Assembly: GCF_034259325.1 (NCBI RefSeq)
Contig: NZ_JAXIVS010000005.1
Location: 248,001-312,000 of the forward strand
Direction of reading: 5' to 3'
From: Hyalangium ruber
GTDB lineage: Bacteria > Myxococcota > Myxococcia > Myxococcales > Myxococcaceae
Length of the DNA: 64,000 nt
Shown: piece after piece, positions 1-64,000 of the stretch
Layout: the number at the start of each line of letters is the position of its first letter
Numbering within the stretch: the first letter of the stretch is position 1
Notes under the pieces: model-generated
Seen by the model: only the letters and a program-made list of their open reading frames with translations
Database searches by the model: none
Told to the model about the DNA's origin: nothing
Program-made: the position numbers and the translations under genes

Positions 1-448
1 TGCCCGGGCCGGACAGGAACGGACCCTGGCGAGGACGGCCATCCAGCAGCACGCCTCCCGCCTCGGGCTGCGGCGGAGGCAGAGCCTCGTTGGGAACGCC
101 GTTCTCCGTCAGCGGCGCCTGGGGCTCGGTGCGCAGCGAGTTGGGATCAGGCGGCGCCACGGGGGCGTCCGAGGGCACCCCGGGAGGAGGCGTCACGGGC
201 TGCTGCGGATCGGTCGCCGCGGGGAACGACGTGGTCGGCTGCTGGGTGCCCTGGCTCGTGGCGGGGGCCGCTCCGTTCGGGTCTGCCGGCGAGGGCGAAG
301 GCGGCGTCGCCTGGGGATCCGTGGGCGGGTAGAACACCTGGGAGGGAGGAGGAGACGGTTGAGGGCCCTGCTGAGCCCGCCCCACTCCCGGAAGGACCAG
401 CGCGACGATGGTGATGGTGAGACAACTCCAGGTTCTCAGGTGTGACAC
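1..448 (-). CDS. Proline-rich secreted protein, partial (C-terminus beyond the left edge)
   Basis: Leftward reading frame that opens at a GTG (448-446) preceded by GAGGAG with a 7-nt spacer and stays open to base 1, so only about 149 N-terminal residues are present. The first ~26 residues form a signal peptide: short polar start, hydrophobic LTITIVALVLPG stretch, then a GRAQQ cleavage-like site. The rest is low-complexity Pro/Ala/Gln/Thr-rich sequence (runs such as PSPPPSQ and PVTPPPG), typical of a periplasmic linker or spacer before a folded domain that lies outside the window. It is downstream of and on the same strand as the SerA-like gene, with 86 bp between. Function cannot be assigned from this part. 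Export is inferred from the signal peptide only. Confidence 0.6.
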   Translation of the reverse strand, partial: MSHLRTWSCLTITIVALVLPGVGRAQQGPQPSPPPSQVFYPPTDPQATPPSPSPADPNGAAPATSQGTQQPTTSFPAATDPQQPVTPPPGVPSDAPVAPPDPNSLRTEPQAPLTENGVPNEALPPPQPEAGGVLLDGRPRQGPFLSGPG

Positions 449-534
449 GCAAGCACTCCTCAAGCTCCGGCCTCTTGCCGCGCAGCAGAGCGCAACCGAG
501 GCGGGCATGCACCGGTTTTTCACATCCCCCCGTA

Positions 535-1740
535 TCAGGACCGCAGTTCGACGAGATCCACGAAGATGATCTCCTCCGCGCGCGAGCGGATGCGCTCCAG
601 CATCTCGTCCGGGGGCCGCGAGTCGAGCTGGATCTTGCAGCACGCCGCATGCGCCCCCTCGAAGATGGTGTTCTCGATCTCCTGGGCGTTGATGCCCGCC
701 TGGCGCACGGCGTCCAGCACGTTGGCCAGCACGCCCACCCGATCGTGGTGCCGGACGATGAGCTGGTAGCGTGCCGGCGTGCGCTCCGCGACGTTCACGC
801 AGTTGGGCACCACGCCCTCGTTGAGGAACTGATCGACGATGCGCACCGTCTCGCGCGCGATGGCGTCCTGCGCCTGCTCCGTCGAGGCGCCGATGTGGTG
901 CGTGGCGTAGACATGGGGCAGCTTGCCCAGCTCGCTCTGGAAGGTGGCCTCGCCGCCCTTGGGCTCATCCGGCAGCACGTCCGTGGCCACGAAGAGGCGC
1001 CCTCGGCGGGCCTCCTCCAGCAGCGCCTCGGTGTCCACCACGTCCGCGCGGCTGGTGTTGATGAAGGTGGCCCCATCCGGCAGCGCCGCCAGCACCTGCC
1101 GCGACACCAGCCCCTTCGTGTCCGCGGTGGCCGGCACGTGTACGGTGAGCACCTCGCACTGCCGCGCCAGGGCCAGCAGGCTCTCGGCCCGCTCGATGCC
1201 CAGCGCCTTGGCCCGCTCGGGGGTGAAGGAGCGCGAGTAGCCCACCACCTTCATGCCGAAGGCCTGCGCCCGCTCGGCCACCGCCACGCCGATGGCGCCC
1301 AGGCCAACGATTCCCAGCGTGCGCCCGTAGAGGCCCTTCGCCTGCGAGAAGCGCTTCTTGTTCCACACGCCCTGGCGCAGCGCCGCCACGTTGTCCGGAA
1401 TGTGGCGATCCACCGACAGCATCAGCCCGAACGTCAGCTCCGCCACCGCGATGGCGTTCTGCCCCGGGCAGTTGGCCACGAAGACGCCCCGGGCGCTGGC
1501 GGCCTTCACGTCGATGGTGTTCACCCCGGCGCCCGCGCGGACCACCAGGGACAGGCCCGTGGCCACCTCGAACACCTTCGCGGACACCTCGGTGCTGCGC
1601 ACCACGAGGATGGAGGCCTCCTTCGCCGCCTCCGCCAGCGCGTCTCCCTTGAGGCCCGGCCGGAAGTCCACGGACAGCCCCAGCCCTCGGAGCGAATCGA
1701 GGTGGTGCTTGGGGAACTCGTCAGCGACCAGGATGCGCAT
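535..1740 (-). CDS. serA: D-3-phosphoglycerate dehydrogenase (SerA-like, with ACT domain)
   Basis: 401 residues, the length of E. coli-type SerA. It should oxidise 3-phosphoglycerate to 3-phosphohydroxypyruvate with NAD+, the first step of serine synthesis, in the cytoplasm. Visible features: substrate-binding N-terminal part (1-100); Rossmann motif GLGAIG (146-151); catalytic Arg231 in NTSRADVVD, Glu259 in DVLPDEP, and His282 in THHIGAST, the usual Arg-Glu-His set; C-terminal ACT domain (~325-400), which in SerA binds serine for feedback inhibition. The start is an ATG with GGAGGG 8 nt upstream. It is divergent from the photolyase across 134 bp. Another 2-hydroxyacid dehydrogenase specificity is possible, but the ACT domain and length favour SerA. 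Confidence 0.88.
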   Translation of the reverse strand: MRILVADEFPKHHLDSLRGLGLSVDFRPGLKGDALAEAAKEASILVVRSTEVSAKVFEVATGLSLVVRAGAGVNTIDVKAASARGVFVANCPGQNAIAVAELTFGLMLSVDRHIPDNVAALRQGVWNKKRFSQAKGLYGRTLGIVGLGAIGVAVAERAQAFGMKVVGYSRSFTPERAKALGIERAESLLALARQCEVLTVHVPATADTKGLVSRQVLAALPDGATFINTSRADVVDTEALLEEARRGRLFVATDVLPDEPKGGEATFQSELGKLPHVYATHHIGASTEQAQDAIARETVRIVDQFLNEGVVPNCVNVAERTPARYQLIVRHHDRVGVLANVLDAVRQAGINAQEIENTIFEGAHAACCKIQLDSRPPDEMLERIRSRAEEIIFVDLVELRS

Positions 1741-1874
1741 GGGGGTAGCCCTCCGGTAGGAATCGTGGGCAACCTAGCCCACTCGCCGGGTTGTCCAGCC
1801 CGGAATTCAGGCCCCATGCGGCGCATGCGTTCAGCGCGCGACGCCCAGGGCCCTCGCGCATCCTCGAGGCCACC

Positions 1875-3338
1875 ATGCCCACCGGCTTCTCCTGGTCCGA
1901 ACTCGACATCGACTCCGCCCGCGTGCAGGTGGTGCGGGACGCGCCCCTGCCCTCCGGCCGCGACTTCGTCCTCTATTGGTGCATGGTCCACCACCGCGTG
2001 GAGGAGAACCCCGCGCTCGACACGGCCATCGCGATCGGCAACCACCTGGGGCTGCCCGTCGTCGTCTACCAGGCCCTGCGCCCGGACTACCCCCACGCCT
2101 CGGATCGCCTCCACGCCTTCGCCCTCGAAGGCATGGCGGAGCTTCCCAAGGCCTGTGCCGCCCGGGGCCTGCCGTACTGGCTGGAGCTTCCTCGCAACCC
2201 TCGGGAGCACCGGCCGCGCATCGCGGAGCTGGGCCTGCGCGCCGCGGCGGTCGTCTCGGACCTCTACCCCTCCTTCATCATCCCCGGGCACCTGCGCGGC
2301 GCGGCCAAGGCGCTGGGCGTGCCGCTGTTCGCCGTGGACGCCTCGTGCGTGGTGCCCATGCAGCGCATCGCCGAGCCCCAGGTCGGCGCGTACGCGCTGC
2401 GGCCCAAGCTCCGCAAGCTCTGGCCGGAGTACCTCGGCCGCGTCCTCCCCCCACGGCCCGTGAAGGCCGCCCGCGCCGCGAAGAAGCTCTCCCCCGACTT
2501 CGACCTCTCGGACGCGCGCGCCCTGCGCAAGGCGCTCGGCACCTTCGAGATCGACCACACGGTGCCGCCCGTGCAGGGCGTACACGGCGGGCGCGCGGCC
2601 GCGCTGAAGACGCTGGAGGCGTTCATCGAGACACGCCTGAAGGGCTACGACACCGAGCGGAACGATCCCGGCAAGGATCAGCAGTCCGGCCTGTCCCCCT
2701 ACTTCCACTGGGGCCACCTGTTCCCCGGAGAGGCCGCACGCAGGGTGCGCGAGGCGGGAGGCGAGAAGAACCCCGCCGTGCAGTCCTTCCTGGAGGAGCT
2801 GCTCGTTCGCCGCGAGCTGGCCTTCAACTACTGTTTCCACACCCCCGTGCCCCGGCAGCTCTCCGTGGACTCCCTGCCCCGCTGGGCACGCGAGACCCTG
2901 GAGACGCACCGCAAGGACAAGCGCGAGCACCTCTACTCCCTGGAGGACCTGGAGGCGGCGCGCACCGGAGACGGGCTCTGGAACGCCTCCCAGCGCGAGC
3001 TGCTCGAGCGTGGCCGCATCCACAACTACCTGCGCATGCTCTGGGGCAAGAAGATCCTCGAGTGGAGCCCCACCCCCCAGGAGGCGCTCCGGCGCATGGC
3101 CCACCTGAATGATCGCTACGCCCTGGACGGGAGGGATCCGGCCAGCGTGGCCAACTTCATGTGGGTGCTCGGCCTGCACGATCGGCCCTTCCAGGAGCGC
3201 AAGGTGCTGGGCAAGGTGCGGCCGATGAGCTCCCCCCGGACCGCGGAGAAGTTCGATCTGGGACCCTACCTGGAACGTTGGTGGCGACAGGGAGACGCCC
3301 CGGTGAAGACGCCGCGCCGCCGTACCCCCAAGAGATGA
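1875..3338 (+). CDS. phr: Deoxyribodipyrimidine photolyase, class II
   Basis: 487 residues from the ATG at 1875. The frame is open from 1791, but the ATG at 1875 has a GAGG 5 nt upstream and begins just before the first conserved block. The protein should split UV-induced cyclobutane pyrimidine dimers using FADH- and blue light. Class II features: N-terminal Rossmann-like antenna part with WCMVHHRVEEN and LPVVVYQALRPDYPHAS-type segments, and a C-terminal FAD-binding helical domain ending in the class II signature LNDRYALDGRDP ... NFMWVLGLHDRPF ... KVLGKVR. It is followed 100 bp later by the small PHA-type gene on the same strand. Photolyase fits a carotenoid-making, light-exposed soil bacterium. 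The class assignment is confident. Confidence 0.88.
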   Translation: MPTGFSWSELDIDSARVQVVRDAPLPSGRDFVLYWCMVHHRVEENPALDTAIAIGNHLGLPVVVYQALRPDYPHASDRLHAFALEGMAELPKACAARGLPYWLELPRNPREHRPRIAELGLRAAAVVSDLYPSFIIPGHLRGAAKALGVPLFAVDASCVVPMQRIAEPQVGAYALRPKLRKLWPEYLGRVLPPRPVKAARAAKKLSPDFDLSDARALRKALGTFEIDHTVPPVQGVHGGRAAALKTLEAFIETRLKGYDTERNDPGKDQQSGLSPYFHWGHLFPGEAARRVREAGGEKNPAVQSFLEELLVRRELAFNYCFHTPVPRQLSVDSLPRWARETLETHRKDKREHLYSLEDLEAARTGDGLWNASQRELLERGRIHNYLRMLWGKKILEWSPTPQEALRRMAHLNDRYALDGRDPASVANFMWVLGLHDRPFQERKVLGKVRPMSSPRTAEKFDLGPYLERWWRQGDAPVKTPRRRTPKR

Positions 3339-3438
3339 GGCTGTTGACTTCCGCGCGTCAGAAGGTGAGACGGCGGTTCCCTTCCGGTCCGGTCATCACT
3401 AAACCGGCGGGATAGACCCGCGGTCAGGAGCCAGCTTT

Positions 3439-3762
3439 ATGGGCACGATGAAGTTCGAGGTCCCCCACTCCCTTCCGAAGGACGAGGTGCGCAAGCGCGT
3501 GGAGCAACTGCTCCAGTACTGGGGCACCAAGTACGGCGTGAAGTCGGACTGGGCCGGCGAGGGCGCCCGGCTCGTTGGCAAGGTGATGGGCATCCAGCTC
3601 GATGCCAGCTTCGTCATCACCGACAAGGCCGTGCAGGGCGAGGGCACCGACCCGGGCATGCTGCTGCGCGGCCAGGCCAAGTCCTACCTGCAGAAGAAGT
3701 TCGGGGCGGTGCTGGATCCCAGCAAGAGCCTCAACGACGTGAAGGGCACCCTGGAGAGCTGA
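3439..3762 (+). CDS. Polyhydroxyalkanoic acid system family protein (small PHA-granule-type protein)
   Basis: 107-residue soluble protein with no signal peptide. Its beginning (MKFEVPHSLPKDEVRKRVEQLL), the central segment with GKVMGIQLDASFVITD, and the ending LQKKFGAVLD fit the family of small proteins annotated as polyhydroxyalkanoic acid system proteins (PF09650 type), found in genomes with PHA synthesis genes. The fold resembles a small START/Bet v1-like or ligand-binding beta sheet, but this is inference. No other PHA genes are nearby. It converges on frzF with only 8 bp between stop codons. Assignment rests on overall pattern, so the molecular role is uncertain. Confidence 0.6.
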   Translation: MGTMKFEVPHSLPKDEVRKRVEQLLQYWGTKYGVKSDWAGEGARLVGKVMGIQLDASFVITDKAVQGEGTDPGMLLRGQAKSYLQKKFGAVLDPSKSLNDVKGTLES

Positions 3763-3770
3763 GGCGCTCT

Positions 3771-5441
3771 TCAGTCCTCCAGCGCCGCGAGCGCGTAGCG
3801 GGCCACCCGGGCGATGGCTTCGGCCGAGTCCGGGATGTCCGGGTAGTGGCCCGCCAGCGGCCGCTGGGGGAAGCGCAGCTGGGCGATGGCGTTGCGGTAG
3901 CTGCGCCGCGCCCCGTCGCGATCGTTGGTGCGCTCCTGGACCTGCGCCAGCAGGTAGTGGCCGATGGCCAGCGTGGGCTCCAGGAAGAGCGCCTTGCTCA
4001 GCTCGGAGCGCGCCTCGGCGAGGTTGCCCGCCTGGAGCGCCGCCACGCCGCCGAAGACCCGGGCCTCCACGCACAGCGGCTCGCGGGCGAGCGCCTGGGC
4101 GAAGGCCTCGCGCGCCTCGGCGATCTTGCCGGTGAGCGAGAAGAGGTTGCCGAGCGTCAAGAGCGCGTCCAGGTGGCCCGGCTCATCCGCCAGCAACCGC
4201 TCCACATCCTGGATGGCCGCCGGAAAGTCGCTCTGCATCATCTTGCGCACGGCCTGGTTCAGCCGCGCGGCGGGAGGCAGCGTCTTGGCGCCACCGGGCA
4301 CCTCGGTGGCGCGCAGCACTCGCGGCTCGGGAGCTCCCACCGCGGGCATCTCCAGCGTCAGCCGCGTCGGGCGCGGAGGATCCGCCGGGAGGGCCTTGGG
4401 GTCGGAGCTGTTCCCGAGCCCCGTGCCCATCGCCAGCCGATCCCGGATCGAGGCCAGGCTCTCCGTGCCGGGCACCGCGGGGCGCGACCCCGTCGTGCCC
4501 GTATTCTCCGGCGGACGCGCCTTTGCAGCGGCTGCGGCGGCGGAGGCATTCGTCGCCGAGGAAGGCAGCGGCGCGGGCGTCGCCGTGACCGCGGGACGGG
4601 GACGCGGCTCCACCAGGGGCCGGCGGTAGACGAACGCCCCATCCACTTCGATCATCTCGAAGCGGTCATAGACCTTGAAGAGGCTCTCCGAGTAGCCCAG
4701 GAAGAGCAGCCCGCCCGGGCGCAGCGCCGCGAGGAACCGGTCCATCAGCCCACGGATGGTGGGCAGATCGAAGTAGATGATGACGTTGCGGCAGAGGATC
4801 AGGTCCAACGAGCCCTGCTGCACCATGCCATCGAAGGAGGGCGCGGCGAGGTTCATCCCATCGAAGCGCACGTACTCGCGCAGCGCGGGCAGCGCCTCCA
4901 TGCCCTCCTCCACGGGCTTGAAGAAGCGCTCGAGCCGCTCGGCGGAGATGCCCGAGGAGCGCCGCACCGAGAAGCGGCCCGCCCGGGCGGCCTCGACGGC
5001 GGCCAGGTTCAAGTCGGTGGCCAGTAGATCCACCTCCATGGCCAGCGCGCCCAGCTCCGCCATCACCATGGCCACGCTGTAGGGCTCCTCGCCGGTGGCG
5101 CAGCCCGCGGACCAGATGACCACCTTGCGGTTCTCCCGCCGCGACTTCGCCAGCAGCTGCGGGAGGATGAAGCGCTCCAGCGCCTTGAACTGCTTGGGGT
5201 CGCGGAAGAACTCCGTGTGCCCCACCGTGACGAGCGGCAGCAGCGAGCGCAGCTCCTGCTCGCCTCCCACCTCCCTCAGCCGCTGGACGTAGGCCTCGGG
5301 GTCGGTGAGCCCCAGCACGGGCATGCGCGTGGACAGGGCCAGCCGAAGGCTGTGGTAGCCGTCCGGAGTGATCTTCAGACCAGCCCGCTCCAGCAGGAGG
5401 GCGGCGAGCTGCTGCAGGGCCTTCTGGCTCACGGTCAGCAC
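3771..5441 (-). CDS. frzF: FrzF: CheR-type protein-glutamate methyltransferase with TPR tail
   Basis: 556 residues from the GTG at 5441-5439, which overlaps the frzG stop (5437-5435), so the two genes are translationally coupled. The N-terminal half (~1-270) is a CheR domain that transfers methyl from S-adenosylmethionine to glutamates of the chemoreceptor: TEFFRDP near residue 75, the AdoMet loop [13 protein letters not shown], and [13 protein letters not shown] Pro/Ala-rich linker (~280-390) leads to a tetratricopeptide-repeat tail (~400-540), as in M. xanthus FrzF, where the TPRs are reported to modulate methylation of FrzCD. Last gene of the frz operon, converging on the PHA-type gene. 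A longer in-frame start exists upstream but would lie inside frzG. Confidence 0.92.
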
Positions 5442-6445
5442 GTCTCCACCCACTCCAGCAGGGTTGCCCCAATGCGATCCAGCGGGAGGATCTCCTCCGC
5501 CGCGCCCAACTGCACCGCCTCGCGCGGCATGCCGTAGACGACGCACGTCTCCGCGTTCTGCGCGATCGTCCGCCCTCCCCGCTCGCGGATCTCCTTCAAC
5601 CCCCGTGCCCCGTCCCGCCCCATGCCCGTGAGGATGACGCCGATGCACCGCTTCCCGAAGGCCGCGCCCGCCGAGGTCAGCAGCAGATCGCACGACGGCC
5701 GGAACCCTCGCACCGGAGGCCGGGTGTCGAGCGTCAGCCGGCCGTCGGCACGGACCAGCAGGTGCGCACCCGAAGGAGCGATATAGACCGAGCCCGGCTC
5801 CATCATCTGATCGTGGAGCGCCTCATGTACCTGCAGCGCCGTCTCTGAGGCGAGCCAGTGCGCCAGCCCTTCCGTGAAGCCCTCGCTGATGTGTTGGCAG
5901 ATGCACACCGGGGCCGGGAACTGCCGGGGCAGGCCCTTGAGCACCACGGAGAGCGCCCGGGGGCCCCCCAGCGACGCGGCGATGGCCACCAGGGGAAACG
6001 GTGGCTCGGCCTCGTCCGTCGGCTGCCGCCTTCGCAGCTTGCCCTGGACGTGACGCACCACGCGCACCTGCGCCAGCATGACGAGCCGGCGCGAGGTGGA
6101 CTGCCAGAAGTCCGGGGGAGGCACCGGGAGCCGGTCCACCACGTCCAGCGCCCCGAGCGCCAGCGCCTTGAAGGCATCCGCGCGCGCCAGCATGCCGGGA
6201 TCGAGCGCGAGGATGGGCGTGGGGCACTCGTCCATCACCCGCTCGATGGCCTCCAGCGCATCCAGGGTGGTCAGGTCGATGAGCACCACGTCCGGGTTCT
6301 GCGCCCGAACCATCTCCAGGGCCTCGAGGTAGCCGCACTCGCCGGCGAGCGTGAGCGCGTCGCCGTCGAAGAGGGTGCGTGCCATCAGGCGGAGCCCTCC
6401 GCCTACCAGCACCACCCGATATGCCAGCCCTGAGGCAACGCGCAC
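5435..6445 (-). CDS. frzG: FrzG: CheB-type protein-glutamate methylesterase with degenerate receiver
   Basis: 336 residues starting at GTG 6445, 10 bp after frzE. The C-terminal domain (~150-336) removes methyl groups from chemoreceptor glutamates: nucleophile Ser158 in IAASLGG, His185 in CICQHISEG and Asp278 in [10 protein letters not shown] complete the CheB triad. The N-terminal ~105 residues have receiver-like layout with Asp57 in VVLIDLTT, but the paired acidic residues after strand 1 are replaced by VLVGGG, and the usual lysine loop reads ALDVVDRLP. Phosphorylation control is therefore doubtful. With FrzF it sets FrzCD methylation and so adaptation of the reversal signal. Confidence 0.92.
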
Positions 6446-6455
6446 GCCAACCCCT

Positions 6456-8753
6456 CTACGTCAACCGCTCGATGGTCTGGGCGAGGCTCTCCACGCCGAG
6501 CTCGCCCTTGACCAGGTACCCGTCCGCTCCTGCCTCCAGCCCGCGCCGCTTGTCCTCGGGAGAGGCCAACGACGAGAGGATGATGACGGGGATGCGCGCC
6601 ACCGCCGCGGTGGTCTTCAGCCGCCGCGTGAGCGAGAAGCCGTCCATCTTCGGCATCTGCACGTCGGTGAGGATGAGATCGTAGGTGGCGTTCTGGACCT
6701 TGGCGTAGGCCTCCTCGCCGTCCTGCGCCTCTTCCACCGAGTGGCCGAGCGCCTTGACGAGCGCGCCTTCGGTGGCGCGAGCGATGGGCGAGTCGTCCAC
6801 CAGCAGCACCTTGAGCCGCTTGGAGGCCGCCTGCTGGGTGACGGGCCTCGCCATGCGGCGCACCTCGGCCATGATGTCCGGCACGTGGCACAGCACGGCG
6901 ATGCGCCCGTCCTCCAGGGCCGCGGTGCCCGCGATGAACGGCGCGCCCTTGAGGAAGTCACCGCCGCACGGCTTGACGGCCACCTCGCGCTCGTCCACGA
7001 AGCCGTCCACCACCAGCGCCGCGTTGTCGTCGCTGTGCCGCACCACCACCGCGGGCGGCTTGTCCATGCGGTTGCCGCCGTTGACGCCCAGCAGCGGCCC
7101 CAGCGCCACCAGGGCGATGGGCTTGCCCCGGTGCTTCACCGCCAGGGTGCCGAAGACCTCCATCCGGTCCTCGGCCTTCACGCGCGTCACCGCCACCACG
7201 TCCGCGGCGGGGATGCCGTACACGTCATCGCCCAGGCGCACCAGCAGCACCTTCATCAACGCCAGCGACTGGGGCAAGCGCAGGGTGAAGGTGGCGCCAC
7301 GGCCCAGGCGGCTGGCGACTCCCACCGAGCCGCCCAGCGCCTCTACCTTGCGCTTCACCACGTCCATGCCCACGCCACGGCCCGAGATCTCGCTCACCTG
7401 GTCGCGCGTGGAGAAGCCTGGCCGGAAGATGAGATCGATCGCCTCCCGCTCGGAGAGCGCGACGGCCTGAGCCTGGGTGATGAGCCGGCGGCCGACAGCC
7501 ACCTGCTTCAACCGCTCGGGATCGATGCCCCGGCCGTCATCCTCCACCTCGATGTGGAGCATGTCGCCGTCGGCGCGGACCTTGATGCGGATGCGGCCCG
7601 CGTCGGGCTTGCCCATCTGCTGGCGGGTGTCGGGGGACTCCAGGCCGTGGTCCACCGCGTTGCGCAGCAGGTGTACCAGCGCGTCGCGCACGTCGGCGAG
7701 CATGGAGCGGTCCACGCCCAGGTCGGCGTTCTCGACGCCGAAATCGACATCCTTGCCCTGGGTGCGCGCCAGATCCCGCACCGCCCGGGGGAAGGCATCG
7801 AAGACGGTGGAGAGCGGCACCAGCCGTGCCTCCGCCACCGTGTCCGCCATCTTCGCCAGGTTGCCGTGCAGCGTGTTGATGCCGTCGTCGTTGCGGCGCA
7901 CGAAGCGGAACGCGTCGTCGCGCAGCATGTGCAGATCGCTCTCGATGCGATCCAGCTCCGAGCGCACCTCCCCATTCAGGTGGAGGTGCTCTCCCAGGCG
8001 CATGAACCGATCGCCCAGGCGCGAGAAGCGCTCGAACAGCTCTTCGGTCTCCAGGCCGCGCAGGCGGCTCCGGGCGCTCTCCACGAGCAGATCGCCCGCG
8101 AGCAGGCCCAGCGAGTCGAGCACCTCGACGTTCACGCGGATGCTGCGGTCGGCGATGGCCGTCTTCGCGGCCGCGGGCGCGGCTGGGGCCTCCTCTTCCG
8201 CCTTGGCGTGTACGGGCGCGGCCGCGGCAGCGGCCGCGAGCGCCGGTCCCGGCTCGGCCGGAGGTGGGCGAGGAGGCGAAGCCGTCTTCGCGGCCGCGGG
8301 CTCCGGAGGCAACGGGGGCGGCACGGAGGGCCGCTGCGTCACCGTCCTGCCGTTGAGCGGCGGCACGGGGTGACCGGAGGCGTCCGCGAGCGCCTTGCAC
8401 ATCTCCTCGCTGGACGGGGTGCCGGTGTGCGCGGCGGCCATATCCTCCAGCAGGTCCGACAGCACATCGCACGCGCGCAGGAGCAGATCCGTGGCCACCT
8501 CGGTGGCCGCCTTGCCCTCGCGCTCGGCGCGCAGCATGTCCTCCGCGGCGTGCGCCAGCTGGCCGATGCTGGCAAGGCCCAGCATGCGGGCCTCGCCCTT
8601 CATCGTATGCAGCTCGCGCGCGACGTCCTCCGCCGCCTGATCCGCGTGGGGTTTCTCGAGATCGAGCACCCCCAGCTGGATCTTCTGGAGTCGGTCGGCG
8701 CTGACCTCCTGGAACTTCTTCAGGAGGGATTTCTTGAGGGCCTCTGTGTCCAT
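6456..8753 (-). CDS. frzE: FrzE: hybrid CheA histidine kinase-CheY receiver
   Basis: 765 residues. Domain order: Hpt (1-110) with phosphorylatable His49 in ELHTMKGEA, the same residue number as in M. xanthus FrzE; a Pro/Ala-rich linker (~125-200); dimerisation helices; HATPase_c with N-box HLLRNAVDHG and G-boxes DDGRGID and GRGVGMDV; a CheW-like coupling domain (~490-620); and a C-terminal receiver (~640-765) with Asp697 in LILTDVQMP. It autophosphorylates in response to FrzCD and passes phosphate to output receivers such as FrzZ; its own receiver is known in M. xanthus to act as a brake on the kinase. ATG start; it sits 30 bp after frzCD and 10 bp before frzG in one operon. Confidence 0.94.
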   Translation of the reverse strand: MDTEALKKSLLKKFQEVSADRLQKIQLGVLDLEKPHADQAAEDVARELHTMKGEARMLGLASIGQLAHAAEDMLRAEREGKAATEVATDLLLRACDVLSDLLEDMAAAHTGTPSSEEMCKALADASGHPVPPLNGRTVTQRPSVPPPLPPEPAAAKTASPPRPPPAEPGPALAAAAAAAPVHAKAEEEAPAAPAAAKTAIADRSIRVNVEVLDSLGLLAGDLLVESARSRLRGLETEELFERFSRLGDRFMRLGEHLHLNGEVRSELDRIESDLHMLRDDAFRFVRRNDDGINTLHGNLAKMADTVAEARLVPLSTVFDAFPRAVRDLARTQGKDVDFGVENADLGVDRSMLADVRDALVHLLRNAVDHGLESPDTRQQMGKPDAGRIRIKVRADGDMLHIEVEDDGRGIDPERLKQVAVGRRLITQAQAVALSEREAIDLIFRPGFSTRDQVSEISGRGVGMDVVKRKVEALGGSVGVASRLGRGATFTLRLPQSLALMKVLLVRLGDDVYGIPAADVVAVTRVKAEDRMEVFGTLAVKHRGKPIALVALGPLLGVNGGNRMDKPPAVVVRHSDDNAALVVDGFVDEREVAVKPCGGDFLKGAPFIAGTAALEDGRIAVLCHVPDIMAEVRRMARPVTQQAASKRLKVLLVDDSPIARATEGALVKALGHSVEEAQDGEEAYAKVQNATYDLILTDVQMPKMDGFSLTRRLKTTAAVARIPVIILSSLASPEDKRRGLEAGADGYLVKGELGVESLAQTIERLT

Positions 8754-8783
8754 GGCCGGTTCTTGGGAAGGAGCCAGGCTCCT

Positions 8784-10028
8784 TTAGTCGGCCTTGAAGC
8801 GCTTGATGAGCTCCGCCAGACGACCGGCGAGCTGGGTGAGTTCCGCCGAGGCGCCCGTGGCCTGCTTGGAGGCCTGCGTCGTCTGCCGCGTCACGTCCTC
8901 GATCTCCGCCATGGAGGCCACCACCTGCTCGGTGGCGGTGCGCTGCTGCTGCGTGGCGAGGTTGATGACGCGCGCCGCGTCGCTCGTCTCCTGCACGCCG
9001 GCGAGGATGCCCTCGACGGACTGGGCCGCCACCGCGCCCAGCTTCTCGCCGGACTCCGTGGCCACCTTGGACGCATCCGCCGCGCTGCCCGCGGCCGCCG
9101 TGGCCTCGCGGATCTCCGTGATCAGGCTCTTGATCTCCTTGGTGGAGTCCAGGACGTTCTCCGCCAGGCGCCGCATCTCCGCGGCGACGATGGAGAAGCC
9201 CTTGCCCGCCTCACCGGCGCGGCTGCCCTCCAGCGCGGCGTTGAGCGCCAGCAGGTCCGAGCGGTCGGCGATCTCGTCGATCACCTCGACCACCGTGCCG
9301 ATGCGCTCCACGCGCTTGGACAGCTTGGTGATGGAGTCGGCCACGGCGATCCCGTCGCTGCGGATCTGCTGCATGGCCTGGATGAACTCGGCGATGGCGC
9401 CCCGACCCGAGCGCGCCGCGCCCAGCGTCTCCTCGGCCACGCGAGCCACCGCGCCCGCGTTCTCGGCGATCTGCGCCGAGGCGTGCTTGAGCTCTTCCAT
9501 CGTGGCCGTCGTCTCGTGGATGGCCGCCGCCTGCTCCGTGGAGGACGTCTCGTGCTGCGTGGAGGCCGCCAGCACCTGGTTGGCCGAGGAGGACAGCCGC
9601 AGCGTCGCCTCGTTGATCTCGCGCACGAAGGTGCGCAGCGTCTCGATCACCTTGCCGAAGCCCTCCAGCAGCGGGGCCAGCTGGGGATCCTCGGTGGTGG
9701 TGTTCCAGCGCGACAGGTCACCCTCGCGCACCAGGGCGATGAGCGCGTCCAGCGCCTGATCGATCTCCTGCGCCGCCACCTGCTTGCGGTGCTCGGAATC
9801 CGAGAAGCGATCCAGCACCTGGTTGAGCAGGTTGGCGATCTCGGCCGTCTCGCCGGTGACGATCTCCGAGGCCACGCGGGCCTGGAGGTTGCCAGCCAGC
9901 ACCGACTTGAGCGTGTCGGAGAGCGGCTTGAGTGACAGGACGTTGGTCTTGGGCGCGGCCTTGGTCGCCGCGGGCTTCTTCGCTCCGCGAGACTTGGCGG
10001 GTTTGTCGTTGGTGGTGTCCAGGGCCAT
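8784..10028 (-). CDS. frzCD: FrzCD: cytoplasmic methyl-accepting chemoreceptor
   Basis: 414 residues from the ATG at 10028; an upstream in-frame extension overlaps frzB and is rejected. There is no signal peptide or membrane segment, so the receptor is cytoplasmic, as in M. xanthus. The N-terminus is Lys/Ala-rich (PAKSRGAKK), a nucleoid-binding feature in FrzCD of M. xanthus; a HAMP-like stretch with NLLNQVLDRF follows, then a long coiled coil. The signalling tip (~residues 245-285) reads IADRSDLLALNAALEGSRAG ... GFSIVAAEMRRLAE, the kinase-contact hairpin of MCPs. Candidate methylation helices flank it. It controls FrzE through FrzA and is modified by FrzF and FrzG. Frz operon, 5 bp after frzB. 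Confidence 0.94.
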   Translation of the reverse strand: MALDTTNDKPAKSRGAKKPAATKAAPKTNVLSLKPLSDTLKSVLAGNLQARVASEIVTGETAEIANLLNQVLDRFSDSEHRKQVAAQEIDQALDALIALVREGDLSRWNTTTEDPQLAPLLEGFGKVIETLRTFVREINEATLRLSSSANQVLAASTQHETSSTEQAAAIHETTATMEELKHASAQIAENAGAVARVAEETLGAARSGRGAIAEFIQAMQQIRSDGIAVADSITKLSKRVERIGTVVEVIDEIADRSDLLALNAALEGSRAGEAGKGFSIVAAEMRRLAENVLDSTKEIKSLITEIREATAAAGSAADASKVATESGEKLGAVAAQSVEGILAGVQETSDAARVINLATQQQRTATEQVVASMAEIEDVTRQTTQASKQATGASAELTQLAGRLAELIKRFKAD

Positions 10029-10033
10029 TGCTG

Positions 10034-10420
10034 TCAGTGCCTTCCTTGAGTCTTTGCGGTTTCCAGCAGATCGATGAGCAGAACGAGGCGGGCCTGATCC
10101 AGGCACGCCCCAATGGTGTACGGCGCGGAGACGGCGGCGGGCGGAAGCCGCCGAAGGTCCGCCACGGGGATGGGGCGCACGCCGCGCACCACGTCCACCT
10201 TCAGGTGGGACTCCCCTTCCAAAGAATTGAAGACGAGCGCCCGCGTGCCGCGATGGAGCGCTCCCAGCCCAGGCACGGCGAGATCATCCGGCAGCGCGCG
10301 CTCGATGCGCAGCACCTGCGAGGCATCCACGCCGTAGACGTGCGGGCCCACCTCGAAGAAGAGGATGTCCACCTCTTCCTCCTCGGAGAGCGCGTTGGAG
10401 AGCTCGTTCTCCTGCCTCAT
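10034..10420 (-). CDS. frzB: FrzB: CheW-like coupling protein
   Basis: 128-residue single-domain CheW-like protein starting at an ATG that overlaps the frzA stop in an ATGA arrangement. It begins with an acidic stretch (ALSEEEEVDILFFEVG), followed by the two-barrel CheW-type pattern (VYGVDASQVLRIE ... RALVFNSL ... LKVDVVRG). It is shorter and more divergent than FrzA. In M. xanthus FrzB is described as lacking the kinase-binding features of normal CheW proteins and acting mainly at FrzCD; the same is inferred here from position and divergence. It lies between frzA and frzCD in the operon. Confidence 0.85.
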   Translation of the reverse strand: MRQENELSNALSEEEEVDILFFEVGPHVYGVDASQVLRIERALPDDLAVPGLGALHRGTRALVFNSLEGESHLKVDVVRGVRPIPVADLRRLPPAAVSAPYTIGACLDQARLVLLIDLLETAKTQGRH

Positions 10421-10959
10421 CGCGCCACCGCCCGCTGCCGCGCGGTCTCGAGCAGCTTGGCGAAGTTGAGCAGGTTGATGGTCTCTTCGGCCGTGGGCCC
10501 CTGGACGACGCCCAGCAGGTGCTCGGTGGCGGCGTCGGCGCCCACGGGGGGCGGAAGAATATCGGAGACGAGGATGCGCCGCAGCCCCAGCACCGTGTCG
10601 GCCAGTACCCCGGCCACGTAGCTGCCGCTGACACCCACGAAGATGCGGGTGCGCGGGAGGATGCGCGCCTCGCCCTTGGCCAGGAAGCGCAGCAGGTCGA
10701 TGACGGGCAGCACCTCACCCCGGTGACCCGTGACGCCCAGCAGGAAGGACGGGGCGCGCGGCAGAGGCGTCAGGAGCCCTGCCCGGAGCACCTCGAGGAC
10801 GTTCTCGCTGGGGACCCCCAGGCGGAGCGTTCCTACACGGAAGCAAAAGAACTCTTGCTCGGGCCGTGCTTGCGTGGTGAGGGCACGGTCCGGGGCGATG
10901 CGGAGCGCGCGTTGGAGGGGAGTTGAAGTCAAGGCGACAAAGTATCCGGAGGCGATCAA
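10417..10959 (-). CDS. frzA: FrzA: CheW-type coupling protein
   Basis: CheW-domain protein that should bridge the FrzCD receptor and FrzE kinase. The domain starts around PEQEFFCFRVGTLRLGVP and continues through LLGVTGHRGEVLPVIDL, GVSGSYVAGVLADTVLGLRR and a C-terminal LNFAKLLE helix. First gene of the leftward frz operon; its stop overlaps the frzB ATG by 4 bp. The start is unsure: no in-frame ATG or GTG precedes the domain, and the candidates are TTG codons at 10959 (180 residues) and 10932 (171 residues), neither with a clear Shine-Dalgarno sequence. A promoter-like TTGACC/GATACT pair overlaps the longer version, which favours the shorter one. Confidence 0.88.
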   Translation of the reverse strand: MIASGYFVALTSTPLQRALRIAPDRALTTQARPEQEFFCFRVGTLRLGVPSENVLEVLRAGLLTPLPRAPSFLLGVTGHRGEVLPVIDLLRFLAKGEARILPRTRIFVGVSGSYVAGVLADTVLGLRRILVSDILPPPVGADAATEHLLGVVQGPTAEETINLLNFAKLLETARQRAVAR

Positions 10960-10969
10960 AACGGGTCAA
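10941..10969 (-). promoter_or_regulatory. Candidate vegetative promoter of the frz operon
   Basis: Reading leftward, TTGACC (10969-10964) and GATACT (10946-10941) are separated by 17 nt, matching the sigma-70 layout (5/6 and 4/6 consensus). The predicted transcription start near 10934 is almost on top of the TTG at 10932. It lies in the divergent frzA/frzZ control region. Seen by eye only. Confidence 0.35.
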
Positions 10970-11061
10970 GGGGACTCGCTCGGACGCCTGCCTGCATGCC
11001 GTTTCGATGGTCCGGCGGGCACCGACAGTGTAGGGTTGTTTCTGGGTTCTTGAGGAGGCAG

Positions 11062-11916
11062 ATGTCCCGCGTATTGGTCATCGACGACAGCCCGATGCTG
11101 GTGGAGCTCACCGTGCGGGCGCTCAGCGCGGCGGGCTATCAGGCAAGCGGCGCGATGGATCTGGCCAGCCTCGAGCAGAAGCTCGCCGAGGGGCCGTTCA
11201 CGCTCATCCTGATGGACGTGAACATGCCGGAGATGTTCGGGGACGATGTCGTCGAGTACCTGCGCACCGTCAAGAAGGTCTCCGCCAAGCTGGTGCTGCA
11301 CTCGGACATCCCCGAGCAGGAGCTGGCCGGCAAGGCGCGCACTTCGGGCGCCGACGGCTACATCCTCAAGAGCGGTGGCCTGGAGGCCATGCTCGGTGAG
11401 GTGATCAAGCTCATCGGGCCCCCCACCCTCGCCCCGGCCGAGACTCCCGCCGCTACACCTACATCTGCCCCTACCCCGGCCGCCGCGACTCCCCCGGCTG
11501 CCGGGAGTCCCGCCAGTGCGAAGCCCGGGGCCCGCAAGCCGCGCATCCTGATCGTGGATGACAGCGAGATGACGGCGCGGATCATCGAGGCGGATCTGGT
11601 GACCAAGGGCTTCGAGGTCCACGTCGCCGACAACGCGGAGAAGGCGACGAAGATCATCCTCAAGAAGCAGACGCGGCCGGATCTGGTGCTGCTGGACGTG
11701 AGGATGCCGAACGTGAACGGCGAGCAGTTCTGCCGGTTCATCAAGAGCAACAGCCTCTTCAAGGGCATCAAGGTGTTGCTCTGTTCAGGAGAGAACGTTG
11801 AGGAGCTGCAGCGCATCTGCCGCGAGGCCGGGGCGGACGGCTACGTCCCCAAGGACGCGGTGATGAGCAGCCTGGTGGCCCGGGAGCTGACTCCCGCCGC
11901 CGCCGGGCAGGAGTAG
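11062..11916 (+). CDS. frzZ: FrzZ: dual-receiver output protein of the Frz pathway
   Basis: 284 residues from the ATG at 11062, which has a strong GAGGAGG 4-5 nt upstream. Two complete CheY-type receiver domains: 1-119, with acidic pair Asp8-Asp9 and phospho-acceptor Asp52 in LILMDVNMP; and ~160-284, with Asp166-Asp167 and Asp212 in LVLLDVRMP. They are joined by an Ala/Pro/Thr linker (~120-158). This architecture, and transcription divergent from frzA, are those of M. xanthus FrzZ, the main phosphate acceptor from FrzE that promotes cell reversals. There is no DNA-binding or enzymatic output domain. It ends 12 bp from the convergent lipoprotein gene. Confidence 0.93.
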   Translation: MSRVLVIDDSPMLVELTVRALSAAGYQASGAMDLASLEQKLAEGPFTLILMDVNMPEMFGDDVVEYLRTVKKVSAKLVLHSDIPEQELAGKARTSGADGYILKSGGLEAMLGEVIKLIGPPTLAPAETPAATPTSAPTPAAATPPAAGSPASAKPGARKPRILIVDDSEMTARIIEADLVTKGFEVHVADNAEKATKIILKKQTRPDLVLLDVRMPNVNGEQFCRFIKSNSLFKGIKVLLCSGENVEELQRICREAGADGYVPKDAVMSSLVARELTPAAAGQE

Positions 11917-11928
11917 CCCCCTTCCGGT

Positions 11929-12918
11929 TCACCGACAGGCGCCGCAGTCCACGAAGCAGTTGTCGTAGGTGCCGCCGTTGCCGCAGCTCTCGGTGAACTG
12001 ACACACCCCGTCCCCGCAGCTGTAGATGTCCGTCGGGAGGATGCGCGTGGTGATGGGGCGGTAGCTCACGCCGTTGTAAGTACACTGCGTGTAGTACGTG
12101 CGCGTCGAGTCCAGCGTGCAGTACGACTTGCAGGAGCCCACGTGGACGATGGGCGGGCAGTCGGTGCTCGCATGCCGCGAGGACAGGCCACAGGCGCGCG
12201 CGGTGCTCTCGCTGGCGTGCAGCAACGAGCGATTGGTGGCCGCGAAGATTCCCTCGTCCGTGAAGGCGTTGCCGAAGAAGCACGCCTCGTCCTCCGAGTA
12301 CGTCTCCAGCTCCGAGGACGTGAATGGAATGGGCAGCCCCAGCGCGCTGAGTCCTAGTACGGAGATGGAGATGTGGATGCCGAACTTGTTGGCGTGCGCC
12401 GCCAGGCACGCGGTGATGACCTGCTGCTCGGCCTGCGTGGCGGGCAGCCCCGTGCTCCAGCCGGGCGCCAATCCGAGCAGGCCCTGCCAGGTGTACTTCA
12501 GGCCCGTCAACGTGCTCGTGAAGGTGCGCACCTGATTCGCGGGTACCGCGCAGAGCACCGCGTACTTCATCAACGTGTCGCTCGCGACCGGATCCGCCTC
12601 GAACCAGCTCTTGAAGGTGGCGCTGAGGAGACCGTTGACCGACAAGCCGTTGACGGACAGCCCATTGACCGACAAGCCGTTGACCGAGAGGCCGTTGACG
12701 GACAGCCCATTGACCGACAAGCCGTTGGCAGACAGCCCTGCGGTACTCGCCAGCGCTTCTCGCCGTGTCTCGGGCTCCGATTCCGCGGCGAAGGAGCCTT
12801 CCTCCAGCGCCCCGCATCCCACGGCTCCCAGGAGCAGCGCGAGCCACCACCCCGCGCGAGGGTTCCGGTGAGGATTGACCGAACGGGCCCGACAGCTTCC
12901 AGTGCGCACTCGCTGCAT
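11929..12918 (-). CDS. Lipoprotein with tandem SVNGL pentapeptide repeats, function unknown
   Basis: 329 residues. An N-terminal signal with lipobox LLGAVGC predicts a lipid-anchored envelope protein. Residues ~60-97 are a tandem pentapeptide array (SANGL once, then SVNGL six times). A ~230-residue Cys-rich domain follows, with CSCGDGVCQ/CGNGGTYDNC-type pairs near the C-terminus (ending NCFVDCGACR), suggesting disulfides outside the cytoplasm. I recall similar 'LSxNGLS' arrays in other myxobacterial surface proteins; their job is unknown. It sits between frzZ and the radical SAM gene, transcribed leftward, with a 180-bp gap to its upstream neighbour. No enzymatic motif is recognised. Confidence 0.7.
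   Translation of the reverse strand: MQRVRTGSCRARSVNPHRNPRAGWWLALLLGAVGCGALEEGSFAAESEPETRREALASTAGLSANGLSVNGLSVNGLSVNGLSVNGLSVNGLSVNGLLSATFKSWFEADPVASDTLMKYAVLCAVPANQVRTFTSTLTGLKYTWQGLLGLAPGWSTGLPATQAEQQVITACLAAHANKFGIHISISVLGLSALGLPIPFTSSELETYSEDEACFFGNAFTDEGIFAATNRSLLHASESTARACGLSSRHASTDCPPIVHVGSCKSYCTLDSTRTYYTQCTYNGVSYRPITTRILPTDIYSCGDGVCQFTESCGNGGTYDNCFVDCGACR
12638..12727. repeat. Six 15-bp tandem repeats encoding the SVNGL array
   Basis: Six back-to-back 15-bp units. In plus-strand order the unit types are A-B-A-C-B-A, where A starts accgacaag, B starts acggacagc and C differs from A at three bases. That is a 45-bp duplication (ABA then CBA). The units keep the reading frame, so the array can grow or shrink in 5-residue steps. 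Confidence 0.9.
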
Positions 12919-13098
12919 GGCTCTACCCCCGGCTTAGAAGAGCAACTTCAGCAAGCCAGAAGAATACCGCTGAGAGCAGCACGGAAGCCCCGGGCGGGCA
13001 GAGCCCCGTCCAGTAGCGGTCAAAGATCCTCACTGCCACTTCAGCAGGCGGCCGAGCGTGGAGGTCCAAGCGTGCGGTACTGAAAAGTCGCGGAGGCC

Positions 13099-14418
13099 CT
13101 ACCGCCCAGCCGCGTTGTCGCGCTCCTCGAGTCCGCGCGCGAAGTTGCCGATGATCAGCCCGGGTCGGGCCGCCTTCAGCCGCTTCAGCAGATCGCGGAT
13201 GCCCACCGGCTCGCCGCCCGCGCCCTTGTCCCGCGCCACCTCCAGATATTGGAGGGGATCGATCGCCAGCGAGCGCGTCTGCACCTGATCCACGCGGTAC
13301 TTGCTCACCAGTCGCTCCAGGGCCTGGACCTCGCCCTCGCGGTCGGTGACGCCGGGGAACAGCAGCAGGTTGAGCGCGAGGTAGGCGCCCCGCTCGCGCG
13401 CCAGCGCGATGGACGCCTCCACGTCCTCCCACGTGTACTTCACCGGCTTGTAGTAGGCCTCGTAGAGATCCTTCACCGCCGAGTTGAGCGAGACGCGCAC
13501 CGCGTCCAGCCCCGCGTCGAACAGCGCCGCCAGCCCGTGCGTGAGGCTGGCGTTGGTGTTGATGTTGATCGAGCCCTTGTCCGTGCGCTCCCGCATGTAG
13601 CGGATGGCCTCGGCGATGGCCTTGTACCGGGTGAGCGGCTCGCCCTCGCAGCCCTGGCCGAAGCTCACCATGGTCCGGCCCGGCGCGTGCTCCAGGTGGT
13701 AGAGGCCAATGGCCCCCATCTCCTCCCCGGAGGGCCCGTCGTCCATCCGCTCGTGCGAGGCGGGAGGACCGTCCTCCGGCTGATCCGAGATGCAGCCCAC
13801 GCAGCGCGCGTTGCACATGACCGAGGCGGGGATGGCGGCCTCGTCACGCACATAGAAGGTGTTCTGCGAGGTGAAGCACCGGTACAGCAGCGCGCACGTC
13901 TTGAGCTGCTTGAGCACCCGGCTGCCCGGAAAGCGCGCCATGTGCTCGTCCACCAACGCCTTCATCTCCGGCGTGGAGTACTTCACCGGATCCCAATGGC
14001 TGCGCTTGTCCGTGTGGATCGCCCACGCCACCGGTCCGTCCTTGCCCCACGCCGCGGCCGTATACGCCCACTGCGGAAGAATGGGCCCGTCGCCCTTCAC
14101 CTCTCCGGGCAGGAAGGTCCGCGTGTAGCCCGGCGGCAGCAGCGCCCCTACGGCGTTGGGCACGAAGCTCTTGCCGCTCACCTTCATCTCTCGCACCAGC
14201 TCCAGCTCCCCCGTGTCCGGGTTGAGCCCCACTGGCAGGCGACCTGGCAGGTGGACGAGCCGCCCCGCCTCGGGCAGCGGGATGGGCGAGTCCTGCGGGG
14301 GGACGAGCTCCTCCCCGCTTCGCAAGGTGGCGATGAGGTAGGGGTGCTCCATCACCCGACCCTTGGGATCGGCGAACAGCAGCTTGGGCGACGACTTCAT
14401 GCCCACCATAACTACCAC
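13099..14418 (-). CDS. Radical SAM domain protein
   Basis: 439 residues. The [4Fe-4S]/S-adenosylmethionine motif is CNARCVGC (Cys202, Cys206, Cys209; CX3CX2C). After it come segments expected of a radical SAM barrel: MVSFGQGCEGEPL (GGEP-like), ININTNAS, VRVSLNSAVKDLYEAYY, and LALNLLLFPGVTD. This core resembles radical SAM enzymes that modify proteins or cofactors, but I cannot name a substrate. The ~190-residue N-terminal part is unlike typical family members. The GTG at 14418 has GAGG 5 nt upstream; ATGs at 14409 and 14400 are alternatives. Divergent from ald over 162 bp. No precursor peptide or partner enzyme is adjacent. Confidence 0.8.
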   Translation of the reverse strand: MVVMVGMKSSPKLLFADPKGRVMEHPYLIATLRSGEELVPPQDSPIPLPEAGRLVHLPGRLPVGLNPDTGELELVREMKVSGKSFVPNAVGALLPPGYTRTFLPGEVKGDGPILPQWAYTAAAWGKDGPVAWAIHTDKRSHWDPVKYSTPEMKALVDEHMARFPGSRVLKQLKTCALLYRCFTSQNTFYVRDEAAIPASVMCNARCVGCISDQPEDGPPASHERMDDGPSGEEMGAIGLYHLEHAPGRTMVSFGQGCEGEPLTRYKAIAEAIRYMRERTDKGSININTNASLTHGLAALFDAGLDAVRVSLNSAVKDLYEAYYKPVKYTWEDVEASIALARERGAYLALNLLLFPGVTDREGEVQALERLVSKYRVDQVQTRSLAIDPLQYLEVARDKGAGGEPVGIRDLLKRLKAARPGLIIGNFARGLEERDNAAGR

Positions 14419-14580
14419 TGGGCCCTCTTCCCTTCGACGTCGTTTCTAGCCGCTGTGCGTCATCCACGGCGCGCCGCGCCACGCTTGCAGGAGCAATCAC
14501 CCGCGCTCCTGGGGGTGCCTTGATTCCCCGGGATCCGCTGGTATGGTCCGCGCGATTTTTTACCCCCCTGGAGGCACGTC

Positions 14581-15711
14581 GTGATCGTCGGAGTTCCCAA
14601 GGAGATCAAAACCCGTGAGTACCGCGTCGGCATGGTTCCGGCGGGCGTGCGCGCGCTGACGAGCGCGGGCCACAAGGTGCTGGTCGAGGCCAATGCAGGT
14701 GTCGGCTCCGGCATCCCCGACTCCGAGTACCAGCGCGTCGGCGCGGAGATCGTCAAGACCGCGGACGAGGTGTGGTCGCGCGCGGAGATGATCGTCAAGG
14801 TCAAGGAGCCCATCGCGCCCGAGTACGAGCGCATTCAGCCCGGTCAGATCGTCTACACCTATTTCCACCTGGCCGGCGTGGACCCCGAGCTGACCAAGGT
14901 GCTCGTGAAGAAGAAGGCCGCCGCGGTGGCCTACGAGACGCTGCAGCTGGATGACGGCAGCCTGCCGTTGCTCAAGCCCATGAGCGAGGTGGCCGGCAAG
15001 ATGGCCATCCAGGTCGGCGCCACCTGTCTGGAGAAGGCGCACGGCGGCAAGGGCATCCTGCTGGGCGGCGTGCCCGGCGTACGCCGCGGCCGCGTGGCCA
15101 TCATCGGCGGTGGCGTGGTGGGCACCTGCGCCGCCAAGGTCGCCGTGGGCATGGGCGCCGAGGTCACCATCCTCGACGTGAACCTCGAGCGGCTCACCTA
15201 CCTGGATGACGTGTTCCTCGGCCGCGTGGCCACCCTGGCCTCCGACAGCGAGAACATCGCCCGCGCGGTGCGCGAGTCGGATCTCGTCATCGGCGGCGTG
15301 CTCATCCCCGGCGGCAAGGCCCCCAAGCTCGTCTCCGAGGCGCTGATCAAGGAGATGGAGCCCGGCTCCGCGGTGGTGGACGTGGCGGTGGATCAGGGCG
15401 GCTGCATCGAGACGTGCCGCCCCACCACGCACGACAACCCCACCTATACGGTGCATGGCGTGGTCCACTACTGCGTGGCCAACATGCCCGGCGCGGTGCC
15501 GCAGACCTCCACCTTCGCCCTCACCAACACCACGCGCCCCTACGCCAAGAAGATCGCCGACATGGGCCTGGTCGAGGCCGTGAAGTCGGACAAGGCCCTG
15601 GCCCGCGCGATGAACACCTACGACGGCAAGGTCACCTACGAGGCCGTCGCCAAGGACCTCGGCTACGACTACGTGTCGATCGCCGACGCCCTCGGCACCA
15701 AGAGCCGGTAG
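14581..15711 (+). CDS. ald: Alanine dehydrogenase
   Basis: 376 residues, full family length. It catalyses NAD-dependent reversible deamination of L-alanine to pyruvate and ammonia. Seen: Arg15 in TREYRVG and Lys75 in VKVKEP (pyruvate binding), catalytic His96 in YTYFHLAG, Rossmann motif IIGGGVVGT (~170-180), and the C-terminal [15 protein letters not shown] block. GTG start with TGGAGG 8 nt upstream. In M. xanthus the aldA gene lies in the frz neighbourhood and its loss disturbs fruiting-body development (recalled from the literature); the position here agrees. A hairpin follows the gene. Confidence 0.95.
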
Positions 15712-15735
15712 GGCAACTCCCTACCTAAGTACAGG

Positions 15736-15771
15736 GAGGGAGGTAGGCTCGCCTGGTCCCCTACCTCCCTC
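15736..15771 (+). terminator. Hairpin after ald, possible terminator
   Basis: Perfect 12-bp inverted repeat (15736-15747 and 15760-15771, GAGGGAGGTAGG and complement) with a 12-nt loop, 24 bp after the ald stop. There is no T-run after it, so it may be a factor-dependent terminator or an mRNA-stabilising stem. Confidence 0.45.
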
Positions 15772-15861
15772 TGGTAATTGTTCAGGAATATCCGTTGCCG
15801 AGCGCTGTATGACGCCTTTAGGAGCGACCGTGCGTACAGCAAGCCCGGGTGGATTGCGTTG

Positions 15862-15889
15862 TTGACCTGTCTGTTCCCGTGCATACATT
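15862..15889 (+). promoter_or_regulatory. Candidate promoter of the rpoE1-like gene
   Basis: TTGACC (15862-15867), 16-nt spacer, TACATT (15884-15889), 55 bp upstream of the sigma-factor ATG. It resembles a housekeeping promoter (5/6 and 4/6 matches). No convincing ECF-type motif was recognised. Confidence 0.3.
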
Positions 15890-15944
15890 GATGGGCAGGC
15901 AACAACACTTTCGCCTGTAGTTTCGGGCCTTTGGAAGGCGGGAC

Positions 15945-16598
15945 ATGTTGGACTTCAGGCAACCGAACCGGACGAAGCAAGAATTCGAGGAGTTGGCGCT
16001 GGCCCATCTGGACCCGCTCTACTCCGCGGCGCTACGGCTGACGAAGAACGAGCGCGATGCCGAGGACCTGGTGCAGGACACCTGCATGAGGGCCTACCGC
16101 TTCTTCGACAAGTTCGAGCGCGGCACCAACATCAAAGCCTGGCTCTTCAAGATCCTCACCAACACCTTCATCAACCGCTATCGGCGCAAGGTGAAGGAGC
16201 GCACGGTGGTGGAGGGCGTGGAGCGCGAGGCGGTGCATGAGCGCTTCGTGAGCCGGGACGCGACGGACTTCGCGGCCAACCCCGAGCAGTACTTCTTCGA
16301 CCGGCTGCTGTCGGACGATGTGCTGCGCGCCATCGACTCGCTGCCCATCGACTTCCGGTTGGTGGTCATCCTCGCGGACCTTCAGGAGTTCTCCTACAAG
16401 GAGATCGCCGAGATCCTCGAGTGCCCCGTGGGCACGGTGATGAGCCGGCTGTTCCGCGGTCGCAAGCTGCTGCAGAAGACGCTGCGCGAGTACGCCGAGG
16501 GCCAGGGTGTATTCCGCCACGATGGCGATCCGGTGGTGGCGCCGACCGCGGGTGCCGCCAACCTGGATGAGTACCGGCAAAGGAAGAAGACGGGGTAG
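15945..16598 (+). CDS. rpoE1: ECF-type RNA polymerase sigma factor (RpoE1-like)
   Basis: 217 residues. Sigma region 2 (~20-90) includes [15 protein letters not shown] and the -10 recognition segment [20 protein letters not shown]. Region 4 (~125-185) has a helix-turn-helix around [23 protein letters not shown]. Regions 1 and 3 are absent, as in extracytoplasmic-function sigma factors. It is followed by a zinc-finger anti-sigma gene. Its place between ald and frzS matches my recollection of M. xanthus rpoE1, reported to affect motility behaviour, so the symbol is given on synteny plus family. A hairpin with T-rich tail separates it from the anti-sigma gene. Confidence 0.85.
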
Positions 16599-16609
16599 AA
16601 CGAGGTTGA

Positions 16610-16648
16610 CGGGCCCGAGGGTATTTCTACCCGAGGGCCTGTTTCTTT
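16610..16648 (+). terminator. Hairpin with T-rich tail between sigma and anti-sigma genes
   Basis: Stem of 16610-16623 with 16628-16641: GGCCC, tandem G-A pairs, GGGTA, capped by a TTTC loop and followed by TTTCTTTC (16642-16649). The layout is that of an intrinsic terminator and it begins 11 bp after the sigma stop, 22 bp before the anti-sigma ATG. Confidence 0.6.
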
Positions 16649-16670
16649 CACGGACCTCATTCGAGCGCTC

Positions 16671-17504
16671 ATGACCTGCCAGGAACTCGATCGCTTGCTC
16701 TACCCCTACCTCGACGGCGAGTTTCAGCCCGAGGAGCGGATGGACGTGGAGACCCACCTCGAGGCGTGCTCGGCTTGCACGCGACGGGTGGAGCAGGAAC
16801 GCGAAATTCGCCAGACGCTTCGCCGCGCCGCGCGCCACTCGCTCCAGTCGAGCCGCGCCCCCCAGTCGCTGCGGGCCGGCATCCAGGTGGGGCTCAAGCG
16901 CGAGCAGCGCCGGGCCACGCAGGCCCAGTTCCTACGCGTGAGCGCCGCGGCCCTCGTCGTCGTGGCCGTGGGCGGCGGGTGGATCTCCATGCGCCCTGAG
17001 CGGCACCAGCGATTCGTGGAGGACGCCGCGCGCCGCCACGCCAAGGGCCTGCCCTACGAGATCGCCAACGCCGCCCCGGAGCACGTGGAGGCCTGGTTCG
17101 AGAACAAGCTGGACCACACCGTGCTGGTCCCTCGGCTGCCCAACGCCCGGCTGTCCGGCGCCCGCCTCTCCAACGTGGAGAGCTACCCGGCCGCCTACAT
17201 CAGCTACGAGACCCGACCCGCCAAGGAGGGCGAGGAGGCCCGCCGCATCGGCGTCTTCGTGTTCGATGACGCGCGGCGTGAGCTGAATGCCCAGGACCTG
17301 CCCTCCGTGCAGGCGGACTCGAATACCGGCTACAATGTGGCCATCTGGCGCGACGGCGAGATCGTCTACGAGCTGGTGGCGGATCTGTCCGAGGCGGACA
17401 TCCGCAAGCTGATCCAGGAGCAGGAGCGTGCCTCGGGCCTGGCCAGCGCGCCACGTCCCGCGCAGACCCTGGTTCCCGTGCAGCACACCTCCCACGTCCC
17501 CTGA
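16671..17504 (+). CDS. Membrane anti-sigma factor with zf-HC2 domain
   Basis: 277 residues. The N-terminal ~45 residues contain the zinc-binding anti-sigma signature (MTCQELDRLLYPYLDGE ... HLEACSAC, HX3CX2C), which in this family clamps the partner sigma factor. One transmembrane helix (~VSAAALVVVAVGGGWI, around residue 95-112) follows, so the remaining ~165 residues should be periplasmic and sense the signal. That domain carries a short Tyr-rich NVESYPAAYISYETRP stretch but no known sensor motif. It follows the RpoE1-like gene by 72 bp including a terminator-like hairpin. Partnership with that sigma factor is inferred from adjacency. Confidence 0.8.
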   Translation: MTCQELDRLLYPYLDGEFQPEERMDVETHLEACSACTRRVEQEREIRQTLRRAARHSLQSSRAPQSLRAGIQVGLKREQRRATQAQFLRVSAAALVVVAVGGGWISMRPERHQRFVEDAARRHAKGLPYEIANAAPEHVEAWFENKLDHTVLVPRLPNARLSGARLSNVESYPAAYISYETRPAKEGEEARRIGVFVFDDARRELNAQDLPSVQADSNTGYNVAIWRDGEIVYELVADLSEADIRKLIQEQERASGLASAPRPAQTLVPVQHTSHVP

Positions 17505-17553
17505 GTCGGGGCGTCGCCTGCCCGATCGCACTCCGGGCAGAACGCCACCCGAC
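17505..17553 (+). terminator. Imperfect long hairpin after the anti-sigma gene
   Basis: Arms 17505-17524 and 17534-17553 pair at both ends (GTCGGG with CCCGAC; CTGCCCG with CGGGCAG) with a mismatched middle, directly after the stop codon. No T-run. Possible factor-dependent terminator. Confidence 0.35.
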
Positions 17554-17680
17554 AGTGGCCGGCCCGAACATTGACGGTCCCCAGCATGGCCGATAGCCTC
17601 GCTGGAGTTTTCCGTCGTTCGCACGTTGTTGCCCGCGCGAGGCCAGGGCCCGCGCCGCTCCAAGGCCGGGCCGTCCGTTC

Positions 17681-19501
17681 ATGTCCAAGAAAATCCTGAT
17701 CGTCGAAAGTGACTCCTCCCTCTCCTCCTCCATGCGTGAGGCACTCGAGGCCAAGGGCTTCGTGGTGGACGAGACCACGGACGGCAAGGGCAGCGTCGAG
17801 CAGATCCGCAGGGATCGCCCGGACCTGGTGGTGCTCGCGGTGGATCTGTCCGGCGGACAGAACGGCTACCTCATCTGCGGCAAGCTGAAGAAGGACGACG
17901 ATCTCAAGAACGTCCCCATCGTCATCATCGGCAACCCGGACGGGTTCGCCGCGCACCGCAAGCTCAAGGCCCACGCCGACGAGTACGTGGCCAAGCCGGT
18001 GGACTCGGATCTGCTGGTGGAGCGCGTGGGCGCGCTGATCGGCTTTCCCGAAGTCGTCGTCGGCGAGGTGGTCGAGGACGAAGGCCTGACGCTCGACAGC
18101 CTCACGGATGACGAGCCGCTGTCGCAGGACGAGCCGCTCACCGGCGAGACCTCCGCCGAGGAGATCGCCGTCGAGGGCGAGTCCTCCGGCGGTGGCGAAG
18201 AGCTGGACATGCTCGACGAGGCCTTCAGCGACATGTCCGGCGGCGATGCGGCCGAGGAGGAGCCCGTGGTGGCGCCTCCGGAGGCCGGTGGCGGCGACGA
18301 GGAGTTCTCCGCGCTCGACAACCTGGGCCGGGACGCCGAAGACGCGCTGGACGCGCTGGGTGACGACGACAGCGAGAAGACGCAGATCGGCTTCATGCCG
18401 GCGGCGCCCACTCCGCCGGCTCCGGTCGCCTCGCCTCCGGTCCGTGCCGTGGCGCCTCCGCCCTCGACTTCGGCCTCCAGCTCCCGCCCCGCGGTGACCT
18501 CGACGCCGGCCGCTCCGGCGATGTCCGCGGCGGATGCCGCCGAGCTGCGCAACCTGCGCGCCAAGGTGGCCGAGCTGCAGAGCGCGCTGGAGGATGCCCA
18601 GTCCCAGACTTCGACGGCCGAGAGCCGCGTCCAGGAGCTCGAGTCCCAGCTGGAGACGCAGTCCACGGAGCTGGAGACGGCGCGCGCCTCGGCCGGCAAG
18701 AACGACAAGGACACCTTCGCCCTCCGCGACTCCGTCAACAAGAAGGACAAGGAGATCCTCCGGCTCAAGAGCGAGCTGAACCTCAAGGAGCAGGAGAAGG
18801 ACAAGGAGATCTCCCGCATCAAGAACGAGCTGTCCCAGAAGGAGCACGAGTTCGTCGAGCTCCAGGACAAGCAGCTGGAGATGGAGCGGCAGGTCACCGA
18901 CTCGGCGGCGGAGATGGCGCGCCGGGACGCGCAGATCAAGACGCTCACCACCAAGGTGGACCAGCTCACCGCGGACAAGAAGAAGGTGGATCAGCAGCTC
19001 GTCGCCGCCAAGGACGAGGCGCGCGGGGCCTCCTCGAAGCTCACCGCGCTCCAGGCCGAGGTGGACGCTCACAACGAGCAGCAGGCCACCGCCCAGGCGG
19101 AGCTGGACGAGCTGCGCGGCCGGGTGGGCCAGATCGAGGCGGACCTGGAGGCGGCTCGCGGCGAGGCCGAGGAGCTGCGCGGCCAGGCGGAGAGCGCGCG
19201 CCAGGAGGCCAGCGAGCTGCAGGGCCAGCTGGAGGCGGCGCAGTCGGAGCTGGAGACGGTGCGCGGCGAGCTGACGAGCCAGGCGGCCCAGGCCTCCGAG
19301 GAGGCCGAGGGCCTGCGCAAGCGCGTCTCCGAGTTGGAGGAGGCGGCGGTGCGCAACGAGGAGCGCGTCACCAAGCTCTACTCCCGCATCAAGAACGACG
19401 AGAAGCTGCGCGAGCGGGCCAAGAAGGCGCTCGGCATCGCCCAGCAGCTCCTCGAGGAGCAGCCCTCCGTCGAGGAGGACGCGGACGAGGCCGCGGCCTG
19501 A
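17681..19501 (+). CDS. frzS: FrzS: polarity protein of S-motility, pseudo-receiver plus coiled coil
   Basis: 606 residues. Residues 1-125 are a receiver-fold domain with Asp55 in VVLAVDLS and with His92 and Tyr102, the residues reported as important in the atypical FrzS receiver of M. xanthus; the near-identity of the segment around 35-105 to that protein is the basis of the call. A Pro/Ala/Glu-rich linker (~130-285) leads to a long coiled coil (~290-590, repeating ELQSALEDAQ / ELESQLETQS heptads) and a short acidic C-terminal tail. FrzS accumulates at the leading pole and helps type IV pilus motility, relocating at reversals. ATG start. A hairpin lies in the convergent gap after it. Confidence 0.93.
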   Translation: MSKKILIVESDSSLSSSMREALEAKGFVVDETTDGKGSVEQIRRDRPDLVVLAVDLSGGQNGYLICGKLKKDDDLKNVPIVIIGNPDGFAAHRKLKAHADEYVAKPVDSDLLVERVGALIGFPEVVVGEVVEDEGLTLDSLTDDEPLSQDEPLTGETSAEEIAVEGESSGGGEELDMLDEAFSDMSGGDAAEEEPVVAPPEAGGGDEEFSALDNLGRDAEDALDALGDDDSEKTQIGFMPAAPTPPAPVASPPVRAVAPPPSTSASSSRPAVTSTPAAPAMSAADAAELRNLRAKVAELQSALEDAQSQTSTAESRVQELESQLETQSTELETARASAGKNDKDTFALRDSVNKKDKEILRLKSELNLKEQEKDKEISRIKNELSQKEHEFVELQDKQLEMERQVTDSAAEMARRDAQIKTLTTKVDQLTADKKKVDQQLVAAKDEARGASSKLTALQAEVDAHNEQQATAQAELDELRGRVGQIEADLEAARGEAEELRGQAESARQEASELQGQLEAAQSELETVRGELTSQAAQASEEAEGLRKRVSELEEAAVRNEERVTKLYSRIKNDEKLRERAKKALGIAQQLLEEQPSVEEDADEAAA

Positions 19502-19528
19502 GTCCAGGCTGAGCGGCCCCCTGCCCTG

Positions 19529-19550
19529 CCCCTCTCCCTCGGGAGAGGGG
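19529..19550. terminator. GC-rich palindromic hairpin in a convergent gap
   Basis: 10-bp arms CCCCTCTCCC / GGGAGAGGGG with a 2-nt centre, located between the frzS stop and the convergent unknown gene (ends 19569). Its position fits a bidirectional terminator. It may also be a copy of a dispersed intergenic palindrome. Confidence 0.45.
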
Positions 19551-19568
19551 TAAAGCCCCGCCCCGGGA

Positions 19569-20695
19569 CTACTTCTCTTCCTTCTTCGGGGCCGTCTTCT
19601 TCTCCATCAGCTTCTTGGCGAAGGAGGCCACGCCGGCGGGCACGTTCCGGTCGCGCGCCAGGTCCTTCAGCTCCGTGTCGCGCAGGTTGTTGAGGAACTT
19701 CATCACCACCGTGAGCGGCACCTTCGGGTTCTTCACCAGGGCCAGCTTGATCTTCTGGACCTTCGTCCACTCCCGGTTGTTGTAGATGATGCGCAGCACC
19801 TCGTCGTTCGCCGCCTTGTTGGTGGCGCACGCGAGCACCTCGCCATCGGTGATGCGCGGGCTGCGGATCACCGCCGTACACACCAGCTTGTTCGAGTCGC
19901 GGATGAGCAGCGTGCGCGCTTCCTTGTTGCCCAGCGTCGCCAGCTTGATCTTCTCCGCGATGCTCATCTTCATGATGCGCTGGGTGAGGTTGAGGCGCTT
20001 GCCCTCCTCCATCGGGGCGGCGGCTTCCTCCGCCACCTCCTTGAAGTCCTCCATCAACTGCTCGGCCGTGGGGCCCGGATCCGGCGGCGCCGCCACCGCC
20101 TGCGGCCCGAACAGGCGCACCCGCGCCGCCTGCATCTGCGGCACGTCCGCGAGCACCAGCCCGCTGCGCACCGCGAAGTCGCACACCGAGTCGAGCAGCG
20201 CCGGCCCCGCGTTCGCGTTGGTACACAGCATGCGGATGATGTTCTCGTGGCGCAGGATGCGCAGCTGGTTCTGGCCGATGATCTCCGCCAGCTTCGCGCT
20301 GCAGCCTGCCGCCACGTCCGCCACCGCCTCGTCTGGCGTGGTGGCGTTGAGCACCAGCATCTCCGCGTAGGTGTCATTGCCCTTGAGCAGCCCCAGGAAC
20401 CAGCCCAGCACCGGCGCCTGGATGCCCTCGTCGCGCAGCGCCGAGCCGAGGATGCGGTCCGGCAGCCCTCCGGCCGTCTTGGCCGCCGTGTCGCGGATGT
20501 TCTGCTCCGCGTCATAGGTGAGCATGTAGAGCGCGCCCAGCATGTCCGAGGGGCTCAGGGGCACCAGGCCCTTGGCCGCCATCATCCGCAGCGGCACCGG
20601 CGCGGCCGGGTCCACGTGCTTGCGCATGTTGGGCGGCAGGAACTCGGCGGTGAAGGGACAGCCCGCCGGAGCGGCGGGAACGGCAGAGGCGGTCG

Positions 20696-20699
<4 letters not shown>
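19569..20699 (-). CDS. Conserved-looking protein of unknown function, last gene of the hom-birA-coaX operon
   Basis: 376 residues, no signal peptide or clear membrane helix. I do not recognise the family. The N-terminal half is alpha-helical with short repeat-like blocks ([42 protein letters not shown]). The C-terminal half has helix pairs ([60 protein letters not shown]) reminiscent of HEAT/ARM-like helical repeats, ending in a Lys-rich tail. The ATG overlaps the coaX stop by 4 bp, so it is translated with CoaX. A scaffold or interaction role is plausible from the helical repeats, but no function is claimed. Confidence 0.7.
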
Positions 20700-21466
<767 letters not shown>

Positions 21467-21509
21467 CACGCGCCGTACTCTAGCGCGAAGGCGCCCGGGG
21501 CGGGCCTGT

Positions 21510-22526
21510 TCACGGCCGGTTCGTCGCCCGGGGCCGCAGCCGCTCCACGTCTCCGGCCAGCACCCGCTCGAGCGAGCCATCCTCTACTCGCACCAGCAGT
21601 GCGCCCGCCGCGTCGATGTCCTCGGCGTGGCCCTGGAACTCCCGGCGATCCGTGCGCACCAGCACGTCCTGCCCCAGCGTGGAGGACAGCGCCTTCCAGC
21701 GCTGGCGCACCGCGCCGAAGCCCGTCTCCAGGTGCAGGTCCAGCCACTTCTCCAGCCGCGTCCACAGGCTGGCGGCGAAGGCCGCCCGGGGCACGCGCTG
21801 GCCCAGGGCCTGCGCCACCGAGGTGGCCGTGCCGCGCAGCTCCTCGGGGAAGTGCTCCGGCTGGGAGTTGAGGTTCACCCCCACCCCCAGCACCACGAAA
21901 TGCACCCGCTCGGGCTCGGCGGACAGCTCCGTGAGGATGCCCGCCACCTTGAGCCCGCCGATCTGCACGTCATTGGGCCACTTGATGAACGCCTCGGTGC
22001 CGAACTCGCGCAGCACCTCGGTGAGCGCCACCGCGGCCACCAGCGTCAGCTCGGGCGCGCGCTGCGGCGGCAGCTCCGGCCGGAGGATGGCGGAGAAGTA
22101 GAGGTTGAGCCCCGGCGGCGACACCCACGTGCGCCCCCGCCGCCCCTTGCCCGCCGTCTGCTGGTCCGTCACCACCACCGTGCCGTGCTCCGCCCCGTCG
22201 TGCGCCAGCCGGAAGGCCCGCTCATTCGTGGAGGGCAACGTGTCGTGAGAGTGGATGATGCGGCCCAGCTCGCGCGAGGAGAGCAGCGGGTTGAGCTCCA
22301 GCGCGGTGAGCCGATCCGGCACCTCCACCAGGCGGTAGCCCCGCGCCGGGATGGCTTCGATTCGGTAGCCCTTGCCGCGCAGGGCCTCCACACGCTTCCA
22401 CACGGCGGTGCGCGACAGGCCCAGCTTGCTGGAGAGCGCCTCGCCAGAGGTGAAGTCTTCCCCTCCTTCCAAGAGGAAGCCCAGGATCAGCTCTTCCTGC
22501 GTCTGCTCGGCAGTCTCGGGAGCCAT
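21510..22526 (-). CDS. birA: Biotin--[acetyl-CoA-carboxylase] ligase / biotin repressor
   Basis: 338 residues. An N-terminal winged helix-turn-helix (~10-70, [28 protein letters not shown]) suggests the bifunctional BirA type that can also repress biotin genes. The ligase domain shows the biotinyl-AMP loop [26 protein letters not shown] with the catalytic lysine, and [10 protein letters not shown]-terminal SH3-like domain (~285-335) completes the fold. It attaches biotin to carboxylase carrier protein. It is separated from hom by 12 bp and from coaX by 43 bp in a leftward operon. No biotin biosynthesis genes are in view. Confidence 0.93.
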
Positions 22527-22538
22527 GGCGACCTCAAC

Positions 22539-23864
22539 TCAGCCGCCCACCCTCAGCACCCCTGGCCCCTCTTCGATGCGGATGACCTGGGTGGGAGAGC
22601 GAGTGCTGCGCAGCGCGTCAATCCACTGCACCGCCGCCTGCACATCCCGCTCGCGGGCGGTGTGGGTGAAGACGACGATGGTGGCGTGCGGATCCTCGGG
22701 TCGCGCCGGACGCTGGATGACCGAGGCCAGGCTCACGCCCTTCTCGCCGAGCACCGTGGCGATACGGCCGAGCACGCCCGGCTCATCGCTCACGGAGAAG
22801 CGCAGGTAGACGGGCCCGCGCCGCTCATCCGAGGGGATTTGAGGCACCTCCTGGACATAGGGCGCGCTCAGCATGGGCAGCCGGCCGGAGACGCCCGCCA
22901 GCAGGTTGCGGCAGATGTCGATGATGTCCGACACCACGGCGCTGCCGGTGGGCAGCGAGCCCGCGCCCAGACCGGAGAAGAGCGAGGCCCCGAGCGCCGC
23001 CGACTGGAGCAGCACCGCGTTGAAGGCGCCGCGCACGTCCGCCAGCGGGCTGGCCCCGGGGATGAAGGCCGGGTGGACGCGCACGTCCAGGCCCTCGGGC
23101 AGGCGCCGGGCGATGGCCAGGAGCTTGAGCACGTAGCCCGCCTCGCGGCCCAGGGTGATGTCCACGGGGCGAAGGCTGGTGATGCCCTCCACATGCACAT
23201 CCTTGGGAGACACGCGGGCGGCGAACGCCAGCGAGGCCAGCAGGCAGAGCTTCTGCGCCGCGTCCATGCCGTTCACGTCCAGCGTGGGGTCGGCCTCGGC
23301 GTAGCCCAGCTTCTGCGCCCGAGCGAGCGCGTCCTCGTACGTGGAGCCCTCGTCCGCCATCGCCGAGAGGATGAAGTTCGTCGTCCCGTTGACGATGCCG
23401 TGGATGGAGGACACCCGATCCGAGGCCAGCGCCTCGCGCAGGGTGCGGATGATGGGGATGCCGCCGCAGACGGCGCCCTCGAAGTGCAGGTCCACCCCGC
23501 GCGCCAGCGCCTGGGAGAAGAGCGCCTCGCCATGCGCGGTGAGCAGCGCCTTGTTGGCGGTGACGACGTGGCGCCCCGAGGCGATCGCCTTCTCCAGGAA
23601 CTCCCTGGCGGGCGACAGGCCCCCCATCACCTCCACCACCACCGACACCTCGGGGTCCGCGAGGATGGGGGCGATGTCCCGGGTGATGAGCGCCGCGGGC
23701 ACATCCTCGGGCCGGGCCCTGCCGCTGTCGCGCACCAGGATGTGGCGCACCCGCACCCGGGCGCCCAGCCGCCGCTCGATGTCCCGCGCGTGGTCCGCGA
23801 GGATCCGATACGTCCCGAGCCCCACGTTGCCCAGGCCCAGCAGCGCGATGCCAATCTCCTTCAT
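22539..23864 (-). CDS. hom: Homoserine dehydrogenase
   Basis: 441 residues, the monofunctional form with a regulatory tail. It reduces aspartate semialdehyde to homoserine on the way to threonine and methionine. Seen: Rossmann motif LLGLGNVGLGTY at the N-terminus; VVVEVMGGLSPAREFLEKAI with TANKALL; GGIPIIRTLREAL, NGTTNFILSAM; LGYAEADPTLDVNGMDAAQKL with the catalytic acidic/Lys residues; and a C-terminal ACT domain (~350-430, FSVSDEPGVLGRIATVLGEKG), where threonine normally inhibits. ATG start, 7 bp after the upstream lipoprotein gene. Confidence 0.94.
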   Translation of the reverse strand: MKEIGIALLGLGNVGLGTYRILADHARDIERRLGARVRVRHILVRDSGRARPEDVPAALITRDIAPILADPEVSVVVEVMGGLSPAREFLEKAIASGRHVVTANKALLTAHGEALFSQALARGVDLHFEGAVCGGIPIIRTLREALASDRVSSIHGIVNGTTNFILSAMADEGSTYEDALARAQKLGYAEADPTLDVNGMDAAQKLCLLASLAFAARVSPKDVHVEGITSLRPVDITLGREAGYVLKLLAIARRLPEGLDVRVHPAFIPGASPLADVRGAFNAVLLQSAALGASLFSGLGAGSLPTGSAVVSDIIDICRNLLAGVSGRLPMLSAPYVQEVPQIPSDERRGPVYLRFSVSDEPGVLGRIATVLGEKGVSLASVIQRPARPEDPHATIVVFTHTARERDVQAAVQWIDALRSTRSPTQVIRIEEGPGVLRVGG

Positions 23865-23871
23865 ATGTCCC

Positions 23872-24462
23872 TCAGCCCTGCGCGGGCTTCACCTGGAACG
23901 ACGTCAGCTCCAACCACGTCTGGGGGATGCGGCGGCCCTCCCGCTCGGCCTCCACCTGAATGCGCACCAGGCCCACGCCGGGCGCGAAGGTGAAGGTGTT
24001 GACGAGCGTGGTGTCCACGTCCACGCGGTTGCGCGCCTCCACCTGCACGCAGTCCTTGAACACGCCAGCGGGCGCCTCACACGGGGCCCCCACCCGGAGG
24101 ATCTGGTAGCGCTCCGTGGAGGATACCGACACCACGTTCGTCCACGAGTGCCCCGTCTCCAGCGGCCCGCGCAGCAGGTAGCGCTTCTGGTCGCGGATGC
24201 CGAAGCTGTCGGCCATCAACTGCCCACCCTGGGTGTCGTGGAAGAAGCCGCCCTCCTCCTTGAGGATCTTCACCTCCACCATCTTGTCGGCGCGGCCGTT
24301 CACCACGTACTTCCAGGTGTTGCCCACCGACAGCGGGTAGTACTCGGAGACCTGGGTGGCGCCTCGCGGCTTCTCCTCCACCTCGACGTTCTTGGCGCAG
24401 CCCGTACTCACCAGGGCCGCGACCACCAGGGCCCACCCTCCGACGACGGCAGAGACCTTCAT
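23872..24462 (-). CDS. Putative lipoprotein of unknown function
   Basis: 196 residues from the ATG at 24462, one base after the upstream gene's TGA, which shows coupling. Signal peptide with lipobox VSTGC (about residues 16-20) predicts a lipid-anchored envelope protein. The mature part starts with a charged KNVEVEEKPRG segment, then looks like a beta-rich domain (YYPLSVGNTWKYVVNG, a pattern seen in secreted beta proteins, and LRVGAPCEAPAGVFKDCVQVEAR with two cysteines). There is no catalytic motif. It is co-transcribed with the HEAT-type lipoprotein and hom; the reason for that pairing is not evident. Confidence 0.7.
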   Translation of the reverse strand: MKVSAVVGGWALVVAALVSTGCAKNVEVEEKPRGATQVSEYYPLSVGNTWKYVVNGRADKMVEVKILKEEGGFFHDTQGGQLMADSFGIRDQKRYLLRGPLETGHSWTNVVSVSSTERYQILRVGAPCEAPAGVFKDCVQVEARNRVDVDTTLVNTFTFAPGVGLVRIQVEAEREGRRIPQTWLELTSFQVKPAQG

Positions 24463-24463
24463 G

Positions 24464-25378
24464 TCATTGATCCGCGGGCTTCGTGGCCCGCGCCTCCGGT
24501 GAGGCGTGCTTGCGAGATGCATAGAGCGTATCCAGGGCTTGCTGCGCCGCGGCCTGGATGGCCGGCTGATCGTGCCCCTGCGCCACCGTATACAGGTAGG
24601 CCTCCGCCTCGGTCCCACCGATTTCGCCCAGGGCGAAGACGATCTCCTGCAGGAAGCCCACTTCCTTGCCCCGAGACAGATCGATGAGGGCAGGCACCGC
24701 GCTGGCCGCCTTCATCTCCACCAGCGCTCCGATGGCCCGGCGCACCGTGTCCGCGTCGCTCGACTTGAGCTGCTCGATGAGCAGCGGCGCGGCCGCCGGG
24801 TGCCCGCGCTCGGCCAGCGTGCGCAGGGCGAACTCACGCAGGCGCGGATCCGAGGACTGGAGATCCTGCAACAGCCCGGCGTTGTCCCGATCGAGCGTGG
24901 CCAGCTGCAGCGCCGCCGACTCGGACACCTGCCGCAGCGCCGCCTCGAGGGAGCTGTGCAACGCCGTGCGGCGCGCCTCGGGCGTGTCCGCCTCCACGCG
25001 GACCTCTCCCAGCCCCACCACCTCGTAGCGCTCGGGCAGATCGCCCCCGAAGCGCTCCAGCACCAGGGTGGCGCCCACCTCGGCATAGGTGTGCGGGCCA
25101 TCGTCCTTCAGCACCTCGCGGGTGAAGGGCAGCTCCAGCGTCACCCGCCAGGGGCGCACCTCGCGCGGCTTCTCCTCACCGAGCAGCTCGAAGCGCTTGC
25201 TGTCCTTCAGCGTGGTGCTGAACAGCTCGCGCACCTGCTCCGGCGCCATCCCGAGCTGGGAGTTGTCGGTGAGGGTGGCTCCGGACAGCCGGACTTCCTC
25301 CACCGGGTAGCGCGGCGCCTGCGAGCGGCAGGCGCCGAGCAGCAAGACGCAAGCGGTGAGGAGCAGGGCCGGCTTCAT
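24464..25378 (-). CDS. Lipoprotein with C-terminal HEAT-like repeats
   Basis: 304 residues. Signal peptide MKPALLLTACVLLLGAC with a lipobox at Cys17. Residues ~25-160 look like a beta-rich domain. Residues ~165-285 contain HEAT/PBS-lyase-like helical repeats (SDPRLREFALRTLAERGHPAAAPLLIEQLKS..., DADTVRRAIGALVEMKAASAVPALIDLS), suggesting a protein-interaction module. It heads the leftward operon with a second lipoprotein, hom, birA, coaX and an unknown. Envelope location is inferred from the lipobox; no partner is known. Confidence 0.75.
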   Translation of the reverse strand: MKPALLLTACVLLLGACRSQAPRYPVEEVRLSGATLTDNSQLGMAPEQVRELFSTTLKDSKRFELLGEEKPREVRPWRVTLELPFTREVLKDDGPHTYAEVGATLVLERFGGDLPERYEVVGLGEVRVEADTPEARRTALHSSLEAALRQVSESAALQLATLDRDNAGLLQDLQSSDPRLREFALRTLAERGHPAAAPLLIEQLKSSDADTVRRAIGALVEMKAASAVPALIDLSRGKEVGFLQEIVFALGEIGGTEAEAYLYTVAQGHDQPAIQAAAQQALDTLYASRKHASPEARATKPADQ

Positions 25379-25427
25379 GGCACCTCTACATTAACCCACT
25401 CTCCCCACCCGCGTCCCTTGCACTGCG

Positions 25428-27398
25428 TCAGGTGGCGCTCCCCTCGGAAGGGCCACTGGTCGGCGCGGGAGGCGGAAGCTCCTCCGTCCGAGCAGGCTCC
25501 GGGGCCTGGGAAGGCTCCGCCGCCTGCGAGGGAGGCTCCGCCGCCACCGCTGCGGGCTCGGGCGGCCGAACCAGCTCGCCATCCGAGGAAGCAGCCTCAC
25601 CCGTGGGCGCGTCGGCGGCGGCGGGCGCGGAGCCTTCCACCACCGGAGTCCCTCCGGCCGGCGTCGTACCCGGCGCACCCGCCTCGGCCCGGGCACCACG
25701 GCCCCGACGGCCTCGACGGCGACGGCGGCGGCGCTTGCGCTCACCCGCGGCGGATCCACCCTCGGCGCTCGCGGCCCCCTCGGGGCGTGAGCCCCCACCA
25801 GCCACGAAGGCGCTGGCGGCCTCGAGGTCCTCATCCTCCCCTTCCTCGTCGCCCTCCTCGCCCTCCTCGTCCTCCTCCTCGGAGGCGGAGGCGGCAGCGG
25901 GCTTGGGGGACTCCGGGGCGGGCCGAGCCGGGCGAGCCTCGGCGACGGCCTCCTCGGCCTTCGGCTCCTCGACGCGGGCCTCCTCGTCCTCGCCCTCGGC
26001 CTCGACTTCGACTCGGGCGGCCTTGCGAGCCGGCTTCTCCGGCTTGTCCTCGTCGCGGGCCTGACGCTCGCGCTGGCGCTCTTCGCGGCGCTTCTGCGCC
26101 TCCTCGGCGTCCAGCTTCGCCGCCTCGAAGAAGCGCTCGTCGATGTCGAAGAGCTCCACCTGGGTGACGGTCACCGCCGTCTTCGCCTCGAGGAACTTCT
26201 CGCCCAGCGCGTCACCGCACCACAGCATCACCAGCGAGCCGCTGGCCTGCGCCTCGGAGCGCGCGTCACCGCGCACATCGCCCGCGCTCACCAGCAGGCC
26301 CACCTGCGCCGAGTAGTGGCTCAGGTCCCGGCGCAGCTCCTGCACCGTCTTGCGGTCGATGGCGGGGTTGCCCTTGAGCATCCGCACCGCGAAGCGCAAC
26401 TCCACGCTGCCCTCGCGCTTGCGCGCGGTGAGCAGCGGGCCTTCCTTCGAGCGCTTGGCCACCTTCAGCTCTCGGAAGTGCAGCGCGTGCATCATCTTCA
26501 CGACGGACTTCTCGAAGGTGCCCACATCCACTTCGCCCAGGCGCTTGCGCAGCGAGCGAGCCACCGAGCGGCGCACGTCCTTGAGCGTCGTCTTGAGCGT
26601 GGTGAGCAGCGTCGGGTCCACCGCGGCCTCGGCCACCGCGGTGGCCTCCGCCTTGCCCAGCACCGGGCGGCCATCCTTCAACGGGATGCCCAGCGCGGCG
26701 GCGAACGCGGCCTGCAGCTCCAGCGGTGGGGCCTCGCTTGGCGCGCCCGCGCGCTCCAGCGTCACCACCTCGCTCGTCTGCTTGTTGAAGGCGAACTGGG
26801 GACGGCGGCCCGCGTCGATTCGGCGCTGGTTGTCCTCCAGCAGCGCGGTGAGCACCGCCTCCACGGTGACGTCCTCGGGGCACAGCTCGCGCGTGCGCGC
26901 CCGCTCGATGAGCTGCTCGGCGCGCAGCCCGCTCTCCGAGTCGCTGAGGATCTCGAACACCACCTCCGGCAGCGGCGGGAAGCGGCGCTTGCGTCCTCCA
27001 CCGCGCTCCTCCTCCTCGTCCCGGCGGCGCTTGCGCTCACTGCCACGGCCCGCGACGCGGACATTGTCCCCGCGCGGCTCCGGGTGGCGCTCCACCGGCC
27101 GCAGCGGCGGCAAATCTTCCTCTGGATGCGCCTCCACCACTCCCGTCTGCGCCAACGCCTCCGCGTCCTCCGGCAGCGCCCAGTCGACCAGCGCGAAGGT
27201 GTCCTTCGCGGTGACGATGACCTTGCGGTCACGCGTCCTTCGTGCCATCGCGGCCAGCCGCGACAGCATGGTCATCTCTGGCGTCTTTCCGACATGGGAC
27301 AGCAGATTCTGGGCGATGGACTTCTCGGTAATTTCCAGGAAGTGGAGGGGACGACCTTCGCTCTCCAGGATACGGAGCGCGGCCTCGTAAAATGTCAT
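25428..27398 (-). CDS. HARE-HTH protein with Mrr-like (apparently degenerate) nuclease domain and charged tail
   Basis: 656 residues. The N-terminus (~1-75; FYEAALRILESEGRPLHFLEITEKSI ... DTFALVDW) matches the HARE-HTH winged-helix fold, which occurs in RNA polymerase delta, ASXL proteins and restriction enzymes. A second helical winged-helix-like block lies at ~140-215. Residues ~285-420 follow the Mrr restriction-endonuclease pattern (VKMMHALHF ... VQELRRDLSHYSAQVGLLVSAG ... VMLWCGDAL), but the QxK position reads VRML, so catalysis is doubtful. The tail (~430-656) is acidic/Pro/Ala-rich with a block of Arg residues (~565-585) resembling nucleic-acid-binding tails. Divergent from the beta-propeller gene across an AT-richer 110 bp. 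Likely a DNA- or chromatin-associated regulator; inference. Confidence 0.65.
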   Translation of the reverse strand: MTFYEAALRILESEGRPLHFLEITEKSIAQNLLSHVGKTPEMTMLSRLAAMARRTRDRKVIVTAKDTFALVDWALPEDAEALAQTGVVEAHPEEDLPPLRPVERHPEPRGDNVRVAGRGSERKRRRDEEEERGGGRKRRFPPLPEVVFEILSDSESGLRAEQLIERARTRELCPEDVTVEAVLTALLEDNQRRIDAGRRPQFAFNKQTSEVVTLERAGAPSEAPPLELQAAFAAALGIPLKDGRPVLGKAEATAVAEAAVDPTLLTTLKTTLKDVRRSVARSLRKRLGEVDVGTFEKSVVKMMHALHFRELKVAKRSKEGPLLTARKREGSVELRFAVRMLKGNPAIDRKTVQELRRDLSHYSAQVGLLVSAGDVRGDARSEAQASGSLVMLWCGDALGEKFLEAKTAVTVTQVELFDIDERFFEAAKLDAEEAQKRREERQRERQARDEDKPEKPARKAARVEVEAEGEDEEARVEEPKAEEAVAEARPARPAPESPKPAAASASEEEDEEGEEGDEEGEDEDLEAASAFVAGGGSRPEGAASAEGGSAAGERKRRRRRRRGRRGRGARAEAGAPGTTPAGGTPVVEGSAPAAADAPTGEAASSDGELVRPPEPAAVAAEPPSQAAEPSQAPEPARTEELPPPAPTSGPSEGSAT

Positions 27399-27508
27399 CG
27401 ACTATTCCCCAAGAATTTCGAACGGTTACAAAAATGTAGGTCCGTATGGGCGGCGGATGCTAGCCACCGGTATTCTGGCTTGTCAACGAAGGGAAACGAA
27501 GGGAAAGG

Positions 27509-29698
27509 ATGACCCGGTTCCGTCTCGGACAGCGCTGGAAGCGCGAACCCTCGGCCCCGCCGGTGGATTCCATCGCTTTGGAGTTGGACGGCATGGACCT
27601 GCTGTCCGGCGCCGGCGAGGAGCCTCTGGCCGAGGTGGTACCCACCTTGGTGGGCGCGGCGGCGGACCTGCACGCGGGGCGCTCCCGGCTGGCACAGGTG
27701 TCGCTGGCGGAGGCGGGATTGGAACTGGTGCTGCGGCGGGCCGGCGTGGACATTGAAGTGTCCGTGGTGAGCCTGGGGCGCCCGGCCCGGCTGCTGCGCC
27801 CTCCGGTGCGGGTGGACCTGGAGGAGTTCACCGAGGCGGCGCGCGAGTGCGGCGAGGGCTTCCGCGTGGACCTCTCCCGCGTGGCGCCCGACGCGCTCTC
27901 CCCTTCCCTCTCCCGGCGACTGGACGAGGCGCTGCGCCTGCTCGGTGGTCCCCTGGCCGTGCGGAAGGAGTCGGCGCCCGAGGCCTTCACCCGCCGGGTG
28001 GAACCCTCCGAGGAGCCAGGCTTCGGCTTCGAGCTGAAGGACCCGGCGGACCTGCTGCGCACCTATGAGCGGGGCGGAGGCGCGGCGCTGGGCTCGCTGC
28101 TGTGCGCCGGAGAGGTGTGGCTGGCGCTGCCCGGACAGCCCTCGGCGTGGCGTACACCGGGGCCGCCCTTCCTCACGGCGCTGGAGCTGTCCCGGCAGGC
28201 GCTGGAGCTGGCGCGCGCGGTGGAGCTGGGCGAGCCGCGCTTCGCCTTCGAGCCCGCCGGGGTACGGCCCGGGTTCGCGCTGGAGCTGGCCTCGGGCAAG
28301 GGCCGGCTGGGCTCGGGCGCGCCCTTCGCGGTGGATGGCACGGCGCTGGCGGCGGCGATGTTCCACCTGGGACAGGCGCTGGCGCTCGCCATCTCCGAGC
28401 GGGAGCGAAGCCAGGCCAGCAACCCCTATCTGGTGGAGCTCACGGAGCGGTGCCGGGAGGGCCTGTCCCACCTGCGGGGCCCGGTGCAGCCTCCGGAGAG
28501 CACCGGCGAGGCTCGGGGGCGTGGCGCCTCCTCTCGCGGCGCCGGCAAGCCGCTGCCCGTCCCCGGGCGCCTGCGCCGGCTGCGCTTCGAGCGGCGCTGG
28601 GAGCAGAAGGGCCTGGCCGGCGCCGAGCATGGCGGCCTCCACCTGGGTCGACAGGGGGTGGTGTTCTGCTCGCGCGAGCTGGCCTGCGGGCTGGCGCGCA
28701 AGGATGGGCAGGTGCAGTGGCGGCGCGAGGCGGCCAAGGGCGTGGCGGCCACGGTGGACGGCTACGTGGTGGCGGCGGACGCCGATCGCGTCTACGGCTT
28801 CGTGGGCGCGGGCCCGAGCGCGCGCTGGCTGCACGACCATGACGGCCTGCCGCTGGGCCCCCAGCTGATGCGAGAGGACGGGCTGCTCCTCACCCTGTCC
28901 GAGGAGCGCACGGTGCTGGCCTTCGCCGAGGTGGGAGGCCGAGAGGTGTGGCGCCTCGCGCCCCCGCGCACGCAGCGCAGTTGGCTGGCGACCCAGGGGC
29001 ACCGGGCGCTCGTGGCCACGGACTCAGGCTACTTATATGGAGTGGACATCGCGGACGGACAGGTGCGCTTCCGGATGCGCGCGCCCCTGCCCTTCCACGG
29101 CACACCGGTGGCCTGGGGCAAGCGCTTCGTGGCGACGCTGGGCCGGGGCACGCACCACGCGCTGCTGCTCGCGGATGCGCATACCGGGGACGTGACGTGG
29201 ACGCGCGAGTTCCAACTGTCCACACCGTCGGCGCCGCTGCCGGTCCGCACCCGCGTCTACCTCGCTGGAGTGCGGGACCAGGAAGGCCTGCTGCTGTGCC
29301 TGGACTCCCGGGGCAAGCTCTTGTGGGAGCGCCCGCTGCACATGGGCGTGGGCCCCTTCGCGCTCACGGCCCTGCCACGCGGGGTGCTCGTCACCTCCGC
29401 CAGCGGCGCGGCCGTGCGGGTGGACACCTCCGGGGAGCTGAGCTGGCGCGTCGGCGCGGTAGGAGAGCCGCTCGCCAGCGCGCTGCCGGCCCGGGCCTCG
29501 CGCGGCGTGGTGCTCATCCCCGGCGAGCAGGTGCGGGCCGTGGACCCCAAGGGCGGACAGGTGCTGGCGGAGGTCCAGGCCGGAGCGGGCCTCGTGTCGC
29601 TGCAGGCGGACGCCCGGCTGGGGCTCTACTTCCTGGACGACGCCGGCACGCTGAGCGCGTACCGGCTGGGGACTCACTTCACCGTAGTGGAGGGCTGA
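27509..29698 (+). CDS. PQQ-type beta-propeller protein with unknown N-terminal half
   Basis: 729 residues without a signal peptide or membrane segment, so probably cytoplasmic. Residues ~360-725 form a chain of beta-propeller blades with the PQQ/BamB-type phrase pattern (ARKDGQVQWRRE, VDGYVVAADADRVYGF, GYLYGVDIADGQVRFR, AHTGDVTWTREF, DSRGKLLWERPL). The N-terminal half (1-350) shows alternating acidic and basic amphipathic stretches (LSRQALELARAVELG, FAVDGTALAAAMFHLGQALALAI) and no known motif. ATG start closely preceded by GGGAAAGG. Convergent with the next gene (13 bp). Propellers of this type usually mediate protein contacts; the function is unknown. Confidence 0.75.
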   Translation: MTRFRLGQRWKREPSAPPVDSIALELDGMDLLSGAGEEPLAEVVPTLVGAAADLHAGRSRLAQVSLAEAGLELVLRRAGVDIEVSVVSLGRPARLLRPPVRVDLEEFTEAARECGEGFRVDLSRVAPDALSPSLSRRLDEALRLLGGPLAVRKESAPEAFTRRVEPSEEPGFGFELKDPADLLRTYERGGGAALGSLLCAGEVWLALPGQPSAWRTPGPPFLTALELSRQALELARAVELGEPRFAFEPAGVRPGFALELASGKGRLGSGAPFAVDGTALAAAMFHLGQALALAISERERSQASNPYLVELTERCREGLSHLRGPVQPPESTGEARGRGASSRGAGKPLPVPGRLRRLRFERRWEQKGLAGAEHGGLHLGRQGVVFCSRELACGLARKDGQVQWRREAAKGVAATVDGYVVAADADRVYGFVGAGPSARWLHDHDGLPLGPQLMREDGLLLTLSEERTVLAFAEVGGREVWRLAPPRTQRSWLATQGHRALVATDSGYLYGVDIADGQVRFRMRAPLPFHGTPVAWGKRFVATLGRGTHHALLLADAHTGDVTWTREFQLSTPSAPLPVRTRVYLAGVRDQEGLLLCLDSRGKLLWERPLHMGVGPFALTALPRGVLVTSASGAAVRVDTSGELSWRVGAVGEPLASALPARASRGVVLIPGEQVRAVDPKGGQVLAEVQAGAGLVSLQADARLGLYFLDDAGTLSAYRLGTHFTVVEG

Positions 29699-29711
29699 GG
29701 CGCGGGCGCGA

Positions 29712-30632
29712 CTACTCGTCCTGCGCGGCGGCCTTCGACGGATCGATCTCCTCCTCGGGGCGCTCGTCCACGGTGGCGTCCTTCCACGTCTCACCCGCGC
29801 CGAGCTTCCACTCCGAGGGCACCGGCTCCACCTTCCATACGTACGTGGCCGACGCGGTGCCTCCCGTGGAGGCGCGCGAGGACACCTTGAAGGTGATCTC
29901 CATCTTCGACACCTCGCTGGGCACCAGGTCCATGTCGTAGTGGCCCAGCACCATCTGCGGCGGGAACTCGGAGATGTAGCGCTCGGGCCAGTCCGTCTTC
30001 ATGGACGGATCACCACCGCGGATCTCGCCCACCAGCTTGCCCTTGGCATCGGTGAGCTTCCACATCGTGTCGAAGGCGGCGCTGGTCATCATCTTCTTCA
30101 CCTTGCCGTCGTCCTTCATCTCCCGCTGGGCGCCCCAGAGCAGCAGCCGGAAGCGCACCTGTGGGGTGCCCTGCACCATCTCCACGTCCGCGCCGATGAC
30201 GTCCAGGCGCATGCCCCGATCGGTGGCCGTCCACAGCGGCTTGTAGCGACCGTTGCGGAACGAGTCGAACACCTTGCGGGTGTACTCGTAGACGGCCTTG
30301 CGGTCCGCGGACTTCTCGTCCTTGCCACCCTCGGCCCGCCGCTCCAGCTCCTGCAGGTAGGTGTCGAACTCCTTGTTACCCTTGTAGCGGTCGAGGTGGC
30401 CGTTGACCTGGTCGAAGTAGACCTTGAAGAAGGGGGCCAGCTCCTCCCGATACGACTCCTCGTCGGGGTTGCTGCGCATCCACCCCACCCGCTCCAGGTA
30501 GTCGCTCTGGATCTTGACCCGGTCCGCCTCGCGCTGAGCCTCCTGGGCTTGGGAACTCAGCCGCCGGTAGAACATGACCGAGCCGAGAATCACCCCTGCG
30601 ACGATGACGAGAACACCAAAGTAGCGCTTCAC
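29712..30632 (-). CDS. Membrane-anchored protein of unknown function
   Basis: 306 residues. A single N-terminal hydrophobic segment (FGVLVIVAGVILGSVMFYRR, residues ~5-24) without a lipobox suggests an uncleaved anchor with the rest in the periplasm. A helical region (~25-120) with many charged residues is followed by a beta-rich domain containing TYVWKVEPVPSEW and GHYDMDLVPSEVSKMEITF. No catalytic motif or family is recognised. It is convergent with the beta-propeller gene and divergent (53 bp) from the MetX-like gene. The ending is acidic and Ala-rich. Confidence 0.65.
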   Translation of the reverse strand: MKRYFGVLVIVAGVILGSVMFYRRLSSQAQEAQREADRVKIQSDYLERVGWMRSNPDEESYREELAPFFKVYFDQVNGHLDRYKGNKEFDTYLQELERRAEGGKDEKSADRKAVYEYTRKVFDSFRNGRYKPLWTATDRGMRLDVIGADVEMVQGTPQVRFRLLLWGAQREMKDDGKVKKMMTSAAFDTMWKLTDAKGKLVGEIRGGDPSMKTDWPERYISEFPPQMVLGHYDMDLVPSEVSKMEITFKVSSRASTGGTASATYVWKVEPVPSEWKLGAGETWKDATVDERPEEEIDPSKAAAQDE

Positions 30633-30685
30633 TCAGAGACTCTCCTGATGCGTTCGGGCGCACAGTGATATGAGAATTCCCCTGA

Positions 30686-31720
30686 GTGATCCAGGCCACG
30701 GGAATCCACCTGTTGACGGTACCGCTTCCCCTCGAAGAGGGGGGGCTGCTGGACGGCACCCAGGTCGCCTATGAGACCTATGGGGAACCGTCAGGCGAGA
30801 ACTCGGTGGTGTTGCTGCACGACCTGGCACAGTCGCACCGGGCGCTCGGGCCCCTGGAGGGCTCGCCCTACCAGCCGTCCGGGTGGGGCCGGGAGCTCAT
30901 CGGCGACAAGCGCCCGTTGGATCCCACCAGCCAGCACGTGCTCTCGGTGAACCTGCTGGGCAGCCCGTTCGGCACCACCTCCCCGCTCACCGAGGATCCC
31001 TTCACCGGGCAGCAGCTGGGCCCGGCGCTGCCGCTGCTGACGGTGCTGGACATGGCGCGCACGGTGGCGGCGCTGCTGCGGGCCCTGGGGCTCAAGCGGG
31101 TGCGGGCGGTGCTGGGCGTGGGCCTGGGAGGCCAGGTGGCCCTGCGGCTCGCGGCCCTGTTTCCCGAGATGGTGGGCGGCGTGGTGGCCATCGGCGCGGC
31201 GCGCACGCTGCCCGAGCAGCTGCGGGACCGCATCGGCATGTTCCACCAGATGCTCTGGCTGGACCCCGAATACAAGGAGGGCTTCTACACGGCGAACGAG
31301 GGCCCGCGGAAGACGCTGCGCAAGCTGCGCCTGGAGTACCTGCGGATGCTCTACGGGCGCGAGAACCTGGTGGCCCGCTACCGCGACATCGACGTGGCCG
31401 AGAAGGCGCTGGAGGCGGACGCCGAGGCGTTCAGCGCCTCCTTCGACGCCAACGCGTGGAGCCTGCTGTGTACCGCCTACGCGGGGTGTGACCTGACGGA
31501 GTTCCTGCCGAAGATCCAGGCCAAGGTGCTGCTCATCGCGGGCGTCTCGGACGTGCTGGCGCCGCCGGCCCGGGTGCGGGAGACGTACCACCTGCTGAGC
31601 GCCGCCGGGGTGAACGCGCGCTACCACGAGCTGCAGGGAGCGGGAGACCACGGCGCGCTGCTCACCGAGACGCGCCGCATGCACGGGCCGGTGCGCGACT
31701 TCCTGCGCCGGCTGCGCTGA
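30686..31720 (+). CDS. MetX-like alpha/beta-hydrolase lacking the nucleophile serine
   Basis: 344 residues. The overall order is that of homoserine O-acetyltransferase (MetX): GTQVAYETYG, VVLLHDLAQSH, VNLLGSPFGTTSP, a nucleophile-elbow segment, then Asp289 in SDVLAPPARV and His322 in GDHGALL. At the elbow, where MetX has GGSMGG, this protein has GVGLGG (144-149), so the catalytic serine is Gly146; Asp and His are kept. It therefore may be an inactive or repurposed member. The start is GTG with a weak Shine-Dalgarno. It is convergent with udk with one base between stops. True homoserine acetylation is not claimed. Confidence 0.72.
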   Translation: MIQATGIHLLTVPLPLEEGGLLDGTQVAYETYGEPSGENSVVLLHDLAQSHRALGPLEGSPYQPSGWGRELIGDKRPLDPTSQHVLSVNLLGSPFGTTSPLTEDPFTGQQLGPALPLLTVLDMARTVAALLRALGLKRVRAVLGVGLGGQVALRLAALFPEMVGGVVAIGAARTLPEQLRDRIGMFHQMLWLDPEYKEGFYTANEGPRKTLRKLRLEYLRMLYGRENLVARYRDIDVAEKALEADAEAFSASFDANAWSLLCTAYAGCDLTEFLPKIQAKVLLIAGVSDVLAPPARVRETYHLLSAAGVNARYHELQGAGDHGALLTETRRMHGPVRDFLRRLR

Positions 31721-31721
31721 G

Positions 31722-32357
31722 CTACTTCCCTACGGGGGGCGCCGCCAGCCGGGCGCGCAGGGCCCCCACCAGCATGCCGATGGCGATGTCGTTGTTACCG
31801 CCGTGGGGGATGATGATGTCGGCGTGGTGCTTGGACGGCTCGACGAAGCCCATGTGCATGGGGCGCACGTGCCGCAGGTACTGGCTGACGACGTGGTCGA
31901 AGTCGCGGCCCCGGTCCTTGATGTCGCGGGTGAGGCGCCGGAGGATGCGCAGGTCGTCATCCGCGTCGACGTAGATCTTCACGTCCATCACGTCGCGCAC
32001 CTCCTTCATATGGAGCACGAGGATGCCCTCGATGAGGATGATGTCCCCGGGGTCCACGCGAGCGGTGTTCGGCATGCGCGAGGAGGTGCGGAAGTCGTAG
32101 ACGGGCTTCTCGATGGCGTGGCCGCGCTTGAGCTCGTGCAGGTGCTGGACGAGCAGGTCGGTGTCGAACGCGTCCGGGTGATCGAAGTTGACCTGGCGCC
32201 GGTCCTCGATCGCCATGTCCTCCAGGTCCCGGTAGTACGAGTCCTGATCGATGAAGGCGACCCGGCAGTCGGCCAGTGCGTCGCGGACCTTCCGGGCCAC
32301 AGTGGTTTTGCCGGAAGCGGTACCGCCCGCGATGCCCACGACGAGGGGTGACGACAT
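31722..32357 (-). CDS. udk: Uridine kinase
   Basis: 211 residues from the ATG at 32357; the longer frame upstream is not conserved-looking. It phosphorylates uridine and cytidine in pyrimidine salvage. Seen: P-loop GIAGGTASGKTT at residues 8-19, DQDSYYRDL, NFDHPDAFDTDLL, YDFRTSSR, EGILVLH and RRLTRDIKDRGR, the normal blocks of Udk. The C-terminal part retains the GGNND/IIPHGG region. It is divergent from the pilin-like gene (141 bp) and ends 1 bp from the convergent MetX-like gene. Confidence 0.93.
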   Translation of the reverse strand: MSSPLVVGIAGGTASGKTTVARKVRDALADCRVAFIDQDSYYRDLEDMAIEDRRQVNFDHPDAFDTDLLVQHLHELKRGHAIEKPVYDFRTSSRMPNTARVDPGDIILIEGILVLHMKEVRDVMDVKIYVDADDDLRILRRLTRDIKDRGRDFDHVVSQYLRHVRPMHMGFVEPSKHHADIIIPHGGNNDIAIGMLVGALRARLAAPPVGK

Positions 32358-32498
32358 GGCGGGCCACCTACCGCAGAGGCAGGGCCAGCGCAAGGTGGTG
32401 TCCTGGGGTGGACACTTTCTCGCCTGCCCGGTTTGTCCTTGCGGAGATTGCATGGATCACTAGATTTTCCTCAATTTCTCAATAAACAAGGGGGCATC

Positions 32499-33137
32499 AT
32501 GAGCCTGTCCTCGCAACGCCGTGGCTTCAATTGTCTCGAGCTGATGGTCGTGCTGGTGGTGGCCGGAGTTCTGCTGGCCATCGGCCTGCCGCGATTCCAC
32601 CGGGCGCAGACCCACGCCCGCCAGTCCGAGGCCATCACCAACCTCAAGAGCCTGCACGCGAGCATGAGCCTGCAGCAGAGCAAGCCCTACAACATCCACG
32701 TCCCTGGGTTCGATCCGCCTCGTGGCAATCGCTACAGCTACTCGCTCGAAGCGCCCTGCTCGAGCGCCGAGGACCGGAGCAGCCTCAACGCCATGCAGAA
32801 CATGTCGGATCGGTGCATCGCGGTCGATACCTTCGCCCACCCGACCTTCCCGTGGCTCTTCAACGTCAGCGAGCTGGCGGCGGCGAGCTGGGACGGCGAC
32901 GCGACCTCCGTCGGAGTGAGCACTCAGGCAGGCATCTACGGCATCTGCGAGTACCCCTTCTGGGACTACCTCGCCTACGCGGCCGGCGATGTGGACGACG
33001 ACGTCATGGACACCGCGGACACCTGGGCCATCGCCTCGGCCGATGGCGAGCTCATGGCCATGTGCCCGATCGGCTCCCCGACCCTGGTCCCCGCGGGCGA
33101 GCCGTTCATGGTCGTCGACGACGCCGACTGCAACTGA
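32499..33137 (+). CDS. Type IV pilin-like protein (prepilin signal)
   Basis: 212 residues from the ATG at 32499, with AAGGGGG before it. The N-terminus RRGFNCLELMVVLVVAGVLLAIGLP is a class III prepilin signal: cleavage after Gly9, Phe at +1, Glu at +5, then a ~20-residue hydrophobic helix. The Cys at +3 is unusual. The helix continues as QTHARQSEAITNLKSLHASM, then a Cys-containing globular domain with GDVDDDVMDTADTWAIASADGELMAMC. It could be a minor pilin, a type II secretion pseudopilin or an alternative major pilin; no assembly genes are nearby. The upstream 141 bp shows no convincing sigma-54 promoter. Confidence 0.75.
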   Translation: MSLSSQRRGFNCLELMVVLVVAGVLLAIGLPRFHRAQTHARQSEAITNLKSLHASMSLQQSKPYNIHVPGFDPPRGNRYSYSLEAPCSSAEDRSSLNAMQNMSDRCIAVDTFAHPTFPWLFNVSELAAASWDGDATSVGVSTQAGIYGICEYPFWDYLAYAAGDVDDDVMDTADTWAIASADGELMAMCPIGSPTLVPAGEPFMVVDDADCN

Positions 33138-33203
33138 CAGTCGCTGACAACCAGGCCACCGTGTGCTCGGGGGAGCGATCTCCCGAGCCTCTCTCGGATG
33201 GCC

Positions 33204-35207
33204 CTACATGCGACGTGGGAGGGCCTCCTCCCCCAGGATGGCCTGAACGATCTCCTCCAGCTTCACCGTGGCTTCGGTGTCCGGCTTGGCAACTTCCACT
33301 GCCAGGGCCTCTTCTCCGATGTCCTTCAGGTTCATCCCATGTCGGGCAAAGGTCTCCCTGAGGGACTGCCGTTCGACTCCGCTCTCGAGCAGGTAGTGAG
33401 CGGCTCGAAGGGCCAGCACCGCGTTGGACTGGAGCAATGGAGTGACCGTCGCGAACTCGGTTCGCCACTCCTCCCCGAAGGCTGCAGACATGAAGGCAAA
33501 GGCCCTTGCCATTTCGTGGAGCCCCAGGAGCAACGGGTTCTTCGCCTGGCCCAACACGAGGTACCGCAGGAATTCGAGCTGGTCGTGCCAGAGCTGGCGC
33601 GCATGCCCGGCGGATCGCGCGCTCACAGGCTCCGAGGCGAGCACCCGAATGGCGCTCAATCCCGTGCGCACGAGATGCCGGCTGGGCTCGAGCAGCTCGC
33701 CGTCGACGCGGAAGCGCGCAAGCTGGCGCTGCTTGAACAGCCGAGCCCGGGCGTCTCGCCATTGCTGAACAGGCTCCTCGAACCCCGCCAGGACAGCCCC
33801 GGTGAAGCGGAACGGCCACGACACGGGCCTGTAGGGGTTGACCTGGGAGAGGACCCCTTCTTCTTCCGTCGCGAGCATCCGGATGTACCACTGCCACACG
33901 GCCTCACGAACCTCACGGGTGCGCATTCCCCATGAGGGACTGGTGACTTCGGGCTTCAATTCCACTCCACAGCCGACCAGGAAGAAGGGCATCTGGCTCT
34001 TCCTCTCCGCCAGCTTCATCGTCGCCTCGATGGCCTCCAGCTGAATCCCCCGGAGAGGCAGGACCACGAGCAGCTCGTTCAGAGCCGCACGCTGTGCAGA
34101 CCACTGCCGTTGGTTGGCGGGCTGCGTCTCCTCGGCAAGCCAGACCGCGAACTCGATGGCGACACGTTGCCCGTCTGGACGATCGAGGAGTACACCGAAG
34201 GCTTTTCGGAACCACTCGGGCAACTCCCTGCGACGCAGGGACTCCAGGACCTCCTGCGCGGGAGGGGTTGTGGCCTGCTGGCTCCTCGCGGCCCAGGAGA
34301 CCGCCTCCTCCAGCCTCTCGGCGTACCTCACGATGGCCAGGACCCAAGGCAGCAGTGCGCGCTTTCCCGTCCACTCTTGCGCATCGAAAACAGGTGCCGC
34401 TTCCCGAAGGGCGCGCAGGATCCAGTCCTGATCTTTCTGGAAGCCGACCCAGCCGAATACCTCCTCCAGAACCGCCGCGGAGGGAATGCGCTCCAGCACC
34501 CGGAGCACGGCTGGGAACTCCAGTACCGCCAGGAACCTCAGCCGTTGAGTGATGTCTGCCGACAACCGGATGAAGTCGTTGCGCTGTTGCCACAACCGCG
34601 TCGGGTCCTTGCGCTGCAAGAACGCCTTCTCCTCTTCGCGCAGCGATGCCAGGAGGTGCTGCTCACCCGAGTAAACCTCCACGTAGGCTTCAATCTCTTC
34701 TGGGACTTCTTCGAGCACGGCAACCCAACGACTCCGCAGTTCCGCATCCGCCTGGCAACTCGCGAGGAAGGCATCATCAAACGCCATCCAGTCGCTTGCG
34801 CGGCGGTGAGCGAAGGCCTCGCTCTGATTCAAGACCTTTGCGGACACGGCTCCCAGCGCCGTGGCGTGACCGATCTCCTTGGCAAGCAAGCGCTTGGCAA
34901 CGCGCGTCATGGCCCCTTCACCCGCATCGCCAGTGATGCAGTGGGAAAGGGCTTCGATGAGCGGCTGGAGCTGTGCGTTCGCCCTGCTGGAGAATTCACG
35001 TTTGAGCCGAAGCGCCGCAACCGCCAGGGCCGCCGTGTCCCCCGAGTCCGGGAGGGGCCCGACGAATCCCCTCCACCATGCGAGCAGCCCTTCACGGAGC
35101 GTGCTCAGGTCTGGCAGCGTGGCAAGGAGGTCCTGCTCCTCCTTGCGGAGTCGGGCTTCGTACGAAGCCACCTCGATCCTGTCCCAGTCGAAGCGAGGGT
35201 CTTTCAT
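33204..35207 (-). CDS. Large protein of unknown function, second gene of the PLD-like cassette
   Basis: 667 residues from the ATG at 35207, which overlaps the TGA of the upstream PLD-like gene (ATGA), so the two are translated together. No signal peptide, membrane segment, nucleotide-binding loop or known catalytic motif is seen. The sequence is strongly helical throughout with Trp/Arg/Glu-rich blocks (FDWDRIEVASYEARLRKEEQDLL; REVREAVWQWYIRML; LWHDQLEFLRYLVLGQ). I do not recognise the family. Codon choice looks somewhat less GC-biased than in neighbours. It probably acts with the PLD-like protein as sensor, scaffold or regulator, but that is inference from coupling. Confidence 0.65.
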   Translation of the reverse strand: MKDPRFDWDRIEVASYEARLRKEEQDLLATLPDLSTLREGLLAWWRGFVGPLPDSGDTAALAVAALRLKREFSSRANAQLQPLIEALSHCITGDAGEGAMTRVAKRLLAKEIGHATALGAVSAKVLNQSEAFAHRRASDWMAFDDAFLASCQADAELRSRWVAVLEEVPEEIEAYVEVYSGEQHLLASLREEEKAFLQRKDPTRLWQQRNDFIRLSADITQRLRFLAVLEFPAVLRVLERIPSAAVLEEVFGWVGFQKDQDWILRALREAAPVFDAQEWTGKRALLPWVLAIVRYAERLEEAVSWAARSQQATTPPAQEVLESLRRRELPEWFRKAFGVLLDRPDGQRVAIEFAVWLAEETQPANQRQWSAQRAALNELLVVLPLRGIQLEAIEATMKLAERKSQMPFFLVGCGVELKPEVTSPSWGMRTREVREAVWQWYIRMLATEEEGVLSQVNPYRPVSWPFRFTGAVLAGFEEPVQQWRDARARLFKQRQLARFRVDGELLEPSRHLVRTGLSAIRVLASEPVSARSAGHARQLWHDQLEFLRYLVLGQAKNPLLLGLHEMARAFAFMSAAFGEEWRTEFATVTPLLQSNAVLALRAAHYLLESGVERQSLRETFARHGMNLKDIGEEALAVEVAKPDTEATVKLEEIVQAILGEEALPRRM

Positions 35208-36841
35208 GGAGGATTGGGCACCGTGCGTGGACGAGCCATGAAGGCGTCCAGCGGGAGGGCCTTGGCCCAATGCTGGAGCAGCGGCTCTCGGACGGGCTGA
35301 GCGTGCGGAAGGCGGATCACGGTCGTGCCGCGATTCCCCAGTTCATTCAGAGAAGATCCCAGCATCCAGACCGTATCCTCATCCAGCACGAGGAATCGGT
35401 CGTGAACAGGCGGCTTGTCCCCCATGCCCACCCGGATCTCGATATCCAACGAGGGGTCCTGAGCGCGCACCTGGCGCAACGCATCCGCGAGCAAAACGCC
35501 ATGAGTGAAGGGGCTGTCCTCCTCGGGCTTCTTCTCGAGATACTCCTTCGAAGTCATGATCTGCATCTTCGCCCCACGGACGCTGAGCGCGAGTGCGTAC
35601 CGAAGGAGCTCCGTCCAGCCAAAGTAGGCGTCGATGACGAGGACATCCTGGCTCGCATTCTGGATGAGCCCTCGGATGAACTTCGTGGCTTCTTCCACAT
35701 GGCCGTCGAACCACCGTTGGCCCAATTGGAGAGCATGCTTCCGCCGTCGGAAGTCCTGGTCATCCTCGAGGATCGCATCGAGTGCGGGGCGGAGAACCTC
35801 CTCGCTGGTGCTGGTAAGGACTTCGCCGGCACCGGCGATGGATACCGAATAGGTCTCGCTCCCCCGCTTGCGCGAGCTCGCCGGAACGGAGACCTGGCGA
35901 ACCGTGCGCTCCACATGCACGCTCAGTTGCACCTGGCGGGCGAACACCGAGGGCGTGCTGGCATACAGCAGCCCATGGGTCTCACTGACGATCTCATAGG
36001 GAACCGTGTGCGGATCGCATGCCAGTTGCAGCGTCGTGAGCGAGTGCTCGAGCGGGACGACATGAAGGGCCATGGAGCCCGTGGGCCGCTCCTGCCGTAT
36101 GTGCAAGCGGAGCCCCGAGAGAGCCCGTCCTGGCCATCGCTGCACCTGCAGAAAGAGCTGGGAGGGATCCTCCGCGTTCAGCCGCGTGTGGACCTTCCCG
36201 AACACCGGATTGGTCAGCACCAGGTGGATCGACCCAAGCAGACGCGGCCGCTCGAAGATATCGACAGGAAAGCGGTCCTTCAGCCACTCCCGAGCCATAT
36301 CCTCGGACCGCTCATCCCAGGCCGAGACCGTGAAATTCTTGCTCTCGGCGATGAGCTGGTGGCGCCGCGTCCCGCCTGGACGGTGTCCCCAGAAAGGAGC
36401 CTGGCTCCAGAAGGACGACTCTGATTCGAGCACCACATGAGGCCAGGGCGGTTCCTCGGCGAACGATGGGAGATGGAGTGTGAAAGGCGCCTTGTCTGGC
36501 GAGCGTTCCTTCTCGTAAGCGGTGCGAGGAACCGTCCCCTGCCCCGCGGCACAGCGCCGGTACCATTCGAGCGCCTCACGAACCGGGAGCCGGACACGGC
36601 GCAGGTTGAGCTCGTGCCCTGACTTGCCAAGCCGGACGTACGAGTCCTTGTCTCGATGGTCCACAGGAAGCTCAGGGCCGAACTCCAGGTTCTCGTGTAG
36701 AAGTTCGACGACCGCAAAGACCAGGAGGCGCTTGTCCTCGGCATCGACACGGTCATACAGCAGCGTGAGCTCGGCTCCGGCGAAGTCCTCCTCCGCGCGC
36801 GCCAACACATCCACAGCAGGCAGATTCTGGATCGAGGACAT
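35204..36841 (-). CDS. Protein with C-terminal PLD-like phosphodiesterase motif, first gene of a two-gene cassette
   Basis: 545 residues from the ATG at 36841, preceded by GAGGAGGA with a 6-nt spacer; a longer in-frame start at 36883 is rejected because it would overlap the amidohydrolase. The C-terminal ~160 residues carry a PLD-superfamily half-site: VLVIDAYFGW then HDRFLVLD (His480, Arg482, Asp487; HxK with Lys changed to Arg) followed by GSSLNELGN. There is only one such site, so a dimer would be needed. The N-terminal ~380 residues are beta-rich with no motif I can name; overall it recalls VPA1262-family proteins, a weak memory-based link. PLD-like domains are common nuclease effectors in phage defence. 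Confidence 0.7.
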   Translation of the reverse strand: MSSIQNLPAVDVLARAEEDFAGAELTLLYDRVDAEDKRLLVFAVVELLHENLEFGPELPVDHRDKDSYVRLGKSGHELNLRRVRLPVREALEWYRRCAAGQGTVPRTAYEKERSPDKAPFTLHLPSFAEEPPWPHVVLESESSFWSQAPFWGHRPGGTRRHQLIAESKNFTVSAWDERSEDMAREWLKDRFPVDIFERPRLLGSIHLVLTNPVFGKVHTRLNAEDPSQLFLQVQRWPGRALSGLRLHIRQERPTGSMALHVVPLEHSLTTLQLACDPHTVPYEIVSETHGLLYASTPSVFARQVQLSVHVERTVRQVSVPASSRKRGSETYSVSIAGAGEVLTSTSEEVLRPALDAILEDDQDFRRRKHALQLGQRWFDGHVEEATKFIRGLIQNASQDVLVIDAYFGWTELLRYALALSVRGAKMQIMTSKEYLEKKPEEDSPFTHGVLLADALRQVRAQDPSLDIEIRVGMGDKPPVHDRFLVLDEDTVWMLGSSLNELGNRGTTVIRLPHAQPVREPLLQHWAKALPLDAFMARPRTVPNPP

Positions 36842-36863
36842 GCGTCTTCCTCCTCGCTCGTGA

Positions 36864-38171
36864 TCAACGCCCGCCCGCCGCACGGTCGTTGCGGTAGATG
36901 ACGCCCTCCTTCATCACGAAGAAGACCTGCTCGGTGCGGCGGATGTCCTGGAGCGGATCGCCCGGCACCGCGATGACGTCGGCCAGCATTCCGGCCTCCA
37001 GCGCGCCCAGCGTGTCCGCCACCCCGAGCAGCTCCGCGTTGACGGTGGTGGCGGTGCGCAGCGCGTTGGCCGGCGTCATGCCCGCCTCCACCAGCAACGC
37101 GAACTCTCCCGCGTTCTTGCCGTGGGAGAAGACTCCCGCGTCCGTGCCAAAAGCGATGCGCACGCCGCTGGTGATCGCCGTGGCCAGGGTGCGCCGCGAG
37201 GCGGCGTAGGCCGCCTGGAACTTGGGGATCTGTTGCGGCGCCAGCAGCCCCTTCTCGAAGCGCTCACGCACGCCCCTCAGCGCCATGGCCGTGGGCACGT
37301 AGTACGTCCCCTTCTTCTTCATCAACGCCAGCGCCTCGTCGTCCAGGAAGGAGCCATGCTCGATGGAGTCCACCCCCGCGCGGACCGCGCGCCGGGCGCC
37401 TTCCGCCCCGTGGGCATGCGCGGCCACCTTGCGCTTGCGCGCGTGGGCCTCGTCCACGATGGCGTCCAGCTCCGCCTGGGTGAGCTGTGGCGAGTCCACG
37501 TCGGCGTTGAGGCTGAGCACCCCACCCGTGGCGCACACCTTGATGACGTCCGCCCCATATTTGATGTTCTCGCGCACCTTGGCGCGCAGGGCCTCGGGGC
37601 CATCCGCCACTCCCCGCCCCACCTCGTCGGCCAGCAAGCCCTTGCGCCACGAGTTACCCTCATCACAGTGGCCGCCAGTGGTCCCCAGCCCCGTGGTAGC
37701 AGCGATGATGCGAGGCCCCTCCGCGTTGCCCCGACGAATGCCGTTGCGCAGCCCGATGTCGATGAAGTCCTCGGCGCCCAGGTTGCGCACCGTGGTGAAG
37801 CCCGCCCTCAGCGTGGCTCGCGCGTACGGCAGCGCATCCAGCGTGCGCTCGGCGGTGGTGCGCTGCATGTAATCGATGACGTCCTGCCGCCAGTCTTCCC
37901 CTGGCTCACCGGTCAGGTGCGTGTGAGCGTCCATGAAGCCGGGCAGCAGCGTGGCATCTCCCAGGTCCAGCACCTCGGCCCCGGCGGGCACGGTGGCGCG
38001 CGCGCCCACCGCCGTGATCTTCCCGTCCACCACCACGACCAGCCCCGGAGTGACGAGCTTGCCGGCCTTCGCGTCGAAGAGCCGTGCGGCCTTGAGGACC
38101 CGAGGCTTGGAGGGCTCAGCGGCAGAGGCGCCCCACGCCCAGAACAGCGCGACCAGCAGGAAGTATCGCAT
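36864..38171 (-). CDS. Secreted amidohydrolase (imidazolonepropionase/Xaa-Pro dipeptidase-like)
   Basis: 435 residues from the ATG at 38171. Signal peptide (MRYFLLVALFWAWGASA, cleavage near Ala17) exports it to the periplasm or beyond. The TIM-barrel amidohydrolase metal site is complete: HTH in DAHTHL, Lys in VIKVCATGG, HAHG, EHGSF and the Asp in GTDAG. Such enzymes hydrolyse cyclic amides or dipeptides; the nearest groups are Xaa-Pro dipeptidases and imidazolonepropionase-like proteins. The exact substrate is unknown. It is divergent from the ferritin-like lipoprotein. Its stop lies 22 bp before the PLD-like gene on the same strand, so read-through into the cassette is possible. Confidence 0.82.
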   Translation of the reverse strand: MRYFLLVALFWAWGASAAEPSKPRVLKAARLFDAKAGKLVTPGLVVVVDGKITAVGARATVPAGAEVLDLGDATLLPGFMDAHTHLTGEPGEDWRQDVIDYMQRTTAERTLDALPYARATLRAGFTTVRNLGAEDFIDIGLRNGIRRGNAEGPRIIAATTGLGTTGGHCDEGNSWRKGLLADEVGRGVADGPEALRAKVRENIKYGADVIKVCATGGVLSLNADVDSPQLTQAELDAIVDEAHARKRKVAAHAHGAEGARRAVRAGVDSIEHGSFLDDEALALMKKKGTYYVPTAMALRGVRERFEKGLLAPQQIPKFQAAYAASRRTLATAITSGVRIAFGTDAGVFSHGKNAGEFALLVEAGMTPANALRTATTVNAELLGVADTLGALEAGMLADVIAVPGDPLQDIRRTEQVFFVMKEGVIYRNDRAAGGR

Positions 38172-38304
38172 GGCGGCACATTCCGGAGACTTCACACCAC
38201 TGAGTCAAGGCTGGCGAAGCTATACTCCCGCGCATGGCTCGCCTGGCATTGCTGGCGGGCCACTCCAACCAGGCCGGGGGTTGGAACCACCCAAGGGGGG
38301 TTCC

Positions 38305-39252
38305 ATGAACCATCACCGAAAGAGCGAGCTGTTCCCGAAGAATCGCGTGTTGCGGCGCACCCTGTACCGACTGCTGCTCACCGCACCCTCGCTCCCACTG
38401 GCGGCCTGCAACGGAGACCCCGAATGTGTCCGGGGGCCGATCACGCTGACCACCGAGAACATCCAGCTCAAGCCGGACGGAGGCGTGTCGTGCGACACCT
38501 GCCCCGAGCATCCCGAGGGAGCCCCGCTGACCAGTTGCGGCACCCGCACTCCGGACGGAGGCACGAAGTACCTCTCCTGTAGCTACATCACCTGCTCCAA
38601 CGATGGTCGCCGGCCCGAGGGACTCCAGGAAGCCCATCCGCACGAAGGAGCGGACTGTGAGCTGGGCGCCCTCTTCGCACACGTGGCATGGCTGGAGGCC
38701 GCCTCCGTTCCCGCCTTCCTCCGGCTCGCCGACGAGCTGGCCGCCCACGGCGCCCCGGAGGCTCTGGTGCAGGCGGCGCGGCGCTCAGCCGGAGATGAGG
38801 TCCATCACACCCGCGCCATGCAGGCGCTCGCCCTGCGCCACGGAGCGCGCATGCCCGAGGTGGACATCCGCCCCTTCGAGCCCCGCTCCCTGGAGGCCAT
38901 GTGTACCGAGAACGCCGTCGAGGGCTGCGTGCGCGAGACCTTTGGCGCCCTGGTCACGGGCTGGCAGGCGCGCACCGCCGGTGACGAGGAGGTGCGCCGC
39001 GCGCTGCGTCCCATCTCGCGAGACGAGTTGCGCCACGCGGAGCTGGCCTGGGCCGTCGATGCCTGGGCCGCCGGACGCCTCACCCCCGCGCAGCGCGAAC
39101 TCCTGCTCCAGGCTCGCCGCGAGACGCTGAGCGCGCTGGAGCAAGAGGTGAGCAGCCAGACTCCTCCCGCGCGGCTCGTGCGCGAGGCGGGTGTCCCCTC
39201 TCGGGAGCAGGCCTTGAACCTGCTCCAGGGGCTCACCGTGCTGGTCGCGTAA
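38305..39252 (+). CDS. Ferritin-like di-iron lipoprotein
   Basis: 315 residues from the ATG at 38305 (AGGGGGG upstream). Signal peptide with lipobox LPLAAC (Cys35) and six further cysteines in the next 65 residues. Residues ~115-300 form a ferritin-like four-helix bundle with a complete-looking di-iron set: Glu131 (WLEAAS), Glu165 and His168 (EVHH), Glu207/211 (ETFG) and Glu241/His244 (ELRHAE). It could bind or oxidise metal or organic substrates at the envelope; activity is unknown. The 100-bp gap after it holds hairpins. It is divergent from the amidohydrolase (133 bp). Confidence 0.78.
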   Translation: MNHHRKSELFPKNRVLRRTLYRLLLTAPSLPLAACNGDPECVRGPITLTTENIQLKPDGGVSCDTCPEHPEGAPLTSCGTRTPDGGTKYLSCSYITCSNDGRRPEGLQEAHPHEGADCELGALFAHVAWLEAASVPAFLRLADELAAHGAPEALVQAARRSAGDEVHHTRAMQALALRHGARMPEVDIRPFEPRSLEAMCTENAVEGCVRETFGALVTGWQARTAGDEEVRRALRPISRDELRHAELAWAVDAWAAGRLTPAQRELLLQARRETLSALEQEVSSQTPPARLVREAGVPSREQALNLLQGLTVLVA

Positions 39253-39291
39253 TCCCTTGCATCTTCGCGTCCACCGCTCCTAGATTGAAAC

Positions 39292-39325
39292 CAGTTGCGA
39301 ATCGGCACCAGTCGATTCGCAGCTG
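39292..39325 (+). terminator. 13-bp hairpin in the gap before the serine hydrolase gene
   Basis: Arms 39292-39304 and 39313-39325 pair over 13 bases (one G-T wobble) with an 8-nt loop, inside the 100-bp gap. No T-run. It may terminate the ferritin-like transcript or act as an operator for the next gene. Confidence 0.45.
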
Positions 39326-39330
39326 ACAAG

Positions 39331-39344
39331 TCCCAGCCCTGGGA
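39331..39344 (+). promoter_or_regulatory. Short stem overlapping the Shine-Dalgarno of the serine hydrolase gene
   Basis: TCCCAG/CTGGGA arms with a 2-nt centre. The 3' arm contains the GGGAG (39341-39345) that sits 7 nt before the ATG at 39353, so folding could mask ribosome binding. The loop is too tight for all six pairs, so the effect is uncertain. Confidence 0.3.
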
Positions 39345-39352
39345 GCGCACAC

Positions 39353-40573
39353 ATGTCGGTCAATGAAACGCACACCGCGAACCTGGCGCGGTACCCACAC
39401 CTCCAGGCGCTGCTGGACCGAGTCGTCCGCGACGGAGAGCAGGCGGGAATCACAGCGGCGGTGAAGATTCCGAACGCCGCGCCCAGCTGGCTGGCGGCCG
39501 GCAAGATCGCGCTCGACACCGAGCTCCCTTTCGGTCCGGAGACGATCTGCCGGATCGCCTCCATGACCAAGCCGGTGACCGGGCTGGCGGCCCTGCAGCT
39601 CATCGAGAAAGGCGCGCTCGGGCTCGACCAGCCGATCGCGGAGCTCCTTCCGGACTTCAAGCACATGCGGGTCGCGACCGGAAACGGCTCCGAGACCCGA
39701 CCTGCCAGCAGACCCATCACCGTGCGCCACCTGCTCACCCTCACCGCTGGGATTCCGCACGTCTGGCAAGAGGGACCCGCCGCGGAGCTCTACCGGCGAA
39801 ACGGCCTCGATTGTCTGGGCAACTTCCGCCTGACCCCACCGCACGAAGGAGAGCTGCCGCCGCCGCGCACGCTCGAGGAGTTCGGTACGCGCATCGCCAG
39901 CCTGCCACTCGCCGCCGACCCGGGAACCCAGTGGGACTACGGGCTCGCCCTGGATGTGCTGGGCCTGGTGATCCAGCGCGCATCGGGGCAGCGCTTCGAG
40001 GACTTCCTGCGGACGCACCTCTTCGAGCCGCTCGGCATGGTCGACACCGCCTTCTACGTCCCCGCCGAGAAGCTGCCGCGCCTGGCCACCAACTACGTGC
40101 GAAAGAATGGCGCGCTGGCCGTGCAGGATGATCGCAAGGCCAGCCTGTTCACCACGCCGCCAGGAGTGCCGTCCGGTGGCGGCGGTCTCGTCTCGACCGC
40201 CCGTGACTTCGCGCGCTTCTGCCAGATGCTGCTCAACGAGGGCGAGCTGGACGGCGTGCGGATCGCCCAGCCCGAAACCCTTCGGTTGCAACGGACGAAC
40301 CTCATCCCCGACGGCATCGAGCACCCCGAGTTCGTCCTCGATCGGGCGGACTGGGGTGGAGGCATCTGCATCGAGACGCCACAGAGCGTTCGTCCCGGGG
40401 GCCTGAACGTCGGCGCCTACGGGTGGACGGGCGGCGTGGGCGGCACGACGTTCTGGGTCGACCCCAAGGCGCGCACCTGGGTCGTCGTCATGGTGCAGCG
40501 GCAGATCACCGGCCCGGAGGACACCTTGATCGATGAAGTGCGCGCAGCGGCCCGAAAGGATCTCGAACCCTGA
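39353..40573 (+). CDS. Serine hydrolase, beta-lactamase class C / esterase family
   Basis: 406 residues, no signal peptide seen. SxxK motif in ICRIASMTKPVTGL (Ser, Lys), the YxN-like YGL at DYGLALDVL, and a C-terminal GGTTFW segment where the KTG-like motif normally lies, give the penicillin-binding/class C beta-lactamase fold. Cytoplasmic members of this family are usually esterases or D-amino-acid peptidases rather than true beta-lactamases, so resistance is not inferred. ATG at 39353 with GGGAG upstream that may be folded away. A ~205-bp AT-richer gap with inverted repeats follows. Confidence 0.82.
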   Translation: MSVNETHTANLARYPHLQALLDRVVRDGEQAGITAAVKIPNAAPSWLAAGKIALDTELPFGPETICRIASMTKPVTGLAALQLIEKGALGLDQPIAELLPDFKHMRVATGNGSETRPASRPITVRHLLTLTAGIPHVWQEGPAAELYRRNGLDCLGNFRLTPPHEGELPPPRTLEEFGTRIASLPLAADPGTQWDYGLALDVLGLVIQRASGQRFEDFLRTHLFEPLGMVDTAFYVPAEKLPRLATNYVRKNGALAVQDDRKASLFTTPPGVPSGGGGLVSTARDFARFCQMLLNEGELDGVRIAQPETLRLQRTNLIPDGIEHPEFVLDRADWGGGICIETPQSVRPGGLNVGAYGWTGGVGGTTFWVDPKARTWVVVMVQRQITGPEDTLIDEVRAAARKDLEP

Positions 40574-40595
40574 ACCCTTCGGCGACCCAATACCC

Positions 40596-40626
40596 GACAA
40601 AACAGACTTTGTCGAAACACGTGTTT
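40596..40626 (+). repeat. Paired inverted repeats in an AT-rich gap
   Basis: GACAAA (40596-40601) pairs with TTTGTC (40608-40613). Immediately after it lies the 12-bp palindrome AAACACGTGTTT (40615-40626). Both are in the 206-bp gap between the serine hydrolase and the trypsin-like protease. Could be operators; no regulator is assigned. Confidence 0.4.
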
Positions 40627-40700
40627 TATTAGTCTTTCAATCAAAACCTAGTCATTGCTCCCTCTGGGCTTCACGAAAAAAGAAAGTATGTGACGGACAG

Positions 40701-40741
40701 TGTGAACTCCCTGTTGACCATTGATACCGAGTGCGTTCACA
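40701..40741 (+). promoter_or_regulatory. Candidate control region of the trypsin-like protease gene
   Basis: Inverted repeat TGTGAAC (40701-40707) and GTTCACA (40735-40741), 27 nt apart, flanking a TTGACC (40714-40719). It lies 39-79 bp upstream of the ATG. No good -10 is visible at the expected distance. Candidate operator/promoter only. Confidence 0.3.
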
Positions 40742-40779
40742 GTGCATCCGCTTCACTTCACCATCCCCCGAGGTTTCAA

Positions 40780-41925
40780 ATGATTTCAGGTATGATCGTG
40801 CGTCGCTGGGCTCTCGCCGGCGGCTTGACGCTGCTGGCCGGTTGTGGTCCCGAGCTCGTCGAGGAGAACCCGACGCCGGTAACGTCCAGTGAGCAGGAGA
40901 TCGTCGGCGGTACCAACACGACGATCGAGGCCAACCCCTGGCAGGTGTCCCTACAGAGCTCCTCCGGCTCGCACTTCTGCGGCGGCTCCATCCTCAACGC
41001 CAACTGGGTCGTCACCGCGCAGCACTGCGTGAACTCGGGCGGCACGATCTCCAAGCCGGGCCGCATCCTGGCCGGCAGCACCTCGCGCTCCGGCTCCGGC
41101 CAGACCAGCACGGTCGCCGAAGTCGTCGTCTACCCGGGCTACGTGGATGCCAACGTCGGCAAGGACGTGGCGCTGCTCCGCCTTACCACCCCGCTCACCC
41201 TGAACAGCACGACCGTGAAGGCCATCCCGATGGTCACCTCGGCTGACGCGTCCGCGGGCCTGACCAACGCGGGCGTCGTCTCGCGCGTCACCGGCTGGGG
41301 TACGCTCACCAGCGGCGGCAGCACGCTGCCCACCACGCTGCAGACCGTGGACGTGAACATCGTGAGCAACAGCTCGGCCCAGTCGTCCTACCCGAGCGAG
41401 ACCATCGGTGCGGACCAGCTGGCCGCGGCTGCTCCTGGCAAGGACTCGTGCCAGGGTGACAGCGGTGGTCCCCTCACCGTGGTGAAGGGCAGCGGCCGCG
41501 CGCTGGCCGGCGTCGTGAGCTGGGGTTACGGCTGCGCTGACGCGCGCTACCCGGGCATGTACGCCCGCGTCTCGCACTTCGAGACGTGGATCACCGGGAA
41601 GATCAACGGCGTCACGCCTCCGACGACGACGCTGCTCTCCAAGACCGGCCTGTCGGGCGCGACCGGCAGCTTCCAGCACTTCGCCATCACCGTCCCGGCG
41701 GGCACCACCAGCCTCACGGTGACGCAGGCGGGCGGCACGGGCGACGCGGACCTCTACGTCCGCAGCGGCTCGCAGCCGACGACGACGACGTACAACTGCC
41801 GCCCGTACCTGGGCGGCAACGCCGAGACCTGCTCGTTCAGCAACCCGGTCGCCGGCACCTGGTACGTCTCCGTGCGTGGCTACTCGGCGTTCTCGGGCGT
41901 GTCGCTGACCGCGACCACCCCGTAA
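40780..41925 (+). CDS. Trypsin-like serine protease with C-terminal PPC domain, lipoprotein-type signal
   Basis: 381 residues from the ATG at 40780 (GAGG 6 nt upstream). A signal peptide ends in LLAGC (Cys22), so the protein may be lipidated or exported. A short propeptide (~23-40) ends just before IVGG, the typical activation site. S1 family triad: His82 (TAQHC), Asp129 (KDVALL) and Ser228 (GDSGGP). Asp222 in the specificity pocket (GKDSCQGDSGG) predicts cutting after Lys/Arg. Residues ~285-381 form a pre-peptidase C-terminal (PPC) domain, often removed after secretion. It suits predatory digestion. A strong terminator follows. Confidence 0.9.
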   Translation: MISGMIVRRWALAGGLTLLAGCGPELVEENPTPVTSSEQEIVGGTNTTIEANPWQVSLQSSSGSHFCGGSILNANWVVTAQHCVNSGGTISKPGRILAGSTSRSGSGQTSTVAEVVVYPGYVDANVGKDVALLRLTTPLTLNSTTVKAIPMVTSADASAGLTNAGVVSRVTGWGTLTSGGSTLPTTLQTVDVNIVSNSSAQSSYPSETIGADQLAAAAPGKDSCQGDSGGPLTVVKGSGRALAGVVSWGYGCADARYPGMYARVSHFETWITGKINGVTPPTTTLLSKTGLSGATGSFQHFAITVPAGTTSLTVTQAGGTGDADLYVRSGSQPTTTTYNCRPYLGGNAETCSFSNPVAGTWYVSVRGYSAFSGVSLTATTP

Positions 41926-41948
41926 TCGCGCGTCCGTTCTGACTCACG

Positions 41949-41987
41949 GCGGCGCTGGTCTCGCGAAGAGGCCGGCGCCGCTTTTTT
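41949..41987 (+). terminator. Strong intrinsic terminator after the protease gene
   Basis: Stem 41949-41962 pairs with 41968-41981 (14 bp with wobbles) around a 5-nt GCGAA loop, followed by six T residues (41982-41987). It starts 23 bp after the stop codon. Confidence 0.9.
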
Positions 41988-42038
41988 ATTTCCAGCTTCT
42001 CGACTATCCGCTCCAGCATTGGGAGGGATTGGCAAGCC

Positions 42039-43685
42039 TCAGCCGCGACGCACCAGCCCACGGCCCAGGGCCTCGGCGAGATGCGCTGGGGCGATGTCCT
42101 TCTCCGGCACCGGACCTTGGGAGAGCGAGCGCAGCACGTCAGTGAGGCGCGGTGGCACCGTCTGCACCTCCAGCCCTCCGGTACGCTTCTGGCGAACGGC
42201 GAAGCGCCAGGGCCTCGCCACCGTGCGCCGTGCCGTCTGCGCCAGCGCCTCCAGCCCGCTCACCTCCAACATGCCCCCCGCCCACGCCCGTCCCGTGAGG
42301 TGGCGACGCAAAGCGCGCGCGGCGTAGATCAACTCAGACAGATCCGCTGGGAACGTGCCCACCCGCACCGCCTCCACCAGCCCCACCTCTCCCGGTTTCG
42401 GAGGAACCACCGGCCGCTGCATCACCGAGGGCAGGAACGTCTCGAAGGAGACCGCCGCCGCCATTCCATCGTCGGGCTGCTCGCGCAGGTACCGCCGGGC
42501 GAAGGCCATGAAGGTCTGCCCCAACGAGCGCCCCAGTCCCTGGAACAGCTCTCGGAACTCCGACGAAGCGGTGAAGGTCAACAGCCCCTCGCGCGTCCCC
42601 GCCAGGAGCAGGCGGGAGATCGGAAAGTCTCGATCCAGCTGCTCGGCCACCACCGCCAGGCGGAAGCTCGTCTCCTCCTGGCTGCCCTCCACGTCATCGG
42701 CCACCACCGGTCGCCGCGCGCCATAGCCCAGATCGAATAGCTCCCAGGGTCGGCTCACGTTGCCCAGCGGCGGCGGAGGGGTCTCCACCGGCGTGAGCGT
42801 CAGGGGCTCCCTCTCCTCCAACGGCACCAACTGGCGCAGGCGCTGCAACGTGAGCATCGCCACCTCCGGCGGGTGTCCGTCCCCCTCGAAGGTGACGGCA
42901 CGCAGCGAGGTGCAGCGCGGCAGCACCTTCTCCAACATCAGGAACAGCTCCTCGCGCACCGGCTGCGTGTGGTCATCCACGTAGAAGCGGCGCGGCCCCC
43001 GGCGCGTCACCACGCCACCTGCGATGTGGAGCTCAATCACCCGGTCGAACGGGAAGCCTTCGAATCCGGCGTCCAGCGGTAGCTCCGCCGCGAGCTGGTA
43101 GCTGAGCAGGTGCCCCATGTCGATCAGCAGCGGCAGCCCGGTGCGCCCCTGCAGCCGGGCCATGAAGTCCAGCACGTGCATGTCTCCGCGCCGTGCCAGC
43201 ACCGAGGGGTTCTCCAGCGCCAACGGCACGCTCAGCCCCGCCTGCACGTGGAGCGCGTGCGCCGCGCAGTCCTGCAGGCCCTCGTTGGTCAGCGGCGGAC
43301 AGATGTAGAGGTAGCCCGGCAGCGCCTGCCCCCCCGCGTGCCACCACCCCACGTCGTTGCCCACCCAGGGACTGCCCACTTCCCTCGCGTGCGCGTCCAG
43401 ATCGGCCAGGGCCTCGCTGCTCTCGAGTTCCGGCCCATAGAGGTTGAGATGCACCGGGTGGAACAGCACCGGCACCACCTCGCGGTTCCGGTACATCTCC
43501 GGAAACAGCGAGGCGTGCTCCTTCGTCTCCGCCAGCGAGAGCGGAGCGCTGTACTCCACGAAGTCGAAGAGCTCGGGATCCTCTTGGAGCAGCCGATACG
43601 GGTGCGGCTGATCGCTGGCGCTGAGGTTGCTGCTCAGGCCAAGGCCTCGCCACGGCAGCGTCCAGGACTGGGGGGAGCGGGACAT
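42039..43685 (-). CDS. DUF692/MNIO family protein (multinuclear iron enzyme) with an unknown C-terminal extension
   Basis: 548 residues. Residues ~10-285 follow the DUF692 (MNIO) TIM-barrel pattern: FDFVEYSAP, the histidine segment LFHPVHLNLYG, VGNDVGWW, LENPSVLA, LLIDMGHLLSYQLA, ELHIAGG, and DDHTQPVREE. These hold the Glu/Asp/His metal ligands of the family, which includes enzymes (MbnB, TglH, BufB) that modify cysteines in ribosomal peptides. The C-terminal ~260 residues are unlike the short BufC/MbnC partners known to me. A Vps62-like lipoprotein gene lies 31 bp upstream on the same strand. No short Cys-rich precursor is seen, so the substrate is unknown. Confidence 0.78.
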   Translation of the reverse strand: MSRSPQSWTLPWRGLGLSSNLSASDQPHPYRLLQEDPELFDFVEYSAPLSLAETKEHASLFPEMYRNREVVPVLFHPVHLNLYGPELESSEALADLDAHAREVGSPWVGNDVGWWHAGGQALPGYLYICPPLTNEGLQDCAAHALHVQAGLSVPLALENPSVLARRGDMHVLDFMARLQGRTGLPLLIDMGHLLSYQLAAELPLDAGFEGFPFDRVIELHIAGGVVTRRGPRRFYVDDHTQPVREELFLMLEKVLPRCTSLRAVTFEGDGHPPEVAMLTLQRLRQLVPLEEREPLTLTPVETPPPPLGNVSRPWELFDLGYGARRPVVADDVEGSQEETSFRLAVVAEQLDRDFPISRLLLAGTREGLLTFTASSEFRELFQGLGRSLGQTFMAFARRYLREQPDDGMAAAVSFETFLPSVMQRPVVPPKPGEVGLVEAVRVGTFPADLSELIYAARALRRHLTGRAWAGGMLEVSGLEALAQTARRTVARPWRFAVRQKRTGGLEVQTVPPRLTDVLRSLSQGPVPEKDIAPAHLAEALGRGLVRRG

Positions 43686-43716
43686 GCCCCTACCCTACCC
43701 GAGCCCTCCGCCGCCC

Positions 43717-44772
43717 TCACGCGTCGCGTAGCCAGTTCCCCTGGAACGAGGGCGTCCGTATCCCGTTCGTGATGCGGGTGCTGCCCAGCTCGCCCCACCG
43801 CGCGTTGTATTTGATGAACTGCTGGTTGTTGAGCGGCCGCGTCTTCTCGCCCACGTTGATGACGCCACCTCCCTGGAAGCCCGCCGCCGTGCCCTTGCCG
43901 CCCGCCCAGGTGAACCACCGGTAGCTGGCGTTCGTCTCGCAACTGCTGGAGCCCATGCCCACCTCCTCGATGGTGGAGTCGCAGATCTGCTCGGAGCGGT
44001 AGCTGGCGTGGCTGCCGTCGGCGATCCACACATAGGGGTGCGTCGTGTTGAACCACTGCACGTCCGCCTTCGCGAAGTAGTCCACCTTGCTGTGGTGCGC
44101 GTAATGCACGCCCGACACCGAGTAGTCCGCCGCGAGCCGCACGTTGATGTGCTCCCAGTCCGACTCATGGTTGAAGCCCGCGGGACCGTCGTTGTACGGG
44201 AAGAAGTACCAGTACTGGACATTCACTCCGCCCAGCGAGTTCTTGTACACGTGCCCGTACACCTTCCAGTCGGCGGGCGTGGTGCTGCCGTTGTGGGTGA
44301 CGTCATTCGGCGGCTGGAGGAAGAACGACTCGTTCTCGTTGAAGCCATCCCCGAACGAGTTGCGCGTCGTGCTGGTGTGCGCGCAGATCCAGTCCTTCTC
44401 GCTGTGAGAGCGATTGATCAGGTTCGTCTGTGTCACGGCGCCCAGCTCGAGGATCTGGCAGTCGGGACAATTGTCGTGATGGAAGCGCATGTGGACGCGC
44501 GACAGGTACCAATCCACGTTGGCGGGCTTCGTCCAATCGAGCGACCACGGCAGGTAGAGCACGGGCGCGTGGCGCTGCAGCAGACAGTTCTCCACCCCGT
44601 CATCCAGCCCGTCCGCATCCGCGTCCACCGAGGACTCCGCGCACCCCGCGACCAGGCGCTGCTTCGCGGTCACCCGCTCGGACTCCAGCGCGTCTTCTTC
44701 CGTGCCACCACAACCGGACACGAGCCATACACCGCTTACGACAGCGAACATCCACGCGCTTCGACGCAGCAT
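43717..44772 (-). CDS. Vps62-like lipoprotein
   Basis: 351 residues from the ATG at 44772. Signal peptide with lipobox LVSGC (around Cys20). A DADADGLDDGVENC stretch (~48-62) resembles a calcium-binding thrombospondin-type repeat. The rest has the vacuolar protein sorting 62 (DUF946) pattern: APVLYLPW, HMRFHHDNCPDCQILELG, YWYFFPYNDGPAGFNHESDWEHINVRL, YAHHSKVDYF, ADGSHASY. In fungi this domain is not enzymatically defined; bacterial members are secreted and uncharacterised. It precedes the MNIO gene by 31 bp and may share its transcript. Divergent from the methyltransferase (43 bp). Confidence 0.75.
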   Translation of the reverse strand: MLRRSAWMFAVVSGVWLVSGCGGTEEDALESERVTAKQRLVAGCAESSVDADADGLDDGVENCLLQRHAPVLYLPWSLDWTKPANVDWYLSRVHMRFHHDNCPDCQILELGAVTQTNLINRSHSEKDWICAHTSTTRNSFGDGFNENESFFLQPPNDVTHNGSTTPADWKVYGHVYKNSLGGVNVQYWYFFPYNDGPAGFNHESDWEHINVRLAADYSVSGVHYAHHSKVDYFAKADVQWFNTTHPYVWIADGSHASYRSEQICDSTIEEVGMGSSSCETNASYRWFTWAGGKGTAAGFQGGGVINVGEKTRPLNNQQFIKYNARWGELGSTRITNGIRTPSFQGNWLRDA

Positions 44773-44815
44773 CTTTCCCCTCCCGGCCGAGGGCGCGGAT
44801 GCTACACGGGAGGAC

Positions 44816-45532
44816 ATGTTCCACCGCAAGGGGCCCACGTTCTTCGAGCTGGCGCAGCAGGCGCTGTCCTCCGTCGAGCGCGGCTACGATCTGCTCGCGC
44901 CCAAGTTCGAGTACACGCCCTTCCGCACCCCGGACCCGGTGGTGAAGACGACCCTGGAACAGGTGGGTCCGCCGGGCTCCATCGATCGTGCGTTGGACCT
45001 GTGCTGCGGCACCGGCGCGGCGATGCGCTACCTGCGTCCGCTCTGCCGCCAGGAGGTGGTGGGCGTGGACCTCAGCCAGGGCATGCTCGACGAGGCGCGC
45101 CAACAACTGGCGGACGCGCCCGGGCAGGCCCGCCTCACCTTCGTCCAGGCCAACGCGCTGGAGCTGCCCTTCGAGGCCGAGTTCGACGTGGTGACGAGCT
45201 TCGGTGCCTTCGGTCACATCCTCAAGGAGGACGAGCCGCGGATGGTGCAATCCGTCGCCCGCGCGCTGCGCCCTGGAGGCCGCTTCGTCTTCGTCACCGC
45301 GCACCCACCCTCGAAGCTCCACCCCGTGTATTGGATGGCCAAGGGCTTCAACGCGGCGATGCGCGTGCGCAACGCGCTCTGGAAGCCGCCTTTCGTCATG
45401 TACTACCTGACCTTCCTCGTGCCGCGCGCCCGCGAGCTGCTCCAGGCGCACGGCTTCGAGGTGGAAGTACGTAACGGGCTCATGCCCCCACCCTTCAGCT
45501 CCTTGAGCGTCGTCATCGCCACGCGGCGGTGA
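44816..45532 (+). CDS. Class I SAM-dependent methyltransferase
   Basis: 238 residues from the ATG at 44816, which has GGGAGG just upstream. The AdoMet-binding motif ALDLCCGTGAAMRYL lies at ~60-74, then VVGVDLSQGMLDEARQQL, FVQANALELPFEAEFDVVTSFGAFGHI and LRPGGRFVFVTAHPP, as in UbiE/methyltransferase-11-type enzymes. The substrate is unknown. It is divergent from the Vps62-like gene and converges on the histidine kinase gene (4 bp between stops). The C-terminal ALWKPPFVMYYLTF segment is hydrophobic and may contact a lipid-like substrate. Confidence 0.85.
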   Translation: MFHRKGPTFFELAQQALSSVERGYDLLAPKFEYTPFRTPDPVVKTTLEQVGPPGSIDRALDLCCGTGAAMRYLRPLCRQEVVGVDLSQGMLDEARQQLADAPGQARLTFVQANALELPFEAEFDVVTSFGAFGHILKEDEPRMVQSVARALRPGGRFVFVTAHPPSKLHPVYWMAKGFNAAMRVRNALWKPPFVMYYLTFLVPRARELLQAHGFEVEVRNGLMPPPFSSLSVVIATRR

Positions 45533-45536
45533 GCCC

Positions 45537-46874
45537 TCACGCGGCGGCGACGGCCTCGCTCATGCCCCGGGCGACGAGCTCCCCGCAGACCCGCGCCGGA
45601 AAGCCGATGCGCAGCCGCGCCCCACCCTCGGGCCGGTTCTCGGCGATCAGGGTGCCGCCGAACTGCTCCACGAACTCACGCGACAGCGACAGCCCCAGGC
45701 CCGTGCCCTTCTCCGGCCCCTTCGTGGTGAAGAACGCCTCGAACAGCCGGCCGAGCACCTCCGGCGGGAAGCCCGGGCCGTTGTCCTCCACCAACAGCAG
45801 CACGGAGGAATCCTCCACCCGGCCCGACACCCGCACCTCGCCGTCCACGCCCCCACGCGACTCCAGCGCGTCCCCGGCGTTCACCAGCAAGTTGAGGATG
45901 ACCTGAGCCAGCTTGCGCCGCACCACGTAGACGCCCGGCAACTCCAGGGGCACTTCCACCTTCAGCCGCGCCACGTGCTTGAGCCGCACCGAGGCCAGCC
46001 GCGTCGCGTCCTTCACCACCTCCGCCAGCGAGCACTCCGTGGGCACCTCCGCCGCGTCCATGCGCGAGAAGCCCTGCAGATCCGAGACGATCTGCCGGAT
46101 GCGCTCCAGCCCCGAGCTCACGTCCTGGAAGGCCTCGCGCAGCTCCTCCTTGGACTTCACGGGCTGGCTGAGCACCTCCCGCTCCAGGAAGCCGGCGTTG
46201 GACTGCACATAGGCGATGGGGTTGTTGAGCTCGTGCGCCACGCTGGCCGCCAGCCGCCCGATGGTGGCCAGCTTCTCCGACTGCGTCCGCCGGCGCTCGC
46301 TCATGGCCAGCTTCTCCAGCGCCTCGCGCCGCGTGCGCTCCAGCCGCATCTCGTCCTCCAGGTGCTGAGCCTTCTGGAACTGCACGCCCCCGTACATGCC
46401 GAAGAACATGATGCACACCACCATCGCGGCCCACATGACGCCCTGCATCACCGGCTCACCCGACTGGTGCAGCAGCCAGCCCCCGGACAGCGCACTCAGT
46501 ACGCCGCTGGTGAAGGCGGCCTCCAGGTAGGTCACGCTCACCATGGCGATGATGAGCGGCAGGCTGGGAAAGAAATAGAAGTACGGGCTCTCGGTGTGCC
46601 CCGTCAGGAGGATCAGCCCCGTGAAGCACACCGTGGCCACCACGCCATAACTGGCGCTCAGCACCCGCGCGTACGGCGGGCGCAGGTGGGCGATCACCAG
46701 CGTCGTCCCTACCAGCGCCAGGGACCACAGCACCCGGATCCCCAGCGGCGCCAGGCTCAGGCGCTGGAGGATGACCAGGTCCAGCCCGTAGAGGGCGACG
46801 ATCACGACGGCGAACACCAGCAGCGTCTGCTTCCGCCGGCGCATCACCTCGTCTTCTACGACCTGCTGGAACAT
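45537..46874 (-). CDS. Membrane sensor histidine kinase
   Basis: 445 residues from the ATG at 46874 (GAGGAGG upstream). Residues ~10-165 contain about five or six membrane helices (LLVFAVVIVALYGLDLVIL, VLWSLALVGTTLVIA, VVATVCFTGLILL, PLIIAMVSVTYLEA, MQGVMWAAMVVCIMFFG), then a short coiled-coil and a HisKA helix with His in ASVAHELNNPIAYV. HATPase_c boxes are present: NLLVNAGDAL (N), VEDNGPGF (G1), GTGLGLSLS (G2). No receiver or PAS domain. The cognate regulator is unknown; the nearest single-domain response regulator is ~5 kb away (52051). The signal may be a membrane stimulus. Confidence 0.9.
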   Translation of the reverse strand: MFQQVVEDEVMRRRKQTLLVFAVVIVALYGLDLVILQRLSLAPLGIRVLWSLALVGTTLVIAHLRPPYARVLSASYGVVATVCFTGLILLTGHTESPYFYFFPSLPLIIAMVSVTYLEAAFTSGVLSALSGGWLLHQSGEPVMQGVMWAAMVVCIMFFGMYGGVQFQKAQHLEDEMRLERTRREALEKLAMSERRRTQSEKLATIGRLAASVAHELNNPIAYVQSNAGFLEREVLSQPVKSKEELREAFQDVSSGLERIRQIVSDLQGFSRMDAAEVPTECSLAEVVKDATRLASVRLKHVARLKVEVPLELPGVYVVRRKLAQVILNLLVNAGDALESRGGVDGEVRVSGRVEDSSVLLLVEDNGPGFPPEVLGRLFEAFFTTKGPEKGTGLGLSLSREFVEQFGGTLIAENRPEGGARLRIGFPARVCGELVARGMSEAVAAA

Positions 46875-47004
46875 GAGCCCTCCTCGCCGCACTCACTGAT
46901 AGCGGTGCTCACGCCCCAGCTGCAATCCCACTAAATCATTACGTTGGTGACACAACAGGAGCATCCACCCTGGGAGCAATCCTGGGCCCTTTGCCTACAT
47001 AGAC

Positions 47005-47658
47005 CTACTGTGCGGGCTCCATGGACTCGTCCTGATCGATGAGGCCCTGCTGCAGGGCCAGCGTGCGCAAGTGGGCCTTGATGCGCTGGAACTGCTGGCG
47101 CAGGGCGGTGGCCTTGCGGCTGAGGGCGGCGGAGGTGGGAGCCGTGTCCTCATCCCACATGACGCGCGCCACCTCGGTCCAGGCCAGCCGCTGATCCACG
47201 CGCAGCAGCAGCAGCATGCGCTCCTCGGGCTCGAGGCTCTCGCGCAGGGCGCGGAAGCGCTCCTTCACCGAGGTGCGCTGCCAGGGGCGCGTGTCCGAGC
47301 GGTGCTTCAGGGCCTCGTCCGGAATGCCAGAGGAGCTCACCGGCGTCTCCCGCGCGGCGGGGGCGTGCGCCAGTTGGTAACAGGCGTTGCGCGCCAGGCG
47401 ATAGGACCACGTGCGCAGCGAGCTCTCCCAGCGAAACGCCGGAAGTCCCTTGAGGAGGCTCTCACAGAAGACGCTGAAGGCATCCTTGGCCAGCTCCGGG
47501 TTGTGGAGCACCGAGGCCATCAACCGCATGATCTCCATGCCATAGCCCTGCAGCGTGCGCTCTACCGCCCGCCCGATGTCTCCGCTCTGGCACAGTTCCC
47601 GAACTTCCTGCTCCACCCGCTCCCGATCGGTGCTCATCGTCATCCCTTGCGTGTTCAT
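47005..47658 (-). CDS. RNA polymerase sigma factor (sigma-70 family, ECF-like)
   Basis: 217 residues from the ATG at 47658, with AGAGGGG 6 nt upstream; ATGs 12-20 codons downstream are not favoured. Region 2 pattern: VLHNPELAKDAFSVFCESLLKGLPAFRWESSLRTWSYRLARNACYQLAH. Region 4 is around LEPEERMLLLLRVDQRLAWTEVARVMW ... SAALSRKATALRQQFQR. It resembles the short sigma factors that accompany Ser/Thr kinase genes in myxobacteria. It lies 45 bp after the giant kinase gene on the same strand, so regulation by that kinase is plausible but not shown. Target promoters are unknown. Confidence 0.8.
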   Translation of the reverse strand: MNTQGMTMSTDRERVEQEVRELCQSGDIGRAVERTLQGYGMEIMRLMASVLHNPELAKDAFSVFCESLLKGLPAFRWESSLRTWSYRLARNACYQLAHAPAARETPVSSSGIPDEALKHRSDTRPWQRTSVKERFRALRESLEPEERMLLLLRVDQRLAWTEVARVMWDEDTAPTSAALSRKATALRQQFQRIKAHLRTLALQQGLIDQDESMEPAQ

Positions 47659-47703
47659 GGCTTGCCCCTCTCTGCAGGAGTGACGAGCCGGTGTTTGTGA
47701 TGC

Positions 47704-50700
47704 TCAAGCGGGACTGACGGGTGGTCGGTCCCCCCCCAACTCTCGGAACTGGCGCTCCAGGCTCTCCCGGGCCCGCCTCGCGAAGCCCGCGGCGCCCTGG
47801 CGATCCGCTACGTCCAGCGCGTGCATGAAGGACACGGTGGCAGCCGGCTCGTGACCCAGCGCGCGGAGCAGCTCGCCTTCGATTCGGTGCAGCTCCACCT
47901 CATAGGAGTGCTCGCCCAGGGCATCCACCCACCCCAGGGCGTGCGTCACCGCGGCCAGTCCCTGCTGGAACTGCCCCAGCTTGAAGTGCAGCTCCGCGAG
48001 CATGCCGAGGAACAGGGGCATGCCGGCACGGACGCCCGCGTTGCGCCACCGGCCCAGGTTGGCCTGCAGCAGCTTCAGGGCCTCGGCTGGGGCGCCCCGC
48101 TCGGAGATGACCCAGCACTTGATGAACACGGACCAGCCCAGCCAGAGCCGGAACCGGTGCTCGCTCGAGAGCGCGATGCAGCGCTCCACCCAGTCGCGAG
48201 CACACTCCGGCTCGTTGCGGAGCTGGCAGCCCAGCGCCACATACGTCAGCGCGAAGGCCAGGGTGTGCGCATGGCCGATCTGCTCTGCCAGCCGCACCGC
48301 CTCCTCGCCGTAGGCGCGGGCCTGCGCCTCGCGGCCGGTGGCGGACTGGACGACGGAGCCATAGGCCAGCGCGGCCACCCGCGGGTTGATCCACTCCTTC
48401 ACGGACAGGACGCGGTGGTGCTCCAGATCGAAGTCCGAGAACTCCAGCGCGCGCTCCACGTGCGTCAGGGCGCTCGCCATGTCGCCCCGGTTGAAGCAGT
48501 TGGTGGCCATCATCCGGTGGCCCAGCGCGATCAGCTCCGCGCTGTGCTGCCGATCCCCCTGAGCCACGACCAGCTCCGCCAGCTCCTGGGCCACGTGGAA
48601 CTTGGCGCGCATGAAGTAGTAGGCGAACGAGCCCCAGGTGGGCACGTGCAGGCGCGGCAGCGCGTCCTCCACCTGGCGCAGCAGCTCCATCACCCGGTCA
48701 TAGGTCTGCTCCACCTCGCGCGAGCGCACGCTGCGCGTCTGCATCAGCGGCACTCCCAGGGTCACCAGCAGCCGCAGCTCCTCCTCCGTGCGCTGGGCGG
48801 CATCCGGCTGGCCGCGCAGCAGCCGCAGCGCCTGGTTGAGGTGGCTGATGGCCTCCACGTTCGCCGAGCGCAGGCTGGCGCGCTCTCCCGCCTTGGCCCA
48901 ATACCGGATGGCCAGCTCCACCTCCCCCGCCTCCGTATAATGGTGGGCGAGCATCTCGGGCTGGGTCTCGGCCAGCTCGGGGAACTGGGCCGACAAGGCG
49001 TGGGCGATGCGCCCGTGGTACTCGCGCCGGGTGCGGCGCAGCAGGGACTGGTAGGCCGCGTCCTGGAGCAGCGCGTGGCGGAACTGGTAGCGAGGGCCGC
49101 TCGAGTCCTCCACCGTGTGGAGCAGGCCCGCCTGGAACAGCCCGGAGAGATCCTGGGTGAGCGCCATCTCGTTGCGCGCCGAGAGCGTGGCGAGCAGGGC
49201 ATGGCTGAAGCCGCGGCCCACCACGGCGCAGAGCTGCGCCAGCGACTTCTGCCGCCGGGGCAGCATGTCCAGGCGGGCCAACAGCAGCCCACTCAAGGTC
49301 AAGGGAACCGAGGAGGCCTCCGTCGTGGTGGGCGTGGAGGGCTTCTCCATCACCATGCGCGTCATCTCCTCGATGAACAGAGGGATGCCGTCCGTCTTCG
49401 CCACCAGGTGCTCGATGGTCTCCTCGGGCAGGCTCTTGCCGCTGGCCGATTGCCGCACCAGATCCGCGGTCTGGTGCGGGGCGAGCCGTTCGAGCGCCAC
49501 TTCATGGAGCCAGGCGCGCCGGGGCCAGGAGGGGCGGAAGTCCGGGCGGGCGCTCAGCAGCACACAGAGCCGGGCCTTCTCGGTCCGCTCCAGCAGGAAG
49601 CCCAGCAGATCCAAGGTGGAGGGATCGGCCCAGTGCAGATCCTCGACGACGGCGAAGACGGGGCGCTCCTCGGTCGTGCGCTGCAGCAGCGTGGCCAGGG
49701 CCTCGAAGGTCTTCTCCTTCAGGCGCTCGGGCGTGAGCCGCAGGTGGGGCGACTCCTCGGCCACGGGCAGCGAGAGGAAGGTGGCCAGCAGATGAATGTG
49801 CTCGGGGGGCAGGCCCCAGACGCGCATGCGCCGCTCCAGCTTGCGCAGGTTCTCCTGGGGGCTGCCCTCGGGATCGAGCCGCAGCAGGTGCTGGAGCAGC
49901 TCGAGGATGGGGTGCAGGGCGCTGGTGCTGAACTGGGCCCAGCACTGGCACCGCAGGCGAAGGGCCTCCCCGGGAAGGATGCGCTCGTGCTGCTCCTGGA
50001 TGAGGCGCGACTTGCCGATGCCGGCCTCGCCGCGCACCAGGACGAAGCGGCCTCGGCCTCCACGGGCCTCCTCCCAGTGCTCGTGGAGCTGGCCCAGTTC
50101 GGCCTCCCGACCCACCAGGGGCGTCACCGGCTCCACGGCATGGGTCCGCTCGAAGCGGCTGTAGGTCGGCGTCTCCCGCACCAGGCGGTGCAGCTCCAGC
50201 TTCGCCACCCCGGCCAACCCCTGGAAGGAGTGCGGGCCCAGCGGCTCGGTCCGGAAGGCGGCGCGCACCAACCTCCAGGTGGTGTGGCTGAGGCACACCG
50301 TGTCGGGCGCGGCCTGCCGGGCCAGCCAGTGGACGATCTTCGGGGCCTCGCCCTGGAGCGCGGAGGTGTGTCCTCGGAGCTCGGGCGGGAGGTTGTCCAG
50401 CACCACGGTGTCCGTGTGCAGCCCCACCTTCACGGTGAGCTTGCGGCGCGGCAGGTAGGGCAGCTTCTGCTGAATGGCCGTGCCCAGGTGCGTGGTGAGC
50501 GCCAGCGCCGCGCGGGCCGCCTTCTCCGCGTCCTCCTCCCGGGCCTGCGGGTAGCCGAAGCAGGCGAGCACCTCGTCTCCGACGCACGTGGTGATGGAGC
50601 CGCCGTGCTGCTGGAGGAGCTCCGAGCAGCTCTGGTGGAAGGCGCCCTCCAGCTCGCCGAAGTCCTCCGCATCCAGGTGCTCGGCGAGGCCGGCGAGATC

Positions 50701-51768
50701 CGCCAGCCAGCACGCCACCAGCGTCACCTGCCTGCGCTGCGGCCCCAGGCTGCGCGGCTCGTCCCGCCAGGGCGCCAGGGTCTCCTCGATGCGACGCAGC
50801 CGCTCACGGACCTCGTTCGCCGTCTGCAGTCGGCCCGAGGGCTGCTTGACCAGCATGGCGGCCACGAGCTGCGCCAGCTCCTCGGGAACCTCGGGCCGCA
50901 GCGCGCGCACCGAAGGCACCGGCTCCTCGGACAGCACCCTCTGGCGCAGCTCGGCGATGCTCCCCTCGGGATAAGGCGGCTCTCCGGTGATCAGCTCGTA
51001 CAGCATGACGCCGGCGGCCCAGATATCGGTGCGCTCACCCTGGTCCTCCCCCCGCCACTGCTCCGGCGCCATATAGGTGGGGGTCCCCGCGATCGGAATA
51101 TGCGGCATCGCCGGGAACATGGCGGCGGTGAGGTACGCCAGCCCGAAGTCGAGGATCTTCACCTGGCCCTTCCGGGTGATGAAGACATTGCCGGGCTTGA
51201 GGTCGCGGTGGATGACGTGGTGCTCGTGGGCGTGCGCCAGGCCCGCCGCGATGGCGCCCATCATCTCCACGGCCTTTCGCAGCGAGGGCCGCTCCCGCCT
51301 CACGACCGACGAGAGCGCCTCCCCTTCCAGGCACTCCATCACCAGGAAGGGCACCTTGGGCTCCCAGGGCGCACCGCTCCACTCGGCCACGTCGAAGATT
51401 CGGACGATGTTGTCGTGGTCCAGCTGGGCCACCGCCCGCGCTTCCTGCCGGAGCAGGTTGCTCATGGGTGCCTCGGCGGCCCCCTCGCGCGGAAGCAGGA
51501 ATTTGAGGGCCACCACGCGCTGCAGCTCCTCGTCCCGGGCCCGGAAGACCAGGCCCATGGCACCGCCTCCCAGCTCCTCGAGGATCTCGAAGCGGCGGCC
51601 ATCCAGGCCGCCCATGTGCTCCCCCCGCCCGGGCACGCGCAGCGGGACCGAGACCTGGGCCACCTGCTGCAATAGGGAATCCTCGAGGTCTCCTTCCTCG
51701 AACTCTTCTTCCTCCGCGGGCGTGATCCCTTCCGCTCGCTCGTCTGGATGCTCGTCGCCTTGACGCAT
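47704..51768 (-). CDS. Ser/Thr protein kinase - class III cyclase-like - AAA ATPase fusion protein
   Basis: 1354 residues from the ATG at 51768 (a GTG at 51801 is an alternative). Domain order: acidic N-terminus; protein kinase ~57-330 (GGGAMGLVF loop, Lys89, catalytic HRD with Asp189, DFG 207-209, APE in YMAPEQW); a class III nucleotide-cyclase-like domain ~345-520 (ADLAGLAEHL, CVGDEVLACFGYP); AAA-type ATPase ~545-870 with Walker A GEAGIGKS (580-587) and Walker B-like VFAVVEDLHWAD; then a ~450-residue TPR-rich tail. This order matches the kinase/cyclase fusion regulators described with TOMM-type gene clusters, but no TOMM genes are here. Cyclase activity is uncertain. Confidence 0.85.
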   Translation of the reverse strand: MRQGDEHPDERAEGITPAEEEEFEEGDLEDSLLQQVAQVSVPLRVPGRGEHMGGLDGRRFEILEELGGGAMGLVFRARDEELQRVVALKFLLPREGAAEAPMSNLLRQEARAVAQLDHDNIVRIFDVAEWSGAPWEPKVPFLVMECLEGEALSSVVRRERPSLRKAVEMMGAIAAGLAHAHEHHVIHRDLKPGNVFITRKGQVKILDFGLAYLTAAMFPAMPHIPIAGTPTYMAPEQWRGEDQGERTDIWAAGVMLYELITGEPPYPEGSIAELRQRVLSEEPVPSVRALRPEVPEELAQLVAAMLVKQPSGRLQTANEVRERLRRIEETLAPWRDEPRSLGPQRRQVTLVACWLADLAGLAEHLDAEDFGELEGAFHQSCSELLQQHGGSITTCVGDEVLACFGYPQAREEDAEKAARAALALTTHLGTAIQQKLPYLPRRKLTVKVGLHTDTVVLDNLPPELRGHTSALQGEAPKIVHWLARQAAPDTVCLSHTTWRLVRAAFRTEPLGPHSFQGLAGVAKLELHRLVRETPTYSRFERTHAVEPVTPLVGREAELGQLHEHWEEARGGRGRFVLVRGEAGIGKSRLIQEQHERILPGEALRLRCQCWAQFSTSALHPILELLQHLLRLDPEGSPQENLRKLERRMRVWGLPPEHIHLLATFLSLPVAEESPHLRLTPERLKEKTFEALATLLQRTTEERPVFAVVEDLHWADPSTLDLLGFLLERTEKARLCVLLSARPDFRPSWPRRAWLHEVALERLAPHQTADLVRQSASGKSLPEETIEHLVAKTDGIPLFIEEMTRMVMEKPSTPTTTEASSVPLTLSGLLLARLDMLPRRQKSLAQLCAVVGRGFSHALLATLSARNEMALTQDLSGLFQAGLLHTVEDSSGPRYQFRHALLQDAAYQSLLRRTRREYHGRIAHALSAQFPELAETQPEMLAHHYTEAGEVELAIRYWAKAGERASLRSANVEAISHLNQALRLLRGQPDAAQRTEEELRLLVTLGVPLMQTRSVRSREVEQTYDRVMELLRQVEDALPRLHVPTWGSFAYYFMRAKFHVAQELAELVVAQGDRQHSAELIALGHRMMATNCFNRGDMASALTHVERALEFSDFDLEHHRVLSVKEWINPRVAALAYGSVVQSATGREAQARAYGEEAVRLAEQIGHAHTLAFALTYVALGCQLRNEPECARDWVERCIALSSEHRFRLWLGWSVFIKCWVISERGAPAEALKLLQANLGRWRNAGVRAGMPLFLGMLAELHFKLGQFQQGLAAVTHALGWVDALGEHSYEVELHRIEGELLRALGHEPAATVSFMHALDVADRQGAAGFARRARESLERQFRELGGDRPPVSPA

Positions 51769-51853
51769 GTCTTCGCCCCCCGGTGCTCCCTGCCGAAGCA
51801 CCTCGGCGCAGCGCCTCGATTCACCTTAAGGTCCGTCCCAGAGCCCAGCAACG

Positions 51854-51872
51854 CGCCCTGCCCCCCAGGGCG
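51854..51872 (-). repeat. Small palindrome upstream of the giant kinase gene
   Basis: CGCCCTG (51854-51860) and CAGGGCG (51866-51872) around a C-only loop, within the 282-bp divergent gap between the kinase gene and the response regulator. This gap shows no other motif I can support; it is the longest non-coding stretch in the window. Confidence 0.3.
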
Positions 51873-52050
51873 AGGGAGCGGTCGCGAACACACGAGCGGA
51901 CGGCAGCCTGTCCCTCCCTGGGCAACCCCCGAGTTCAGCGAATGGGACGCTGAAATGCCTTCAATACCCGACGCGGTGGCCCGTCATCACACAGGGGGAC
52001 CCTGGACTCGATCCGGATAGAACCACTTGGAAACAAAGGCAGGCGACACC

Positions 52051-52533
52051 ATGAGCACCATCCTCCTCGTCGACGATGAACAGGAAATGCTGGACCTCTT
52101 CACCGAGGTGCTCGAGCAGATGAATCACCATGTCCTCGGCGCCCGCGACGGCTGTGAGGCGCTCAGCCTGGCGCGAACGGCCGCCCCGGATCTGGTGGTG
52201 ACGGACTGGAACATGCCGCGCATGTCGGGGCTGGAGCTGTGCCACGAGCTGCACGCGGACGAGCAACTGCGAGACATTCCCATCATCCTCCACAGCTCCG
52301 CGGGCAACCCCCACGCTCCGGGAGTTCAGTTCGTGCCCAAGAGCTGTGCCCTCGAAGAGTTCGAGGCTCTGGTGAGCAGGTTGCTGGCCAGCGCGTACTC
52401 GCGACAACCGAGCGCTCCATGCAGCCAGGAGTCCTGCGGCCCACCGGCCGCTCCGAAGCAGAACGCGTACCTGGCGCATGAGTCATTCCAGATGCGCGCG
52501 GAGCACGAGACGGAATATTCCGCGTCTCACTAG
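52051..52533 (+). CDS. Single-domain response regulator
   Basis: 160 residues from the ATG at 52051; a TTG at 52027 is a weaker alternative. One receiver domain (~1-120): acidic pair in STILLVDDEQEML, phospho-acceptor in DLVVTDWNMPRM, Ser in ILHSSAG, and the Lys position in FVPKSCALEEF. The ~40-residue tail is Gln/Pro/Ser-rich and has no DNA-binding domain, so it probably works by protein contact. No kinase is immediately adjacent. It starts a run of plus-strand genes and is 67 bp before the small unknown. Confidence 0.87.
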   Translation: MSTILLVDDEQEMLDLFTEVLEQMNHHVLGARDGCEALSLARTAAPDLVVTDWNMPRMSGLELCHELHADEQLRDIPIILHSSAGNPHAPGVQFVPKSCALEEFEALVSRLLASAYSRQPSAPCSQESCGPPAAPKQNAYLAHESFQMRAEHETEYSASH

Positions 52534-52600
52534 CTCGCGCGGCGCCACCCGGAGGCCTCCTTGACACGACCTGGAGCCGCCATAGCAGCATGGCTCCTCC

Positions 52601-52918
52601 ATGGAAGCTCCTTACACTTGGAACAGATTGATCGCGTGCCTCAGTGCCGTGGGGCTCAAGGATGAGGCCACGGCGTGGGCCTTCGTCCGCGATGAAGGGC
52701 TGGTGCGCGACGCGCCCGGCGATCGCGAGCAGTTCTGCGAGGTCGTCCGCGAGCTGCGCGAGAACGAGATCACAGGCCCATCGCCTTGGGCGCAGATCTC
52801 CCGCGAACTCATGAACCGGGGAATGACGCTGAAGGCGGCCGCGGAGCGTGACCCGAACGCCGAGACCGCCCGGGCCCATCTGGAGCAATGGCGGGCGAGC
52901 GCGAGCCGTCGAAAGTAG
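52601..52918 (+). CDS. Small protein of unknown function
   Basis: 105 residues, ATG start. It is helical and charged (LSAVGLKDEATAWAFVRDEGLV, FCEVVRELRENE, MNRGMTLKAAAERDP) with no signal peptide, membrane segment, cysteine pair or double-Gly leader. I do not recognise it. It lies between the response regulator and the exporter genes on the same strand, with 119 bp to the first adaptor gene. Because it lacks a leader and a core-like C-terminus it is not a good candidate substrate for the C39 transporter. Confidence 0.5.
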   Translation: MEAPYTWNRLIACLSAVGLKDEATAWAFVRDEGLVRDAPGDREQFCEVVRELRENEITGPSPWAQISRELMNRGMTLKAAAERDPNAETARAHLEQWRASASRRK

Positions 52919-53036
52919 GCGACGCGCCCCTCTCCTGCCTGGCAGGCCCCACTCCCGAGCCAAAGGTTCCCGAGGCTTCCGTCACAACCCGATGGAATCC
53001 CCTCCTCCCTGATGGACCTTCCAGGGAGCGCGTCGG

Positions 53037-53948
53037 ATGGAGCGATGGGGATGGAGTCGGGGAGCGATGGCGCTGGTGTTCCTCTGCGCGAGCGGCGTGG
53101 GGACTCTGGCTCACGCATCCGAGAGCTCCCTGGAGGCCACGGCGCCCTTCCTGGGCGTCGTCATCCCGCACGACTCGGTGGACCTGAGCTCGAAGTTCGA
53201 GAGCCGGCTGGAGCGCCTGGAGGTCGATGTCGGGGACACCGTCCGCCAGGGGGAGGTCGTGGCGCGGCTGGACATCCACCCCGTGGTCCAGGAGCTGGCG
53301 GCGGCACGCGCCTCGCTCCAGAGCTCTCGCGCCGAGGAGCAGGCCTCGGGCCTCGCGCTGGCGGAGGCCCGGGAGAAGAAGAGTCGGCACTTCACGCCCC
53401 GCTCGCTGGAGCTCGGTGTCTATTCAAAGGAGGAGCTGGCCACCCTCCGCTACCAGGAGCGGACCGCCCTGGCGCGCCTGGAGGCCTCTCGCGCCCGGAC
53501 CCGGGAGCAGCAGGCCCGCGTCGCGGAGCTGGAGCGGAACGTGAACGAGGCGGCGCTCGTGGCGCCCTTCGACGGCATCGTCGCCACGCGCCCCGTGAGC
53601 CCGGGAGCCCGCGTCGCCGCGGGGCAGCCCATCCTCCGGCTGCTGGGAACGGGCGGCTGGAAGGTCCGCTTCGCGGTGCCCGAGGAGGAGGCCCGCCAGC
53701 TCGAGCCCGGCTCGCCGCTGGAGCTCTCCCTGCAGCAGCGCCAGCAGACGCTGGCGGGACACGTGGAGAGCATCGCCCCCGAGGTGGACGCGGCCGCGCG
53801 CATGGTGTTCGCCATCGCCGCCTTCGACGCGCACCCACCCGAGACGGTCTCCACCGGCATGGTGGTCCACGTCCAGCCGGGTCCCCGGCAGGGCGCGATC
53901 GGCCAGCGCGAATCCAGCGATCCCATACCGACGCGGAGCGGGCGGTAG
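53037..53948 (+). CDS. Periplasmic HlyD/RND-type adaptor protein
   Basis: 303 residues. Signal peptide (MALVFLCASGVGTLAHA, ~11-27). The barrel-sandwich halves LERLEVDVGDTVRQGEVVARLDI (~55-80) and VAPFDGIVATRPVSPGARVAAGQPILRLLG (~170-205) flank a long helical hairpin (VVQELAAARAS ... RVAELERNVNEA). The C-terminal beta-barrel is short. It has the shape of a membrane-fusion adaptor linking an inner-membrane transporter to an outer-membrane channel. First of three plus-strand genes; the second adaptor gene begins 54 bp later. Its partner channel (TolC type) is not in the window. Confidence 0.82.
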   Translation: MERWGWSRGAMALVFLCASGVGTLAHASESSLEATAPFLGVVIPHDSVDLSSKFESRLERLEVDVGDTVRQGEVVARLDIHPVVQELAAARASLQSSRAEEQASGLALAEAREKKSRHFTPRSLELGVYSKEELATLRYQERTALARLEASRARTREQQARVAELERNVNEAALVAPFDGIVATRPVSPGARVAAGQPILRLLGTGGWKVRFAVPEEEARQLEPGSPLELSLQQRQQTLAGHVESIAPEVDAAARMVFAIAAFDAHPPETVSTGMVVHVQPGPRQGAIGQRESSDPIPTRSGR

Positions 53949-54002
53949 CCCTCCGAGACGGGCGGGGGTGTGTCCTCGCGCGCTCGACCAGGAGTTCACG
54001 AC

Positions 54003-54950
54003 ATGGATGCACCTCGCACGAAGATCTTCCGAGAGGAAGCCTTGCGCCACCACGAGGGCGCACAGCAGGACGGAGACGTCCTGCGCATCTCGCCCGCCTG
54101 GACGCGGTGGACCTACTGGACGCTGCTCGCGCTGCTGGTGTCGGCGCTGACGTACTCCCTGGTGGGCACCCTGCCCGAGTACGCCTCCGGCCCCGCGGTG
54201 GTGAAGGTGGAGGGCCAGAGCCACCTGACGGTGGATCTGCCGGGCGTCGTGTCCACCGTGGCGGTGAAGCCCGGCCAGCGGGTGGAGGTGGGCGAGGTGC
54301 TGGTGAGCTTCCGCTCCCAGGAGGAGACGGTCTCCCTGGAGCGCATCCAGCGCGAGTTCGAGCTGCAGCTCATCCGGGTGCTGAGGGATCCCGCGGACGA
54401 GGCCGCCCGGCAGACGTTGACGTCGCTGCGCGCGGAGCGGGAGCTGGCCGAGGCCCGACAACAGGCGCGCACCCTGCGGTCGCCGCACGCGGGCGTGGTG
54501 AGCGGCCTGCGCATCCGCCCGGGCCAGTACGTGACCCCTGGCGAGAATGTCATCTCCATCGTGGGGGATGATGTGAAGGTGTCCCTGGTGGCGCTGCTGC
54601 CGGGCGGCCAGCGGCCTCTGCTGGAGCCGGGCGGCTCGCTGCGGGTGGAGCTGGATGGCTTCCGTCACGAGTACCACACGCTCACCATCGAGTCGGTGGG
54701 GGATCAGATCGTCGGTCCTGCGGAGGTGCGCCGCTTCCTGGGCCCGGAGATCGCGGACGCGGTGCAGCTGGCGGGCCCCATGGTGCTGGTGAAGGCGCGA
54801 GTGCCCTCCTCCACGTTCATGAGCAAGGGCCGGACTTTCAATTACTTCGACGGGATGCTGGCGAAAGCGGACGCGCGGGTGCGCCTGGAGCGCATCCTCG
54901 TGGCGCTGGTACCGGGCCTGAAGGGAGCGCTGGGACATGAGAACCGCTGA
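54003..54950 (+). CDS. HlyD-family membrane fusion protein of a peptide exporter
   Basis: 315 residues from the ATG at 54003 (AGGAG ~9 nt upstream). One N-terminal inner-membrane helix (TYWTLLALLVSALTYSLVGTL, ~36-56), then a lipoyl/barrel-sandwich motif GVVSTVAVKPGQRVEVGEVLVSF and its partner SPHAGVVSGLRIRPGQYVTPGENVISIVG, with a short helical hairpin between. This is the bacteriocin/RiPP-exporter type of MFP that works with C39 ABC transporters. Its stop overlaps the start of the ABC gene by 14 bp, so the two are made together. Confidence 0.85.
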   Translation: MDAPRTKIFREEALRHHEGAQQDGDVLRISPAWTRWTYWTLLALLVSALTYSLVGTLPEYASGPAVVKVEGQSHLTVDLPGVVSTVAVKPGQRVEVGEVLVSFRSQEETVSLERIQREFELQLIRVLRDPADEAARQTLTSLRAERELAEARQQARTLRSPHAGVVSGLRIRPGQYVTPGENVISIVGDDVKVSLVALLPGGQRPLLEPGGSLRVELDGFRHEYHTLTIESVGDQIVGPAEVRRFLGPEIADAVQLAGPMVLVKARVPSSTFMSKGRTFNYFDGMLAKADARVRLERILVALVPGLKGALGHENR

Positions 54951-57159
54951 GACGAAGACTCCGGGGCTGGCGGACCGCTTTCCGGCCCTGCACAACCTCC
55001 AAACGCGGGTGCGGGGACGCGTCCCGCTGGTGCGCCAGCTCTCGGAGCTCGAGTGCGGCGCGGCGTGTGTCGCCATGGTCCTGGGGTTCCACGGCAAGCC
55101 CACGCGCCTCGAGGAGGTGCGGCAGGCGATGGGCGCCGCCCGGGATGGCGTCTCGGCGCTGGACATCCTGCGCACGGCGCGCTCGTTCGGGCTGAGGGGC
55201 CGAGGCGTCTCCATCGATGAAGAGGCCCTGCGGTACCTGCCGATGGGCACCATCCTGCACTGGCAGTTCTCCCACTTCGTGGTCTTCGAGCGGATGAGCC
55301 GGGGCTACGTCTATCTGGCGGATCCGGGCCAGGGGCGGCGGCGCGTGACGCTGGAGCGCTTCAAGCAGGCGTTCACGGGCGTCGCCCTGCTGCTGGAGCC
55401 GGGCGAGCACTTCGAGACGGGCAAGGCCCGGCCCCGGCGCGCCTCGCGGTACGCGCTGCAGGTGCTCCAGCAGTCGCACACGCTCACGCGGGTGCTGGTC
55501 ATGTCGCTGGTGCTCCAGCTCTTCGCGCTGGCCATCCCGGTGTTGACGGGGTTGGTCATCGACCGTGTCGTCCCTCGGGGGGATGTCCACCTGTTGGGCG
55601 TAGTGGCGGCGGGGCTCCTGGCGCTGACGGGCTTCCAGTTGCTGACGACGTTGATCCGCGGGCACTTGCTGCTGGAGCTGCGCACGCGGCTGGACTCCAA
55701 CATGACGTTGAGCTTCGTGGAGCACCTGATGGGGTTGGCCTGGTCCTTCTTCCAGGTGCGCGCGGCGGGAGACTTGCTGGCACGCATGGGCAGCAATGCC
55801 ACGGTGCGAGAGATCCTCTCCTCGGGCGCGCTGTCGGCGCTGTTGGACGGGGCGCTGGTCGTCCTCTACCTGGGGTTGATGTTCGCGGTGAGCCCGATGC
55901 TGGGGCTGTTCGTGCTGGGACTGGGGCTGCTGCAGGTCCTCATCCTGGTGCTGTCGGCGAGGCGGCAGCGCTCCCTGCTCTCCGAGAGCCTGGAGGTGGA
56001 GGCCAAGAGCCAGAGCTACCAGGTGGAGATGCTGACGGGCATCCAGACGCTGAAGGCGTTCGGGGTGGAGCACCAGGCGGTAAACCGCTTCTCGGAGCTG
56101 TTCGTGAACGTGCTGAACGTGAGCCTGCGGCGGGGACGGCTGATGGCGTGGGTGGAGGCGCTCAATGGGAGCCTGCGCATGGTGGCGCCGCTGTTGCTCT
56201 TGAGCTTCGGCGCGCTGCAGGTGATGAGCGGCAAGGTGACGCTGGGGACGATGATGGGACTCAACGCGCTGGCCGGCGCGCTGCTGGTGCCACTGTCCAA
56301 TCTGGTGAGTACGGCCAGCCAGCTGCAGCTGCTGGGCAGCTACATCGAGCGCATCGATGACATCTTCGACACGCCTCCCGAGCGGGATCCGAGCAAGCCC
56401 GGGCAGGTGGCGAAGCTGAAGGGCGGCATCGAGCTGGAGCGGGTCTCCTTCCGGTACGCGCCGACGGCGCCACTGGTGGTGAAGGATGTGTCGGTGCGCA
56501 TCGACCCCGGTCAGTTCGTGGCGATCGTGGGGCGATCGGGCGCGGGCAAGTCGACGCTGGCGAACCTGCTCCTGGGCTTGTACCTGCCCACTTCGGGGCG
56601 GGTGGCCTATGACAGCGCGGATCTGGCGGACCTGGATCTGCAGTCGGTGCGCAGCCAGATGGGCGTGGTGCCCCAGGAGCCGGCGTTCTTCAGCACCACC
56701 CTGCGCGCGAACATCGCGCTGAGGGATCCAACGCTCCCGCTGGAGCCCATTCTGGAGGCGTCCCGGCTGGCGAGGCTGCACGATGACGTGTCGGCCATGC
56801 CCATGGGCTACGACACGCCGCTGGTGGACCGGGGCGCTTCGCTCTCCGGTGGCCAGCGCCAGCGTCTGGCCCTCGCCCGAGCGCTGGTCCACAACCCAGC
56901 GGTGTTGCTGCTGGACGAGGCGACGAGCGCGCTGGACTCCATCACGGAGAACCAGGTGCAGCAGGCGCTGGCCTCGCTGCGCTGCACACGCGTCGTCATC
57001 GCCCACCGCCTGAGCACGGTGGTGGACGCGGACCTCATCCTGGTGATGGATGACGGAAAGCTGGTGGAGTCGGGCCGTCACGAGGAGCTGCTCGCACAGC
57101 GCGGCGTCTACTCGGAGTTGGTCCGGGCGCAGATCGAGAAGACCGGACGCTTGGAGTAG
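54937..57159 (+). CDS. Peptidase C39-containing ABC transporter (bacteriocin/RiPP exporter, SunT/LanT/NHLM type)
   Basis: 740 residues. N-terminal C39 peptidase (~15-150): oxyanion Gln34 and catalytic Cys40 in QLSELECGAAC, His in QFSHFVVFE, Asp in DPGQG; it should cut a leader after Gly-Gly/Gly-Ala-type sites as it exports the peptide. Transmembrane domain ~170-440 (TRVLVMSLVLQLFALAIPVL and following helices). Nucleotide-binding domain ~480-740: Walker A GRSGAGKST (~530), signature LSGGQRQR (~638), Walker B VLLLDEATSALD (~660). It overlaps the MFP gene. The cargo gene is not evident within several kb. Confidence 0.93.
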   Translation: MRTAETKTPGLADRFPALHNLQTRVRGRVPLVRQLSELECGAACVAMVLGFHGKPTRLEEVRQAMGAARDGVSALDILRTARSFGLRGRGVSIDEEALRYLPMGTILHWQFSHFVVFERMSRGYVYLADPGQGRRRVTLERFKQAFTGVALLLEPGEHFETGKARPRRASRYALQVLQQSHTLTRVLVMSLVLQLFALAIPVLTGLVIDRVVPRGDVHLLGVVAAGLLALTGFQLLTTLIRGHLLLELRTRLDSNMTLSFVEHLMGLAWSFFQVRAAGDLLARMGSNATVREILSSGALSALLDGALVVLYLGLMFAVSPMLGLFVLGLGLLQVLILVLSARRQRSLLSESLEVEAKSQSYQVEMLTGIQTLKAFGVEHQAVNRFSELFVNVLNVSLRRGRLMAWVEALNGSLRMVAPLLLLSFGALQVMSGKVTLGTMMGLNALAGALLVPLSNLVSTASQLQLLGSYIERIDDIFDTPPERDPSKPGQVAKLKGGIELERVSFRYAPTAPLVVKDVSVRIDPGQFVAIVGRSGAGKSTLANLLLGLYLPTSGRVAYDSADLADLDLQSVRSQMGVVPQEPAFFSTTLRANIALRDPTLPLEPILEASRLARLHDDVSAMPMGYDTPLVDRGASLSGGQRQRLALARALVHNPAVLLLDEATSALDSITENQVQQALASLRCTRVVIAHRLSTVVDADLILVMDDGKLVESGRHEELLAQRGVYSELVRAQIEKTGRLE

Positions 57160-57166
57160 CCCTCCC

Positions 57167-57883
57167 CTACTTCAGGGGCAGCTCACGGAAGGCGATGTCC
57201 TGCTCGTAACCCAGTCGCCGCATCGTCTCCACGAAGCGCTCGTTGCCAATGATCATCGTCAGGAAACCCTCCAACCGGAAGACGTCCACCTCACGTGGCA
57301 GCGTCGCCGCATCCAGGACGGGCTCCTCCGGGAGCTTCAACCCCTTACGTCCACATTTGGTGCATGGCACTGGACGATCCACGGGCAAGCAGTCCGGGTG
57401 CAATCCGCCATGGGGCATCAACTCCAACTCCAGCAACTCTGGCGGGTCCTGCTTGCGGAATTGGAACTCCGTACGGCAGCCCTTGAGCCCCCGGACACCC
57501 TCGGCCTGTAGACGTTCGAGCACCTCACGTCTCATCAACAGCGTCCATGGGTCTTGAATGAGCACGGGACCAAACTCTCCCCGAGCCGTACCCACCAGTG
57601 GACCCAACAGGGTCCCTGGCCAGAGGGGAACTCCTGGAGGTGCCAACGGACGCACCTGCTCGCGCAGCCGCTCGAACTCCGCATAGTCCTCCTCCAGCCG
57701 AGCCGCATACTTCTTCACGTCTGGCAGATGGGACAGATCCACCGAAGGGTAGGAATCCACGGCCGTAGACCATCTGGCATCACACCGTGGGCAATGAACA
57801 CCTGGCAGGCTCCACTTGCGGGAGGCTCTGTATTCGCCCGAGTAACGAAGCCCCTGGATCTCACGCAGCAGGTAGAACCGCAT
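57167..57883 (-). CDS. SitI6-like double-CXXCG immunity-type protein
   Basis: 238 residues, no signal peptide. Two zinc-ribbon-like pairs, CPRC (Cys31/Cys34) and CTKCG (Cys174/Cys177), frame a ~140-residue domain, matching the Myxococcus double-CXXCG paralogous family that includes SitI6-type immunity proteins for swarming-inhibition toxins. N-terminal RFYLLREIQGLRYSGEY is also typical. Usually such a gene follows a sitA lipoprotein toxin on the same strand; here the upstream same-strand gene is a Ser/Thr kinase (48-bp gap). It may be an orphan immunity gene protecting against toxins of kin, which are passed by outer-membrane exchange in this group. Function is inferred from family. Confidence 0.72.
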   Translation of the reverse strand: MRFYLLREIQGLRYSGEYRASRKWSLPGVHCPRCDARWSTAVDSYPSVDLSHLPDVKKYAARLEEDYAEFERLREQVRPLAPPGVPLWPGTLLGPLVGTARGEFGPVLIQDPWTLLMRREVLERLQAEGVRGLKGCRTEFQFRKQDPPELLELELMPHGGLHPDCLPVDRPVPCTKCGRKGLKLPEEPVLDAATLPREVDVFRLEGFLTMIIGNERFVETMRRLGYEQDIAFRELPLK

Positions 57884-57931
57884 GGCGCCTCAATGGGTAC
57901 GCAAGGGGCCAATGACAGAGCCTGCTCAGTC

Positions 57932-59299
57932 TCATGGCTGCTCCGAGGTGGGCTGGCGGGGCGCATCAAAAGATGCACGTACACACAGCCCATCCAGTTC
58001 ATACCCCTCCTTCTCGCAAGGGGGGTCCACCTTGAGAACGGTCCAGCAGGCCCCCAGCGCCTCTCTCTCGGAACGTTTTGAACAAGGTGGCTTCTTCTGC
58101 CCTGGCAGGGGTGCCTTGGGCATCGGCAAGCCCAGCACCGAGGCAGCAGAGGGCATGCGCGGGGCCTGAACCACGGATACGACAGCCTCCTCGCCCACGC
58201 CAGCATCCGGCGTCACAGATGGAGGCGGGTGCGCCTCCCATCCCTCGGCGATCCAAGGCCGAGACGGTTGGGGCGGGTAGAGCACGACGCCGAAGAGCAC
58301 GAGGATGCCACCCACCCCCACTCCGATGCTGACCCAAGGGAGCCACGCGGGCGCCTTGGGCCGTCTGCGCGGACCTGGCCGTTCCGTCTTCTCCGTGTCG
58401 ACCACGGAAGGAGACGCTTCGATGGGAGTTGCTCCTACCCGGGTCGCCACTTCTTCCAGGGATTGGGCCAGCTCGGCCGCAGACCCGCGCTTCTCTTTAT
58501 CCTTGGAGAGAACTTGCAGGATGAGCTTCTCCAACTCAGGGCTCACCGTGGCCAGCTCACTGGGAGAAAGGAAGGGCGGTGGTTCGACGGAGGAAGTATC
58601 CGCGTCGGTGAGAGGTGCGGGATATGTGCCCGTCACCAGTCTGTAGGCTGTCACGCCCAAGGCGTACAGATCATCGGAAGGATGAGACTGGTAGTGTGCA
58701 TCTGGCTTGCGCCGGTAGCGGCGCCGGAAGCGCAGCAACTCCGGGCTTCGGTAGGCCTCGGTACCAGGAGGAATGGAGGTGTCGGTGAGAGGGTTGGCCC
58801 CTGCATGCCATGAGGCGCCCAGGTCCACCAGCACGGCGTCGCCCTCGGGACTCACCAATATGTTGTCGCCCTTCACATCCCGGTGCATCCCACCGAGGCG
58901 GTGCAGTTCGGCGAGAGCCCGCGCCACGTGGCACAGGACGCGAGCTGCAAAGGCATTGGTGAGGGCTCGCTCGTTGCGCACGGCGTAGAGAGGCATGCCC
59001 TCCACCCACTGCATGACGACATAGGGGTAGCAGAAGCCATCCTGCGAGCACCACTCCCCCTTATCCAGCAAGCGCGGAAGGTGTGGCGAACTTGCCGTGG
59101 CCAGGAGGTGTGCCTCCCGCGCGAAGCGCGGATCGTCAGGCCCCCGGGCAACCTTCAGCGCGGCCTGGGTGGAGGGCTCCGCGGTGAGCTCCGCACGAAA
59201 CACCGTGCCGAAGGAGCCTCGGCCGGCGCGCCCACAGAGGCGCCAGCGCCCGAGGACTTCGCCAGAGCGAGGGGCCTGAGGACCAGCAGGCTTGGTCAT
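57932..59299 (-). CDS. Membrane-anchored Ser/Thr protein kinase
   Basis: 455 residues. Kinase domain ~15-290: glycine loop GRAGRGSFGTVF, Lys in AALKVARG, catalytic loop GMHRDVKGDN, and YRSPE in the activation segment. The magnesium-binding DFG is DLG (VLVDLGASW), a tolerated variant. A single transmembrane helix (~WVSIGVGVGGILVLFGVVL, residues ~325-345) leads to a short extracytoplasmic tail with five cysteines (PPCSKRSEREALGACW ... DPPCEKEGYELDGLC), probably disulfide-bonded. Ligand unknown. It precedes the SitI6-like gene by 48 bp on the same strand and is divergent from the glutaredoxin gene (227 bp). Confidence 0.88.
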   Translation of the reverse strand: MTKPAGPQAPRSGEVLGRWRLCGRAGRGSFGTVFRAELTAEPSTQAALKVARGPDDPRFAREAHLLATASSPHLPRLLDKGEWCSQDGFCYPYVVMQWVEGMPLYAVRNERALTNAFAARVLCHVARALAELHRLGGMHRDVKGDNILVSPEGDAVLVDLGASWHAGANPLTDTSIPPGTEAYRSPELLRFRRRYRRKPDAHYQSHPSDDLYALGVTAYRLVTGTYPAPLTDADTSSVEPPPFLSPSELATVSPELEKLILQVLSKDKEKRGSAAELAQSLEEVATRVGATPIEASPSVVDTEKTERPGPRRRPKAPAWLPWVSIGVGVGGILVLFGVVLYPPQPSRPWIAEGWEAHPPPSVTPDAGVGEEAVVSVVQAPRMPSAASVLGLPMPKAPLPGQKKPPCSKRSEREALGACWTVLKVDPPCEKEGYELDGLCVRASFDAPRQPTSEQP

Positions 59300-59526
59300 G
59301 GGTGGTCTCGTTTCAGGTTGGGGGCCAGGGAACCTACCTTATAGGGCGGGCGTGTTGCTACCTCTCCCCAAGGGACAAGCCCATTCCTCGCGCCTCCATG
59401 GCGCCAACATTGCGAGAGAGGCCTTGCCTGCCTTGTTGCTCCTCGCCGCGCCTACCGAGCACGCGCGCATGCGCATCCCCACTCTTCTGTCACAGGCGCG
59501 CACAAGCGCCACGGGCAGGAGACCCC

Positions 59527-59802
59527 ATGCCGGACATCCTTATGTATTCGAAGCCGACGTGCCCCTACTGCCACCGGGCGATGGCCTTGTTCCGGAGCAA
59601 GGGCGTGTCGGTCAAGACCGTGGACATCTCGGCCCACCCCGAGCGGCGCAAGAAGATGATCGAACGCTCCGGCCGCACCACCGTTCCCGAGATCTTCATC
59701 AACGGTCGCTTCATCGGCGGATGCGATGATCTCTACGCCCTGGACGCCCGGGGAGGGCTGGACCCGCTCCTTCAAGACGAGCAGCCCGCCCCGACGCCCT
59801 AG
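59527..59802 (+). CDS. grxC: Glutaredoxin 3-type
   Basis: 91 residues from the ATG at 59527, AGGAG 6 nt upstream; the longer frame from 59302 is not family-like. Dithiol active site CPYC in YSKPTCPYCHRA, cis-Pro loop TVPEIFING, and GGCDDLYALD, the glutathione-binding end. It reduces disulfides with glutathione. It is a complete, ordinary family member. Divergent from the Ser/Thr kinase and convergent with the EEP gene (9 bp). Confidence 0.93.
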   Translation: MPDILMYSKPTCPYCHRAMALFRSKGVSVKTVDISAHPERRKKMIERSGRTTVPEIFINGRFIGGCDDLYALDARGGLDPLLQDEQPAPTP

Positions 59803-59811
59803 CCTCCCCGC

Positions 59812-60930
59812 TCAGCGCGTGATGCTGAACGTCACCACCGCGCCGGCATGATCCGAGGGCCAGAGGCCCGAAGCCGTCCGATTCGCGAGCTCGTCGCCCA
59901 CGACCTCGGCCGCGGTCGGACGGATTCCCTGCCCCCGGTAGAGCACCAGATCGATGCGCTCATCGAGCCCCGTGGTCTGCGTGTCGTTCACCTTCTCGCT
60001 GAAGCAACAGGTGAAACCGGGGCCCGTGCCGACCTCGGGCCAGGCGTCCTCGAGTCCGGCCGTGTCCGTGAAAATCCCGTAGGCTGGCGTTGAGCTCCCC
60101 GGCCCGGTGTTGAGGTCTCCGACCAGGATGAGCGGCTCGGCATAGCCCTGGAGGATCCCCACCAGCTCGTTGGCCTGCTCCGGGTTGGCGGGCATGAGCC
60201 CCTCCAGGTGCGAGTTCACGAAGGTGAACTTCGCCCCGTCCAGTGTGGCGGCGACCTTCGTGAAGCCTCGCGTGAAGGTGACCGCCCCGCCGCCCACCGA
60301 TACCTGCGCATTGAAGGTGTAGTTCTGCTCCACCTCCTCCGTCGTCGCCACATCCCCCCGCGCGAGGATGACGTCGTAGTCGGTCAGCCGGATGTCGGTG
60401 AGATCGTTGGCGTTCCCCGACAGCGCCGCGGGCAGCTCCGCATCCGCGTTCTGCACCATCGCCGCGATGCGGTAGTCCAGCCCGCGCTCCTTGAGTTCCT
60501 CGAGCAGGATGGCGAGGAAATCCACCGCCGTGTCCTGCGCGTTCACCGCCCGGTTGCTGGACACATAGTCACTGGGGTGCTGCGTCCGGTAGCGAGAGAC
60601 TTCCTGGAGCCCGATCAGCGCCGGGTCCGTCGCCTGGATCTCCTCCGCGAGCCGCTCGGCCCGCGCCGCGAAGTCCGTCGCCTGCACCGTCGCGAAGAGC
60701 TGCGCCGCGACCACCGGCACCTGCTGCGGCGACTGCGCCTGCGCGAGCAGGAAGATGTTGCCGCCCAGGTAGATGTTGCGCGTCATCACCTTGGCCTCCA
60801 CGGGAGGATCCTGGAGGCGATCGTCACTGCAACCAGCCAGGGCCAGGGCGGCGCACGTCAGCAGCGGGGCAAAGCGGCGATGGAAAGAGAGGCGCAAGGG
60901 AACTCCAGCGGGGGGGGTGAACAGCCGCAA
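59812..60930 (-). CDS. Secreted endonuclease/exonuclease/phosphatase-family lipoprotein
   Basis: 372 residues. Signal peptide with lipobox ALAGC (around Cys34). The EEP-fold metal site is visible: Asn in VMTRNIYLG, Glu in IGLQEVSRY, His in FVNSHLEG, Asp/Asn in LVGDLNTG, Asp in DERIDLVLY and the terminal SDHAGAV. Members include DNase I-like nucleases, sphingomyelinases and inositol phosphatases; which substrate is used cannot be read here. Envelope or extracellular action is inferred from the lipobox. Divergent from the TonB-dependent receptor gene across 123 bp. Confidence 0.85.
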   Translation of the reverse strand: MRLFTPPAGVPLRLSFHRRFAPLLTCAALALAGCSDDRLQDPPVEAKVMTRNIYLGGNIFLLAQAQSPQQVPVVAAQLFATVQATDFAARAERLAEEIQATDPALIGLQEVSRYRTQHPSDYVSSNRAVNAQDTAVDFLAILLEELKERGLDYRIAAMVQNADAELPAALSGNANDLTDIRLTDYDVILARGDVATTEEVEQNYTFNAQVSVGGGAVTFTRGFTKVAATLDGAKFTFVNSHLEGLMPANPEQANELVGILQGYAEPLILVGDLNTGPGSSTPAYGIFTDTAGLEDAWPEVGTGPGFTCCFSEKVNDTQTTGLDERIDLVLYRGQGIRPTAAEVVGDELANRTASGLWPSDHAGAVVTFSITR

Positions 60931-61053
60931 ATCCTACCCAATGTGCCAGGGCGGAAACGAAAGCTTGATTATGTCCTGCCGTGGGCGCTTAGTTCGCCCC
61001 CCGCGAGGAGCGCCCGGTGGAGAAATCCCCCAACCCCCCGGGCCAGAAGCCCT

Positions 61054-64000
61054 ATGACAGACAGAAGGAACCTCCGGCAGTCAGGTCTGCTGGTCCTGGC
61101 CCTGTGCCTGGTGGCAGGCCCCGCCATGGCGCAAGGCACCTCGGTGTTGCTCGGCACCGTCGTGGACACCACCACCAAGAAGCCCGTGCCGGACGTGGTG
61201 GTGACCGCCACCTCTCCCAACCTCCAGGGCGAGCAGACGGTGGTCACCGATGCCGCTGGCACCTACCGCCTCCCCCAGCTCCCTTCCGGCGTGTACACGC
61301 TGCGTTTCGAGACCCAGGCCTACAAGCCCTACGCGCGTGAGGGCATCACCCTGCGCCTGGACTACTCGGTGCGCGTCAACGTGGAGCTCATCCCCGAGAG
61401 CGCCCTCACCGAGGAGGTGCTCGTCGTCGGGCAGACGCCCACGGTGGACATCGGCTCCACCTCCACCGGCGTGAACGTCGACACGAACTTCCTGCGCAAC
61501 GTGGCCGTCGTCTCCCCCACCGGCAAGGGCGCCGCGTCGCGCTCCTTCGAGTCGCTGGCGGAGCTGGCCCCGGGCGCCAACGCCGACACCTATGGCGTCT
61601 CCGTCAGTGGCGCCACCTCGCCGGAGAACCAGTACATCGTCGACGGCGTGTCGGTGAATGACCCCGGCTTCGGCATCAACGGCACCCCGCTCTCCATCGA
61701 GTTCATCCAGGAGGTCAACGTCATCAGCGGCGGCTACCTGCCCGAGTATGGCCGCTCCACCGGCGGCGTCGTCAACGCGGTGACCAAGTCCGGCTCCAAT
61801 GAGTTCCACGGCTCGGTGTTCGGCAACTTCAGCCCCGGCTCGCTGGGCTCCCGGGCCACCGCGATCCAGTCGGGCGGTACCGTCTCCAGCCAGGCCTCGC
61901 TGTGGAACCTGGGAGACTTCGGCGCCGACCTCGGCGGCCCCATCATCAAGGACAGGCTCTGGTTCTACGCGGGCATCGCCCCCTCGTTCACCCGCTACCA
62001 GCTGGAGCGCAACTTCAACGCGCTGGTGCTGGACGACAACGGGCACCGGATCGTCGATGAGCAGGGCATCCCGCGGACCGAGCTCATCCCCGGGACCGAG
62101 CAGCGCTACTTCGCCGATCAGCAGAGCTTCCAGTACCTGGGCAAGCTCACCTACCTCATCAACGAGGACCACAACGTGTCGGTGTCGGTGTCGGGCGCGC
62201 CCTCCTCCGCGGGCGGCAACGGCCGCCTGGCCATCAGCGAGCGCACCGGTCTGCCCGAGACGGAGCGCTTCAACGGCCAGCTCGGCGCCCTCGCCACCCA
62301 GCGCACCGCCAACAGCCTGGACACCAGCATCAAGCTGACCTCCTCCTTCCTGGAGAAGCGCCTGCTCTTCAACGTCACCGGCGGCTGGCACCACCAGGAC
62401 GTCATCGTCCGCCCCATGGACGGCACCGTCGGCGGTAGCCAGGACGGCCTGTCGGGCGTCTCCAACGTCGACTGGCAGCGCACCACCCGCACCGTCACCT
62501 TCGCGGACGTGGAGTACAGCCTGCCGTACCAGCACTCGATCTCCGAGTTCGAGGCCATTCCGGACCCCTCCATCTGTGACGTGGCCGCCGCCGACCCCAG
62601 CGTGGCGCCGGATCCCGCGCGGGAGCCGACGCGCTGCCCGGTGCTCAACTACCTGACGGGCGGCCCGGGCCGTCTGGATGAGAGCTCGCTGGACCGCTAC
62701 CAGGCCAAGGCCGTGGGCACGCTGCTGGTGAACGCCGCCGGCCAGCACAACTTCAAGGCGGGCGTGGACCTGGAGCACATGGTCTATGACCACATCCGCT
62801 CGCTGTCGGGCCGCCGCATGTACCTGGAGGCGGATGACGGCAGCTACTTCCGCGACTTCCGCCAGTACGGCTACCTGCTCGGGCCGGACGAGGTGCTCGT
62901 CCAGGACTTCCAGTCGGCGCTGTCCAAGTCCACCGCCGTCGGCGTCTTCGCGCAGGACAGCTGGAGCCTGTTCGACAACCGGGCCACGCTGAACGTGGGC
63001 GTGCGCTACGACACCCAGCGGCTCACCGGCGGCGACAAGCTGGCCCTGGTGCTGGGCAACCAGTGGTCGCCCCGCCTGGGCATCATCGTCGACCCCACCC
63101 GCAGCGGCCGCATGAAGCTCTTCGGCAGCTACGCGCGCTACTACGAGAGCGTCCCGCTGGACATGGTGGACCGCTCCTTCCCCGGCGAGCCGGGCCTGCG
63201 CTCGCGCCGGGACTCGACCCTGTGCAACCCGCTGGATCCCGCCCAGCAGCAGGGCATCTGCTCCAGCGACGAGTCGCGCCTGCCCTACCGCCCCGAGCTG
63301 GACTCCAACCGGCTGTGGGAGACCATCGGCGCTGGCGCCACCATCGTGGACCCCGACATCGAGCCCCAGTCCACGGACGAGTACGTGCTGGGCGGCGAGT
63401 ACGAGCTGTTCTCCAACGCGCGCCTGGGCCTCTCCTATACGCGGCGCTCCATCAACCGCGTGATCGAAGACATGAGCCGCGATGACGGCTCCACCTACTT
63501 CATCGGCAACCCGGGCTATGGCTTCGCCACGGACTTCGTGCTGCCCACGCGCAAGTACGACGCGGTGACGCTCTTCTTCCAGCGCAACTTCGCCGACCTG
63601 TGGCTGGCGCAGGTCAGCTACACGTGGTCCCGCCTGTACGGCAACTATGAGGGCCTGTTCCGCTCGGACAACGGACAGCTCGACCCGAACATCAACTCCG
63701 ACTTCGACCTGGTGTCGCTGCTGCCCAACCGCAAGGGCCTGCTGCCCGCCGACCGCACGCACCAGATCAAGGCGTTCGGCGCCCGGGAGTTCGTCATCCG
63801 TCCGGACCTGAGCCTCAACCTGGGCCTGTCCTACCGCGGCGTCTCCGGCACGCCCTACAGCTACCTCGGCGCGCACATCGACTACGGCGCGGCCCAGGCC
63901 TACATCCTGCCGCGTGGCTCCGGGGGCCGCCTGCCCTGGGTCCACCGCTTCGACAGCCGCCTGGCGCTCAACTACAAGCTCACGCGCGAGATGACCGCCT
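61054..64000 (+). CDS. TonB-dependent receptor, Oar-like, partial (runs past the right edge)
   Basis: Open frame from the ATG at 61054 to the window end (982 codons). Signal peptide (SGLLVLALCLVAGPAMA, residues ~10-25) and a CarboxypepD_reg-like N-terminal domain (GTVVDTTTKKPVPDVVV ... AGTYRLPQLPSGVYTLRFE) are followed by a plug domain (SFESLAELAPGANADTYGVS ... YIVDGVSVNDPG; GGYLPEYGRSTGGVVNAVTKSG) and beta-barrel repeats. This is the Oar type of outer-membrane receptor, several of which M. xanthus has. Its substrate is unknown; Oar is implicated there in development and protease secretion. The ribosome-binding site is weak. Confidence 0.88.
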   Translation, partial: MTDRRNLRQSGLLVLALCLVAGPAMAQGTSVLLGTVVDTTTKKPVPDVVVTATSPNLQGEQTVVTDAAGTYRLPQLPSGVYTLRFETQAYKPYAREGITLRLDYSVRVNVELIPESALTEEVLVVGQTPTVDIGSTSTGVNVDTNFLRNVAVVSPTGKGAASRSFESLAELAPGANADTYGVSVSGATSPENQYIVDGVSVNDPGFGINGTPLSIEFIQEVNVISGGYLPEYGRSTGGVVNAVTKSGSNEFHGSVFGNFSPGSLGSRATAIQSGGTVSSQASLWNLGDFGADLGGPIIKDRLWFYAGIAPSFTRYQLERNFNALVLDDNGHRIVDEQGIPRTELIPGTEQRYFADQQSFQYLGKLTYLINEDHNVSVSVSGAPSSAGGNGRLAISERTGLPETERFNGQLGALATQRTANSLDTSIKLTSSFLEKRLLFNVTGGWHHQDVIVRPMDGTVGGSQDGLSGVSNVDWQRTTRTVTFADVEYSLPYQHSISEFEAIPDPSICDVAAADPSVAPDPAREPTRCPVLNYLTGGPGRLDESSLDRYQAKAVGTLLVNAAGQHNFKAGVDLEHMVYDHIRSLSGRRMYLEADDGSYFRDFRQYGYLLGPDEVLVQDFQSALSKSTAVGVFAQDSWSLFDNRATLNVGVRYDTQRLTGGDKLALVLGNQWSPRLGIIVDPTRSGRMKLFGSYARYYESVPLDMVDRSFPGEPGLRSRRDSTLCNPLDPAQQQGICSSDESRLPYRPELDSNRLWETIGAGATIVDPDIEPQSTDEYVLGGEYELFSNARLGLSYTRRSINRVIEDMSRDDGSTYFIGNPGYGFATDFVLPTRKYDAVTLFFQRNFADLWLAQVSYTWSRLYGNYEGLFRSDNGQLDPNINSDFDLVSLLPNRKGLLPADRTHQIKAFGAREFVIRPDLSLNLGLSYRGVSGTPYSYLGAHIDYGAAQAYILPRGSGGRLPWVHRFDSRLALNYKLTREMTA

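Follow-up and report, generated by a model that had tools for sequence, protein, structure and literature searches.

The gene and its distribution

The stretch of Hyalangium ruber DNA analysed here (the window, 64,000 nucleotides) carries at 42039-43685 on the (-) strand a single intact open reading frame of 548 amino acids, starting with ATG. The favoured reading of its product is a natural fusion of an MNIO enzyme to a partner of the PME type, with iron ligands of the PbsC-like type, common in one myxobacterial family. Residues 29-279 matched the MNIO/DUF692 family PF05114 with 99.8 bits against a cut-off of 25. Relatives were found at 26 loci, with best-segment identities of 56-81%. One of these (L013) was excluded from the alignment because its frame is open at the edge of the locus. 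The fusion architecture was kept in the 25 aligned loci (57-81% identity), and PF05114 was matched by 26/26 aligned members, counting the window protein. The proposal of a sequence-only reading that a DUF692/MNIO enzyme and a long C-terminal domain share one chain is borne out by the Pfam match and by the conserved architecture. When the gene was compared with five relatives, dN/dS was 0.22-0.38 for the whole gene; taken separately, the barrel gave 0.20-0.30 and the C-terminal half 0.24-0.51. The whole-gene values therefore rule against a chance frame and indicate a real gene.

To count fusions more widely, an alignment of the window protein and the 25 loci was used to search 195 Myxococcota genomes at a threshold of 1e-15. 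Matches at this level or better were obtained in 86 genomes, and the fusion was present in 76. By row count, the 76 comprise 74 genomes matching over both halves, one (G024) counted as a fusion though the gene is cut by a contig end, and one (G161) in which the match falls in two pieces within one 609-aa open reading frame. In the remaining 10 matching genomes the barrel alone was matched. All but one of the fusion genomes (75/76) lie within the family of the window, and the other (G036) belongs to the same order. Among the genomes listed, at least 20 of the family had no match; 89 further genomes were also without one. One record at a related locus (L023, BNCN01000004.1) is titled Comamonas sp. 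KCTC 72670, but with 63% identity and shared downstream genes its gene and surroundings belong with Myxococcus relatives; the title is probably wrong.

Iron ligands and predicted chemistry of the barrel

Residues 10-290 (42816..43658, (-)) were modelled as an MNIO TIM barrel, in agreement with the Pfam match. The AlphaFold2 model of the whole protein had a mean pLDDT of 80.2. Superposition of the barrel on TglH gave a Z of 25.3 over 272 aligned residues (rmsd 3.0) and on MbnB a Z of about 23; the next folds scored 16. The nearest NCBIfam models were ApyH (NF050151; 80.4 bits, cut-off 400) and BufB (NF050167; 79.6 bits, cut-off 310), both below cut-off. Four MNIO genes above the Pfam cut-off, this one included, are present in the genome of the window.

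In TglH, Fe1 and Fe2 are reported to be bound by His71, His107, Glu151, Asp184, His216 and Glu258, and Fe3 by Asp184, Asn187, Asp229 and His231 (PMC10880893). Seven of the nine TglH-type positions are identical in the window protein, namely His76, Glu158, Asp189, His220, Asp237, His239 and Glu267, with His76, which falls outside the TglH alignment, placed via 3bww and MAFFT. The other two positions are changed. Asp111 (codon 43353..43355, (-)) occupies the position of TglH His107, and His192 (codon 43110..43112, (-)) that of TglH Asn187; phmmer, hmmsearch and multiple alignment agree on both. All nine positions were invariant in 46/46 aligned fusions, identical proteins and the truncated L047 having been excluded from this alignment. 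The claim that the protein keeps the Glu/Asp/His pattern of MNIO enzymes holds for seven positions but not for two. Loss of the metal ligands, which the same reading had raised as a test of its proposal, was not found, the two positions being substituted and none lost.

The two changed positions were then read in 79 MNIOs drawn from Myxococcota genomes and plasmids. Asp/His was found in 22, His/Asn in 57 and a mixed pair in none, in a sample that is not independent: the fusions account for 13 of the 22 Asp/His proteins, L092 and L041 represent a single gene, and at least four of the His/Asn genes entered it twice. With both columns removed, the Asp/His sequences formed one clade (21 sequences, support 0.999, midpoint root), L049 having been dropped because it is partly masked. 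The 57 His/Asn MNIOs include enzymes adjoining DUF2282 bufferin genes, and the other three MNIOs of the genome of the window (L057-L059) are of the His/Asn type. L139 and L049 (G038:C34 near 58640) hold an MNIO-like frame, about 500 aa long, that has the Asp/His pair and in which partial masking hides the ligands and the C-terminus. A literature search of titles and abstracts did not find Asp/His reported as a marker of an MNIO class.

The Asp/His pair has a published counterpart. PbsC is reported to ortho-hydroxylate Phe, and its ligands were predicted with AlphaFold 3 as His97-Asp133-Glu178, His216-Asp260-His262 and Asp213-His247-Glu290 (PMC12257519). Compared through these published residue numbers of predicted ligands, PbsC and the fusion have the same ligand order and near-identical spacing, the Asp/His pair included. 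A Piscinibacter MNIO gene with the Asp/His pair has as companions genes for a carbamoyltransferase and a TfuA-like protein and a 57-aa peptide, which contains SNK and lacks the complete SNKEWQE motif. The locus resembles the std clusters, in which StdDE is reported to hydroxylate homocitrulline (PMC13174530). We propose here a PbsC/StdE-type grouping of MNIOs, defined by Asp and His aligned with TglH residues 107 and 187 respectively, in which the fusion is placed by its aligned residues.

We predict that the Asp/His pair marks hydroxylases, on the basis of the published numbers of PbsC and the context of the std-like cluster; for PbsC, StdE, ApyH, MovX, PesH and PflD the comparison drew on published descriptions. 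PesH and PflD hydroxylate Asp, reportedly without the HxD motif of iron 3 (PMC13060819), and the Asp/His pair is therefore not needed for hydroxylation. In MbnB, the iron with two His ligands is reported to bind the thiolate of the substrate Cys (PMC13419390). Replacement of His by Asp at an iron of this kind would fit a substrate that is not bound through sulphur. If the marker holds, the paired ligand change would provide a cheap sequence test separating Cys oxidation from hydroxylation of other residues, and the search for substrates would move away from Cys-rich peptides.

We judge the fusion very probably to be an active iron enzyme. By analogy, we give an even chance to the proposal that its reaction is C-H hydroxylation on a side chain other than that of Cys, a reading favoured because the Asp/His pair is also the one predicted in print for PbsC, a Phe hydroxylase. 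The main alternative is that the fused MNIO still modifies Cys, to a thiooxazole, oxazolone or similar group, in an unlinked peptide, the Asp/His pair merely tuning the cluster. Cys is the reported target of most characterised MNIOs (PMC12452194), and the seven retained ligands are those of TglH. However, the changed position is a ligand of the Fe1/Fe2 pair in TglH (PMC10880893), the Asp/His pair is also reported for a Phe hydroxylase (PMC12257519), and no Cys-rich neighbour was recognised. We regard Cys modification as somewhat unlikely, and the target of the fusion is probably not a Cys-rich peptide.

The C-terminal half and its separate counterparts

The barrel is followed by a Pro-rich linker (residues 291-310; 42756..42815, (-)), near which pLDDT is 66-74. 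In the model this leads to a mostly helical, DUF2063-like part (residues 311-490; 42216..42755, (-)) and an RRE-like, winged-helix-like end (residues 491-548; 42042..42215, (-)), all boundaries being set by eye. The C-terminal 240 or so residues gave no Pfam or NCBIfam match, and the DUF2063 Pfam signature was absent from this half in a search up to E=10. A fold search with the whole protein was filled by barrels and uninformative for the C-terminus, and the C-terminal domain was therefore modelled alone from 26 sequences (pLDDT 86.6). When this model was compared with the PDB using Foldseek, the first rank was 3dee (NGO1945, a DUF2063-RRE protein; E 9.8e-4) and the second and third were two TglI entries (E 5.2e-3 and 6.1e-3), followed by a value of 0.33. 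A second aligner, VIA, gave Z 10.8 for TglI over 207 residues (full length), Z 8.0 for 3dee over 169 residues, Z 5.8 for MbnC over 84 residues of the helical part, and Z 4.2 downwards for other proteins; the TglI and 3dee superpositions have rmsd values of 6.2-6.5, and Z below about 13 may reflect an arrangement common in helical folds.

Since three different MNIO partners top the fold list and nothing else comes close, the C-terminal domain is in all likelihood a fused MNIO partner, modelled as a helical DUF2063-like part with an RRE-like end. It had been described from sequence as an unknown domain standing in for the usual partner. The predicted structure instead has the known fold of the partner proteins NGO1945, TglI and, in part, MbnC. 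On the model, it should be read as a partner of the PME-type 2 kind, without the DUF2063 signature. The RRE-like end is near-whole in 37 of the 46 aligned fusions, partial in L133 and mostly missing from eight (465-508 aa). Leader binding by that end is thus not universal among the fusions; truncated RREs are also reported among PME-type 2 partners (PMC12452194).

In five relatives (G171, G070, G184, G185 and G186) the MNIO gene is followed by a separate partner gene, with overlapping codons. G171, from another family of the phylum, encodes its MNIO as a gene of its own, matching query residues 8-302 with 31% identity, and the ATG of the following 303-aa gene overlaps the MNIO stop codon. Gene order and overlap are the same in the other four, in three of which the frame is open further upstream and the start was placed at the overlap by choice. 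In BLAST comparisons the partners of G070, G184, G185 and G186 clustered together, with that of G171 outside. In the tree as drawn, the fusions adjoin the G171 MNIO, and the simplest history would therefore be a single joining of the two frames at such an overlap. Comparison of single sequences gave no match between the fused domain and the split partners. Comparison of profiles for the fused domain and the five split partners gave E 0.016 with a probability of 2.9% over 67 columns, which is only suggestive of one sequence family.

These results bear on a further alternative, in which the C-terminal half is no partner but a helical/winged-helix module of unrelated kind, directed for instance at DNA or another protein, and the true partner is separate and unlinked. 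The lack of a sequence-family match, the weak profile similarity to the split partners, and the moderate Z and high rmsd would all fit such a module. Against it, the top fold matches are all MNIO partners with nothing else near, and split relatives have a partner gene at that exact place. We consider an unrelated module improbable, and retain the fused partner as the preferred reading.

Several other features were noted at loci with related MNIOs. Downstream of the G171 split pair (L091 9080-15076) are genes for two secreted proteins rich in Cys (39 and 138 residues); the proteins end with a hydrophobic stretch and an Arg-rich tail, which we take to resemble the ends of MYXO-CTERM proteins. 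A small CxxC protein, heavy-metal-associated-like by eye, is encoded divergently from the split Asp/His MNIO of G070 (L094 6778-7152). A Streptomyces europaeiscabiei plasmid (L174, NZ_CP109155.1) carries at 2722-11422 a cluster that encodes a nitroreductase-YcaO protein, LuxE and LuxC homologues and a 533-aa MNIO, which has the Asp/His pair and is extended at its C-terminus. A 53-aa open reading frame in this cluster has four FPFR repeats and resembles a multi-core precursor; as a speculation, LuxE/LuxC might turn a C-terminal carboxylate into an aldehyde by reduction. Profile comparison gave no match for the extension of this Streptomyces MNIO, and this second case is therefore an extension of unproven identity.

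Gene neighbourhood, proposed mechanism and known systems

The gene 31 bases upstream of the fusion (43717-44838, (-), the same strand) encodes a protein described from sequence as a Vps62-like lipoprotein. A lipobox-like VSGC is visible, but no Pfam or NCBIfam match was obtained up to E=10. As a candidate substrate this protein was rejected, being common to one other locus only (L006), at a different distance. Downstream in the window lies a convergent trypsin-PPC protein. The conserved neighbours of the fusion are ordinary genes. They encode a uridine kinase and an alpha/beta hydrolase, both named by eye, together with a PQQ-repeat protein and an HTH-Mrr protein, two of the set being assigned by Pfam from L137. 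The families most frequent downstream, counted over the window and 26 loci, were the PQQ protein (22/27), an unnamed protein (21), the hydrolase (18), the HTH-Mrr protein (13) and the uridine kinase (12, with an antisense frame called instead in 11).

To look for a precursor, open reading frames of at least 60 aa were clustered across the window and the 26 loci, and no precursor recurred near the homologues. Ten loci were also scanned by eye for frames of at least 60 aa and a set of 15 for frames of at least 45 aa; frames of at least 30 aa were compared around seven loci with a separate MNIO only. The claim that no short Cys-rich precursor adjoins the gene agrees with this, none being recognised in the window or relatives by a crude caller that dropped the MNIO itself at some loci in this high-GC DNA and that a short precursor could escape. 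The suggestion that both substrate and partner may be new survives in part: no adjoining precursor is recognisable, but the fold of the partner is the usual one. Given that the Asp/His pair is predicted for PbsC, and that none of the 57 His/Asn MNIOs sampled has it, looking for Cys-containing peptides is probably the wrong approach. A StdA-type substrate was also considered and rejected, exact DNA encoding NKEWQE being absent from 60/60 genomes, in a search that variants would escape. Antoine et al. likewise suspect that proteins are the targets of some MNIOs that lack a recognisable peptide (PMC12452194).

In several genomes an operon for a MacAB-TolC-like exporter lies upstream. In a 60-genome panel, the gene of a MacB-like permease lies upstream of the fusion at no more than 1 kb in 8/21 fusion genomes, 11-51 kb away on the same contig in 10/21 and on another contig in 3/21. 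The five genes of the operon in G020 match the OEP, HlyD, ABC and two MacB families, and TolC-HlyD-ABC-MacB-MacB-like operons end just 5′ of the fusion in L130 (188-5980), L137 (9859-15700), L129, L131 and L132. In other genomes the operon and the fusion seem to have been parted by an insertion of 11-51 kb. It could be supposed that the fusion belongs to a peptide-export system whose product exits through this exporter, as the close permeases and the G020 operon would suggest. However, permeases of 60-70% identity occur in fusion-free genomes such as G010, G012, G017 and G021, and three fusion genomes have the exporter on another contig. The exporter is thus not dependent on the fusion and was rejected as a specific part; we consider this alternative very unlikely. 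Least probable of all, by a little, is a regulatory pseudo-enzyme competing for partners or substrates: PesX shows that MNIO-like pseudo-enzymes exist (PMC13060819) and two ligand positions are unlike TglH, but all nine hold metal-binding residue types without variation in the aligned fusions, PesX is reportedly without iron-binding residues (PMC13060819), and PbsC, with the same predicted ligand set, is active (PMC12257519).

The preferred reading is a one-chain holoenzyme, in which an iron oxygenase barrel would carry a peptide-recruiting partner fused at its C-terminus. The partner half would dock on the barrel roughly in the way that TglI docks onto TglH. Where present, the RRE-like end may hold a recognition segment of the substrate, whose gene would lie elsewhere in the genome, and feed one substrate residue to the iron cluster. 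Where MbnB has an iron site with two His, the fusion would have His76 and Asp111, as predicted for PbsC, and the reaction would most likely be hydroxylation of a non-Cys C-H bond using O2 and a reductant. For the joint claim, a single-chain holoenzyme that has a fused partner, is active and hydroxylates a non-Cys C-H bond, we put the chances a little short of even. A broader reading, which we think unlikely, is that Asp/His and His/Asn mark two mechanistic classes of MNIO, non-Cys C-H hydroxylases and Cys oxidases, with the Myxococcaceae fusion as a cluster-free member of the first class acting in trans on a cellular protein or an unlinked peptide. If it were true, MNIO chemistry would reach beyond dedicated RiPP clusters.

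About 14,000 MNIOs have been counted (PMC12452194). Most are reported to work only with a partner, and a fusion was engineered because the pair binds weakly (PMC13419390). The natural fusion seems to give a fixed 1:1 stoichiometry, and it occurs in culturable myxobacteria. Natural MNIO fusions of other kinds (MovX, PflD and ChrH) and the engineered HvfBC are already known. A search of titles and abstracts did not find a natural MNIO-PME fusion reported; a single-chain MNIO with a full partner has no earlier report in the literature searched, and it is built like the known MNIO holoenzymes.

The closest parallel is PbsC/PbsD, of biphenomycin-like peptides (BipEF in a study made in parallel). 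As described, this system shares with the fusion an MNIO barrel with a predicted Asp/His pair and a required RRE-containing partner, but its partner is separate and its cluster contains precursors, an arginase and a radical SAM enzyme, whereas the fusion has its partner on the same chain and no recognisable cluster. The Piscinibacter MNIO of the std-like cluster likewise has the Asp/His pair, but StdD/StdE are reported with a separate partner, a dedicated cluster and a homocitrulline substrate (PMC13174530). TglH/TglI and MbnB/MbnC share the folds of both barrel and partner; they are reported as two chains acting on Cys substrates, with His/Asn in place of Asp/His (the Asn/His positions being read for TglH).

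The PME-type 2 partners, as described, have a helical part with a full or truncated RRE and lack the DUF2063 signature, as does the fused half, but they are encoded by separate genes after the MNIO gene (PMC12452194); here the partner is fused, and it is separate in the five split relatives. MovX, PflD and ChrH are natural MNIOs with an extra domain on the chain, but that domain is reported to be a winged-helix/RRE only in MovX, a nitroreductase in PflD and of another, uncharacterised kind in ChrH. The engineered HvfBC has the MNIO followed by the partner on one chain, in the order found here; unlike the natural fusion, it is man-made, with a bufferin-type partner and a Cys substrate (PMC13419390).
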